Source: Liolophura sinensis (Eukaryota > Mollusca > Polyplacophora > Chitonida > Chitonidae). Taken from it: DNA of 64,000 nucleotides. Of this stretch, positions 1 to 64,000 are shown piece by piece. Made by a program: the position numbers and the translations under genes. The notes under the pieces were generated by a model. That model searched no databases, was not told the origin of the DNA, and saw nothing but the letters and a program-made list of their open reading frames with translations. The stretch spans positions 1 through 64,000 of the forward strand of contig NC_088296.1 of NCBI RefSeq assembly GCF_032854445.1, in the 5' to 3' direction. Numbering within the stretch: the first letter of the stretch is position 1; every line of letters begins with the position of its first letter.

Positions 1-150
1 AACCATGTTGATCTTTTGTTTCTATTTTGACTCTACCCATTATCTTGAAAACCATCCAATACCTCCAAGTGTAAACATGTCATCGCCATGGTATTTCTGA
101 AATATTGCAGAAGTGCCGTTAAGTCATAATCACTCCCTCATTCATTTAGT
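1..150 (+). mobile_element. 3' end of a LINE (unit A copy)
   Basis: This matches 34242-34390, where more of the same element is visible as the 3' end of a Jockey-like LINE. The tail, around gccgttaagtcataatc and tcattcattt, resembles the ends of short SINE-like elements elsewhere in the window. The window starts inside the element, so the duplicated unit probably extends further left. Confidence 0.6.
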
Positions 151-329
151 GTGGTCTTTTTGTAATAATGGAAAACGCCCTGTTGTTGACACTATAAACC
201 CTCACAGTTAACATCATACCCCCGCGTAGCAAAAATCATAGTCTTACAAAGACAAAAAAAACCTCTTCAATAATCACCAGCCCCCCCACCTGGTGATCAG
301 CTAGCCTAACATTTGGATCAGGTGTAAGA

Positions 330-2010
330 GAGGAAACGTACCACAACAAAGAAGATGGGTACTTGTACCATGTAATGTGTGAACCAGGTGTCATCCAGAG
401 AGGAAACCCATCACACGTTGAAAGATACACGTTAGCACCCGGTATTACATGTAGAAAGAGAGGAAAACCAGCTCTCCTGAGAAGATACACATCATTTAAT
501 GTGTGAACCCGGTATTAGAGAGATGGGAAATCCATCTCTGCTGTGAAGATACACACCAGGTAATGTTTGAACCCGGTATTAGAGAGACAGGAAAACCAGC
601 CCTCCTGAAAAGTCACACATCAGGTAATATACAGACAAGGTATCAGACAGAGATGAAATCCACGACACCTGAGAAGATATACATCAGGTAATGTGTGGAC
701 CCGGTATTAGAGAGATAGGAAAACCATCTCACCTGAGAAGATACACATCAGGTAAAGTGTGAACCCGGTATTAGAAAGATGGGAAATCCATCTCTGCTGA
801 GAAGATACACATCTGGTAATGTGTGAACCCGGTATTAGAGAGAGAGGAAAACCAGCCCTCCTGGGAAGTCACACATCAGGTAATATACGGACAAGGTATC
901 AGACAGAGAAGAAATCCACGACACCTGAGAAGATATACATCAGGTAATGTGTACACCCGGTATTGGAGAGATGGGAAAACTATCTTTCCTGAGAAGATAC
1001 ACATCAGGTAATGAGTGAACCCGGTATTAGAGAGATGGGAAATCCATCTCTGCTGAGAAGATACACATCAGGTAATGTGTGAACTCGGTATTAGAGAGAG
1101 AGGAAAACCAGCCCTCCTGAAAAGTAAAACATCAGGTAATTTCTGGGCCCTATATTACAGGGAGAGGGAAACCATCTCTCCTGAGAAAATACACATCAGG
1201 TAATGTGTGGACCCGGTATTACAGAGAGAGGGGAAAACCAGCTCTTCAGAGAAAATACACATCAGTTAATGTGTGGGCCCGGTGATAGAAAGAGAGGAAA
1301 ACCAGCTCCCCTGAGAAGACAGACATGAGTTAATGTGTGCACCCGGTATTAGAGAGGAAAACCAGTTCTCCAGAGAAAATACACACCAGTTAATATGTTG
1401 ACCAGGTATTACAGAGAGAGGAAAACCAGCTCTCCAGAGAAGATACACATCAGTTAATGTGTGGACCCGGTGATAGAAAGAGAGGAAAACCAGCTCTCCA
1501 GAGAAGATACACATCCGTTAGTGTGTGGACCTGGTGAAAGAAAGAGAGGAAAACCAGCTCCCTTGAGAAGATACACATCAGTTAATGTGTGGACCCGGTG
1601 AAAGAAAGAGAGGAAAACCAGATCCCTCGAGAAGATACACATCAGTTAATGTGTGGACCCGGTGAAAGAAAGAGAGGAAAACCAGATCCCTCGAGAAGAT
1701 ACACATCAGTTAATGTGTGGACCCGGTGAAAGAAAGAGAGGAAAACCAGATCCCTCGAGAAGATACACATCAGTTAATGTGTGAACCCGGTATAAAAGAG
1801 GAAAACCAGCCCTCCTAAGAAAATACACATCATGTAATGTGTTGACCAGGTATTACAGAGAAAGGAAAACCAGCTTTCCAGAGAAGATACACATCAGTTA
1901 ATGTGTGGGCCCGGTGATAAAAAGAGAGGACAACCATCCCCCTAAGAAGATACCCATAAGTTAATGTCAGGGCTCGGTATTAGAAAGAGAGGAAACCCAG
2001 CAATACTGAT
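330..2010. repeat. Minisatellite, 64 bp units (unit A)
   Basis: About 26 tandem units of roughly 64 bp, each with a core like atacacatcaggtaatgtg followed by acccggtattagagag. Units between about 1590 and 1790 are almost identical, which suggests recent local expansion. It lies 5 kb beyond the 3' end of TRIM gene A. The matching array in unit B (34590-35830) is shorter. Open frames here follow from repeat structure and are not genes. Confidence 0.95.
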
Positions 2011-3984
2011 AACACATCTATGAGGTAACTTGAATATGCTGAGTATGAAACTGGTATACGTAAAAAACTTGTGTAACAATACTACATACGGTTCATGATT
2101 TTAAGTGTGTTTGATTACCTTTCACTGAGACTAACTCAACCAACCATTTAAACGAGAATTATATAATACATAACCATTCATTTTTATTTAGCGTATATCT
2201 CTGAAGTTGGAATACAAAGGACAGAAAGTGACAAAGTATCACATAATCATACATGCAGATAAATACAAATACAACCGACAAAAAAAGAACAGCAAACAGA
2301 TGAAATGGCGCATTGCGCTAATAGATGACCTCATAATCTTGACCACAGGTTGTCATAGCTACATCAGGGCCTACTAGTGATCACGCCGCTTCTTAAGGTA
2401 AATTAGGTACAATATAATTAAAGACGTACGGTATGGAGAGTAAAACCAGAACATTGACAACAGTGTGATAGCTGCCAAATAGTCACACGTAACCGGCGGA
2501 ATACGGTATCTTGTCGATTTACCTCAGTTTGGGTTTCATTCCAACTGTTCATGTAAATATATAAACCGTAGCGATGTACACTTCCCCTAGCATCATGGCT
2601 TAAGCAGAATTGAATTTTATAAAATGCAGTGATGTTAATTGCAATATATTAGAAGTCCCTGATGTAGAATTACCCAAAGCCAGACTTTCACATTTCCAAA
2701 GTTCAGCCATCAAAAATGATTTTCCAGCTGATTTTAGATGGACACATTGTTGTGGGTTTGAACATACATGTATGGGGACTTGGGATCAAAAACACCCTGA
2801 CAAACTCATACATTGCAACACATCAAGCGTTTGGATACATGAGCTGCACATCAAGTTGGTCTTTGAGGTTAACTTAAAATGGAACTATCTACCCATTCTG
2901 TAGAGCACACATAGGGATACGTGCCATTACTAGTTGGCTGTGAGTGTCTTACAGGCAAATAATGTCAGGGTGTATATTATACATGTCAATATACTTTAAG
3001 CACGTGGAGATCTACAGCTCTGGGTGGTGCTGCTTAAACACAAGAAGGAGATAGCTCGTGTTGTAGTTATTCATACATGTAAGCAATAAAAGAGAATCAA
3101 CGTTAATACATGTACAACACAATTGATCAGGTTTATCACTGAAAAATTCTGGACAGGCTTATTTACTTCAAATTTGAAAACAAAAACCAAAGAAAAGCAG
3201 TGGAACAACTTTACACCTATCAGTTTGCCGGACTAAGCACATCCATGTCAAACATAATCTATGTTCTGAACAAAATCCTTAAACAACTGACACACAGCAT
3301 ACATGTAATCAACGTATATACATGTATTAAGAAAAGTATATAATAAAGTTAAAACATATGATTTGCACTGGGCGAAATCATCACAATGTCATCATATGTA
3401 ATCACCAGACACGGTGTATTACTTACATGATATGGATCTACCTGGGCAGTGAATACAATGTGCAGTAATGCGTATTATCTTACATCACAGCAATTACATG
3501 GAAATCTCCTTCAAAGGAATTATTTATAATTGATAATATAAATACTTAGCATCCTTCCTCACATTGCTTACATACTAAAAAAAGAGTTTAGGTTTTAAAC
3601 ACATCTCTGTTAGAGTTTTGAAACAAGTATTGGTTTTTATTCATGAAAGAAACATGTTAAGCAACTAAGAGATGTGTTATTATGGTAAACACATCAGATA
3701 TTTACTTAATAATGAGGTGGATATATTCGGAAAACGAGATTTTTTTAAATATGTTTTTGTTTATATAAACACATGTTTATATTGTGTACTGACAGCTGAT
3801 AAACATCATAAAATGTTTAATATTGTGAACATGTGACATGTTTACAACACTCCAATGCAAAATACTGTTGATGTATTTACTCAAACTATGGCCAGGTACA
3901 TGTAGTGACAAATTGTTAGTAAAGGCAAAGTTTCAATAAACAAATTAAAAAAAAGCTAAACATACAGGAAACAATGATATCAAG

Positions 3985-4060
3985 ATTTGAGTTATTTAAC
4001 TGGTGTTTTAAGCCATACATACTTATACGACAGCTGCCAGCATCATGGTGGGAATAAACT
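3985..4060 (-). mobile_element. Relic of the mollusc-type tRNA-derived SINE (3' part)
   Basis: Contains the degraded SINE 3' block (ttatttaactggtgtttta, then tatacgacagctgccagca and a catggtggga-like end). The same relic sits at 37795-37873 in unit B, so this insertion predates the duplication. Confidence 0.6.
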
Positions 4061-4539
4061 TTTTAAAGTTTTCAAATTAGAGATCAGATTCAGATATTTT
4101 ACCTCAAACAAAATGATGACTACAAAATTACAGTTTTTTGGCCAAAAAAAAAAAAGGTTTACAAAATAAATATAAGACTTTGTCTCACCCAATACATACT
4201 TGCCATTCATTGTACAAATATTGTCCAACAAAAGAGCATGGATAAATGTAGCTTTTTCCTTGATTATTCAAAGATTACTGCCCATCAGAATGTCCTTTTC
4301 CAGGCTGTGGGAAAGGAACCCAAATGTACACTGACTGATACTTCTTGGGGCTGAATTTGTGAAGTGTGAGCACATACAAAAATCAGCTGAAAATTACTGA
4401 AACTGTAAACAAAATACTGCATGCACTTACAAATTTACAACTTTAATTTATCTATAATTCCTACAGCCATTAGCTTAGGGTTTTGAGATTGTTTTTCACC
4501 AAAATAAAAGTGAAAACAGTGTAATAAATGTTACACTCA

Positions 4540-4770
4540 GGTACATGTACATCCCTCTTGCCAATAGCATATACCTGAGCTATACCTCCACCTATACCTC
4601 AGACACACCTCAGCCATCATCTTTTTACCAACCATAGTACCTCAGGTTCACCTTCAATACACCTCACATACATGTTGCCTACAACCCCAAGTACATGTAT
4701 ACCTCAGACACACCATCAGATATGTCCTACCTCAAGGGTACACCTCAGATGTGCCTCAAGTATACACCCA
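4540..4770. repeat. Degenerate tatacctcag-type short repeat
   Basis: A run of irregular 9-12 bp units of the form tacctcagacacacctcag. It is duplicated at 38345-38580, and a third diverged version occurs at about 57060-57330 with matching left-hand flanking sequence. Confidence 0.7.
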
Positions 4771-6990
4771 GTACACCTTATGGGTTATACATACGCCATT
4801 CGGGCAATTGTGTCCAAGATATGCCTCCGAAATGAAATGTGAACAAGCGCTGATAAAACTGGATAAAACTGCCACAAAGACACACTTTAAATTTCTGCAC
4901 TGCATCCTGTTAAATTATATCAGAATCTGTTTTGGATAGAACTAAAAACCCTCTGCCCAGTGTTATTACCCACCCCATGAATGTTATCAAGGTAAGAAGA
5001 TGTCATGACTTCACTTCCAGCAACCACAGATCAAACACATGGCGTTAATGCCAGGTTGATTTTTGATATGTTGTAGAGAAAAGTGCAAACTGCATGCGCA
5101 GGTATGCCATGGTACCACATGGAAGTTTAGAAGGGGATATATATTTTTGAGGTTGAATTTGACAAATTTACTACATATAAATAGTGAAGGAAAATCAAAA
5201 AAAAAAAATCAAAAATCCCAATTTTGACTGATCACCTTTATTGTGATAAGGTCAAGTTGTGCGTGTCTTAACTGAACTACTTTTTGGTATTTACCATGGG
5301 TTATCCCCAACCATTACAACCCCAACCCTATCTACCCACCACCCCCATCCCCACACTGTTAATTATGCAAAATTTCACCCTTACACTTATCAGGCTTGTA
5401 CTTCCAAATTTTATTTACACAGGTGAGTGTAATATTGCATTTATTTGACCAGGACTGTATCAGGTCACAGGCATGTGTATATATTTAGAAGTAGCAGGTT
5501 ATTTTTATCACATATTCTGAAACACCTACATACATGTATGACACATAGTGTACAATGCACGATTATGTGTTTCAATTTTGTTATGTGCAAAGTGACTTTA
5601 CAACATTAAATATGCTAATGCTGTGTTTCAAATAGGTCTGAAAGTTGATCTGCTTCTCACGTTTGATGAAATTTGATTAAATGTGCTGTCTGGGAAACAA
5701 TAATAATAAAAAATTGTTTAGTTTTTGTAATTCATTTCTACAGGTACAAGTGGGGATAGGCTTAGTAATTCCTACATGACTTCTGCGCAGCTGAGTAGAG
5801 GTTGCAATATTATACAATCTAAGGACAACACTTGTTGCATTTTAATGTAATACAGGGTAAATGTTTATTTCTGCAAATTTCCTTTTTGACAGGAAAGAAA
5901 TAGAAACCCCATTCTCCACAAAACATCCTATCCCAAACTCTTACGTGTAGAGTATCAACCCAGGTGGGCTACTACAGACAGCCCTGAACTTTGACTTTTG
6001 CCATTGGACATGTAAGATTTTGGTTACAGTGCCAAATTCATATAAAGATATTATAAACAAAAAATTTTAAAACTTGTCCTTTTTATTGGTTAAATATGCG
6101 CAATTCAGGAAATTGGGTCCAAGACTTGTCTCCGAACTGAAGAAGGAGGACTGATTGGATAAAACTGACACAGAGGCATTTCAGTTATTCATACACTATC
6201 AATTTCTGCTGTGCTACTTTGCATCTAACATGTCAAAATAAAATACATCAGAGGTTTAATTGTTTTGGATAGAATTGAAAACTTCCCCCCTGCCACAGTT
6301 ATTACCCGCCTCACTGGAGGTTACCAAATGCAGGAAAATGTTATGACTTCACTTTCAACCACTACAGCTAAAAAAGTGGTAGCTGAGAATATTGTAGACA
6401 AAAGTACAAGTTGCATGTAGAGGTATGGCAAGGTACCATGCGAAAGTTAGGGTATATATATATATTTTTCACGTTGAAGATTTAATACATAATCATTAAG
6501 GAAAATCAATGCTCCGGTCTAAGCTAAAAGGGTAAGGCATATTTCTCTCATTTAGTTTATTTCTTAGGAATTAAAGTTACACAACACAACAAAAATTACT
6601 ACATGTATCATGTTGACAATATGTATTGTCATGTATAAAGTGTGAACTGTTTTGCTCAGTGACACTCCTGATTATGCTGATTTACAAGTCGCCACCACTA
6701 AAAAATGTAACTACCCAGTCATTATCCACATGTATTTTGTTTGGAAGAAAACTGACACTGATGTTCAGGACAAGTGAAACAGACTGTGTATAACTACACC
6801 AAGATGTAAGCTTGTGACAGATCACTGACCACTTTGCAGAACAAGCTATACATATTGAATTAGCCCCATTGCTCACATTAACTAAAACAGCAATGTTTCT
6901 GTTGTTGTTTTTTTAAAAAAACTAACAAAACAGTCTCCTTCAACACATGATAATATGATAGAAAAGATGTAATAAATAATTACCTGATGG

Positions 6991-7574
6991 TCAGGAAGTC
7001 CTTATCATATCACAGAGAACTGGAGGCAGAGTTGCAGAGTCACCCGTTATCAGACGAGCAGACACAGACACAGATTCAGACCAGACACCAAACTCAACCG
7101 ATGGCACGAGAGGCTCTGTGACGATAACATCACTGACAGTGTACATTACCTGGTTGTTGTCACAGTCCAGGACTGTCAGTGTGTGGTCATCACAGTCCAG
7201 GTACACACCCAGGTGATGAGGTCGTGTGTAACGTCTCCACTGTAGATAGCCAGGTTTGATCTCACCACGACCACTGTGACTATCACACCTGACCTCATCA
7301 CAACGGTACTCCATCTCAATGTACCAGGAGTTACGGCCACGGTCTGTCACCTCACTCACATCACAGCTCTCTTGTGTCACTCCTACATCACAGTAACAGT
7401 CATGTGAACAGGTGATGTTTATCTCCCAGTAGTACCTGCCCGTCTGGTAACGCCCGTCTGTCACAGCTCTCCTCCACCACAACACCCAGGACAAGTCCTC
7501 AGCCTCTACCACACAGCCGCTGTCAGTGATTCTCAGCTTCCTGTCGTCTGTCTCTGTGAATCTCAGTGTCGGCT
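6991..7574 (-). CDS. TRIM gene A exon 6: PRY/SPRY (B30.2) domain
   Basis: Last coding exon, preceded by a pyrimidine-rich acceptor ending tttttacag. It begins with two bases completing a lysine codon from exon 5. The domain runs from PTLRFTETDD (PRY start) through GRYYWEI and LGVYLDCDDHTLTVLD to a C-terminal DMIRTS. These are PRY/SPRY landmarks: the WEI strand, the LGVYLD strand and the EPLVP loop. Replacements relative to gene B cluster at residues 414-436, 485-515 and 551-569. Confidence 0.9.
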
Positions 7575-10500
7575 CTGTAAAAACAAAACAGAAGCAGCAT
7601 AAACAACAGCAAACCACAAACACACGCTGTAAGACTGAGGTGTAAATACCTGTACACCTACCGTGGTTTTACTTGCTCAACACAATCTCTTGAAATAAAA
7701 TGACATATATTTTTGACATTAATGTAATTTATATACAGATCCCTGTCATTTTCAGCCAGTTTAAAAGAGTTGAGCTTCGACAAGAACTATATCCATCACT
7801 AAATGACGGGTACGACATAGACATAGACTAAGTACTGGGTTAAAATACAGGCTTTTAGCGGTCTAATTTGTTTAAAACTTATCACTTACAACAAGAATAA
7901 TACCTTCCTCTATCCAGCCATTGGTTTTAGTTGGCAGTTATGGCACATTTGAACACTCAATTCACTATCAAGCTGCAGTAGGCCTGTTGTCATTCGTGGA
8001 GTACCGAAGCCGTCTGTGTAATAAGGAAGGTAACTCGCCACACATAACTTACCAAGTGACTTTCATTGTCACAATACCCCCAAAGACTATTTAATCCACC
8101 AGAAGTAGTCAGCTAAATTTTCTTCAATTTGCCATTTTTTTTAAAGATACCTAAATATTTAAATATTAACAACAAAGTTATATTGAGGGAGAAAGGATAT
8201 GTAAACCTCATACTCTTATACATGGAATCTATACCCTTTAACAACAATAATGAAACAGATATGAGGGCATTTTTTCTCTTTTTCCCCCCTTTGAAATAAG
8301 TGTTTGACTACATTTGAATCTAGGAAATAATGGCGAATTTTTACTTGAATACATGTGTCAGTAATAATTAGGGGGCCTCCGTGGTTGAGTTGGTTAGCGC
8401 GCTAGCGCAGCGTAATGAAACAGAAGGCTCTTACCATGCAATGCGGTCGCTGTGAGTTCAAGTCCAGCTCATGCTGGCCTCCTCTTCCGCCGTTCGTATA
8501 AAGGTCTTTCAGCAACCTGCAGTTGGTCGTGGGTTTCCACCGGGCTATGCCCAGTTTCCTCCAACCATAATGCTTGCCACCGTCGTCTAAGTGAAATATT
8601 CTTGAGTACGACGTAAAGCACAAAAAATTGGGTGCAACATGTTATCTGTCCTGCTCTAAGAGTGTACACCTGCTCTTGTACACATGGAGTAAACATCACC
8701 CAGACACCACAGAATACACAAACACCACTCCTGATCTAACATTACACGCGCTGATTTGCAAATACAAAGTAGACACCGATGGCTTCACTACCATCTGTTC
8801 TGATCTAATTTTGCAGCTGCTGATATATAATTCTGCTATGTACCTTCCTTTTTTTGTGACTTCTGGGCCAACTGTACGTTAATCTGAATCTCGTGTGCAC
8901 ATCCTTCTGTGTACCTCACATTAGTCTGTGTCGTCTGTGCCCACCCTACTGTATAGCCTACCTCACATATTAGCCTGTGTCTTCTGTGCACACCCTACTG
9001 TATACCTCACCTTAGTCTGTGTCTCCTGTGCACATCCTACTGTATAACTCAAATTAGCCTTTGTCTTCTGTGCACACTCTACCGTATACCTCACATTAGC
9101 CTGTGTCTTCTGTGCACACCCTACTGTATACCTCGTACTAGACTGTGTCTTCTGTGCACACCCTACTGTATAACTCACATTAGCCTGTGTCGTCTGTACA
9201 CACCTTACTGTATACTTCCTAGTAGCCTGTGTCTTCTGTGCACACCCTACTGTATACCTCACATTAGCCTGTGTCGTCTGTGCACATACTACTGTATAAC
9301 TCACATTAGCCTGGGTCCTCTGTGCACACCCTACTGTATAACTCAAATAAACCTTTGTCTTCTGTGCACAATCTACCGTATACCTCACATTAGCCTGTGT
9401 CTTCTGTGCACACCCTACTGTATACCTCGTATTAGCCTGTGTTTTCTGTGCACACCCTACTTTATAACTCACATTAGCCTGTGTCTTCTGTACACACCTT
9501 ACTATATACTTCCTAGTAGCCTGTGTCTTCTGTGCACACCCTACTGTATACCTCACATTAGCCTGTGTCTTCTGTGCACATACTAATGTATAACTCACAT
9601 TAGCCTGTGTCTTCTGTGTACACCCTACTGTATAACTCACATTAGCCTGTGTCTTCTGTGCACACCCTACTGTATACCTCGTATTAGCCTGTTTCTTCTG
9701 TGCACACCCTACTATATACCTCACCTTAGTCTGTGTCTTCTGTACACACCTTACTGTATACTTCCTAGTAGCCTGTGTCTTCTGTGCACACCCTACTGTA
9801 TAACTCACATTAGCCTGTGTCTTCTGTACACACCTTACTGTATATTTCCCAGTAGCCTGTGTCTTCTGTGCACACCCTACTGTATACCTCACATTAGCCT
9901 GTGTCGTCTGTGCACATCCTACTGTATAACTCACATTAGCCTGTGTCTTCTGTGCACACCCTACTGTATAACTCACATTAGCTTGTGTCTTCTGTGCACA
10001 CCCTATTGTATACCTCACATTAGCCTGTGTCGTCTGTGCACATACTACTGTATAACTCGCATTAGTCTGTGTCTTCTGTGCATATCCTACTGTATAACTC
10101 AAATTAGCCTTTGTCTTCTGTGCACACTCTACCGTATACCTCACATTAGCCTGTGTCTTCTTTGCACACCCTACTGTATACCTCGTATTAGCCTGTGTCT
10201 TCTGTGCACACCCTACTGTATAACTCACATTAGCCCGTGTCTTCTGTACACACCTTACTGTAAACTTCCTATTAGCCTGTGTCTTCTGTGCACACCCTAC
10301 TGTATACCTCACAGTAGCCTGTTTCGTCAGTGCACATACTACTGTATAACTCACATTAGCCTGTGTCTTCTGTGCACACCCTACTGTATAACTCACATTA
10401 GCCTGTGTCTTCTGTGCACACCCTATTGTATACCTCACATTAGCCTGTGTCGTCTGTGCACATACTACTGTATAACTCGCATTAGTCTGTGTCTTCTGTG

Positions 10501-13500
10501 CATATCCTACTGTATAACTCAAATTAGCCTTTGTCTTCTGTGCACACTCTACCGTATACCTCACATTAGCCTGTGTCTTCTTTGCACACCCTACTGTATA
10601 CCTCGTATTAGCCTGTGTCTTCTGTGCACACCCTACTGTATAACTCACATTAGCCCGTGTCTTCTGTACACACCTTACTGTATACTTCCTATTAGCCTGT
10701 GTCTTCTGTGCACACCCTACTGTATACCTCACAGTAGCCTGTTTCGTCTGTGCACATACTACTGTATAACTCACATTAGCCTGTGTCTTCTGTGCACACC
10801 CTACTGTATAACTCACATTAGCCTGTGTCTTCTGTGCACACCCTACTGTATACCTCACATTAGCCTGTGTCGTCTGTGCATATACTACTGTATAACTCGC
10901 ATTAGCCTGTGTCTTCTGTGCACACCCTACTGTATAACTCACCTTAACCTGTGTCTTTGCACACCCTACTGTATATCTCACATTAGCCTGTGTCTTCTGT
11001 GCACATCCTACTGTATAACTCACCTTAGCCTGTGTCTTCTGTGCACACCCTACTGTATACCTCACATTAGCCTATGTCTTCTGTGCACATCCTACTGTAT
11101 AACTCACATTAGCCTGTGTCTTATATGCACACCTTACTGTATACCTCACATTAGCCTGTGTCTTCTGTGTATATCCTAGTGTACACCTCGCATTACCCTG
11201 TGTCTTTTGTGCACACCCTACTGTATAACTCACATTAGCCTGTGTCTTCTGTGCACACCCTACTGTATAACTCACATTAGCCTATGTCTTCTGTGCACAC
11301 CCTACTGTATACCTCGTATTAGCCTGTGTCTTCTGTGCACAACCTACTGTATACCTCACCTTAGCCTGTGTCCTCTGTACACACCTTACTGTATACTTCC
11401 TAGTAGCCTGTGTCTTCTGTGCACACCCTACTGTATAATTCACATTAGCCTGTGTCTTCTGTACACACCTTACTGTATATTTCCTAGTAGCCTGTGTCTT
11501 CTGTGCACACCCTACTGTATACCTCACATTAGCCTGTGTCGTCTGTGCACATACTACTGTATAACTCACATTAGCCTGTGTCTTCTGTGCACACCCTACT
11601 GTATACATCACATTAACCTGTGTGTTCTGTGCACACCCTACTGTATACTTTACATTAGCCAGTGTCGTCTGTGCACATACTACTGTATAACTCGCATTAG
11701 CCTGTGTCTTCTGTGCACACCCTACTGTATAACTCACCTTAACCTGTGTCTTTGCACACCCTACTGTATATCTCACATTAGCCTGTGTCTTCTGTGCACA
11801 TCCTACTGTATAACTCACCTTAGCCTGTGTCTTCTGTGCACACCCTACTGTATACCTCACATTAGCCTATGTCTTCTGTGCACATCCTACTGTATAACTC
11901 ACATTAGCCTGTGTCTTATATGCACACCTTACTGTATACCTCACATTAGCCTGTGTCTTCTGTGTATATCCTAGTGTACACCTCGCATTACCCTGTGTCT
12001 TTTGTGCACACCCTACTGTATAACTCACATTAGCCTGTGTCTTCTGTGCACACCCTACTGTATAACTCACATTAGCCTATGTCTTCTGTGCACACCCTAC
12101 TGTATACCTCGTATTAGCCTGTGTCTTCTGTGCACAACCTACTGTATACCTCACCTTAGCCTGTGTCCTCTGTACACACCTTACTGTATACTTCCTAGTA
12201 GCCTGTGTCTTCTGTGCACACCCTACTGTATAATTCACATTAGCCTGTGTCTTCTGTACACACCTTACTGTATATTTCCTAGTAGCCTGTGTCTTCTGTG
12301 CACACCCTACTGTATACCTCACATTAGCCTGTGTCGTCTGTGCACATACTACTGTATAACTCACATTAACCTGTGTGTTCTGTGCACACCCTACTGTATA
12401 CTTTACATTAGCCAGTGTCGTCTGTGCACATACTACTGTATAACTCGCATTAGTCTGTGTCTTCTGTGCACATCCTACTGTATAACTCAAATTAGCCTTT
12501 GTCTTCTGTGCACACTCTACCGTATACCTCACATTAGCCTGTGTCTTCTGTGCACACCCTACTGTATACCTCGTATTAGCCTGTGTCTTCTGTGCACACC
12601 CTACTGTATAACTCACATTAGCCTGTGTCTTCTGTACACACCTTACTGTATACTTCCTAGTAGCCTGTGTCTTCTGTGCACACCCTACTGTATACCTCAC
12701 ATTAGCCTGTGTCGTCTGTGCACATACTACTGTATAACTCACATTAGCCTGTGTCTTCTGTGGACACCCTACTGTATAACTCACATTAGCCTGTGTCTTC
12801 TGTGCATACACTACTGTATAACTCACATTAGCCTGTGTCTTCTGTGCACATCCTGCTGTATACCTCACATTAGCCTGTCTCTTCTGTGCACACCCTACTG
12901 TATAACTCACCTTAACCTGTGTCTTCTGTGCACACCCTACTGTATATCTCAAATTAGCTTGTGTCTTCTGTGCACACCCTACTGTATACCTCACATTAGC
13001 CTGTGTCTTCTTTGCACATCCTGCTGTATACCTCACATTAGTCTGTGTCTTCTGTGCACACCCTACTGTATAACTCACCTTAACCTGTGTCTTTTGTGCA
13101 CACCTACTGTATATCTCACATTAGCCTGTGTCTTCTGTGCACATCCTACTGTATAACTCTTCTTAGCCTGTGTCTTCTGTGCACACCCTACTGTATACCT
13201 CACATTAGCCTTTGTCTTATATGCACACCTTACTGTATACCTCACATTAGCCTGTGTCTTCTGTGCATATCCTAGTGTACACCTCGCATTACCCTGTGTC
13301 TTCTGTGCACACCCTACTGTATAACTCACATTAGCCTGTGTCTTCTGCGCACATGCTTCTGTATATCTCAAATAAGCCTCTCTCCTCTGGGCTAACCATA
13401 CTGTATATCTGACAATAATTTGTATATTCCGGGCACACACTACTCTATACCACACATTAATTAGCATCCTTTCACCTACCCTATCTCTTGCCTAACATTA

Positions 13501-16500
13501 ATGTGTATGGTTTATACTATCTGTACTTTGCAAACTCTTCTCACTTTCGTCTCTCTTGGAATACTGTTTATTTTCTTGGCACGCCACGGACATATCGGTT
13601 TTGTTTTCTTAACAGAGTCTATCGTGTGTTTTGCAGGTACACAGCCGTTCGCCTTCTCCATTTTTGTCTGTGTCTTCGATGCACACACTAATGTAAACCC
13701 TACAGTCCTTTATGTCGTCTAAGCACACCCTACTGACTGCCTTTTATACATAAGAACTTACTTGTAACACGTAGGGGAGATATTTGTCCACCGACTGCTG
13801 CTTCTAAGTCCTGGCGATCTTGCATTGTCTCTTTTACAGTCACCTGTCTAGGAACAACTTGGTCATGTTGTACAGAAGCTAGAAGCTTCTGTCTGCTGAC
13901 CTCATGTTTCTCCAGTTCTGCTCTTATCCCATTCAGCTGGTCATCAGTTCTGCGAGAAGAGGAGAGAAAACAAAGAGACACAGTCGTGTAGTGATCTTGT
14001 GTCCGCGCAGTTATAAGAATGACATGATGTACTATTCCTAGTAGGTTAGATCTAATTTGTCTCGACAAATGTAACATTGAACATCTCACACTTGAGTCAT
14101 GTTTTGGACAACTACAGCTTACAGAAACACATCTGCTGACAATAGTCACGTGCGCATGTATAACAAACATGGGGAGGTATAACACATTTATACATACGTT
14201 TTGGTGAAGTCCGTGGAACCCTGTCAACAAACAGAATTGAGCCTATATATAAAATCAAGTAAAGAAGAAACAGATACCTCTCCAGAGACACACAGTACAA
14301 AAGCACCCTTGGCTTTTACCTCCAACATCTAGACCATTCCCTGATCTTTTATATAGCCCATATCAGCTCTCAGTTCCGCTTAATAAATTCCATTGTGCTT
14401 CATACAATACAATTTCCCCTTATTTGCAAATCTGTTTACATACAAACCTTTTACCTCTTTTTAAAAAAAACAGCATACAATATGTTATTTTTGACATTAC
14501 ATGTTGCTACTTTATTGCATTAAACGGACCGAGGGGTACCACTGAGCAGAATAAAGCTGTTGAACTCAGGATCTAAAACTTTAGCAGATCTGGAAGCATG
14601 AGGTGGATTTGAATACCTGATCACAGTTCCTAAGGGTGGTTTGGGTCTTAGGTAACGTCTGTGGTAGAGGCAGCTGAACTAATGTTAGAGATTGTGACTG
14701 ATATGCTTGACTTACCTGCAAAAACTCCACGTCCATTGATGCTAATAAATCATTGGAAGCCTGTACCATCCTCTCCATTTCCTGGGCCTGTAGCTGTAAA
14801 TGTTTGAGTATAGCACTACACTCCACACTCCACTGTGAATAGCGGGTTCTTATGCCATCTAAGGAGTGCTGCCTCCAGGCTTGTAAGGCTTCCAAGGCTG
14901 CACAATAAGCCTTTTCTACCTCCTGAGTGTGAAGCTTCTGGTTTTCCTGCCAAACAGAAAAATCGTTTATCACCTCATCCACACCTTAAGAACTGCGTGT
15001 TCAAGTAGTTATATATGCATGCGTAAAAGGGTGAACTATACGCGCCACATAACAGTGTGTCTCCGGGGTGGAGGGAATTTCCCTTTAATCCAGTGATGTA
15101 CATGTAAGTGTCCACTCAAAACCCCAAAGGTACGTCGGTCAACCTCTAAAAGGGTCGTGCCATCAAAACTGATGCTCCGAGCATGGTGAAGCCTTAGAAG
15201 CTTCCAACCTCAGACACCTGGGGCTGGTTTAAACACAAACGTTGTCGCCCCATCCGATCAAATGGTGACGTGTATATATTATAGATATTATTATAACAGC
15301 GCATGATCAGAGATGATATATCAAATGGAGTTGTCTGAGGTGGGCATATCGCGTGTGTGTCACTGAGAAGAAAGTCATAATAATGATACGATAGTCTGAT
15401 CAGACAAGCCAGAAATAAGTAAATAGACCCGTCCTTCACGCAAATAAATCACCGCATCAGTCCGTGTATTCCCCTGTTCTGTTCTGATAAGTTCTGATAA
15501 AAAGTCGTCAATATTCGGGTTTAACTCTTTAATTGTAATCTACATATATATTATGTGACAGAATAAGCTTTAATAGCAATATTCTACATACTCAAAATGA
15601 GCCACAACAACATGAGACTGAACAGGTGTCATGGAAAATACCAACCTGTATCTTACTGTGCAGCCTCAGAACTCCTGACAGTGATTCCTTAGTTTCGCCT
15701 AAGACTTTCTTCAGTTCATTAGTCATGCTGAAAACAGCTGGCTGTAATGGAAAAAAAGCTACATTAAAAAATCCGCCTTTCAAATGACTCACTACAGTAC
15801 AGGACAAAATGTCCTATTCTTCACTACACATCATAAATTTTAGGTCAGTAAACAGTTCAAAATCATGCCATATTTATTTTGATTATCGCCGTATATACTA
15901 GCATGGTACACGATTTAGATAGTGATTTAAGTTATTCGCCCAGAACGTTCATTGCTTCTTTCTAGTATCAATGAAAACTGTTTATCACTTTTCTTTGCAT
16001 GATTCCAAAGTAATTTTGAACTTACACAATTTCTTAGTTTTTCGTGGCTTGTGTTAATAGTCGTTTTGGGAAATGACCACACGAGTATTGACTCCATTTT
16101 GGTTGATGGCTGATATACGAATATCTTTTTCACATTACCTTGTCATTCTCAGCTGCTGATGGTATATCCCGCATAGCGTGTCCCTGATGCTCAATCACAC
16201 ACCCCATACAGATCACCATCCGACACGGTTCACAGTACAAGCCGAATGGCTGACCATGTCTCGCACACGACGGCTGCTGGGTTGATTGGTGGTCCCTGCT
16301 GACTTGACCCTGTGAGGTTTCCTGAGAGAGGTACTCCAGGGGCGAAATCAGTTGGTGACGTTTCAGAGGACCCCTCATTGGGTGACAAAAAGATAGACAT
16401 TCCTCACAGTAGAACACACCACAGTTGGTACAAAACTTGACAGCTTTGACGTGATTACCTTCCTCACACAGAGAACAATATGGGGCGTCATCCTCAACAA

Positions 16501-16807
16501 TTACACCAGATGAGAACTTCTCCACAACATCTGCCAGGTGAAAGTTGGGAGGCAGACCAGCTACACCATCTCTCCCCACACTGGTTGGTGACCGACACAC
16601 AGGGCATGCTATCAGCTGATGAACGTCCTCATACCCAGTGCTGTCGGAGCTCTCGTCTGTCTGTACATGTTTGAACTTGTCAGCGTACGAATCAATGCAT
16701 ACACTACAGAAACTGTGCTGACAGGGTAGCATTACTGGTTTCCGGAATGTTTCCGTGCATATCGAACAGGTGAGAACATCATCCCGCTTCTGCATGCTTT
16801 CGGCCAT
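6991..16807 (-). CDS. TRIM gene A: RING-B-box1-B-box2-coiled coil-PRY/SPRY E3 ubiquitin ligase
   Basis: Predicted TRIM-family E3 ubiquitin ligase of 596 aa. Coding exons on the minus strand are 16139-16807 (669 bp), 15646-15741 (96), 14716-14946 (231), 14198-14220 (23), 13762-13949 (188) and 6991-7574 (584, stop at 6991). All junctions are GT..AG and phases join as 0,0,0,2,1 without a stop. RING ligands are C14, C17, C29, H31, C34, C37, C68, C71; B-box1 spans about 111-153; B-box2 ligands are C181, H184, C192, C195, C200, C203, H207, H210. Coiled coil covers about 224-332 and PRY/SPRY about 404-596. The RING would recruit an E2 enzyme, the coiled coil dimerise, and SPRY bind the target. The 96/231/23 bp exon pattern is the one known for vertebrate SPRY-TRIM genes. 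Intron 5 (6.2 kb) holds the 42 bp minisatellite. Antiviral or immune function is inferred from the family only. Confidence 0.9.
8370..8628 (+). mobile_element. Full-length tRNA-derived SINE in intron 5 of TRIM gene A
   Basis: Starts with a tRNA-like head: ggggcctccgtggttgagtt gives an A-box-like stretch and ggtcgctgtgagttcaagtc a B-box-like stretch. It ends with the 3' block aagtgaaatattcttgagta and an A-rich tail. It is absent from the matching place in unit B (about 42430), so it inserted after the duplication. It resembles SINEs common in mollusc genomes; the exact named family was not determined. Confidence 0.85.
8897..13460. repeat. Large 42 bp minisatellite in intron 5 of TRIM gene A
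   Basis: About 108 tandem units of 42 bp, a multiple of three. In the sense direction of the TRIM gene the unit reads as 14 residues like RYTVGCAQKTQANV; on the other strand as SLCLLCTPYCITHI. Both strands therefore have very long open frames (700 codons at 8963-11065 minus), explained by periodicity and not by a gene. Higher-order repeats are visible: a 420 bp block at about 10000 recurs at 10420, and a 795 bp block at about 11060 recurs at 11855. The 795 bp length reflects one unit 3 bp short. A much smaller, degenerate version lies in the same intron of gene B. Confidence 0.95.
13762..13949 (-). CDS. TRIM gene A exon 5: linker after coiled coil
   Basis: An exon of 188 bp, identical in length to gene B. 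The acceptor is ttctcgcag and the donor CAA then GTAAGT. It encodes a charged helical stretch starting TDDQLNGIRAELEKHEVSRQ and ending near SPLRVT. Its first base completes a codon begun in the 23 bp microexon; without the microexon an immediate TGA would be read. Its final base forms a lysine codon with the SPRY exon. Confidence 0.85.
14198..14220 (-). CDS. TRIM gene A 23 bp microexon
   Basis: A 23 bp exon bounded by acceptor ttctgtttgttgacag and donor GTATGT, encoding GSTDFTK plus two bases. It restores the frame between the 231 bp exon (phase 0) and the 188 bp exon (which needs two preceding bases). The same 23 bases occur at 45540-45562 in gene B with no change. Vertebrate SPRY-TRIM genes carry a 23 bp exon at the same position. 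Confidence 0.85.
14716..14946 (-). CDS. TRIM gene A 231 bp coiled-coil exon
   Basis: Exactly 231 bp (77 codons, phase 0 at both ends), from ENQKLHTQEVEKAYCAALEA to MDVEFLQ. Acceptor is ctgtttggcag and donor CAG then GTAAGT. Heptad-like spacing and many E, Q, K and L residues fit the TRIM dimerising coiled coil. It differs from gene B at about 28 of 231 bases and 13 of 77 residues, so many differences here are synonymous, unlike in SPRY. Confidence 0.9.
15646..15741 (-). CDS. TRIM gene A 96 bp coiled-coil exon
   Basis: Exactly 96 bp (32 codons, phase 0). It encodes a helical segment from PAVFSMTNELKKVLGETK to LRLHSKIQ. Acceptor is ttccattacag and donor CAG then GTTGGT. Size, phase and position directly after the B-box exon match the conserved 96 bp exon of vertebrate TRIM genes. 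Confidence 0.9.
16139..16807 (-). CDS. TRIM gene A exon with ATG: RING, B-box1, B-box2
   Basis: Encodes residues 1-223, starting MAESMQKRDDVLTCSIC and ending PSAAENDK before donor GTAATG. The first ATG is chosen because the matching MAES start is conserved in gene B and sits just before the RING. A polypyrimidine stretch with AAG about 34 bases upstream (exon would begin at 16841) suggests that an untranslated 5' exon is spliced on. All RING and both B-box zinc ligands are present. Confidence 0.9.
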
Positions 16808-16841
16808 TATTGGTTGATTTTATTTTTTGAGTTTTTTTTTC

Positions 16842-17585
16842 CTTAAAAAAAAAACGGCAAATCGCTCAGGCGGGCACCTGTAACAATGTTCCTATTTACA
16901 AAAATATTAACGTTCAAGACAGCACACAACCTCGATCTGTTCCCGTGTCCCCACAACATACTGAGTACAGTACTGTTTATCGCTATTCTCCAATTCTCGA
17001 AATTAAAAATTTTATTTAGAAATTTGGCCATTCTTCCTCTTATTGCGCTTTTTGGCAAAACTCTGGACAGTCTAATTTGGGCAGAGGTGTTTTATAGTGA
17101 TATTCGATAGATATATAGCTCCAATCCATAATTAGCAAGTCTGTGAGCAAAAACGACATTATCGCTATTTAAATGTATATTTTCTAGCCAAGCCTGTTGA
17201 CTACAGTGTCTATGATGGTATCTTGACCCTATATAATGTATGATAATTGGGCCAAACCTCTGAAATATATCTATCTGCAGAAGTTTATACAATATATAAC
17301 AGATATAATAAACACGACATTACTAATAGTGACACGAGTATTTCTTACTTATATTCAAACAGTTATAAACCAAGGTCAAATTTTGTATTCCAGCTCCCAG
17401 TGGTTTTTTTTTTAGAAAGCACAGAAGTAGAGACTACAATACACCTGCTTATCAATCAAAACGATTAAACCGTAAAATGTTGACTTCGTTCCAATGTGTG
17501 AAGTACATGACCGATTAGATACAGCGCTATAACAGTGACAGCCTGTCATAGCACCGTATCAACTCAAAGCCTGGATTGTAGATAT
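16842..17585. other. 5' flank of TRIM gene A
   Basis: Gene-free sequence that still aligns in patches with the upstream side of gene B (50312-50750 and 52190-52380), so it is duplicated flank. No TATA box or clear promoter was identified. In unit B this region is split by the 57 bp minisatellite. Confidence 0.6.
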
Positions 17586-17587
17586 GT

Positions 17588-17850
17588 TTATTTATTTATT
17601 TATTTATTTGATTGATGTTTTACGCCGTGCTCAAGAATATTTCACTTATACGACAGCGAGCAGCAATAAAGTGAGAGGAAACCCACCACCATCCGCAGGT
17701 TGCTTCCAGACCTTCCCAGGTACGGCCGGGAGGGGGGAAGCCGGCATGAGCTGGACTTGAACTCACGGCACACAGGCGGAAAATGGGTCATTGGGCTGCG
17801 CTAGCGCGCAAACCGACTGAGCCAGTGAGACCCCCCCTTCCCCCCCTCCC
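17588..17850 (-). mobile_element. Full-length tRNA-derived SINE
   Basis: Reverse-oriented SINE. It runs from a tttatt-rich tail through gattgatgttttacgccgtg and tatttcacttatacgac to the tRNA-like head at gctagcgcgcaaaccgactg. It is not present at the matching place upstream of gene B, so it is younger than the duplication. Confidence 0.85.
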
Positions 17851-17879
17851 AAATATTCCAACTGTTTATAGACAGTGTC

Positions 17880-18360
17880 AGAGTTTCACACACAGATGGA
17901 GAGTAGAGTCTATACAGAGACACACACCATTAATCGTACGTCGACTTCGTGAGGATGAGCAGACCATTTACATTCTGTATGAGAGCTGGTCACATGATCA
18001 AGTAAAGACAACTCCCTCACCTGATAGAAATATCCCGATATAACAACAGGCCTGCCCCATCTTACAAGACTTACCTGTCGACACTATTCCCATCGTGTTT
18101 CACCACATGATAAAACTGTGCAGATTGAAACAGAAACTACTTGGTTCCGAGAAATAGGTCATCCGAGCAGGGGAGTTCAATCCCTCAGTATGCTTGTACA
18201 CATTTATACTACATGACATTTCCACAATTGTAGCACAGTTCCCTCAACAACTCAAGAATGTGCACATAATCTTTAAAATTATGGGCATGGCAATGGCCGT
18301 TATTTACATAGTACGGCTTTAACTGCAACTGATCGGATGGCTCACAGATCAACGGTCATA
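17880..18360 (-). repeat. Upstream module copy 1 (partial), with 5'-exon-like donor
   Basis: Part of a dispersed module also found at about 18720, 25020, 52640, 60680 and 61960. On the minus strand it contains the conserved junction TGTCGACAG then GTAAG (donor GT at 18074-18073), followed upstream by a conserved exon-like stretch. It is the closest such copy to the ATG exon of gene A and may be an alternative noncoding first exon. This is inference; no start site is visible. Confidence 0.5.
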
Positions 18361-18382
18361 TCAGTTTACTTTAACAATATTA

Positions 18383-18622
18383 TTTACTTATTTGGTTAGC
18401 GTTTTACGCCACACTTAAGAATATTTCATTTATACGACGGCCGCCAGCATTATAGTGGGAAAAAACCGGGGCCCGGTGGAAGCCCGGGACCATCCGCATG
18501 ATGCGGGCAGACTTTCCCACATCCGGCTGGAGAGGAAGCTAGCATGGACTGGAATTGGGCGGTAGGCTTCTTCGCCAATGCTCCGTGCTCGTGTGCTAAT
18601 AATCTCGGCCACTGAAGCCCCT
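18383..18622 (-). mobile_element. tRNA-derived SINE, diverged
   Basis: Reverse-oriented SINE with gcgttttacgccacacttaa, agcattatagtgggaaa and aagcccgggaccatccgca. The tRNA-like head is degraded (ctcggccactgaagcccc). It separates upstream module copies 1 and 2. Confidence 0.8.
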
Positions 18623-18719
18623 TTGAGCAACTGATATAGGCTATCACACAACAGACATACTGGCGTACAGGGATTAGGTGAACGATTATACACGTATAAA
18701 ATGACTTTTTTTATTGTCA

Positions 18720-19925
18720 CAGTTTTTTTTTTTATATTTACACGTTGTAAGTAAATGAACAGCGATCCATACAGGCATGATATCCGCGCTGTGTGCCATA
18801 GGCAGGACGTCACCGCCAGTAATCGACCTTCAGCACAACTGCATAATGCTTTTCAAGGTTAAAGCTTCACGACCCCAAATTAATAACGTAATATCGCCCT
18901 GTTAGAAGATCGACACAGTCAAACAGTATAAACCTGAACAAAAATCATTCGTTTTCCTTGATACGCAAATATCGACGGTTTTAGGTTCACACACAGGCTA
19001 GCATGGCTGATGTTACAGTCTTTAAAGAAAGCGTCCCATTCGTATATCTACGTTGTGTCGATTTGAGGACGAGCAGACCAATTAAACTGTGTCTGACAGT
19101 GGGTGACACGATCAAGTAAACACAACTCCTTAACCTGACAGATCGTTTCCATCCAAGCTACATATAATCGTCTCACAGAGCTTACCTGTCGACACAAATC
19201 CCACCTGGCTTCACAACTTGGTGAAACTGAGCAGATTGGAATAGAAAATACTTAGTTCTGAGAAATGCACCTGATCTGTACAGGGGAGGTAAATCCCTCA
19301 GTATGTTTGTACACATTTACACTCTGTGATATCTCAAGAATGGTTTCTTCAACTCGCCATTAGCTTAAGGCCGATCCGTAAATGTCACACTTCAACGAAC
19401 AATCAGTTTCCCACAAATTTACTTCAGTAAATGGGTTCAAATCATTTATATTTGTTATCCCGTTTAGGTTCAAACAGAATACATTGGAAGTATTGTTGAG
19501 AAATGTCGGATGGATGTTCTCAAACCAGTATAATGAGAATAGGCAATAGCTACAATAGTTGCCCACTTGATTCAAGCGGCATTACCCTCGTGGGGTCTCC
19601 AGGCCGAAAAGAATACGACCTCAGTCTTCTTGGCAAGCTTGTCGTAAAGGGTGCCTAACCTAGAGCTCTACCGTGAGGCCTCGATGAAATATACACTCAC
19701 ATCTCCTATATTTGTGTGAGGGACCATAGAGGAATAAGCCTACCTGTTTGCCCTGGGTTGCGACCCTTACTTGAAGAGAACGGTCTTGCAAGATTTTCAA
19801 GTCCAACACTTCACTTCGGCTCTTGTTTAGAGACTGAAGATCGGGTTGGCCCAGTTTGACTAATCGGTTGAAGCAGATATGCTCCGAACTAAAATCACAA
19901 GGGTGTGTAGATGTCAAGCGATACG
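18720..19925 (-). repeat. Upstream module copy 2, with 5'-exon-like donor
   Basis: A copy of the dispersed module. It has the block ttttcaaggttaaagcttca (18851 onward), a cacacaggcta block, the TGTCGACAG then GTAAGC junction on the minus strand (GT at 19185-19184), and a far end with attcaagcggcatta. It resembles the upstream sides of both TRIM genes. Short open frames in it are not conserved between copies. Confidence 0.6.
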
Positions 19926-20378
19926 CAACATAAAAAAGACAATGATACTTATCGCCATTTGATAACCCCTCTTTTCCTCAGTCGATCTCTACACCGCCAA
20001 AGTAGATCTGTACAAACCTAATATGTTTTGCCTGTATTAAGACAATAAAACGTTAAAATTGCGACGAAGCGTGTATGACCTCCTCTATGGACTGTCTTTT
20101 CTTGATAAAAGAGAAACAGGTCATTACCTCAAAAGAAACAACTCAAAAAGCACGTCACCGTATCTCTTCCGCGAACAGTGTCCTGAAAACTTCATTCGCC
20201 AGTGTGGAGAGTATCAACATGTGTTGACATTCAAATATCAAAGACTTGCCGATGATTGGTTACGGTAAACCTAAAACAAAATCTGTGAAAGAATTAACTA
20301 ACTTGTCAATAAATCTACGTCTGCATCTGACTGTACACTCAGTCAAGGCATCGCTGGACTATGTTTTTATAATATCTC
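19926..20378. other. Gene-free stretch
   Basis: No gene, repeat family or RNA recognised. A short open frame at 20059-20268 has no recognisable similarity. Confidence 0.5.
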
Positions 20379-20635
20379 GGGGCCGAGGAGGTTAGTGTGT
20401 CAGTGCGACGCCTTGGCCCAGGGGGATCTCACCAACGCGGTCGCTGTGAGTACAAATCCAGCCTAGGCTGTCTTCCATTCTGCTCATACGTGAGAGGGTC
20501 TGACTGCAACCTGCGGATGGTCGTGGTGTCCCCCTGGATCTGCCCAGTTTCCTCCCACCATAATGCTGGCGATCGTCATATAAGTGAAATATTCTTGTGT
20601 CCGGAGTAAAACACCACTCAAATGAATAAATAAAT
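20379..20635 (+). mobile_element. tRNA-derived SINE, diverged
   Basis: Forward copy with a degraded head (ggggccgaggaggttagtgt), a good B-box-like stretch (ggtcgctgtgagtacaaatc), the 3' block taagtgaaatattcttgtgt and an aataaataaa tail. Confidence 0.8.
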
Positions 20636-20879
20636 TCATTAAACATCTCCAGCGCAATTATCAAAAGCTTTACCTAGAGCAATAACATTGTTTTGCTGCA
20701 GGACGTCCTAAATGTTTAGTTGTCAGCACTGAAAATGCTGACCAATTCTCCACATTATGATCAAAGACTAAAACTTCATTTTCCTTGTTCTTTACCCCCA
20801 GGGTGGGCTTTATTATATAGATTTGTGGTCGTAACAACGTATAGAACGTGTGGTCATAGTAATATTTATTATAAGTTTC

Positions 20880-22440
20880 TAACCCATTTGTCATCTGAGC
20901 CACTGGAGAGTCTTTTGGGCTTGTTTAATCATGATATTTGGATTAGTGGTAAGTTTTCCACCCTCATGAAGGGAGGCGTGTATTATCCCGGTTCTAAAAC
21001 CGGGTAAGGATCATAATGAACCGTCTAGTTAACGTCCCATAGCTCTTAGCAGCGTGGTTAAGAGTATGGAACGAATAATAAATGATAGATTTCTTTGGTA
21101 TTTAGAAAGCAACAATTTACCGTCTAATATTAAATGTGGTTTTCCTCAAAGTCGATCTAAAGTTTGTTGAATTGAAACTTTTATTCGTAATGATAAAAAA
21201 AAAATAATGAACAAAACGTGTCACTATTTTTCGACCTTGAAAACGTCACCGAACTACGACGCCGCATGGAAATAAGGTGTTTTAAAAGGCCTCTCAGATA
21301 TGGGACTTATCGCTTATGATTATTTATCAGAGCTTTCATCTAATCGTCAGCTATCGTCAGTTTAGGTTTTTTGATGAGCAAAAATTACCGTATTCCAGGG
21401 TAGCATACTGTCACCAATACTGTTTAGCTTCAAACTTAATAGCTTGTGAAAAACTTAAACATGTGGTACAGAAGGTTCTTTATATGTACAGTTGATGATT
21501 TCCGTATATGCTACCATTCTAAAATATGAATAACATCGGTAAGACTGCTGCAGTTTTCTCTCAATAATACCAAGAAATGGGCACTTGAACATGATTTTAG
21601 ATTTTCTACATCTAAAACCATCGATATGCATTTTTATTGTAAACGGATCTTCATTTCGACTTCAAAATTTTATTGTAAACCAGTGAAAATTGAGATCTGA
21701 AAACAGATTTTCAGGAGTCATAGATGATAGCAAATTCCTCATTTCCCTCCATGTTAAAATGCTTAAAGCTAAATGAAAAAATCTATGCGTCGAAACAGAC
21801 ATTTGTATGCCAGCCGTCAACCAAGATGGACATTCGAGGTCAACATTCGTAAGGCCAATTCCCAAAACGACGTATAAGTATGGATCTGAATATAATTAAG
21901 GTCGTGTATAGCAAAGTCTAGTCTTGACTTATGTACTGAGCGGTCAGTTTTATTAAATTTACATCGATCTTTTGTGACGCCTAAATTGACCTTGGTTCCA
22001 TCATTTACGGTTCCGCCAGGAAATCGTATCTAAAAATGTGCCATCCTGTCCATGACCAGGGTTGAGGCTCAGCCTTGGTGCCTTTGGAACCTCACCCGTA
22101 CAGAGTTTATACGTTGCGGCTAACCAATCTTTAGTATACAACAGGTGTGTGCAGTATACAGCCCATGTGCTACAAAGCTTACAGCACATCCAAGAAGCCT
22201 TGCCTACGACTACAATGTGTAAATATATGCAGATAGATGATTTGATACTCGTGTGCAGTAATTAATTTAGAAGCTAACGTCAAACAAGAGGATATAGTTC
22301 GTGTGTCTTTTCCGGAATTTCCTTCTCAGCTTCTTCCAAAACTTAAATAAATATCTGATCCAGGTAAACATAGGAAATCAGATACAAATCCTCTTATAAT
22401 TCAGTTTTTGAGGGACAGCTAATTCTAGACCAGTAGCATC
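20880..22440 (+). pseudogene. Decayed Jockey-like LINE, reverse transcriptase region
   Basis: Frameshifted remains of a non-LTR retrotransposon ORF2. Pieces read in changing frames include KSMERIINDRFLWYLESN, LPSNIKCGF, FETFIRND and, near 22070-22190, GAFGTSPVQSLYVAANQS. The last is typical of the part after the reverse transcriptase. Stops and frameshifts throughout rule out function. The same family is at 31800-33810 on the other strand. Confidence 0.75.
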
Positions 22441-22544
22441 TAATATATAACAGTTAACATCACTGCAGTGTTGTATTTTTATGCTTCCAAAAGTTTGCAA
22501 AACCTATTGTTATTAGCGGTTCAAGCCATACAAGCTTGATGTAC

Positions 22545-22690
22545 TTATTTATTTATTTGATTGGTGTTTTACGCCGTACTCAAGAATATTTCATTTATAA
22601 GACGCCGGCCCGCTTTATGGTGGATGCAAACCGGGTCAAGCCCGGGAAAACCACGGCCATCCGCAGACATACAGGCTTGAATCCCTAGGC
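22545..22690 (-). mobile_element. 5'-truncated tRNA-derived SINE
   Basis: Has the tatttatttatttgattggt tail, gttttacgccgtactcaaga and the accgggtcaagcccgggaaa block. The tRNA-like head is missing. Confidence 0.85.
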
Positions 22691-22699
22691 TTCAACCTC

Positions 22700-23620
22700 T
22701 ATTATATCTGTTCGAATTATTATTGTTCCCGACAGCTATGTGATACATTTTATGAGAAAACGACCAATGGTACATTCCTGAGACTTTAGAACGTTTTAGG
22801 AAAGTATCTGAAGTTGTGCTTTTTGACATTTGGTGACATTTGGTCGACTGACTTAGCGGCCATATTGGATTTCTGTTAAACTAAACAAATCTTGCTCTCC
22901 AGAACCACTGATTCGATAGAGCAGAAAATTAAACTGCATTTGCACAAAGCCTAGGCACATTCAGGGTGATAACGAAAACTTTCTCGTTTGACAGTTGTAC
23001 AAGCTCGCTGTTGGGTGAAAATGTCTTGTGACACAAAACCAGAGAGAACGTGAAATGAATCAGACGTTCAGGAAACCCACAAAGAGCTCAAAATGTAGTA
23101 GATGTACGTACAAGAAACCCATAGTGAAGACAAAACACATCCAACATACATGTACAAAAACCCAAAAGGGAATACAAGATGAATACTATTGTTTGTTGTT
23201 TTGCTGCTTATTAATATGGAAACAAACAAAAAAAGGCACGTGGCCATTTGTGTTGAAGTGATCATGTAATATCTGTAACAACCCAAGGGCCTTACATGTT
23301 CAGTTACTCAGTTTCCTCCAGAACAGGTTTCCACCCGTCAGCATAATTTTGTACCCAGTTTTATGAGGTAATCACCAAAAGTCTTCAGATATGAAGTATC
23401 AATCTAACCGGAAAAGATTTATTTCTTTTAAAAGCTAATTTGTTTTAGTTCACCAATATAATTGCATTTTTTATTTTCTGTCATAAAACCACCCTTCAAA
23501 TGATGATAAAGTATTACAGCGTCTGCTAACGCAGTATCCCTTTCTTCAAGAAACAGCTGATTCATGTGATGTAAGTTTGTACGGCGAGGAGGTTCAATAT
23601 ATAATCATTAGCTTTCAGTT
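22700..23620. repeat. Dispersed repeat Q, copy 1
   Basis: Aligns piecewise with 54400-55030, 55720-56470 and 58945-59460. Shared blocks include gtgatacattttatgagaaa, cacaaagcctaggcacattc, gggtgataacgaaaactttc and actcagtttcctccag. No coding potential was recognised. It accompanies the upstream modules on the far side of both TRIM genes. Confidence 0.65.
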
Positions 23621-23884
23621 ATATATACCATTCTCCAACTTATGTATCTTATAAAAGCGACATACATTCTTCAGTAAGCTATTAAAGGTAGTGCCCATTT
23701 TTCAGAGTGAGTTACCTCCCAAAACATTTCCAACCATATATGTAGGGTAACATATAATACTTTTTGTTACTATTGCAATGTTCCTTCAAAAAGCATTGTA
23801 AGACCTATATCAGTGTGTGTGCCTCGCTTCCCGTGTAGGTCATCTCTTCTGCTCAGTTAGAAATATGGTGATTTTTACTATTGT

Positions 23885-24780
23885 CATGCCATAAAGAGCA
23901 GTGTATGAAAAAGAATCTCGAGATGTTAAAACAGGGGAAAAGATATCCACCAGAAGGAATGTTGGAACTTAACCATTTTGATAATGAAGTTATATATATG
24001 GTCTACAGTGTTGTTACGGGGACACTTTGAAGACACCCCAAAATCCTGATTGGAGATATACAACCTCAGGTAGACTGTATAAGTAGGTCGGCGTCAGTTA
24101 TATCTTCACAAAGATAACCCTAGATAACCCATAAGCAAACTTACACGGTTAATGGAGGGTGTCAGGACGACAGTATACATACATGCAGGCCTCTTTATAG
24201 CTTAGCTAGAGCTGTCTGTGTGAAGAGTGTAGAATTATTAATACATGTAGTCTCTTAAATATAGATACATATATATCAGCTAAGTTAGAAAGTAGGCAAA
24301 TTTTGCTTTTGTCATAACATAAAACTTCTCTCGCGATATAAAAGGGGGGGGAGGGGACCAACCCAGAAGCAATGCTGGATCTTGATCGTTCTCATCATGG
24401 GAACAAACGTATGTCTACAGTGTTGTAAGGGGGAGGATTTAATCAAAATCCTGATTGGAGATATGTTACCTCAGGAGGACTATAGAAGTTTGTCAGCGCC
24501 AGTTGTATCTGGGTCATATATAAGCAATGGAAATATACATGTATGTATTCGGCCATCCTGACGGGATAAGCTGTGTTAGCAGGCCCTATATATGTACCCT
24601 CGCGCAGTGATCACGGATCATGGAGGGTTTAACATATTGGACAATGATGACGGCAGTATACATACATGTAGGCCTTTCTATAGATTAGCTAGAGCTGTCT
24701 GTGTTAAGAGTGTGCAGTTAACAATACATGTAGCCGCTTAGTTATGAATACATATACATCTGGGTCTTAAAGTTGTAAAA
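23885..24780. repeat. Tandem duplication of a roughly 430 bp segment
   Basis: Two diverged direct copies (about 23885-24300 and 24311-24780) share gtctacagtgttgt, gattggagatat, agtatacatacatg and ttagctagagctgtctgtgt in the same order. Related sequence also precedes the upstream modules at 52270-52640 and 60000-60680. Confidence 0.65.
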
Positions 24781-25019
24781 TAGACAGCATTACCGGACGT
24801 TATCTGTATTCATCACAGTAAGGCTGAAAATATTCTGTGCAAATTCGTACATAATTTTAAGACTCGATTTACCATTAGCACCATTACGTAAACCCTCATT
24901 CCTTAGCTTATAGGGTATCATATAACAAACGGGCTGACTTACATGGAAAAGGGGAACTGTATACCCTATTCATCAATTTTTGACTACCACAGTTTTATAT
25001 TTGGAGCCGACAGTCGAAC

Positions 25020-26440
25020 GTTGTTAAGACAGCAATAAACAACAATACGTGATCAAGCTAATATGTTCGGGCTTTGTGTACCGCAGGCGACACTTCACCG
25101 CCAGTTCCTGACCTTTAACATAACTCTGCATAAGGCCTTTCAAGGTCAAAGCTTCATAAACAATAACGTAGAGGCCCTCCCATCAACCTGTATACATGTG
25201 GTGACAAGATCGACATAATTAAACAGTATGAGCCTGAACCCAATCCAGTCGTTTTCCGTCAGAAGGAAATATCCAGACTGTCTATCGATGGTGATACAGG
25301 TTCATACACAGGCTGATGGTAGAGTCTGTACGAGGACACGCACCAGTTGTCAGACAGTAACTAACATCACTGCTTTATATTACCTATTGCTGCTTAAGAC
25401 ATGGTGTTAGGGGCGTGTAATTGGTTACTATATACGTATTCACATAAACAGTTAGAAACAAACCTTGACTGAGATAAATGGACATGGGGTCGTATTTCAC
25501 AGGTTACCTGTGACCATTTGTCAGCTATAACACTGTCGTTGCTGCTCTGGTTTTTCTTTCTATGGCGTACGTCTTGACTATATTGTGCCAGTGTGAGACG
25601 ATCCAACCAACTAAGCAGTGTCTGATAGTCGGTAAAACGATCAAGTAAAGACAACTACCTAGCTGAATAAATATTTCCACCCCAAATATATATATATACC
25701 CCGTTTTAAAAGACTTACCTGTCGACACAAATACCACCCTGCTTTACAATTCAATGCAAATAAACAGATTGATATGGTAGATACTTAGTTCTCAGAACTG
25801 TACGTTATCCATTCAGGGAGATCCCTCATGGTCTTTGTACACATTTGTACTATGTGACATCCCAACAATGGTTTGCACAGCTCGCCTGTAACTTTACATC
25901 CAAAATTTCAAACTGATCAGTTTCCTACAAAATGACCTCAAGAGACAGGTTCATATCATATGTAAGCGTTATCACAAACAGAAAATATAACTGAGAACCG
26001 TTGGGTGGATTTTCTGAAACCAGTATAATGAGATTACATCTACAACAGTTGCCCACTGAATTCAAGCGGCATTACTCCCATGGAGTCTCCGGCTTGAAAT
26101 TCGGCCTCTGGGCAACATTGTCGTCAAAAAGGCAACTGACCTAAAGCTCTCCCGTATGGACCCTGTAATTATAATAGACCCATATCGTGGAGTGCCTGCT
26201 CCCTGGGTTGCGACCCTTAATGGAAGAGAACGGGATCCCAGTGTCTGAGGGCAGGCTGGATTTGCGAGATTTTCAATACCAACATTGAACATGGCTCTTA
26301 CAGAGATAGAGACAGGAGGTCGGATTGGCCCAGTTCGACCAACACGCTGGAGCAGATATGCCCCGAACTGAAATCTCAAGGGGTTGTAAATGTCAATTGA
26401 TTCACAAAGCAAAAAACTGACAGTAACAGCAAACACAGTA
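25020..26440 (-). repeat. Upstream module copy 3, with 5'-exon-like donor
   Basis: Longest copy near gene A. It carries the motif TCAAGGTCA at 25140-25148 and the minus-strand junction TGTCGACAG then GTAAGT (GT at 25718-25717). Its far end again has attcaagcggcatta (near 26061). The 124-codon open frame at 26062-26436 is not preserved in the other copies and is not called. Confidence 0.6.
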
Positions 26441-29400
26441 AGTACATATTAACATTTAATAAACCTTGTGTTTCTCACTTAATCTCAGTTTGCCAGCACA
26501 GTGTTCAAGTACATTTTATCTGGCCCAAACATGTGCTACCATTTTGGTTTATTTTGATTGTTTTCCTTACCATATCAAAAACCATTAAGCGGCTTGTGTT
26601 TTCAACTTATTCCAGCCACGATGTTCCAATGTGCAGAAAAGGGACATGAGGGTTTGACAGTACTAAAGCAAACAAATGTTCCAATTGTGGCCTCTTCTGC
26701 AGTCTGCTCTCTATTTATATAAGTGATTCATGTCATTTGCCTATAAACTCAAAACAATGTTACTTTTCAGGTAGCACGTAGCCCCATCTGTTCCTCAGGT
26801 ACTCTCCTGAAAACCTAATTTGCCAATGTGGTACGAGATTATCCACATCAAAAATTTCACAAAAAGGATCTAATCAGCATAGTAGTAAACCTAGTGACCC
26901 TTCAGACCAGCTGAGGCCACCAGATCCGGTGTGAATTGTCCCCTAAGCTGCTCTTACGGTTTGTTTGTAAACAGCGTTTGACAAGCTGGGTCGGAATGGC
27001 AAACTGTTGAGTATGGGGGAGAGAGAAATGATTACAAAATATCTTTTCATACACCAGGTAAATCAGAACTGGCAGGTATGGACTCTGGTTAAAAATCGAA
27101 GTACCGCCAATCAAATAGCGCATGCAGACCCTCACATGGTCTCTGTCTTGCCCATAAAGCTTCAGGAAAATGCGAAATGCTCTCTTAAAAGGTACGTGCT
27201 ATATTTAACACCGCAAAGATCAGGAAGTTTGACTGTACAAGAGTTACCTGTATCTGACCAGATTTATTACGTGTTAATGTTTTAACACTTTTTATAGGTA
27301 TTAACATTCCCTCTCCTTTAAAACTGCTAACTTCTGTAAAACTCTGTTCTAACAGTTGGTTCTAGTTATTGATTAGCCAACTTTGTTATTGGAGTTGTGA
27401 TGTGAACACTCCCACAAGCGGTAACACATGAACACTTCATAAAGTGGTCAGACACACTCTTATATGCTGGGACATTTACAATGTTAAATGTAAGACTATA
27501 GTGTTTAGAGTGTGAACGTCCTTCCACCACCGTGGGCCGCCTTACCAGCTACATGTCTCCTCGATTCCAGACACAGGATTTCATAAACCTTCATTACATA
27601 CAGTAAGTCAACTGACCCTGAGATGAGAGTGGGCATAGCTCATAAACAAAAGGCTCTAAGCCGACATTATCACTCTTTATGGTTGAACGAAAAGATAAAT
27701 ATGCAAAAAAAAAAATTCCCAAGAAATATATGGCAGAAAATGCGCCCGGGATATATGTAGGATTAGAGCGTCCTGGGCCAAGTCGGTTCCTGGACACTCA
27801 CCAGGTGTTGTACCGGATAATTGTAGAAATGCTTTAGGCAGGAGAGGAAATTATTTTGTTCATCACGCATAACACAAAATATGTCTCAGACAAGTCTGTC
27901 TATAACGTGTAAACCTCCTGGAGAGCACCTTGCGCCCTTTCATTACTGAAAACTGTTGACTGCTTTTTTTGTATGATTCTTTTTTAATTTTATACATCAC
28001 TTACTTTCTTAGTTCTTTGTTTGTGTTAAGCATCGTTATGAGAACTGGATTTGTCATTATTGACATGAAACATCCATATTGGCTATGACTGGTATACCAC
28101 TTTGTTTCTATGTTTCCACGCATGGATACAATCAGCAAACTTTATGAATATTTATAAATAAACAAAAAAAAAAGGATTCAGCTGTTTCCTCTGCTGGTTT
28201 CATATTTTAAATTTATTTCCCAGAAATCACATAAAAAGAGCCCCCGGTTGTGTGAAATACGCCGGGCTTGTTAACATGCAGGAGTTCTGCTAATGTAGAT
28301 TCCCATCACAGATGCTAAGAGGTTTCGTCATCCTTGAATGTTTCATCATCTCGCGAGCTTACTTAAGCCAGAACTGCCGGGGCCAAGGGGGATCAGGGAC
28401 TCTCGAATGTTGCACCAGAACAGACGACCCCTACAGGGATTTTGTAGCGATGTCCATGAGCATAAACTCAGAAATGTCATACATTATGGACAAATAAGAT
28501 TTTGATTTAAAAGCAGTTTTATTAACAGCCAATGAGAAAAGCCAATCCGAACAGCTATGATACTTGGGCAGCGTTGGCGGTGATAGGGAACTGGCCGTAT
28601 ATAACGATCATGTCAGTCGTGTGTGCTATAGCACGATCTAACCAGGACGACACAAGCAAGGCTTTGGGTGATGATGTTCAACGGTTGGTGACTCAGCGCA
28701 TGCGCCTGTAAAACTCACATCACATTGAGCCAAAAACATTGGTATGTATAATAAGGTCTATGAGCTTTAAACATATTTACCATATTCAACAATTAAGATT
28801 ATAGTTTTATCTGACTGACTCCTTTAATCATGTCCTCTGCCTTCTCAGCGATCATGACGGTCGCAGCGTTGGTGTTTCTGGACCTGATTTCCGGTATCAC
28901 AGAAGCGACGGGACACGCAGACGACCGATCCCTTTTACCCTGAAACACAAACCAAAACTAAGATATATTTCACAAGCAGGCGATGTTATCTGAACAGTGT
29001 ATATTACAGCGCCCCCAGTAAACCAACCCCGAAACTATCGCAATCTCCTGAGAGAGAATGACGTAATAAATGTTTGGTGTGACTATCTGGTTATTGTGAT
29101 ATCGTAGCTGTAAGACGCGATGGAAAGCAAATTCCAGCAGGCTCCTTGGACCGAGGTTGTAAACAAAATCCGGTGCAGGGCAAAAGCAGCCATATCTTTG
29201 GCTGCTGGCAGAGGGTCAGTAGATAAGAACACATTATCAGTTTTGTGTCTTGATTAATAATAGTCATGTTTGTCCAAGTCATCGGTTAGCAGGAGATTCA
29301 AACTCTACACTGTATAGGGTATGACGTCATCACTGGTTGACAAGGACACCATGGATCTAATGTTTGTTATAATGTAGAAAGATCTCGTCTTAATTCACCG

Positions 29401-29690
29401 TCGGTACCGAGTTACAACTGTGGGGTTGTTCCCCGCTTTTCAATCCGTTACACCCTCCCACAAGTTTCCAGTACTTATTTTAAAACCAATTCATCATATT
29501 TAATGGGGTGCTCCTTCATGTCCGTATCAAGACGGCCCAAAGCTGTGAACTCATTTGCTCTGTTCCCTAATACGTCACAATTATCGGTGACGTGTGATCA
29601 TAAAACATATATAAAGTACACACATACAGCAGCGTCAGAATAAACGGTAGCGCTCAACTGTCATTTGAAACTTCTGCGCAGCTCGTTCAC
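26441..29690. other. Mostly unique DNA, no gene recognised
   Basis: Contains a relic of the second short SINE-like family at about 26555-26665 (aaaccattaagcggcttgtg, then cagccacgatgttccaa). No exon chain or known protein was recognised. Two small open frames (28312-28497 and about 28829-28942) begin with hydrophobic residues but lack supporting context. Confidence 0.5.
29571..29645 (+). promoter_or_regulatory. Promoter-like cluster: two CRE-like sites and a TATA box
   Basis: TACGTCA at 29571-29577 and TGACGTG at 29588-29594 are followed by TATATAAA at 29608-29615; a start would be expected near 29640. No coding exon follows on the plus strand: a SINE-like element begins at 29692. It may be a remnant or a chance arrangement. 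Confidence 0.25.
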
Positions 29691-29691
29691 C

Positions 29692-29782
29692 GAATAAATG
29701 AATAAATGAATAATTATGGCTTAACGCCACATCGGCAATATCAAAGCCATATCGTGGCGAGAACAAGTTAAAAACAAGTCAC
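29692..29782 (-). mobile_element. Short SINE-like element, second family
   Basis: Reverse copy: tgaataattatggcttaacg, then ccacatcggcaatatc and a gtggcgagaacaagtt end. A near copy lies at 31548-31640, and forward copies at 48790-48897 and 59665-59770. Its terminal block resembles the LINE 3' tail at 34310-34375. Confidence 0.65.
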
Positions 29783-30481
29783 ATATCAATTTGGATGTTT
29801 CGGACTTCTACGTCCAATTTTGACCAACCTATTACTGCTATTTCAAGATTGGGTTTAATCTGTACTTGGAACTTGTTTTGTTTTGTTTTTTTCAGAACGG
29901 TTCATCATTTTTAGTTAGAAGTCACTGTGGTAAAGTGGTCAAAGGCGGTATTTTATCTTTCTGGGTTAAGTAAGTGCTGCAAGTAACTGAGGTAAATTGG
30001 TCATAGGTCTATTTCACCGTTCTGGGTTCAAACAACTGCAACAAGTACATAAGGTACATTGACCAAACGCCTTATTTCACCGGCTATGTGTGACCATTTG
30101 TCAACTACCATATTGTTGAATGAAGGAAGTTTAAGGATCCATATGAATTGTTGGATTTCAATTTGACTGTTGTTCAACACCACATTTAACTACCATCCAC
30201 GTTATGACGGCAGTTAAGTTTGTAAAACGAGCAAGTACGATATCTAGCACTTTAAAATACACCACATGAGAATTAGAAATGTCGATGAAAGTTGTGTCCA
30301 AAATGACGACTGCAGGCAAAACTACTGTGATTTTACACGGAACGCTGTTGTATAGGAACGGGAAGGTATAACAGAATACAGTATGACCAGATGACTGTGT
30401 TAGTTTTAACTCGTATTAACCTATGTGCACAGATATAGCGGAAGTCTGATTAAATCAAGTCCCAGGATTATATTCAGATAT
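29783..30481. other. Gene-free stretch
   Basis: AT-rich sequence with internal similarity around gaggtaaattggtca and aaggtacattgacca, suggesting a small diverged tandem repeat. No gene recognised. Confidence 0.4.
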
Positions 30482-30684
30482 GGGGCCTCCGTGGATCAGT
30501 TGGTGAGCGCGCTAGAGTAGCGTAATGACCGAGCAGCCTCTCGCCAATGCGGTCGCTGTGAGTTTAAGTTCAGCTCATGCTGGCTTCCTCTCCGGCCGTA
30601 GAAGGAAAGGTCTGTGGGTTTCCCCCGGGCTCTGCCCGGTTTCCTCCATAATGCTGGCCGCCGTCGTAAAAGTGAAATAAATAT
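30482..30684 (+). mobile_element. tRNA-derived SINE
   Basis: Forward copy with the head ggggcctccgtggatcagtt, B-box-like ggtcgctgtgagtttaagtt, and tail cgtcgtaaaagtgaaataaa. It directly abuts the GMC oxidoreductase relic and probably truncates it. Confidence 0.85.
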
Positions 30685-30912
30685 ATTCAGACATACCCGA
30701 TTTTTGCTGCCTGAGAACGAATGCTTCAGGGGCACGGACCTATTGGATCAGGCTAGAAAGCTTCTGATCAATGTCCCGCACTACGCCGGAATTTGCACAT
30801 CCGGGAACTCTCCATCGTCATTTTCCGCCTCAAGCAGCAGAACGGTCCGTGCCTCGTTTTCAAGTAATCGATTGGCCAGAACAGCGAATATTACCGCTAC
30901 CATAAAGCATAT
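30685..30912 (-). pseudogene. GMC oxidoreductase exon relic
   Basis: The minus strand reads AVLANRLLENEARTVLLLEA, then ENDDGEFPDVQIPA, a stop, CGTLIRSFLA, a second stop, then SNRSVPLKHSFSGSKNR. This follows the N-terminal FAD-binding region of choline/glucose dehydrogenase-type GMC oxidoreductases, where VLANRL, LLLEAG, IP and the VPQKH region occur in this order. The two in-frame TAG/TGA stops and the SINE at its end show it is dead. Similarity was judged by eye. Confidence 0.6.
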
Positions 30913-31547
30913 GTTTTATCGGCACGTGGCGATTTGCGACCACAGCCCTTCTATGCGACTACTTGTTACTAATACGACACTTACGACACTTTACATGAGA
31001 AAGTTTTTTTCATACCAGGGGAGACTAAGTTTGCAGCACGAGTTGGAGAACTAAGAGGGATGTACTCGGTGGTTTTAGAATACTTTGGAAAATTGACTGA
31101 CTTAATTTACTTGTAAACCATATGTGTCACATTCATCTAGATATCAGAATTTAGTCCAGTACCTAGACCCTTGTTACCTCCCCTGTTCCAACAATATAAT
31201 GTCTAGTATTGACTACCTGCATTCCACAACTTGCAACTAGAGATATTTTCTAGGCAGTGGCGCTACATTCAAAATTAAAGGCATCTAGGACAGCGCAATC
31301 GTTTGGGAATTCTCCTGTCAAAAGCAATACTGTGCTAAGACATCACATGTGCTCGTATCGTTTTCGTTTTCGCTGTGGGGGAATCCCGTCTAGGTTTAAC
31401 ACGAGACGGATATGTAGGCCTACGTGGACATGGTTGGCAACACAACTGTGACAACCCCATGAAATGTTATTGAAGATATTTTCCTTCTTCGGGTAGGAAA
31501 TAATTCCCAAAATGAGAGATTGTCCGTGTCCCTTTGGCAAATTAATA
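30913..31547. other. Gene-free stretch
   Basis: No gene, known repeat or RNA recognised. Confidence 0.4.
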
Positions 31548-31640
31548 CAGAATGAAAGAATGAATGCATGAATGATTATGGCTTAACGCCACATCGGCAA
31601 TATCTTGGAAATATCGCGGGGAGAACAACTTAAAAACACG
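31548..31640 (-). mobile_element. Short SINE-like element, second family
   Basis: gaatgattatggcttaacgc followed by cacatcggcaatatc and ggggagaacaacttaaaaac, closely matching 29692-29782. Confidence 0.65.
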
Positions 31641-31892
31641 AGGCAGTGCAACTCTTAGATATAGTAGTGAAAACATCCAACATGAATGAAAAATGTTTGG
31701 ACAAGTTTAAAATCAGATCCAACATTTTTATATACGACTTCCTAGCAGAACTTTTTTAGACCTCACCACAATCTAATTTAGACCTCACCATAGAACGATT
31801 TTAATTTAATAAAATAGATCTTCAGCACTCCACTCGGTGCTAGACACGACCTTGATTATATCGAGAGCCTTTGTACATTTAGCTTTAAGTAT

Positions 31893-32027
31893 TTTTATAT
31901 TTATTTATTTATTTAATTGGTGTTTTACGCCATACTCTAGAATATTTCACTTATACGACGGCCAGCAGCAATATAGTGGGTGAAAACCGGGCAAAACTCG
32001 GGGGAAACCCACGGTCATCCGCAGGTT
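31893..32027 (-). mobile_element. 5'-truncated SINE nested in LINE
   Basis: tatttatttatttaattggt, gttttacgccatactctaga and gggggaaacccacggtcatc mark the SINE. LINE coding remains continue on both sides, so it inserted into the LINE. Confidence 0.85.
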
Positions 32028-32100
32028 AAGTATATTTATATGTGGTCTACAAGATAATTTATTATCCAATATTATACTCCAAAATTTACTTTCACCAACA

Positions 32101-32334
32101 ATTTTAATCTGTTTACCACAAAATTTAGATCGGGTTGAAGATGAAATTTTCGTTTGTTACAAAAATGCATACCAACGATTTTAATCTAAAACCGTTTTCA
32201 ATTGGCCATTTCTCTCAATTTTAATCTGTTTACCACAAAATTTAGATCGGGTTGAAGATGAAATTTTCGTTTGTTACAAAAATGCATACCAACGATTTTA
32301 ATCTAAAACAGTTTTCAATTGGCCATTTCTCGAT
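32101..32334. repeat. 117 bp tandem duplication inside the LINE
   Basis: Two nearly identical adjacent copies (32101-32217 and 32218-32334), each starting attttaatctgtttaccac. The length is 39 codons exactly, but the host LINE is already broken. Near identity implies a recent event. Confidence 0.9.
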
Positions 32335-33839
32335 TTTATTCAGACAAAGCTAGAACTGACGTTCAATATTATTCATATTTTTAGCTCGGTAGCATATAAG
32401 GATGTCATCAGCATATAAACAACCCTCTGTGTCCGATGTTAAGGATTTTCCTAAGTTAGTTATTTTTATCCTAAACAGAGCTGGTGATAAAATACTGCCC
32501 TGGGGTACACCATTTCCTGCTTATTCGAGTCGGAAAGAGTAGACCCACCCGAACCTGAAACCTACGATCAGATAAAAATTCTGATATGAACATCGGTTAT
32601 CGACATTTAAGACCATATCAGCAAGGTCTTTTAAAATACCATATTTCCATGTGGTGTCGTAGGCCTTGTTCAAGGTCGGAAAATGTCGACACCACATGTT
32701 TATTATTGATAAAACCACGAAAAAAGGTTTCGAATCGAACAAGGTGATCCATAGTAGATGTACCTTGCCGAAAACCACACTGTATATTAGATATTAAATT
32801 GTTGGTGTGAAGAAAACCAAACAAGTCTATCATTAATCATCCGTTCCATAGTCATACGGACACAGCTGGTAAGAGGTATGGGACGGTAATTAGACGGATC
32901 AGTATGATCCTTACCCGGTTTGGCCAGCCGGGATGATACACGCCTCCATCCATGGGGGTTGAAAATTATCAGTTATCCAAATATCATAAGACAGTCCAAG
33001 AGAGTCTCAAGTGGATCAGGTGTAAATGGTTCAGAAACTTATAATATACGTTATCAGGGCCACGTGCAGTATCGTGTGCCAGTAATGCAATTTTAAATCA
33101 GCGATAGTAAAAGGACGGTTATAATTTCTAATTTTTAGCAGAAGTTTTCTCCTTCTGGTTTTTAATATGCTGGAATTCTGAAGTATAATTCTCAGAAAAA
33201 GATTTGTTGAAATTTGTCTCTGCTAATTTATTTGCTATATCAGATGGAAAGTTTAAATATATTATCTTCATCTTTTATAAGCTAGAGTTTTTGCTTTATT
33301 ATGTTTGCCCTTAAGTTTCTGAACCTTGTTCCAGACCTTACGCATGGGTGTTTTTGACGTAGTGTCCAGAAGAAAGTTCCGGCAAAAAGATCGTCTCTTG
33401 GACTTGAGGAATCGACGAGCTTTAGCTCTAAAACTACGAACCTGGTTTAAATTATTATCAGTAGAACAATGATTAAATCTGCGTTCAGCCTTTTTCCGGC
33501 CCTCGAGGACTTTACCACATTCATTGTGGTACGAGGGTTTACTTTTGGAATTGTATTTGTCGAGGTCTTAGATATACTTCTATCGGCAGCTCATTAAACA
33601 AGCTCATTAAATTTTATGGTAGGGTCATCTGCTGCACTGAGAATCTCTGGAGTGATATTAGCCTCGCAGATCATGTCAAAATGTGATCCAATCTGCTTTA
33701 TCGAACGTCCTCCTATCTACGTGTTCTAAAGAAGTAGAAGTGATATGTTTTAGGATAAGAGGAAAATGGTCGCTATCACGAAGCTCACTAGTACTTTTCA
33801 GGAAAAATCAAGGAGAAGTGATTTAATCAATTAAAGGAG

Positions 33840-34375
33840 GAAATATAATTAATTGCACGCTATTTGCCCTGTCACTGGCTATAATTCTTATACACATGGT
33901 AAGTTTCGTAGAGATCAAGTAGTTTTAACCAGATGCCGTATTGGACCTTCTCGTTTGACACACACAGTTATATTCTTGATAGGACAAGTGCTCCCGAGTG
34001 TTTTGATGTGATGCTCAATACGGCATAAAACATATCTTAGTTGACTGTGTAGACTTAGCTCATGTTCGGGAAAAGTTCTGCACAGTCAACACTATATTCG
34101 ATTTATTTTACATCAATGCGGGTGATGCTACCATTAAATATTTCAAGGCCATTGGCCTATATCGCAAAATATATTTTTTTATTCCAAAACATCTTGTGGT
34201 TTACCAGTTTTAACGAGGTTTGTTTTCTTTTAACTGCTTTTAACCATGTTGATCTTTTTGTTTCTATTTTGAATCTTCCCATTATCTTGAAAACCAGCCA
34301 ACACCTCCGAGTGTAAACATGTCATCGCCATGGTATTTCTGAAATATTGCAGAAGTGCCGTTAAGTCATAATCAC
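33840..34375 (+). pseudogene. 5'-truncated LINE, 3' end (unit B boundary)
   Basis: The plus strand reads, with frameshifts, TRCRIGPSRLTH, then a CysHis-like stretch around cagtcaactaagatat, then AGDATIKYFKAIGLYRKIYF-like sequence, typical of Jockey-type ORF2 C-termini, followed by the 3' tail ending tcattcattt. Positions 34242 onward match the window start, so the duplication runs through this element. Confidence 0.65.
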
Positions 34376-34589
34376 TCCCTCATTCATTTAGTGTGGTCTT
34401 TTTGTTATAATAGAAAACGCTCCGTTGTTGACACTATAAACAATCACAGTTAACATCATACCCCCTCGTAGCAAAAATCATAGTCTTACAAAGACACCAA
34501 AAACCTCTTCAATAATCACCAGCCCCCTCCCCCCTCCCCCACCTGGTGATCAGGTAGCCTAACATTTGGATAAGGTGTAAGAGAGGAAA

Positions 34590-35830
34590 CGTACCACAAC
34601 AGAGAAGATGGGTACTTGTAAAATGTAATGTGTGAACCAGGTGTCATCCAGAGAGGAAACCCATCACACGTTGAAAGATACACGTTAGCACCCAGTATTA
34701 CATGTAGAAAGAGAGAAAAACCAGCTCTCCTGAGAAGATACACATCATTTAATGTGTGAACCCGGTATTAGAGAGATGGGAAATCCATCTCTGCTGTGAA
34801 GATACACATCAGGTAATGTGTGAACCCGGTATTAGAGAGACAGGAAAACCAGCCCTCCTGAAAAGTCACACATCAGGTAATATACGGACAAGGTATCAGA
34901 CAGAGATGAAATCCACGACACCTGAGAAGATATACATCAGGTAATGTGTGGACCCGGTATTAGAGAGATGGGAAAACCATCTCTCCTGAGAAGATACACA
35001 TCAGGTAATGTGTGAACCCGGTATTAGAGAGATGGGAAATCCATCTCTGCTGGGAAGATACACATCAGGTAATGTGTGAACCCGGTATTAGAGAGAGAGC
35101 AAAACCAGCCCTCCTGAAAAGTAAAACATCAGATAATTTCTGGGCCCTATATTACAGAGAGAGGGAAACCATCTCTCTTGAGAAAATACACATCAGGTAA
35201 TGTGTGGACCCGGTATTGCAGATAGAGGGGAAAACCAGCTCTTCAGAGAAAATACACATCAGTAAATGTGTGGGCCCGGTGATAGAAAGAGAGGAAAACC
35301 AGCTCCCCTGAGAAGACAGACATGAGTTAATGTGTGCACCCGGTATTAGAGAGGAAAACCGGTTCTCCAGAGAAAATACACACCAGTCAATATGTTGACC
35401 AGGTATTACAGAGAGAGGAAAACCAGCTCTCCAGAGAAGATACACATCAGTTAATGTGTGGACCCGGTGATAGAAAGAGAGAAAAACCAGCTCTCCAGAG
35501 AAGATACACATCAGTTAATGGGTAGACCTGGTGAAAGAAAGAGAGGAAAACCAGCTCCCTTGGGAAGATACACATCAGTTAATGTGTGACCCCGGTATTA
35601 GAGAGGAAAACCAGCCCTCCTAAGAAAATACACATCATGTAATGTGTTGACCAGGTATTATAGAGAGAGGAAAACCAGCTCTCCAGATAAGATACACATC
35701 AGTTCATGTGTGGGCCGGGTGACAAAAAGAGATGACAACCAGCTCCCCTAAGAAGATACGCATCAGTTAATGTCAGGGCCCGGTATCAGAAAGAGAGGAA
35801 ACTCAGCACTACTGATAACACACCCATGAG
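34590..35830. repeat. Minisatellite, 64 bp units (unit B)
   Basis: About 18-19 units of the family described at 330-2010. It lacks several of the near-identical units of unit A, so copy number changed after duplication. Confidence 0.95.
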
Positions 35831-38800
35831 GTAACTTGAATATGCTGAATATGAAATTGGTATACGTAAAAAACTTGTGTAACAACACTACATACGGTTC
35901 ATGATTTTAAGTGTGTTTTATTACCTTTCACTGAGACTAACTCAACCAACCATTTAAACGAGAATTATATAATACATAACCATTCATTTTTATTTAGCGT
36001 ATATCTCTGAAGTTGGAACACAAAGGACAGAAAGTGACAAAGTATCACATGTAGATGAATGCAAATACAACCGACAAAAAAAGAACAGCAAACAGATGAA
36101 ATGGCGCAATGCGCTAATAAATGACCTCATAATCTTGACAACACGTTGTCATAGCTACATCGGGGCCTACTAGTGATGACGCCGCTTCTTAAGGTAAATC
36201 AGGTACAATATAATTAAAGACGCACGGTATGGAGAGTAAAACCAGAACAGCGACAACAGTATGACAGCTGCCAAATAGTCACACGTAGGCTAACCGGCGG
36301 AATACGGTCTCTTGTCGATTTACCTCAGTTTGGGTTTCATTCCAACTGTTCATGTAAATATATAAACCGTAGCGATGTACACTTCCCCTAGCATCATGGC
36401 TTAAGCAGAATTGAATTTTATAAAATGCAGTGATGTTAATTGCAATATATTAGAAGTCGCTGATGTAGAATTACCCAAAGCCAGACTTTCACATTTCCGA
36501 AGTTCAGCCATCAAAAATGATTTTCCAGCTGATTTTAGATGGACACATTGTTGTGGGTTTGAACATACATGTATGGGGACTTAGAATCAAAAACACCCTG
36601 ACCATCTCGCACATTGCAACATATCAAGCGTTTGGATACATGAGCTTCACATCAAGTTGGAGACGAATGGTGGTCTTTGAGGTTAACTTAAAATGGAACT
36701 ATCTACCCATTCTGTAGAGCACACATAGTAATACGAGCCATTACTAGTTGGCTGTGAGTGTCTTACAGGCAAATAATGTCAAGGTGTATATTATACATGT
36801 CAATATACTTTAAGCACGTGTAGATCTACAGCTCTGGCTGATGCTACTTAAACACAAGAAGGTGATAGCTCATGTTGTAGTTATTCATACATGTATGCAA
36901 TAAAAGAGAATCCACGTTAATACATGTACAACACAAATGATCAGGTTTATCACTTAAAAATTCTGGACAGGCTTATTTACATCAAATTTGAAAACAAAAA
37001 CCAAAGAAAAGCAGTGGAACAACTTTACACCAATCAGTTCGCCGGACTAAGCCCATCCATGTCAAACACAATCTATGTTCTGAACAAAATCCTTAAACAA
37101 CTGATACACAGCATACATGTAATCAACGTATATACATGTATTAATACAAGCATATAATACAGCTAAAACATATGATTTGCACTGGGCGAAATCATCACAA
37201 TGTCATCGTAAGTAATCACCAGACACGGTGTATTACTTACATGATATGGATCTACCTGGGCAGTGAATACAATGTGCAGTAATGCGTATTATCTTACACC
37301 ACAGCAATTACATGGAAATTCTTTTAAAGGAAATATTTATAATTGATAATATAAATACTTAGCATCCTTCCTCACATTGCTTACATACTAAAAAAAGTTG
37401 TTTAGTTTTTAAACACATTTCTGTTAGAGTTTTGAAACAAATGTTGGTTTTTATTCATGAAAGAAACATGTTAAGCAACTAAGAGATGTGTTTATTATGG
37501 TAAACACATCAGATATTTACTTAATAATGAGGTGGATATATTCGGAAAAAGACATTTTTTTTAATATATTTTTTTAATAAACACATGTTTATACTGTGTG
37601 TTGACATCTGATAAACATCATAAAATGTTTAATATTGTGAACATGTGACATGTTTACAATACTCCAATGCAAAATACTGTTGATGTATTTACTCAAACTA
37701 TGGCCAGGTACATGTAGTGACAATTTGTTAGTTAAGGCTAAGTTTCAATAAACAAATTAAAAAAAAAGCTAAACATACAGGAAACAATGATATCAAGATT
37801 TGAGTTATTTAACTGGTATTTTATGCCATACATACTTATACGACAGCTGCCAGCATTAGGGTGGGAAGAAACTTTTTAAAGTTTTCAAACAAGAGATCAG
37901 ATTTAGGTATTTTACCTCAAACAAAATGATGACTACAAAATTACAATTTTTTGTCCAAAAAAAAAAAGGTTTACAAAATAAATATAAGACTTTGTCTCAC
38001 CCAATACATACTTGCCACTGATTGTACAAATATTGTCCAACAAAAGAGCATGGATAAATGTAGCTTTTTCCTTGATTATTCAAAGATTACTGCCCATCAG
38101 AATGTCCTTTTCCAGGCTGTGGGAAAGGAACCCAAATGTGCACTGACTGATACTTCTTGGGGCTGAATTTGTGTGAGCACATACAAAAATCAGCTGAAAA
38201 TTACTGAAACTGTAAACAAAATACTGCATGCACTTACAAATTTACAACTTTAATTTATCTATAATTGATACAGCCGTTAGCTTAGGGTTTTGAGATTGTT
38301 TTTCACCAAAATAAAAGTGAAAACAGTGTAATAAATGTTACACACAGGTACATCCCTCTAGACAATAGCATATACCTGAGCTATACCTCCACCTATACCT
38401 CAGACACACCTCAGCCATCATCTTTTTACCAATCATAGTACCTCAGGTTCACCTTCAATACACCTCACATACATGTTGGCCTACAACCCCAAGTACATGT
38501 ATACCTCAGACACACCATCAGATATGCCCTACCTCAAGGGTACAGCTAAGATGTGCCTCAAGTATACTCCCAGTACACCTTATGAGTTATACATGCGCCA
38601 TTCAGGTAATTGTGTCCAAGATATGCCTCCGAAATGAAGTGTGAACAAGCGCTGATAAAACTGGATAAAATTGCCACAAAGACACACTATAAATTTCTGC
38701 ACTGCATCCTGTTAAATTATATCAGAATCTGTTTTGGATAGAACTAAAAACCCTCTGCCCGGTGTTATTACCCACCCCATGAATGTTATCAAGGTAAGAA

Positions 38801-40764
38801 GATGTCATGACTTCACCTCCAGCAACCACAGCTCAAAACATGGCGTTAATGCCAGGTTGATTTTTGATATGTTGTAGAGAAAAGTGCAAACTGCATGCGC
38901 AGGCATGGTACCTCATGGAAGTTTAGTAGTGGGTATATATTTTTGAGGTTGAATTTGACAAATTTACTACATAAATAGTGAATGAAAATCAAAAAAAAAA
39001 AAAAAATCAAAAATCCCAATTTTGACTGATCACCTTTATTGTGATAAGGTCAAGTTGTGCGTGTCTTAACTGGACTACTTTTTGGTATTTACCATGGGTT
39101 ATCCCCAACCATTACAACCCCAACCCTATCTACCCACCAACCCCATCCCCACCCTGTTAATTATGCAAAATTTCACCCTCATACTTATCAGGCTTGTACT
39201 TCCAAATTGCATTTACACAGGTAAGTGTAATAATGCATTTATTTGACCAGGACTGTATCAGGTCACAACCATGTACATATATTTAGACGTAGCAAGTTAT
39301 TTTTATCACATATTCTGAAACACCTACATACATGTATGACACATAGTGTACAATGCACGATAATGTGTTTCAATTCTGTTATGTGCAAAGTGACATTACA
39401 ACATTAAATATGCTAATGCTGTGTTTCAAATAGGTCTGAAAGTTGATCTGCTTCTCACGTTTGATGAAATTTGATTAAATGTGCTGTCTGGGAAACAATA
39501 ATAATTAAAAAGTTGTTAAGTTCTTGTAATTCATTTCTACAGGTACAAGTGGGGATAGGCTTAGTAATTCCTACAAAACTTCTGCCCAACTGAGTAGAGG
39601 TGGTAAAATTTTACAATCTAAGGACAACACTTGTTGCGTTTTAATGTAATACAGGGTAAATGTTCATTTCTGCAAATTTTTCTTTTCGACAGAAAAGAAA
39701 TATAAACCCCATTCTCCACAAAACATCCTATCCCAGACTCTTACCTGTAGAGTATCAACCCAGGTGGGCTACTACAGACAGCCCTGAACTTTGACTTTTG
39801 CCATTGGAAATTCATATAAAGATATTACTAACAGAAAATTTTAAAACTTGTCCTTTTTATAGGTTAAAAATGCGCAATTCAGGAAATTGCGTCCAAGACT
39901 TGCCTCCGAACTGAAGAAGGAGGACTGATTGGATAAAACTGACACAGAGGCATTTCAGTTATTCATACACTATCAATTTCTGCTGTGCTACTTTGCATCT
40001 AACATGTCAAAATAAAATACATCAGAGGTTTAATTGTTTTGGATAGAACTGAAAACTTCCCCCCTGCCAGAGTTATTACCCACCTCACTGGAGGTTACCA
40101 AGGTAAGAAAATGTTATGACTTCACTTTCAACCACTACAGCTAAAAAAGTGGTAGCTGAGAATATTGTAGACAAAAGTACAAGCTGCATGTAGAGGTATG
40201 GCAAGGTACCATGCGAAAGTTAGGGTAAATATATTTTTCACGTTGAAGATTTAATACATAATCATAAAGGAAAATCAATGCTCCGGCCTAAGCTAAAAGG
40301 GTAAGGCATATTTCTCTCATTTAGTTTTTTTCTAAGGAATTAAAGTTACATAACACAACAAAAGTTACTACATGTACCATGTTGACAATATGTATTGTCA
40401 TGTATAAACTGTGGCCCGTTTTGCTCAGTAACACTCCTGATTATGCTGATTTACAAGTCGCCATCACTAAAAAATATAACTATCCAGTCATTATATATTT
40501 TGTTTGGAAGAAAACTGACATTGATGTTCAGGACAAGTGAAACAGACTGTGTATAACTACACCAAGATGTAAGCTTGTGACAGATCACTGACCACTTTGC
40601 AGAACTAGCTATACATACTGAATTAGCCACACTGCCCACATTAACTAAAACATCAATACACAAACTGGTCTGTCTTTTTTTTTTTATATAAAAAACTAAC
40701 AAAACAGTCTCCTTCAACACATAATAATATGATGGAAAAGATGTAATGAATAATTACCCGATGG
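35831..40764. other. Duplicated 3' flank of TRIM gene B, no gene recognised
   Basis: Counterpart of 2011-6990. No conserved open frame was found. The open frame at 36924-37157 has a stop in the matching stretch of unit A (near 3135). The tacctcag repeat is at 38345-38580. Confidence 0.7.
37795..37873 (-). mobile_element. SINE 3' relic (unit B copy)
   Basis: Same relic as 3985-4060: tatttaactggtattttatg, then tatacgacagctgccagca. Confidence 0.6.
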
Positions 40765-41342
40765 TCAGGAAGTGCTTATCATATCACAGAGAACTGGAGG
40801 CAGAGTTGCAGAGTCACCCGTTACCAGACGAGCAGACACAGACACAGATCCAGACCTGACACGAAACTCAACCCGTGGCACGAGAGGCTCTGTGACGCTA
40901 ACACCACTGACAGTGTACATTACCTTGTTGTTGTCACAGTCCAGGACTGTCAGTGTGTGGTCATCACAGTCCAGGTACACACCCAGGTGATGAGGTCGTG
41001 TGTAACGTCTGTCCTGTAGATAGCCAGGTTTGATCTCACCACCATTGTGACTATAACACCAGACGTTATCACCACTGTACACCATCTCAATGTACCAGGT
41101 GTTACGGCCACGGTCTGTCTCCTCACTCACATCACAGCTCTCCTGTGTCACTCCTACATCACAGTAACAGCCATGTGAACATGTGATGTGTATCTCCCAG
41201 TAGTACCTGCCCGTCTGGTAACGCCCGTCTGTCACAGCTCTCCTCCACCTCCACCCGTACAAGTCCTCACCCTTTACCACACAGTCGCTGTCAGTGATTC
41301 TCAGCTCACTGTCGTCTGTCTCTGTGAATCTCAGCGTCAGCT
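40765..41342 (-). CDS. TRIM gene B exon 6: PRY/SPRY domain
   Basis: An open PRY/SPRY frame from LTLRFTETDDSELRI to DMISTS, with GRYYWEI and LGVYLDCDDHTLTVLD unchanged from gene A. The start is placed by alignment to gene A, because no AG lies at 41344-41343. Two codons are missing relative to gene A, one in the 431-435 block and one at R505. Nearly all substitutions change the amino acid. An undisturbed frame suggests that the acceptor loss is recent or bypassed. Confidence 0.75.
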
Positions 41343-44300
41343 TTGCAAAAACACAAGAGAAGCAGCATAAACAACAGCAAACCATAAACACACGCTGTAA
41401 GACTGAGGTGTAAATACCTGTGCACATACCGTGTTTTACTTGCTCAACACAATCTCTTAGGATAAAATGACACATATTTCTGACATGAATATAGTTTATA
41501 TACAGATCTCTGTCATTTTCAGCCAGTATAAAAAAGGTGAGCTTCGACAAGAACTGGATCCATCACTAAATGACGGCTACAGCTTAGACCAAGTACTGGG
41601 ATAAAACACAGACTTATAGCGCTGTAAATTCCTTGAAACTTATCACCTACAACAAGAACAATACCTTCCTCTATCCGACACTTGATTTTAGTTGTCTGTT
41701 ATGGCACATTTGTGAAGCTGTAGTAGGCCTGTTGTCATTCGTGGAGTAACAAGCTACCAAAGCCGTCTGTCTACTAAGGGAAGTAACTCGCCACACATAA
41801 CTTACCAAGTGACTTTGTCTTGCTAAAGGATCCTAAAGACTATTTAATCCATCAGAATTATTAGTAGTGAAGAAGTATTAGACTCAATTTTTTTTCAATA
41901 TATTTTTTGAATGATGGTTAAATATTTAAATATAAAAACCAAACTTATACCAAGTGAGGAAATACATGTAAATCTCATACTCTCATAAATGGAGTCTCTA
42001 CCCTCATAGAAATGCTCTACAGGAATTCTAAAGAAGTGTTCTTGAGGACAGCCCAGGGGTTCTATAGGACAGCGCTGGGGCTCTACAGGACAGCGCTGTG
42101 GCTCTATAGGACAGCGTTGGGGATCTACAGGACAGCCAAGGGGTCCTATAGAACAGCGCTGGGGTTCTATAGGACAGCGCTGTGGTTCTAAAGGACAGCG
42201 TTGGGGTTCTACAGGACAGCCAAGGGGTCCTATAGAACAGCGCTGGGGTTTAACAGGACAACCCTGGGGTTCTATAGGACAGCGCTGGGGTTCTACAGGA
42301 CAGCCCTGGTGTTCTATAACTATTAATAATGAAAGAGATATGAGGGTTTTATCTCCCTTTGAAATAAGTGTTTGACTACATTTGAATCTAGCAAATAATG
42401 GCGAGATTTTACCTGGATACTTCTTCATAAATAATTAAGTGAGTTGACATATATTCTGTTATCAGTTATATGTTAAATATCACAGGTCTAGACACTGAGG
42501 GATAGGTAACAATATGTTACTGTTCTGCCCTAACAGTACACCTGTTGATTTGTACACATGGGGTAAATATCTCTCAGGCACTCAGGGGTAGTATGTGTTA
42601 TATGTTCTGTATTAACAGTAGACCAACTGATTTGTATACATGAGGTAAATATCACTCAGACACTGAGGGGCACACTTTCATCTGCCCTGCTCTAACAAAA
42701 TACACCTGCTGATTTGTACACATGGGTTAAATATCACCCAGACCCCGGCGGGTACACTTCCATCTGTCCTGCTCTAACAATATATTTATTTTTTTATTGA
42801 TTTATTGATTTATTTTTTTTTTATTTATTTGATTGGTGTTTTACGCAGCACTTAAGAATATTTCACCCATACGACGGCGGCCAGCATACATGGGGCAAAT
42901 ATCACCGAGACACACTGAGGGGGACACTTTCATCTGTCCTGCTCTAACAGTATACACCTGCTGATTTGTACACACGGGGTAAATATCACCCAGAACATGA
43001 CCGGCACACTTTCATCAATCCTGCTATAACAGTAAACACCTGCTAACTTGTATACATAGGGAAAATATCACCCGGCAATGAGGGGTACTCTGCCAGTGCA
43101 TTTGCTAATTTGTACACATAGAATACATGTTACCTGGACAGTGAGAGGTACCCTGCCATCTGTCCTCTTCTAACAGTGCATTTGCTAATTTGTACACATG
43201 GAGCATATATCACCCAGATACTGAGTGGTACACTGCCATCTGTATTTCCTTGGCAGTAAAATTGATGAGTTCTACTGATGAGGTAATTATCACCCAGACA
43301 CTAAACGGTACACTACTATGTGTCCTGTTCTAACAGTGCTCCTGTTGATTTGTATACATAAGGTAAATATCACCCAGGCACTAAAGAATACACACACACC
43401 AGTCCTGATCTAACAGTACACCTGCTAATTTGTACACATACAGTAAACATACCGTTATGTACACTACATTTTTATTTATTTTTAGCAAACCATTGCTTAC
43501 ACTGGCTTTATATTTCTTACAATGGCCTACTGAATGCCTTTTAACTTCTGAGCCCACTGTAAACTTTACAAGTACCACGCACTATTTTATGTCTCACATT
43601 AGTTTGTGTCCTCTGTACACGTCTACTGTGTACCTCACATTAGTTTTTGTCTTCTGGGCACACCCTACTGTACACCTCACATTAGTTTTTGTCTTCTGGG
43701 CACATCCCACTGTATACCTCAGATCAGTTTGTGTCTGTGCACACCCTAATGTATACCTCACATTAATCTGTGTCTTCTGTGCACACCCTAATGTATACCT
43801 CACATTAATCTGTGTCTTCTGTGCACACCTCATTGTATACCTGACGTTAGTTTGCACCCTGTGTGCACTTTCTACTGTATACCTCCCATGAGTCTATGTG
43901 TTCTGTGCACATCTTACTGTATAACTTACAGTAGTTTGCGTCTTGTGTGCACATCCGATTGTATACCTCACATTAGCTTGTATCCTCTGTGCACATCCTA
44001 CCGTATACCTGATACTAGTTTGTCTTCTGTGCACATTCAATTGTATACCTGATATTAGTTTGTATGTTTTTCCCACACTAGTGCACGCCTAAAATTAGTT
44101 TGTATCGATTATGCCCACCCTATTGTATGCCTCACAATACCTTTTGTCTTTTTTACTCACCCTATTGCATGCCTCACATTTGTTTGTTTCTCGTTTTGCC
44201 CACCCTAGTGCATGCCTCACATTAGTTTGTATCTTGTTTTGCCCACCCTATTGCACGCCTCACATTAGTTAGTATCTTGTTTTGCCCACCCTAGTGCATG

Positions 44301-47300
44301 CCTCACATTAGTTTGTATCTTGTTTTGCCCACCCTAGTGCATGCCTCACATTAGTTTGTATCTTGTTTTGCCCAACCTAGTGCATACCTTACATTAGTTT
44401 GTGTCTTGTTTTGCCAACCCTATTGCATGCCTTACATTAGTTTGTAAGGGAATAGATTAGTTTATTTATTTATTTATTTTATTTTTTTTGATTGGTGTTT
44501 TACGCCGTACTCAAGAACATTTCACTTATACGACGACGACCAGCATTATGGTGGATGGAAACCGGGCAGAGCCCGGGGGAAACCCAAGACCATCCACAGG
44601 TTGCTTCCAGACCTTCACACTTACGGCCGGAGAGGAAACCAGCATGAGCTGGACTTGAACTCACAGCGACCGCAATGGTGAGAGGCTCCTGGGTCATTAC
44701 GCTGCGCTAGCGCGCTAATCGACTGAGCCGCGGAGGCCTCCGGGAATGGATAAGTTTACGTGTTATGTTTTGTGCACACCCTAATGCATGTCTCACATTA
44801 GTTTGTGTCCTCTGTATACCCTCTACTTACACCTTGCATTACTTTGTGTCTTTTGCCCACACTCTACTGTAACCTGAGTGTTTTTCTCAGTGCGCCCAAC
44901 TGTATTACAACTCATATCGGTTTGTTTGTTTCCTTGACACAGTCTACCGTTTGTTTTCCGCATACACATCTGTGCACCTTCTCCATTTTATGTTTGTGTC
45001 CTCGATGCACATACTAATGTAAACCCTATAGTCATTTATGTCATCTGAGCACACCCTACTGTATACCTTTTATACATATAAGAACCTACTTGTAACACGT
45101 AGGGGTGACATTTGCCCACCGACTGCTGCTTCTAAGTCCTGACGTTCTTGTACTGTTTCTTTCACAGTCACCTGTCTAGGAACAACTTGGTCATGTTGTA
45201 CAGAATCTAGAAGCTTCTGTCTGCTGACCTCATGTTTCTCCATATCAGCTCTTATTTCATCCAGCTGGTCATCAATTCTGTGAGAAGAGAAGAAAAAGCA
45301 AAGAGACGCTGTCGTGAAGTAATCAACGCAGTTGTGAGAATGTCATGATGTACTATTCCTAGTGGATTAGATCTAATTTGTCTGGACAAACGTATGCTTG
45401 TACACTAGATATATTTTACACTTGAGTCATGTTTTGGACAACTACAGTGCTGGTACCCATTTTTACAGAAACATACCTGCTGACAATAGTCACGTGCATG
45501 TATAACAAACCTAGAGAGGTATAACACATTTATACATACGTTTTGGTGAAGTCCGTGGAACCCTGTCAACAAACAGAATTGAAAACGCATACAGAACCAT
45601 GTAAAGATGATAAGTAAAACTGAGATACTGTGGCTATACTTTCACCTCAGCATGTAACAAGAACAGGGGTATAATTGAAATAATTGGATCATATCTCCCC
45701 AAGTATACAGGCACCTTTGGCTTTTACCTCAAGCATTTATACCATTCCCTGGTCTATTACATAGTCCACATCAGCTCTCAATTCCGATTAACAAATTCCA
45801 TGGTGCTGCATACAATGTAATTTTCCAAGATCTGTCTACATACAAACCTTGTTTTTTAAAAACAGCATACAATATGTTCCTCTTGACATTACATGCTCCT
45901 TTTTCATTGTTTAAATCAAACAGTGGTTCGGTTGTAGGTAGAAAAGTTGACAGCAACCATAGGGTACCACTGAGCAAAATAAAGCTGTTGAACTTTAAGG
46001 ATCTAAAACCTTAGCAGATCAGGCAGCATGAGATGGTTTTGAAGACATGATTACAGTTCCTAAGGGTAACTGGGTGATGGGTAACATCTGGAGTTGAGGC
46101 ACCTGAACCAATAGTTGAGACTGTGCACATTTGACTTACCATTAAAAACTCGACGTCCACTGACGCTAACAAATTTTTGGAAGCCTGTACCATCCTATCG
46201 ATTTCCTGAGCCTGTATTTGGACATTTTTTAGAAGGGCGCTACACTCCACACACCACTGTGAATAGCGGGTTTTTATACCATCTAAGGAGTGCTGCCTCC
46301 AGGCTTGTAAAGCTTCCAAGGCTGCACAATAAGCCTTTTCGACCTCCTGAGTGTGAAGTTCCTGGTTTTCCTGCCAAGCAGAGAAATCATTTATTACCTC
46401 ATCCAGACCTTAAGAAATATGTGTTCAAGAAGTTATATATGTATGTTTAACAGGGTGAAAGATAAGCACCAAACAACTGTGGCTACAATGTATCTCTGGG
46501 GTGGAGGGGATTTCCCTGCAGTCCACGGATGTATATGTAAGTGTCGACTCAAACCCCAAGGTACGTGGTTCAATCCCCAAATGGGTCGTGCCATCACAAC
46601 TGATCCTCTGTGCAGGGCGAGATGGTGTAGCCTTAGATGGTTTGTAGAGTAGCTCAGATGCCTGGGGCTGGTTCAAACCCGAAAGTTGTCGCCTCATTAG
46701 ATCAAATGTTTTACGTGTAGGCCTATGTATTATAGATATTATTATGACAGCATATGATGGGCGATGATATACCAAATGTTTTACATTTGGGCATAACGCG
46801 TGTGTGTCACTAATAAGAAAGCCATATTAATGATACGATAGTCTGTTTAGATAAACCAGAGATAGGTAAAATAGACACGTCCATCACACATATAAATCCC
46901 CACATCAGTCCGTACATTACCCTGTTTTTATTGGAAGTCGTCACTGTTCGGGATTAACTCTTTAATTTAAATGTACATATGTAATGTGTGGCAGAATAGA
47001 ACTTTATCAAAACTAGATGATTGACAGCTGTATGTTACCTGGACTTGTGAATGATAGCAATATTATAGATACTTAAAATGCGTCACCAGTTTATGGAGGG
47101 CAACACAGGCTGAACAGGTGCCATGGAGAATACCAACCTGTATCTTATTGTGCAGCCTCCTAACTCCTGACAGTGATTCTTTGGTTTGTTGTAAGACATT
47201 CTCCAGCTCACTAGTCCTGCTCAAAACAGCTGGCTGTAATGACAATTAAATCATTACCTGTCAATTATGGGAGACATTTGTTGAATTATTTCTCATTGAC

Positions 47301-50293
47301 TGGCTTGTCTAACATCGGTTTTATGCTGAAGTCAAGACTACTTTCTTTACATGCGAAAGGGAAAAAACAAAAAAAAAAACAAAAACACTGGCCTTACACT
47401 TGTCAGTAATATGGGGGAGGAAACTTGACTTTTGCAGATAAAAACAGTGACCTGATCTGTCCGATTGTCAGTCATATGACAAAAGGCAGAAAAAACCACT
47501 GGCCTTACACAAAGACTTGGCAGTGATGTGGGGAGAGGAAACAAGGCATAACCAGGAGAAACGACTGGCCTTAGTGGACGGCCTGTCAGCGATGTGGGGA
47601 TAGGAAACAAGCCATTGCCAGGAGCAAAACCACAGTATTCACATGACGGCCTGTCAACGATGTGGGAGAGGAAATAAGACATTGCCAGTAGAAAACCATA
47701 GTCCTGACTTGACGGCCTGTCAGTTCTGTGAGGGGTAGGAAACAAGCCATAGCCTGGAGAAAACCACAGTCCTCACATGACGGCCTGTCAGCGATGTGGG
47801 AGAGGAAATAAGACATTGCTAGTAGAAAACCATAGTCCTGACTTGACGGCCTGTCAGTTCTGTGAGGGGAGGAAACAAGCCATAGCCTGGAGAAAACCAC
47901 AGTCCTCACATGACGGCCTGTCAGTTCTGTGAGGGAGGAAACAAGCCATAGCCTGGAGAAAACCATAGTCCTGACTTGACGGCCTGTCAGCGATGTGAGA
48001 GAGGAAATAAGGCATGACGAGGAGACAACCACTGGCCTTACATGACGGCCTATCAGTTCTGTGAGGGAGGAAACAAGGTATAGCGAGGAGACAACCACTG
48101 GCCTTACATGACGGCCTGTCAGCGATGTGGCAGAGGAAACAAGGTATAGCGAGGAGATAACCACTGGTCTAACATGACGGTATCTCAGTGATGTGAGGAA
48201 ACAAGGTATAGCGAGGAGACAACCACTGGCCTCACATGACGGCCTGTCAGCGATGTGAGAGAGGAAATAAGGCATTGCCAGTAGAAAACCATAGTCCTGA
48301 CTTGACGGCCTGTCAGTTCTGTGAGGGAGGAAACAAGGCATAGCGAGGAGACAACCACTGGCCTTACATGACGGCCTGTCAGCGATGTGGCAGAGGAAAC
48401 AAGGTAGCCTATAGCGACGAGACAACCACTGGTCTAACATGACGGTATCTCAGTGTTGTGAGGAAACAAGGCATAGCCAGGAGAAAACCACTGACCTTAC
48501 ATGACGGCCTGTCAGTGACATGGAAGCAGAAACAATGCGTAGCGAGGAGAAAACCACTGGCCTTACACGACGACCTCTCAGCAATGTGGGAGAGGAGAGA
48601 GAGCATACATGACGCGACATACACGTGTGTCTTCACAACCTTAGACTAAGATACCTTATTTAGATCAATAGCTCATATTCACAGATAAACCCTATATGGT
48701 TATGGTTTTTCAAGTTTTAACTAAGTTTTCTTTCTTTTTTAATGGTTTTTCAACATGTTCGTCAATTTCGGTTTTATTGTTGGTGTTCTCTTTCAGTCGA
48801 ACTGGCTTGTGCTTTCAACTTGTTCTCGCCACGATATGACTTGAAAATTGCCGATGTGGCGTTAAGCTATAGTCATTCATTCATTCATTCACAGCCTTAG
48901 ACTCCACGATCAACACAGTAGTACATGTATCTGGGTACATATACTCAATGTCAACGACCTCAATGTCAACCGCCGAGTTTGCAAGGTTCCTGAAGTTTGG
49001 ATGTTCTTAGAATTTGGACTTATGGTATGGGGAGACTTCTAACACAGCTACATGTTCCATACTCAACTGCTAATTGTTGTAGCTAATTCAACATGAAAAT
49101 GTGTTTAAAGTGATAGCCGTTTAGCTAGTCAATGACTAGCCATTTTCTGCATGAAGTAATTAGGAACTAAGCTCCGTAGTCAATTGCCTCTTGCTCATTT
49201 TTGTTATTATGATGACATTTTATTAACGATCTGGAGTGATCATATATTCTCAGATATTTAAAGATAACACTTTTATCAATTCGACTTTCACACGATTTAC
49301 TACAGTACAGGAGAAAATATCCCGTTCTTCACTGTTTTATAGAAACGTTTGGCTCATAGTTCCAAACCATGACATGTTTTGAATATCGACAATTTATTAA
49401 CTAGCATGGTAAATGATTTGAATACTGATTTTTAATTCATTCGTCTGTTCTCTGCTCCTTTGTGCATGATTTCGTTCTAATTTTTTAATGTATATAATTT
49501 TTTTTTGTGGTTTGTGTTGAACGTCTCTTTGGGATTTGGTCTCGCGCGACTATTGACGCGGAACGTCCATTTTGGCGATTTGCTGGTACACGAAGGTCTG
49601 TCTCGGCGCATAGATACATTAGGGCCTTACCTTGTCTTTTTCAGCTGCAGATGGTACATCTCGCATAGCGTGTCCCGCATGTTCAACCACACAACCCGTA
49701 CAAATCACCATTCGACACGGTTCACAGTACAAGTCGAATGACCGACCGTGTCTGGGGCATGACGGCTGCTGAGTTGATTGATCATCCCCGCTGACCTGTC
49801 GCTGTGTGGTTTCCTGGGCGAGATACTCCAGGGACGAAACCAGCTGGTGACGCTTAATAGCACCCATCATGGGATGAAAAGAAGCCAGACAGTCTTTACA
49901 ATACAGTAAAGAACAGTTGGTACAAAACTTGACAGCTTTAGCCTGATTTTCCTCCCCACACAGAGAACAACATGGGATGTCATCCTCAACCTTAACAGCA
50001 GAAGAGAACCTCTCAACTATTTCTGCCAGATGAAAGTTGGGAGGCAGACCAGCCACACCTTCTCTCCCCAGACTGGTTGGTGTCCGACATACAGGGCATG
50101 AGATCAGCTGATCAACACTCCCCGTGCCGCAGGTGACCTCATCTGTCTGTCCAGGTTTAGACCTGTCAGCATACACAGCAATACACTCTCTGCAAAAACT
50201 GTGCTGACAAGGTAATGTTACTGGTTTCCGGAATTTTTCCACACATATCGGGCATGTAAGAACCTCTTCGCGATTTTCCTTGCTTTCAGCCAT
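40765..50293 (-). CDS. TRIM gene B: RING-B-box1-B-box2-coiled coil-PRY/SPRY, SPRY acceptor mutated
   Basis: Paralogue of TRIM gene A. Exons are 49631-50293 (663 bp), 47138-47233 (96), 46140-46370 (231), 45540-45562 (23), 45090-45277 (188) and 40765-41342 (578, stop at 40765). The model would encode 592 aa. RING ligands are C14, C17, C29, H31, C34, C37, C66, C69; B-box2 runs from C179 to H208. All frames are open, but the expected SPRY acceptor reads gcaa where gene A has acag, so the AG is lost. The next AG, two bases on, shifts the frame and soon meets a stop. The gene may therefore make a RING/B-box/coiled-coil protein without SPRY, use another acceptor, or be an early pseudogene. Intron 1 (2.4 kb) contains a minisatellite absent from gene A, whose intron 1 is 397 bp. 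Confidence 0.8.
42035..42320. repeat. 21 bp minisatellite in intron 5 of gene B
   Basis: About 13-14 units of 21 bp of the form ctataggacagcgctggggt. On the minus strand each reads as 7 residues like RCPIEPQ, giving a false open frame. The matching place in unit A (near 8235) has no array, so it arose in unit B or was lost from A. Confidence 0.95.
42490..43450. repeat. Roughly 80 bp diverged minisatellite in intron 5 of gene B
   Basis: About 11 irregular units with taacagtacacctgctgatt, tgtacacatggggtaaatat and cacccagacactgagggg. Gene A keeps only one or two units (8630-8800). A SINE interrupts it at 42783-42895. Confidence 0.85.
42783..42895 (-). mobile_element. 5'-truncated tRNA-derived SINE
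   Basis: A T-rich tail, then gattggtgttttacgcagca and catacgacggcggccagcat; the head is missing. It is inserted within the 80 bp array. Confidence 0.85.
43575..45070. repeat. Degenerate 42 bp minisatellite in intron 5 of gene B
   Basis: About 20 diverged units related to the large array of gene A (tgtatacctcacattagttt, gtgtcttctgtgcacaccct), becoming more degenerate toward 44450. A SINE splits it at 44462-44742, and a few units resume to about 45070. It is far shorter and more diverged internally than in gene A. Confidence 0.9.
44462..44742 (-). mobile_element. Full-length tRNA-derived SINE
   Basis: The best-preserved copy: T-rich tail, gattggtgttttacgccgta, cagcattatggtggatgga, gggcagagcccgggggaaac, then the tRNA-like head ending gcgctaatcgactgagccgc. 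It is absent from the matching array end in gene A. Confidence 0.9.
45090..45277 (-). CDS. TRIM gene B exon 5: linker after coiled coil
   Basis: 188 bp, acceptor cttctcacag, donor CAA then GTAGGT (GTAAGT in gene A, so slightly weaker). It encodes IDDQLDEIRADMEKHEVSRQ onward to SPLRVT. Confidence 0.85.
45540..45562 (-). CDS. TRIM gene B 23 bp microexon
   Basis: Identical over all 23 bases to 14198-14220 of gene A, with the same acceptor (tgacag) and donor (GTATGT). Confidence 0.85.
46140..46370 (-). CDS. TRIM gene B 231 bp coiled-coil exon
   Basis: 231 bp, phase 0, from ENQELHTQEVEKAYCAALEA to VDVEFLM. The donor is ATG then GTAAGT, and the acceptor follows the gene A pattern (ttggcag). Confidence 0.9.
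47138..47233 (-). CDS. TRIM gene B 96 bp coiled-coil exon
   Basis: 96 bp, phase 0, from PAVLSRTSELENVLQQTK to RRLHNKIQ. Acceptor gtcattacag, donor CAG then GTTGGT. Confidence 0.9.
47405..48605. repeat. Roughly 66 bp minisatellite in intron 1 of gene B
   Basis: About 18 units with gacggcctgtcagcgatgtg, then aggaaacaaggcatag and gagaaaaccactggcctt. It produces a false 284-codon open frame on the minus strand. Intron 1 of gene A lacks it. Confidence 0.95.
48790..48897 (+). mobile_element. Short SINE-like element, second family
   Basis: gaactggcttgtgctttcaa, then ccacgatatgac and gccgatgtggcgttaagcta, ending in repeats of attc. Its end resembles the LINE 3' tail. Confidence 0.65.
48898..49630. 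other. Rest of intron 1 of gene B
   Basis: No gene or repeat recognised. The last 350 bases align loosely with intron 1 of gene A (15742-16138). Confidence 0.5.
49631..50293 (-). CDS. TRIM gene B exon with ATG: RING, B-box1, B-box2
   Basis: Residues 1-221, starting MAESKENREEVLTCPIC and ending PSAAEKDK before donor GTAAGG. All zinc ligands are kept. The ATG at 50291-50293 is preferred to the upstream in-frame ATG at 50440. A strong acceptor (tttatattttcttttgcag, exon beginning at 50311) lies 18 bases before it, which places the upstream frame in an intron. This implies a noncoding 5' exon further upstream. Confidence 0.9.
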
Positions 50294-50311
50294 TATACGC
50301 TCGGTTTTTGA

Positions 50312-50750
50312 CTGCAAAAGAAAATATAAAAACAGCAAATTACTAAAACTGACACCAATAAAGGTCCTGCCATTCATGAAAATATATAATTTCAACAGAG
50401 TACACAGTCTCCATCTGCAGTTCAGGGCCTGTTCCAACAATATATGGGGTCAGTAATTTGTCGCCATTGCTCAGGAGGCGTTACAATACCTATGTTAGGA
50501 GAACATGTGTGCCTATATTTACTTCGAGAGAATCCCTTCTTCATAGCTAGAAACTTGGCAATTATTGCTTTTATCATGCACGAGATACTTTTTTGACAAA
50601 GATCTGGTCAAACCATTTAGCCAGGCGTGTTTGACAGTGATGACACCTTTATATAGCCACATCCATGAATAGCAGATTGGTGTGTGAAAACGTTAGCCTG
50701 GTGATTTAAAGGTAAGATCATCCCACTTAGAAAACAAAAATGTTGGGACT
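50312..50750. other. 5' flank or first intron of TRIM gene B
   Basis: Aligns in patches with 16842-17290 (for example gcctgttccaacaatata and tgacagtgatgacacc against the matching A sequence). No promoter motif was called. Confidence 0.55.
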
Positions 50751-52115
50751 TCAGATATAAGATAATCGGGTCAAACATCTGGGCTACAGTGGTAGTTAAG
50801 GAGGCATGACCCTATATGACAATGGCGCCAAGCATCTGGACTACATTGCTAGCGTAAATTAGGTAAACTTGACCTTATATGAAAATGGCGACAAGCCTCT
50901 AGACTACATCGATAGTGGAGGTGACTTGACCCTATATGACAAGGGCACCAAGCATCTGGACTACATTGCTAGCGTAAATTAGGTAAACTTGACCTTATAT
51001 GAAAATGGCGACAAGCCTCTAGACTACATCGATAGTGGAGGTGACTTGACCCTATATGACAAGGGCACCAAGCGTCTGGACTGCAGTGGTAATGGAGCAG
51101 GCATGACCCTATATGACAATGGCAACAAGCGTCTGGACTAAATTTCTAGCGTGAATTAGGGAGACCTTATATGAAAATGGGGGCATATATGACAAGGGCG
51201 CCAAGCGTCTGGACTGCAGTGGTAATGAAGGAAACTTGACCTTATATATAAACGTCTGGGCTACAGAGGTACTGAAGGAGACTTAACTTTATATGATAAT
51301 GTTGGCAAGCGCCTGGGTTACTGTGGTACTGAAGGAGACTTGACCTTATATGATAATGTTGGCAAGCGTCTGGGTTACAGTGGTACTGAGGGAGACTTGA
51401 TTTTATATGATAATGTTGGCAAGCCTCTGGGCTACAGTTGTACTGAAGGAGGCTTGACTTTATATGACAATGTCGGCAAGCGTCTGGGTTACATTGGTAC
51501 TGAAGGAGACTTAACTTTATATCACAATGTTAGTTAGCGTATGGGCTACATTGGTACTGAAGGAGACTTGACCTTATATGACAATGTTGGCAAGCGTCTG
51601 GGCTACAGTGGTATTGAAGGACACCTGACCTTATTTGACAATGCTGACAAGGCTCTGGATAACAGAGGTAGTGAAGCTGACATGACCCTACATGACAATG
51701 TCGGCAATCGTCTGGGCTACAGTGCTAATGAAGGAGACTTGACAATATATGAGAATGGCGCCAAGCGTCTAGAGTACAGAGGTAGTGAAGTTGACATGAC
51801 CCTATATGACAAATGTCGGCAAGTGTATAGGCTACACTGCTAATAAAGGAGACTTGACCTTATTTTACAATGGCACCAAGGGTATGGAGTACAGAGGTAG
51901 TGAAGAAGACATGACGCTATATGACAAGGGCGACAAGCGTCTGGTCTACAGTGGTAGTGATGGAGACTTGACCTTATATGACAATGGTGCCAGGCCTCCA
52001 GGGTACAGGGGTAGTTAAAGAGACTTGGCTATGACAATGACAGCAAGCGTCTGGGCTACAGTGGTGGCGATGGACACTTGACACCGTACAACAATATCGG
52101 CAAGCGTCTGGACTA
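50750..52115. repeat. 57 bp minisatellite upstream of gene B
   Basis: About 24 units of 57 bp (19 codons) with ggcaagcgtctgggctacag, tggtactgaaggagac and ttgaccttatatgacaat. The plus strand reads as repeats of GDLTLYDNVGKRLGYSGTE, a false open frame. The array is inserted where unit A (near 17300) has none, between the ATG exon and the upstream module. Confidence 0.95.
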
Positions 52116-52149
52116 TAGCTTGGCATTTGATATTTCTTAATTACATGTA

Positions 52150-53580
52150 TTAAAATGGATATGCAACAAAATTGCAACAGGTCAAACTCTTCCAGCTTGC
52201 CGTGTTTTATTGTGTTATTGTGAGGAGCCACAGAAATACAGACTACAGCAGTGCTGATATATCGTTCGATCAAGACTGATCACAGAGTGTTTTAATCGTA
52301 AGTGTTGACTTTGCGCACCAGAAATGAGACGTACATATCTAGACAGATAGAGGGCTTCTGTCATGGTAACCGGACAATATTAAGACAACCTATCAGCCTG
52401 GACAGGAGATACGTAAGCTGTAGGCTTTAGATGTAAGTTAATATTTGTTAAAATTTCACACAGATAGCTTTGGCTAACCTATAACAGGCCTGCATGTGGG
52501 TATATGACCGTCCTAAAGGGCAAAGCTGTGTCAAGTTACACCATCCATTATCAGTAATCAGTAGGCGAGGCTGTACTGTCAGCTCTATGTGACGTTAATA
52601 CTGCATATAGTCACTTCATATAGCATTATAAACAAAGTAAACAAGTAAGCAGGTAAACAAACAGCAATCCCTGGATGTTTTTTTCCGGCTTTATGTGTCA
52701 TAGGCGACACCTCACGCAAACAATCGACCTTCAAAATAGCTCTGCATAATGCCTTTCAAAGTCAAAGTTTCAGAACCTCACATTAAAAACGTAGCGCACT
52801 GTAGTGACAAGATCCACCCATTTAACAATGTGAACCAAAATTAGTCATTTTCCGTGAGATGGAAATATTCTGACTGCGCATCGACAGTGTTAGAGGCTCA
52901 CCCGAAGGCTGAGGGTAGAGTCTATATATGGACACGCCCCTGTCGTATGTCTACTTTGTGTCGATTTGACGACGACCATACGAACTAAATACTGTCTGAG
53001 ACAACGGAGTAAAGAAAACTCTTTCACCTAATCGAAACATCCCGCTTTAAAAATAGACGTACTTCATCTTACAGATCCCACCGTGCTTCTCACCTTCACA
53101 TAACTGTGCAGACTGAAATATAAAATACTTAGTTCTGAGAAATGCACGTGATCTGAGAAAGGAAAAAAAATCCCTCAATAAACTTTTACATTTTTATACT
53201 GTATGACATCCCTACAATAGTAACTTTTCGCTTGTAACTTTAAGTCATTACATGTGTATGGACATATGCCGTGTTTTCTTGTGGCAGGCCGTGTTCATGC
53301 CACCAAAGAGTCCGGCCGAAGACACCAGACTTGACACCCCACGCAGTCACATTATACTGGCACTGGGCCAGCAACCCCTGTTTTTTTGCTCTCTTCTTCC
53401 AGTATTGAGAGGCAAGCCAGGGAGCCATTTATAGTTGGTATCACATTTGCCTTCATACAGAATAATTTCAAAATACACTTTAAATTTTTTATGGGAACGT
53501 AAGACGGATTTTCTGACACTAGTATCATGCCATTAGTCTATAGCTACAACAGTTGTACACAGAATTCAAGCGGCATTAAA
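52150..53580 (-). repeat. Upstream module copy 4, donor region deleted
   Basis: The counterpart nearest gene B. Its left part (52190-52640) resembles 17390-17580, 24000-25000 and 60000-60680. It carries the variant TCAAAGTCA at 52756-52764. The TGTCGACAG/GTAAG junction present in copies 1, 2, 3 and 5 is deleted here (near 53075). A stretch at 53240-53440 absent from the other copies looks like a separate insertion of unknown origin. Confidence 0.6.
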
Positions 53581-53589
53581 TGTACAGCA

Positions 53590-54260
53590 AACTGATACTG
53601 AAAAAGAAAGTTCATAAGATGAGTAAAGAATTGATATGAAACATTAACGTCATCGTATGTTAACTGAACAATTTCACAGAGAAGACACAATGCATCAGAG
53701 TAACAACAAATACGCCGCTGACACAAAATACATCTGCGTAACAACAAACCCACTGCTAACACAAAATACATCAGAGTAACAACAAATACGCCGCTGACAC
53801 AAAATACATCAGCGTAACAATAAACCCGCTGCTAACACAGAATACATCAGAGTAACAATAAACCCGCTGCTGACACAAAATACATCAGAGTAACAATAAA
53901 CCCGCTGCTAACACAAAATACATTAGAGGAACAACAAACCCGCTGCTAACACAAAATACATTAGAGGAACAACAAACCCGCTGCTAACACAAAACACATC
54001 AGATTAACAATAAACCCGCTGTTAACACAAAATACATCAGATTAACAATAAAAACCGCTGTTAATACAAAATACATCAGAGTAACAATAAAAACCGCTGT
54101 TAACACAAAATACATCAGAGTAACAATAAAAACCGCTGTTAACACAAAATACATCAGAGGAACAACAGACCCGCCACTAAAACAGAATTCATCAGATGAA
54201 CAACAAACGGGGTAACGGAAAATATGTCAAAAGAACAAAAAACCCGCTGCTAACATAAAA
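53590..54260. repeat. 38-39 bp minisatellite
   Basis: About 16 units with acaataaacccgctgctaac and acaaaatacatcagagta, decaying toward 54400. It lies at the far end of upstream module copy 4. Confidence 0.95.
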
Positions 54261-54399
54261 TATATTACATGCACAATTATGCTATAAACAACGGAAAATG
54301 CATTAAATGTAAAGCAAATCTACAGAAAACATCACATGAACAACAAAATCATACAGAACACATTAGACGTGCAACAAACTGATAAACGATGCAAAGTAC

Positions 54400-55030
54400 T
54401 TCAGATGTGAAACATGTACAACAAGCCCATAGTAAACACAAAACACATCCAACATACATATACAAAAGATAAATACTATTGTTTGTTGTTTTTTACTGCT
54501 TATTAATATTGTAACAAACAAAAAGTCCCATAGTCATTTGTTTTTGAAATGATCATGTAATATCTGTAACAGGCTAAGTACTTTACGAACTCAGTAACTC
54601 AGTTTCCTCCAGTACAGGCTTCCGTCAGTCAATATAATTTTGTACTCAGTGAATAAACTAATCACAAAATGTCATCAGTCACTGACAAACCAGAATAGAT
54701 ATATTCCTTATCAAACCTTTTTAATATTTAGGTTTACACTTAGACTTAGATTGATTTGTTTTTGTTCATCCATATAATTGTTTTTTTTCCTTAATTTCTG
54801 TCACAAAGCCACCTTTTAAATGATGATAAAGTATTGCGGTGTTACAGTGTCCTTTTTTTCAAGAAACAGGTGTTTCAGGTTATGTAAGTTTGTAGGCCAA
54901 GGACGTCTCAGACGCACAAGGATTTACCTAACCATTAACAAATGTAAATGGCATTTGGAAGCTGGTAGTTATAAGGCAGTAAATCATACTACAAATGCAT
55001 GGATAACAACTTCTAGATTGATTAGCTGAA
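54400..55030. repeat. Dispersed repeat Q, copy 2
   Basis: Aligns with 23080-23620: acacatccaacatacat, atactattgtttgttgtttt, gatcatgtaatatctgtaac, actcagtttcctccag and taaatgatgataaagtattg occur in the same order. Confidence 0.65.
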
Positions 55031-55719
55031 AACTTCTCGATCTCAGTTCTAAGTTGTTTTTCACGGCAATCATCTTGTTGTTGATAATCAGGAGTTTACT
55101 CATCACCATAATATTTGATTCACACTACTATATGTTTTCCTGCATAAAAAAATGACAGCCTCCAAATTTGCGAAAGTAGAAGGGATTGTTCTGCGTCATA
55201 TTCTAAAATCTCAAGAAAATATGACTAGTCGAAGGGAAAATAGCAGGTAAACATTAAAGGACTGTCATATCAGCTTTTCACCTGTCTGCCTCATCTCCTT
55301 GATACTGGCTGTAATAGCCAGAACAAACCTCCAGCACAGTCTCCACATAGAATTCCGTATCTGTTCCATTATTCCAACAATATAGCTCATAACGTTACTT
55401 TTTGTCACTATTGCTCATTTCTTACACAGTGGTTAAAGCGTACCACTTTTTCCTACGTGAACAGGTTCACTCTCGTGTTCTAAGCCCTTCTACGTAGTCC
55501 ACCTCTTTTTTCGGGGCTCCTGTGCTTATATCTGTCCTGTCTGCCATGACAGAAATTTGGAATGTTCCCGATGCGGCCAATCTTACCTTTTAGCCACTAA
55601 AACAAAGCAGACAATGTTTTGGACACACGTAATACACAACAGTTAACATCACTTCTTTCAACATCAGTGTTTCTTTTTTCTTTTTAGGCCTCCATACCTC
55701 GGAAAACCTATTGTTATAG
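55031..55719. other. Gene-free stretch
   Basis: No gene recognised. A weak trace of the second SINE-like family may be present near 55540-55590 (aatgttcccgatgcggcc). Confidence 0.35.
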
Positions 55720-56470
55720 TACGGGTTATTAGGGGTTCATGCTATACAGGTTGAACTCACTAATATCTCGGCTTGAGCCCCAATTGTATCTTATTGGATT
55801 ATTATTACTTTCGGCAATTTTGTGATACATTTTATGAGAAAAACGACTTGTGGTACATTCCTGAAACTTCAGTATGAGTTAGGAGAGGATCTAAAGTTTT
55901 CCTGTTTGGCTTTTGGTAACATTTGATCGCATGACTTGGCGGCCATTTTGGATTTTGTGCCAACGTAAACAAATCATCATCTCCAGAATGACTGATGCGA
56001 TTGAGCTGAAAATTAAACAGCAGTTGCACAAAGCCTAGGCACACTCAGGGTGATAACGTAAACTTTCTCGTTTGACAATAGTACAAGCTCGCTATTGGGT
56101 AAATATATCGTGTGACGCAAATCCACAGGGAACGAAACATGTATCAGACGTACACATAACCTATCAAGAGATCAAAATTTATTATTTATTTATTTGATTA
56201 GTCTTTATATTTTATAATAATTCACTTATAAGCATTATGATGGCAGGAAACCCATGACCACCGGAGAGGAAGTCAACATGAGTTGGACTTGAACTCACAG
56301 CTACTGCGTTGGTGAGAGGCTCCTAGCGCGCTAACCAACAGAGCCACGGAGGCTCTCAAAATGTATTAGAAGTATGTACAACAAACCATAGTGAACACAA
56401 ACACACATCAGACATACATGTACAAGGAACCCAAAGGGAATACAAAATAAATACTATTGTTTGTTAGACA
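55720..56470. repeat. Dispersed repeat Q, copy 3, split by a SINE
   Basis: Aligns with about 22700-23190: gtgatacattttatgagaaa, gcacaaagcctaggcacact, gggtgataacgtaaactttc. A SINE at 56186-56355 divides it, and similarity resumes with tacaaggaacccaaaggga. Confidence 0.65.
56186..56355 (-). mobile_element. Internally deleted tRNA-derived SINE
   Basis: ttatttatttgattagtctt, then cacttataagcattatgatg, ggagaggaagtcaacatgag and the head end gctaaccaacagagccacgg. Parts of the middle are missing. Confidence 0.75.
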
Positions 56471-56554
56471 GGTTTAGATTTCATTTTAGAAAGTGGATTA
56501 GGTAACACTATTATCGTTAATAGGGATTACATTTTCTGAATATTCTATTTTTGT

Positions 56555-56650
56555 GGACGGCCTGTTGATCGAGTGGTCTAGACGGTAAACATGTGTTGCT
56601 GGCGATTTGGTGCATGACTCTGAGGACGCTGGTTCGAAACCCACAGTGGT
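56555..56650 (+). tRNA. tRNA-like sequence, probably a pseudogene or SINE head
   Basis: An A-box-like stretch (gatcgagtggtctagacgg) and a B-box-like stretch (ctggttcgaaacccac) lie about 60 bases apart, as in a class II tRNA (Leu or Ser type) with a long variable arm. The acceptor-stem ends do not pair convincingly, so a functional tRNA is doubtful. Confidence 0.35.
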
Positions 56651-56689
56651 CTTAGCCAACTTTCAGCACTAGAATCTAGGTACATCTAG

Positions 56690-57400
56690 GTGTATCTCAG
56701 CTACTTTAAAAGTTTGAAAAGAAGATATCAGATTAAGACATTTTACTTCAAGCAAAATGGTGACAACAGAATTAAAAATATATTAACTCAACATATTTTT
56801 TTCTTTGATGCAACAGCAACCAGCATTACGGCAGAAGGACACCAGCTTTGACTTGACGCTATACTTACTTGCCATTTTCTATGCTAATATTGACCAGTCA
56901 GAAAGCATAAATATACTAGCCCATAATTATTCCAAGATGGCTGACCCTAACAATGTGCATTTTCTAAGCTGTGGGAAAACAACTCAATTATGCATGGATT
57001 GGTGCTTAGTGGTGCAGAATTTGTAAAAGTGAACACAGTGCGTTAAATCTCGTACGTGCACCTTGTCTACAGCATATGCCGGTTATATCTCAGATACACC
57101 TGTATATATACCTACCATATACCTATGTTATACCTCAGGTACACCTCAAACATCCCGTTTTCTTACCTAAGCTAACTGAGGTGTACTTTAGGTTTACTTT
57201 AGATATTAATTTGCATAATTGGCAGTACTTCAAATACACCTGCAGTATATCTCATATACACCTCAAGTATATCGCAGCTTCACCTCAGATCACATGTGTG
57301 TTTACCTGTGATGTACCTCTATTATACCTCCACAATGCCACCATTATGCTGGCCACTGCCATATTAATAAGTGAAATATTCTTGAGTGTAACGCAAATCA
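56690..57400. repeat. Diverged third copy of part of the TRIM 3' flank
   Basis: Resembles 4060-4760 and 37870-38580. Common landmarks are ttaaaagtttgaaaa, atcagattaagacattttac, caatgtgcattttctaagct and gtgggaaa, then a tacctcag-type repeat at 57060-57330. It ends in a plus-strand SINE 3' fragment (57335-57405; ccattatgctggcc, aagtgaaatattcttgagtg). No SPRY or other TRIM exon was found beside it. Confidence 0.6.
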
Positions 57401-57405
57401 CTAAT

Positions 57406-58944
57406 CAAATTAAATAGTTAACAGGTATATCTCCTGTAGATCTTATGAGAGGAAGTACCATTATACATTGCAATCTTCAGATTTCAATTAACTCAGGCCA
57501 AGTATAAATACTAAACACCAAATAATACCAAGCCAATCTTGTTAAAGTGCCAAAACAGTGTATGTTAATTTCTAGACAACAGCAGGAATGAAAATGGGTC
57601 ATTTCTTTTGTTTGTAAACTTTTTGGAGGGTATTTGTTTGACAACTGACGGTGCTTATTGAACGCTCTACTGTGTACATGTCTAAAATGGTCAATATACA
57701 TTCTACAAAGCAGTCCTTCGAAAAAAAGGAGAATATAGTACAACAAAGTGTGAATCTTGTCAACTGAAACTGGTAATGTATAATGATCATGTAGCACCAA
57801 ATTAATAAAAATTGTACATAACCCAACACACTTTCCATGTCTACTTTTTCAGTTCTATTCGAATTATCAATATAATAGAAATGAAATGAAAGAAATATTT
57901 AAAAATTGAAGGCTATATACATACCTGCACCTGACGTGCCTTTTTCAAACATATTCTTCTTCTTCGCATTTTGTACTGCAATAAACACAAAGAAATAGTT
58001 GACAAAAATTCAACTGAAATTCCAACTACATGTATTTCAACGGGAAATAAGAATTCCAGGACGGTACCAGTAATGATTTCTTTATTTATTCGATTGGTGT
58101 TTAATGCCGTACTCAAGAATATTTCAGCGGTCAGCATTATGGTGGGAGCAAGGAGATATTGAGGATCTTGTGCAAATAAATTTCAATACAAGCAATATAT
58201 TTGATTGACAGGAAAAAAACAACTCACAAGCCATAAAGTATCATATTTCAATTTTGACGAGCACCTGCATGTATGTTGTTGCAACTGTTCATCTACACAC
58301 TTCTGAACTATTTTACCCATCAGGGATATTAGTTCTGGGTGATGTATAACCTTCACCAGTGGCCAAAATCATGATATTTCATTTCTGTCCGCATAACAAA
58401 ACAGGTGTATGCATGCAAGCTGTCTATATTTATCTAAACCTATAAATCTTTAATAGAGCATTACTGCTAATAGCTAAAACATAATCTCAACTTCCATTTT
58501 GTGAATTTTGGCTCTATATCTGTAAGGCATAAAAACATATCATGTACATAAAGGACTCGTATTGATCCATATTTTGACACATTATGGTACATACAGTAAG
58601 TGTGTCATATTATTTTACTTCATTCTGCAAATGAAGAAAACAAACAAACAGAAACCGTGTTAATACACATGGCTGTAGATCTATGTACCCGTATTCTAAT
58701 CAATACTTCGCACCCGTATAAACCAACCACCAATATTATTAACATATGTACTATAAACAACAACTTTTAAACCACAGAAATAATACGTAAAGACAGGCCC
58801 AGCCCAATCCTAATTAGTATCAACTTTAGTATTCTCAACTCGTACACAATAGGATATATTCAAGTACAGATCGTCTTCCTTTCTCGACTCATTTTAATTT
58901 TATAACCTTTTTGAGTATCAATAATATACCTCACCATACTCTGT
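57406..58944. other. Gene-free AT-rich stretch
   Basis: No gene recognised. A short reverse SINE fragment lies at 58078-58145 (gattggtgtttaatgccgta, then agcattatggtggga). Confidence 0.5.
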
Positions 58945-59460
58945 GGATTGATATTGTAACAAACAAAAAAGTCACAGTCATTCGTCATTCGTGTTTAAAT
59001 GATCATGTAACATCTGTAACAACCTCAAAGCTTCACTTGTTCCGTTACTCAGTTTCTTCCAGTACAGGCTTCCGCCAGTCAATATAATTTTGTACACAGT
59101 GGTATGAGGTAATCCCCAAAAGTCTTCAAATATAAAGTATCCATCATTGACAAAGCAGAAAAGATATGTTCTTTTCTAAAACTAATTTTTTTTTATTTGG
59201 TTCACCTATATAATTCCTTTTTTTCTGTCATAAAACCACCCTTCAAATGATGATAAAGTACTGCGGTGTTTGATTACACAGTATCCCTTTCTTCAAGAAA
59301 ACACTTGATTCATGTGATGTACATTTGTAGGCCGAGGGGTTCAGTTACTTTATAACATTTTCCCACACATGTATCTGCTACAAACGACATGCATTCGTTG
59401 TGCCAGCTTTTGAGAGTGACTAATCTCCCAAAACTTGGCATTACCTTGATTTAAAATCGT
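58945..59460. repeat. Dispersed repeat Q, copy 4
   Basis: Aligns with 23210-23720 and 54500-54840: aacaaacaaaaaagtcac, gatcatgtaacatctgtaac, actcagtttcttccagtaca, tcaaatgatgataaagtact. Confidence 0.65.
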
Positions 59461-59664
59461 CAGCCTGCACATTAACCAAATATTTTTATGTCTGAATATT
59501 GTGTGTTATTGAACGATTCTGATATTTGATGAGATTTATTATTGCTTCTTTGTGACACGCGGAGGGTAATGGCCCAAAGTGGTTGTCTGTTTGATTTCTG
59601 TCACTTAAGGGCCACTAGCCTACATCATAAAATAATATATGTATATAAATAAAACATTTCTGTT

Positions 59665-59770
59665 TCATTTAGGATGATGTCATTACCATATCGAAAGCCA
59701 TTAAGCGGCTCGTGTTTTTAACTTACAGCCACGATATTCCGATATGCGGCGTTTGACTGCACTAAGGTAA
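59665..59770 (+). mobile_element. Short SINE-like element, second family
   Basis: ccatatcgaaagccattaag, cggctcgtgtttttaactta and cagccacgatattccgat, close to the relic at 26555-26665. Confidence 0.55.
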
Positions 59771-59797
59771 TAAAATATTTCAGTTGGAAAAAAGGAA

Positions 59798-59910
59798 ATG
59801 AACGTTCGTGAATTGAATAAGAAAAAGTGTGTTAGATGGTGTAAGGAAAGGTGGAACTGGATGAATGGTCGACAGTGGAAAAATATGATTTTTTCTGATG
59901 AAAGTCAAGT
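59798..59910 (+). pseudogene. Tc1/mariner transposase fragment
   Basis: The plus strand reads LNKKKCVRWCKERWNWMNG, then RQWKNMIFSDESQV. This matches the central catalytic region of Tc1-like transposases, where the WCKERKxWTxEQWKxVIFSDES stretch contains the second catalytic Asp. Only about 40 codons remain, with no terminal repeats seen. Confidence 0.65.
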
Positions 59911-59999
59911 TGAGAGAGGGGTGGACAACCTCGCTTGGGCCTATTTGTTGAGAAAACATTTCCTACTTAAAGCAAAACAAGTATGAATTAAGATCAAAT

Positions 60000-61620
60000 T
60001 CTCCCAGCTCCTAGTATTTTATTACGTTATTGTTAGGAACCACAGAAGTACAGACTACAACAGGGCTACTACAGCCTGCAATCCACACTGATCACACAAA
60101 ATATTTAAGCCGCAAATATTGACCACATTCCAACGTAGTAGTGTGATGTACATGTCCGAATAGATACAGTGTTATGACAGGGACAGTTTAGAGACAACCA
60201 AAAAGCCTGGATTGGAGATATGTAACCTCAGGTAAACGTTAGAAGTAGGTCACTTCTATATTCACCCAAACAGCTCGAGCTGGTATATCAGCCGACCTAC
60301 ATGCAGTATATGGCTGTCCTGACTGGCTCAACTGGGACAAATTATACACCCCATTTATTGGTGACCAATGGGCGAGGTTTTAATTCTTGCTGAGTGGGAA
60401 GTTAACAATACAATGCAGCCTTTCAATCCAGTAACGTTGAAAATCCTGTGTGCAATTCAGTACATAAGTTTAAGATTCGATTTACTTGTATTCTGTAACA
60501 CGTTATTTAGGTCTGAGCCCGCCCCGAAGTCGGGAGACCAGAGATCAACCCGAGTCGCGTCATACCAAAGACTTCAAAAATGGTATTTGTTGCTGCCTCG
60601 CTTGGAATGTGAGAACATCCATATGCTAACTAAACAATTTTTGACTATTACAGTTTTCATATTTGGAGCAGAGAGGCGAACATTGTAAGTAAGTAAACAG
60701 CGATCCATACAGGCCGGTTGTTCTCGCTGTTTACATGTATGAAGGTCCAACCCCAGACAACACGTCACCAGCAACAAACGACCTTCAGGTAAACCCTGTA
60801 TAATGCCTTTCAAGGTCAAAAGTTTAGAAAAATACATTAATACTGTACCAATGCACTGCATAAACAGTGACAGGATCGACATAATTAAAGTGTATGAAGC
60901 TGAACCCAAATCAGTCGTTTTCCTTGAAAAGAAAATATTCTGACAATCTTTTGACAGTGTCAAAGGTTCACACACAGGCTAAGAGTAGAGTCCATATAGA
61001 CACGCCCCAAGCCATACGTCTACTTCGTGTCCATTTGAGGACGACCAGACCAATTAAATGCTGTCCGAGAATCCCTCCCTTGCCTGATAAAAACATCTCA
61101 ACAAAAGAATAGACGTGCCTTGTCTTACAGCACTTACCTGTCGACACAAATCTCACTGTGCTTCACAACTTGACAAAGCTGCGCAGATTGAAATAGAAAA
61201 TACTTAGTTCTGAGAAATATGCCATCTGATCAGGGGAGATAAATCCATGAATATGCTTTGCACATTTATTTATATTCCATGACATCATTCCGTATTTCAA
61301 TAAACATACCAGTTTTCCTAAAATTACTTCAGAAGTTGAGTTCAGATCATTTATATTTGTATGTACATTTGCATTTTAACAGTGTACAAGAGACAGACTT
61401 ACGGGGACGTAGCCAAACCTATGTACAATGGAGAAAAGGCTGAAGGCAATAATTACTTTTAACACCATTTGCGTATACACAAATTCATTAGCTTTGACGT
61501 TATGAACGATAGAGTTGTGTTTGCCGACCTCAAGAACTCAAAAATGTGCACATAATCTTAAGTGTTTAGCAATGGCCTTGATTTACAGTGTACGGTTTGA
61601 GCTGCATCTAATCGGATTAT
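60000..61620 (-). repeat. Upstream module copy 5, with 5'-exon-like donor
   Basis: Contains the left part shared with 52190-52640, TCAAGGTCA at 60810-60818, the cacacaggcta block, and the minus-strand junction TGTCGACAG then GTAAGT (GT at 61137-61136). It is the only copy on the gene B side that keeps the junction. Confidence 0.6.
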
Positions 61621-61627
61621 TTTTTTT

Positions 61628-61770
61628 TTCTTTTTTTTTTTAATTGGTGTTTTACGCCGTACTCAAGAATATTTCACTTATACGACGACGGCCAGCATTA
61701 TGGTTGGTGGAAACCGGGCAGAGCCCGGGGGAAACCCACGACCACCCGCATGTTGCTGACAGATCCATCT
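61628..61770 (-). mobile_element. 5'-truncated tRNA-derived SINE
   Basis: T-rich tail, aattggtgttttacgccgta, cagcattatggttggtgg, gggcagagcccgggggaaac; no head. Confidence 0.9.
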
Positions 61771-61824
61771 GATCGGATGGTTCACAGATGAACGCTCATA
61801 ACAATTTACCTCTAATAATTTATA

Positions 61825-61955
61825 TTTTTTTATTTTATTGGTGTTTAACGCCGAACTCAAGAATATTTCATTTATCGTACGGCAGCCATTTTTATGGTGT
61901 GAGGATAACGGGGCCCGTATGAAACCCACGACCATCCGCATGTTGCTGTCTGACC
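61825..61955 (-). mobile_element. 5'-truncated tRNA-derived SINE, diverged
   Basis: attggtgtttaacgccgaac, aagaatatttcatttatcg, then acgaccatccgcatgttgct. Two SINEs lie within 200 bases in the same orientation. Confidence 0.85.
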
Positions 61956-61959
61956 GTAT

Positions 61960-62700
61960 AGATTGTGAAACTTACATTAATAACGTCTCATCACGCTGTG
62001 TGGTATTTCGTGACAACATCGACACAGTTAAACAGTATAAACCTACGCATAATCCAGTCGGCAATGTTAGAGGTTTATTCACAAGCTGAGGTTAGAGTCT
62101 GTACAAAGAAACAAAAGAAGCCAGCTATTGCTTTGAACATCTTTACAGCAAAATTGTATAAAATAAGAAATACTTAATTCTGAGAAATGCTTGTGAATTT
62201 TGCAGGGGAGCCAAATCTCTGAATATGTTTGTACACATTTTCACTCTTTGACATCTCAACAATGGTTTGTGCAACTTTATATGAATGCCACATTTCAATA
62301 AACAGTCAGTTTCCCCAAAAATTACTCCAGTAGATGGGTTCTCATCATTTATATTTGTTATCACGTTTAGTTCCAAGCAGAACACATTGGAAGTATAGTT
62401 GAGAAATGTCGAATGGATTTTTGTGAAACCAGTATAATGCGGCATTATCCCAATGGGGTCTCCTGAGAGAAAAGAATAAGAACACAGCACTCTAAACCAG
62501 CTGACCTAGAGCTCTGCCGTTTCTACCCGATGAATATAATAGTCCCAGATCTCTTCGGTATGTGTTAGAGCACATAGGAGAGTAGATGTTAGCCCTTGGT
62601 TGCGGCCCTTAATCAAAGAGACCGGAATCACAGTGGCTGAGAACAGGTTGGTCCTGCATGAGTCTTAAACCCGACACACCACTTCGGATCTTACTTAGAT
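61960..62700 (-). repeat. Upstream module copy 6 (rearranged)
   Basis: Keeps gacaacatcgacacagttaa, cacaagctgaggttagagtc, tacttaattctgagaaatgc and the far-end block around gtatgtgttagagca, in common with 18900-19700. The TGTCGACAG/GTAAG junction is missing. Confidence 0.5.
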
Positions 62701-63117
62701 AAGCACATGGTCTTAAGCGGGCATTAAATTGCGCAGATGACCACAGCGTCGTTGATCGCTATCGGTCACTAAGTTCCCACCTGCCGTGGGAAGAAGGGGG
62801 CCACATGTTCCTTGTCGCAGTAAGGGTTTGAAACCCGTCCTAGCCATTGAATGACAAACCCCTCTAAGCACTAGATCCCAGCCCTTTGCCACATTTACCA
62901 ACATAAGGCCAAAGACAAAATTAATCAAAATGATGTTCAACCTTGTGACCTGTTACTTATTGAAAAACTAAGTGCTGAGTCTGACATTACAGTACTTATC
63001 CATGTGATTGATGTTATTATTTGATGACACTGCGATTATTCTCAGTTTAACAATAGAGCATACAGATTTGTCAGAGTGTAACAAATCCTAGTCATTTGTT
63101 CAAACTATAAACTTCAC
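62701..63117. other. Gene-free stretch
   Basis: No gene or repeat recognised. Confidence 0.4.
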
Positions 63118-63588
63118 TCATTGGTTACACAGATTGTAAAATGTTGAAGTTTTTGATTTGTTCCATTTCATCTTCACAAAGTTCCTTTGGGCAACCTGTT
63201 GAGCTCAGGAAAACTCCTCGGAGCTCATGTGACAACTGGATGACAAATTGAAACCAATATCAGGTGCAAGATCTCCCACTCTAAATCCTTTGTGTGCCAG
63301 AAAGACATCACCGCCTTCTAAGTGTGGTAAAAATAAGCCACTGGCTTTCTGTACAATATGCCTATCTGAAGCACGGCCTCCTCAAAACCTAGACACAAAT
63401 GTAACCAGTCCGCTTGGTGAAACACCTATTAAGACCTTATAAGTGTTGTGGTGTTTGTATTGGCTCCATGTGACATACTGTGCTTCCAGGTTTCCCGGCA
63501 TTTCACAAAAGAATTCTGTTACATCAATAACAATTCGAACTTGTGGTCTTTGCACAAAACACTCTGGCAAAGTAAATCCATGAGTCAT
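63118..63588 (-). pseudogene. ISL2EU/Harbinger-type DDE transposase relic
   Basis: The minus strand reads VRIVIDVTEFFCEMPGN, YVTWSQYKHHNTYKVLIG, VSPSGLVTFVSRF, then a TGA at 63382-63384, then GGRASDRHIVQKASG and GDVFLAHKGFRVGDLAP. This is the order of the DDE_Tnp_4 domain (Asp in DVTE, YKxHNTxKxLIG, GGRxSD, a D/HKGF-like motif). The TGA stands where the family usually has Trp or Tyr. The D of the usual DRGF motif reads H here. A second stop follows SSEEFS. It is an inactive fragment without visible terminal repeats. Confidence 0.75.
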
Positions 63589-63800
63589 AAAAAATAATGC
63601 GAAAGTTGCAAATTTAGGGAAACCTGTGTAATATCTGGGTTTTTTTTCTTTGTTGTCTTAAATTACTTCTGGTTTGAACAGGGTAAGAGAGGTTTGAGAG
63701 TCTCTGTGTATTTAACTGACTGTACCGTGCCTGCCTATTCGTCAACACTTGTGGCCGGTACATGCACTGAACGGGTTATGATGCTGTCAGTCTTTACTTG

Positions 63801-63945
63801 TTTTGGCTGTGTAACGTCATTTACACTGTGTTTTTTTTCTGTGTAACATCATTTACACTGTGTTTTGGCTATGTAACGTCATTTACACTGTGTTTTGGCT
63901 GTGTTACGTCATTTACACTGTGTTTTGGCTGTGTAACTCAGTACA
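63801..63945. repeat. 30 bp tandem repeat
   Basis: About five units of 30 bp, each with gtgtaacgtcatttacactg and tgttttggct. Most units contain ACGTCA, a CRE-like half site. Confidence 0.9.
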
Positions 63946-64000
63946 CTTTGTTTCTGTACACTCGAAATTATGACATTTTACATTAAAGAAAAGAATAAAA

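Follow-up and report, generated by a model that had tools for sequence, protein, structure and literature searches.

The window analysed here, the first 64,000 nucleotides of contig NC_088296.1 of the chiton Liolophura sinensis, contains two genes of the TRIM type, A and B, on the minus strand (Table 1). Gene A consists of six exons spanning 16807-6991 which, when spliced in a single frame, encode a protein with a C-terminal SPRY domain, the order RING, two B-boxes, coiled coil and SPRY meeting that of TRIM (RBCC)-SPRY proteins; for this frame test, the letters of exon 4 were taken from the identical gene B copy. Both genes have Pfam matches to RING, two B-boxes (one ANCHR-like and one zf-B_box) and SPRY, while the coiled coil of gene A matches TRIM_CC only beneath the cut-off (17.4 vs 30 bits). 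The series of 96, 231 and 23 bp exons resembles that of other TRIM genes.

Table 1. Features of genes A and B within the 64,000 nt window
Feature	Position	Strand	Basis
Gene A exon 1, RING and two B-boxes, ATG start	16139..16807	-	Pfam, frame test
Gene A exon 2, 96 bp	15646..15741	-	Frame test
Gene A exon 3, 231 bp, coiled coil	14716..14946	-	Frame test; Pfam TRIM_CC match below cut-off
Gene A exon 4, 23 bp, letters identical to gene B 45540-45562	14198..14220	-	Read from sequence
Gene A exon 5, 188 bp, ends in phase 1 ahead of SPRY exon	13762..13949	-	Frame test
Gene A SPRY (B30.2) exon, 584 bp, last coding exon, stop TGA	6991..7574	-	Pfam PF00622, E 9e-09; frame continuous with the five preceding exons
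Variable cluster 1, exon residues 11-34	7471..7542	-	10 of the 40 codons with piN > 0.2: 11, 12, 20, 24, 26, 28, 29, 30, 32, 34
Variable cluster 2, exon residues 57-112, including 62, 86 and 88	7237..7404	-	Diversity; TRIM21 alignment
Variable cluster 3, exon residues 158-164, alternating (158, 160, 162, 164)	7081..7101	-	Diversity
42 bp minisatellite, about 109 copies, gene A intron 5	8894..13459	.	Repeat scan
Gene B exon 1, RING and B-boxes	49631..50293	-	Pfam; end counted from donor string
Gene B exon 3, coiled coil	46140..46370	-	Ends read by eye
Gene B exon 4, 23 bp	45540..45562	-	Frame test
Gene B exon 5, 188 bp	45090..45277	-	Sequence
Gene B SPRY exon, frame open, canonical acceptor AG lost	40765..41342	-	Pfam PF00622, E 7e-10; acceptor context
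42 bp minisatellite, unit similar to that of gene A, gene B intron 5	43593..44445	.	Repeat scan

No position was identified for exon 2 in the search for gene B exons. At the SPRY acceptor of gene B (41340-41346), GCAAAG replaces GCAGAG and the canonical AG is consequently absent, making this gene the sole exception among 67 extracted copies, the other 66 all retaining it; were the next AG, 2 bp further on, used as the acceptor, a stop would follow after 11 codons. Gene B may be a young pseudogene, may undergo altered splicing or may reflect an assembly error, each being possible. In both genes the SPRY-bearing block is flanked on either side by 64 bp and 42 bp minisatellites, at 452-2001 and 34705-35815 as well as in the two fifth introns. 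These might conceivably be hotspots of recombination or exchange, a suggestion that rests on their position only. A dispersed repeat of a kind common in molluscs, recognisable by the motif TTGGTGTTTTACGC or its complement, has copies in the window at 8373-8640, 42800-42890 and 44450-44740.

In a search of the 609 Mb genome, in which the window is the start of a 28 Mb contig (C2), the gene A SPRY exon has 125 matches at E ≤ 0.001, of which 66 have an identity of at least 68%, are near full length and lack stops; C2 carries 55 of them. A RING match, partial in a few cases, lies upstream on the same strand at a distance of 4.6-18 kb for 62 of the 66 copies. The others are open-frame SPRY exons without a RING match within 40 kb upstream, designated L003 (C2:2916072), L021 (C76:66063), L039 (C12:3854565) and L051 (C12:3764010), and could be orphan cassettes; the L003 exon is 97% identical to that of gene A. 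At least five further matches, with at least 66% identity over at least 150 residues, contain in-frame stops. Matches that contained stops or were split or partial were excluded from the copy set, and L067 (56% identity) was left out of all SPRY statistics. L002, L017 and L064, near copies of L001, L014 and L063, were removed from the family statistics, giving 63 non-redundant copies, but kept in a histogram of the 2145 pairs formed by 66 copies. From 62 linked RING and 60 linked coiled-coil places, 58 of each were taken, with short matches omitted, and 55 of each were analysed after these same three genes had been dropped; 51 genes have all three exons. Only one assembly was used, and the copies may include alleles. 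The host's position among the molluscs is borne out by eight units of the molluscan Pfam family Haemocyan_bet_s in tandem and by a COX1 gene containing in-frame TGA.

The initial annotation of the window had proposed diversifying selection on a ligand-binding surface from the SPRY exons of genes A and B. Its count of three silent codons (T405, T457 and Q470) held exactly, these being the only purely synonymous codons (exon residues 2, 54 and 67), and its tally of about 27 replacement codons, a rebuilt block at 431-435 and two indels also stood, with 32 replacement codons on recounting, four of them inside the block (exon residues 28-32), and two single-codon indels. The positions of the clusters it described (414-436, 485-515 and 551-569) were likewise confirmed. 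By the NG86 method, the codon alignment of the two exons gives 36.75 nonsynonymous (N) differences on 443.8 sites and 3.25 synonymous (S) differences on 129.2 sites, a ratio of 3.4. The claim that adjoining noncoding DNA differs by about 4-5% was only partly borne out: divergence of a few per cent is restricted to the 3' flank (1-9% per 100 bp), whereas the intron upstream of the SPRY exon differs by 7% over the 100 bp nearest the exon, by 12-21% between 100 and 800 bp and by 30-41% in the 400 bp beyond, so that the tract recently shared by A and B extends only outward from the SPRY side. About half of the differences in the 231 bp coiled-coil exon are silent, as had been stated (14.5 N, 14.5 S), but this exon fails as a control of equal age because it lies outside the shared tract, A-B dS being 0.42 there and 0.52 in the RING exon, as opposed to 0.026 in SPRY. 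What had been missed is that two genes are insufficient as evidence. The A-B ratio is unsafe because B may be a decaying copy and the tract is shared on the SPRY side only; in addition, silent divergence in SPRY appears to be low because the exon has been homogenised or exchanged among genes, and the ratio of 3.4 would therefore partly reflect a lowered dS.

Estimating dN/dS with more paralogues, which could have refuted the original reading, did not do so. With SPRY variants so near linkage equilibrium, codon site models based on a single tree are doubtful; the analysis relied instead on pi calculated without a tree, on frequency classes and on recent pairs, so that single codons carry no significance of their own. 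Across the 63 copies, piN is 0.106 and piS 0.067 in the SPRY exon, a ratio of 1.59 (95% CI 1.21-2.08, bootstrap over codons). The RING/B-box exon (piN 0.107, piS 0.288; ratio 0.37, 0.30-0.45) and the coiled coil (piN 0.073, piS 0.269; ratio 0.27, 0.21-0.35) are, on this measure, under purifying selection. Similarly, mean pairwise dN and dS are 0.113 and 0.068 for SPRY (dN/dS 1.66), with dN exceeding dS in 94.8% of 1953 pairs; the equivalent values are 0.117 and 0.380 for RING and 0.077 and 0.348 for the coiled coil, where dN exceeds dS in 0.3% and 0.8%, respectively, of 1485 pairs. When each variant was counted once and N/S expressed relative to the flank mutation spectrum, the value for SPRY rose from 1.13 among single-copy variants to 3.02 among those present in more than eight copies (69 N, 8 S; Fisher P 0.011), opposite to the trend in RING and the coiled coil, where it fell from 0.83 to 0.34 and from 0.71 to 0.15, respectively, between rarer and commoner variants.

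Most of the replacement diversity is held by 40 of the 191 SPRY codons, those with piN > 0.2 (piN 0.316, piS 0.124), a descriptive cut with no per-site test behind it; the other 151 have piN 0.049 and piS 0.053. Diversity at the first, second and third positions of the 33 codons with amino acid diversity above 0.5 is 0.31, 0.41 and 0.13, and amino acid diversity in the variable codons reaches 0.5-0.84; fourfold diversity is 0.047. Recent duplicates allow comparison with flanking DNA: 11 disjoint pairs with flank divergence of 1.8-3.1%, chosen by hand among the 30 closest listed, have 28-43 replacements each, pN being 3.45 times the flank value (CI 3.05-3.90), and the excess change begins and ends at the SPRY exon. 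The corresponding pS/flank ratio of 1.87 (1.37-2.37) is possibly inflated by several hits per codon, and fourfold sites differ at 28 of 861 positions (3.3%) vs 231 of 9653 (2.4%) in the flanks (P 0.13). The three youngest pairs (flank divergence 0.3-0.9%), which were left out of the ratio, show no excess, having 1, 2 and 2 replacements where 1.5, 1.5 and 3.9 would be expected. There is thus strong support for selection favouring amino acid replacement in SPRY, concentrated in about 40 of 191 codons, albeit without a per-site test. The earlier proposition that SPRY changes by replacement at or above the neutral rate is upheld by the recent pairs, and the diversifying selection it invoked is supported as far as selection goes; surface exposure and a ligand are inferred only.

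A number of observations suggest that pieces of the SPRY exon are also exchanged between genes. Within the same genes, silent divergence is lower in SPRY than in RING and coiled coil, five- to six-fold by dS and about fourfold by piS. Across 378 pairs of 28 copies, divergence forms a trough at the exon, with a median of 0.069 inside, shoulders of 0.08-0.14 to 500 bp upstream and 0.06-0.13 to 400 bp downstream, and values of 0.21-0.30 past 700 bp upstream and 0.21-0.27 past 400 bp downstream. Recent duplicates are barely more alike in the SPRY exon than distant copies, dN being 0.091 at flank divergence of 2-5% (77 pairs) vs 0.110-0.119 at 10-15% (1461/2019 pairs). Likewise, nearest neighbours by RING are much closer than other genes in both the upstream (0.065 vs 0.132) and downstream flanks (0.100 vs 0.155), but SPRY dN is only 0.100 vs 0.113. 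The number of replacements per pair is bimodal, with five of the 2145 pairs below 10, none at 10-20, 12 at 20-25 and 2128 at 25 or more, and every pair outside the youngest pairs and the L001/L002/L003 trio has at least 20. One mosaic is formed by gene A and the L002 gene, which have in common the SPRY exon and 6.7 kb at 97%, with a dS of 0.33 between their coiled-coil exons.

Linkage and phylogenetic signal were measured in the SPRY exon, its flanks and RING. For first- and second-position sites at least 10 bp apart in the 51 genes, r2 in SPRY is 0.0221, as against 0.0204 in a shuffled null (sd 0.0008; highest of 20 shuffles 0.0215), showing that SPRY variants are near linkage equilibrium with r2 slightly exceeding the null; r2 is 0.054 in RING, 0.055 in the upstream flank and 0.142 in the downstream flank. 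Cross r2 is 0.069 between RING and the downstream flank, 0.062 between RING and the upstream flank and 0.029 between RING and SPRY. The mean z of the RING-tree signal (55 genes) is 3.9-6.6 in upstream bins and 2.7 in the last 50 bp, 0.3-1.7 in bins within the SPRY exon, and 5.0, 5.6, 1.3 (three sites), 5.5, 2.7, 3.2, 3.3 and 4.5 in successive downstream bins, the range for flanks within 400 bp of the exon being 1.3-6.6. At silent exon sites (n = 7) this signal is 1.45 vs 4.30 at matched flank sites (n = 179; P 0.004, neighbouring sites being non-independent), and four markers of loop length are distributed at random over the RING tree (P 0.18-0.73).

Other results limit this inference. SPRY distances correlate with those of the upstream flank in Mantel tests (rho 0.41 for dN and 0.36 for dS, P 0.003 each), which does not fit a complete decoupling of the exon from its gene; the values are 0.20 for RING vs upstream flank and 0.07 for upstream vs downstream flank (P 0.19). 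Hence per-site signal and r2 indicate decoupling, and the upstream-flank Mantel test indicates that it is not whole. Clustering on the RING tree at P ≤ 0.02 was seen for three of 19 markers, namely one silent site and residues 20 and 148, and clustering on the flank tree at P ≤ 0.035 for four of the 19; of the seven silent sites in the exon, two that lie close to its ends retain strong RING-tree signal. The PHI recombination test gave P 0.003 at w = 5, 0.22 at w = 20 and 0.93 at w = 50, and an imported-tract test based on allele sharing with other genes in the recent pairs found no significant difference from the flanks (268 of 347 vs 203 of 285, P 0.10). Linkage disequilibrium among silent sites within the exon, available for only five sites and ten pairs, is uninformative. 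In view of the Mantel, PHI and allele-sharing results and the residual silent-site and marker signals, selection is considered well supported and exchange likely. A candidate for a clean exon-sized conversion tract, shared by gene A and L003, was rejected: although divergence is 1.4% between their exons, against 9% and 6% in the closest 100 bp, it is just 1-5% in the intron 100-1500 bp upstream, and the shared block therefore continues in that direction.

Some of the most variable codons fall where binding residues might be expected by analogy with TRIM21, sites having been mapped by sequence and profile alignment to solved TRIM21 and MID1 chains, without a structural model. The best match of a 59-copy SPRY profile is to ret finger protein-like 1 (E 7.5e-5), with TRIM21 at 3e-4 and MID1 at 0.005. 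Contacts of the TRIM21 PRYSPRY domain include D355, W381, W383, F450, W299 and D452 (PMC6722209), the first three of which we take to be the residues spaced 0, +26 and +28 in WDLGV ... WTIWLW. These align with exon residues 62, 86 and 88, ranked 3, 10 and 6 of 191 by piN; F450, at the edge of the alignment, corresponds to conserved residue 163 between variable residues 162 and 164, and W299 and D452 are outside it. Three of the four contact residues within this weak profile alignment are therefore top-10 variable codons. Cluster 1 precedes the RYQTGRYYWE strand, and the first variable region of TRIM5 also lies ahead of the position of a strand of this type. This placement of the variable sites is suggestive of a binding surface, but the sequence match behind it is weak, and both exposure and ligand are inferred.

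The explanation considered likely, in the absence of expression, ligand or structural data, is that diversifying selection on a ligand-binding surface is combined with short-tract exchange of the SPRY exon among more than 60 TRIM genes. A and B are two members of this mollusc family, which has the arrangement RING, two B-boxes, coiled coil and SPRY, and the SPRY exon, as the recognition part, would be shaped by two forces. One, which is well supported, is selection for replacements concentrated in about 40 of 191 codons, such that replacements outpace the flanking neutral DNA in recent duplicates. The other, indicated but not proven, would be gene conversion of short tracts that trades pieces of the exon among the genes of the family, bringing SPRY variants near to linkage equilibrium and leaving the exon with little memory of its host gene, which introns some tens of base pairs away would retain. 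Conversion would level silent and framework positions and re-mix binding-site variants, with selection retaining mixtures that differ. The proteins may be E3 ligases, an activity that is itself only inferred, binding foreign (probably viral) or fast-changing ligands through a pocket like that of TRIM21 or TRIM5, in which case the RING would putatively mark the ligand for degradation or signal.

Were diversifying selection acting alone, recurrent replacements at a few dozen binding codons might saturate, erasing both phylogenetic signal and linkage disequilibrium without any exchange. Consistent with this, common variants are mostly replacements (69 N to 8 S), the variable codons are highly diverse (0.5-0.84 in amino acid diversity), fourfold sites in recent pairs track the flanks, and SPRY distances are correlated with those of the upstream flank. 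We nevertheless regard it as unlikely, since it leaves unexplained the silent divergence four to six times lower in SPRY than in RING and coiled coil, the loss of signal at silent and indel markers and the jump from 1, 2 and 2 replacements in the youngest pairs to at least 20 in others.

Two further alternatives appear much weaker still. Gene conversion with relaxed constraint would have amino acids drifting in decaying copies, N exceeding S through chance or counting bias; in its favour are the lost acceptor of gene B, the five or more family matches with in-frame stops, the near-equality of piN and piS (0.049 and 0.053) outside the 40 variable codons and the near-neutral ratio of single-copy variants (1.13). 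Against it, common variants stand at 3.02 times the neutral N/S expectation, the piN/piS interval excludes 1, pN is 3.45 times the flank value in the 11 recent pairs, purifying selection acts on RING and coiled coil, and the SPRY frame is open in all 66 close copies, although these had been preselected as near full length and stop-free. Targeted germ-line hypermutation of the SPRY exon would account for excess change in recent pairs being confined to the bounds of the exon. However, third positions are spared even in variable codons (0.13 vs 0.31 and 0.41) and fourfold diversity is just 0.047, so mutation alone is insufficient, and the youngest pairs are without excess. Both are judged very improbable.

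The combination of selection with exchange has a precedent in the zebrafish NLR-B30.2 genes (Howe et al. 2016, PMC4852459), in which the B30.2 exon is homogenised between groups, as attributed to gene conversion, and is also under positive selection. Median dN, dS and dN/dS for groups 1, 2a and 3a are 0.09-0.107, 0.053-0.067 and 1.44-1.71, nearly equal to the mollusc means of 0.113, 0.068 and 1.66. The mollusc family thus meets the zebrafish-type traits of a within-genome B30.2 dN/dS above 1 (1.59, 1.21-2.08) and a B30.2 silent divergence far below that of partner domains (dS 0.068 vs 0.380 for RING and 0.348 for coiled coil). By contrast, the zebrafish proteins are NACHT-LRR-B30.2 and those of the chiton RING-B-box-coiled coil-SPRY, and linkage and the exon-edge signal, measured here, were not encountered in the consulted passages of the zebrafish report, whose authors suggested that sub-exon tracts would bring substitutions together.

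Selection on B30.2 in a multigene TRIM family is likewise known from the teleost finTRIMs, in which omega exceeds 1 at 15.6% (M2a) or 17.6% (M8) of B30.2 sites and variable sites lie in TRIM21 loops and TRIM5 hypervariable regions (PMC2657112). GARD gave one breakpoint in the finTRIM B30.2 domain, and the phrase 'gene conversion' is absent from the text of that paper. FinTRIM RING/B-box domains also have positively selected sites, whereas those of the mollusc are constrained overall (piN/piS 0.37); membership of finTRIM, a teleost family by descent, is not met, the host being a mollusc, a judgement made without a tree including finTRIM. Primate TRIM5alpha shows fast replacement in its SPRY hypervariable regions (as told in PMC2657112), but as a single gene across species rather than a large intragenomic family, and for TRIM21, matched by profile at E 3e-4, there is no evidence of a comparable Fc-like ligand in the mollusc. 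The layout of human group 2 TRIMs (RING, B-box 2 only, coiled coil and SPRY) is not met by A and B, with their two B-box matches, which are nearer to subgroup E of Sardiello et al. 2008; in that study neither group 2 nor subgroup E, the SPRY TRIMs, had an invertebrate member among the species examined. No comparable mollusc TRIM family was found in the open-licence PMC text searched, which does not show its absence from print.

Selection with conversion on B30.2 in fish NLRs, and selection in finTRIM, are therefore already known; new relative to the fish cases are the TRIM rather than NLR context, the other phylum and a loss of signal that starts and ends near the exon edges. A bolder reading, which we consider as likely to be wrong as right, is that SPRY is a freely recombining module, sub-exon tracts of which are traded among more than 60 genes on several contigs, with binding residues near linkage equilibrium and exchange fading at the exon edges, amounting to a germline combinatorial recogniser parallel to fish NLR-B30.2. 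With dN and dS almost equal between fish and this mollusc TRIM family, B30.2 exons would represent a means of recognising changing ligands that has been arrived at more than once, here in an animal not known to have antibodies. With 63 aligned natural variants on one scaffold and neutral DNA adjoining, both the source of variation, exchange or mutation, and the ligand of the SPRY pocket become directly testable.

The genome search also identified, at C13:3.2-28.4 Mb, further RING and SPRY matches that form a separate and more divergent set, most with 30-58% SPRY identity, and may serve as an outgroup. Partial RING matches of the A/B family form an array at C3:25382897-25392809, several being spaced 583 bp apart. 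Contig C99 contains seven COX1 copies about 15.5 kb apart, with an eighth on C632; the C99 series is likely to be a mitochondrial concatemer in the assembly.
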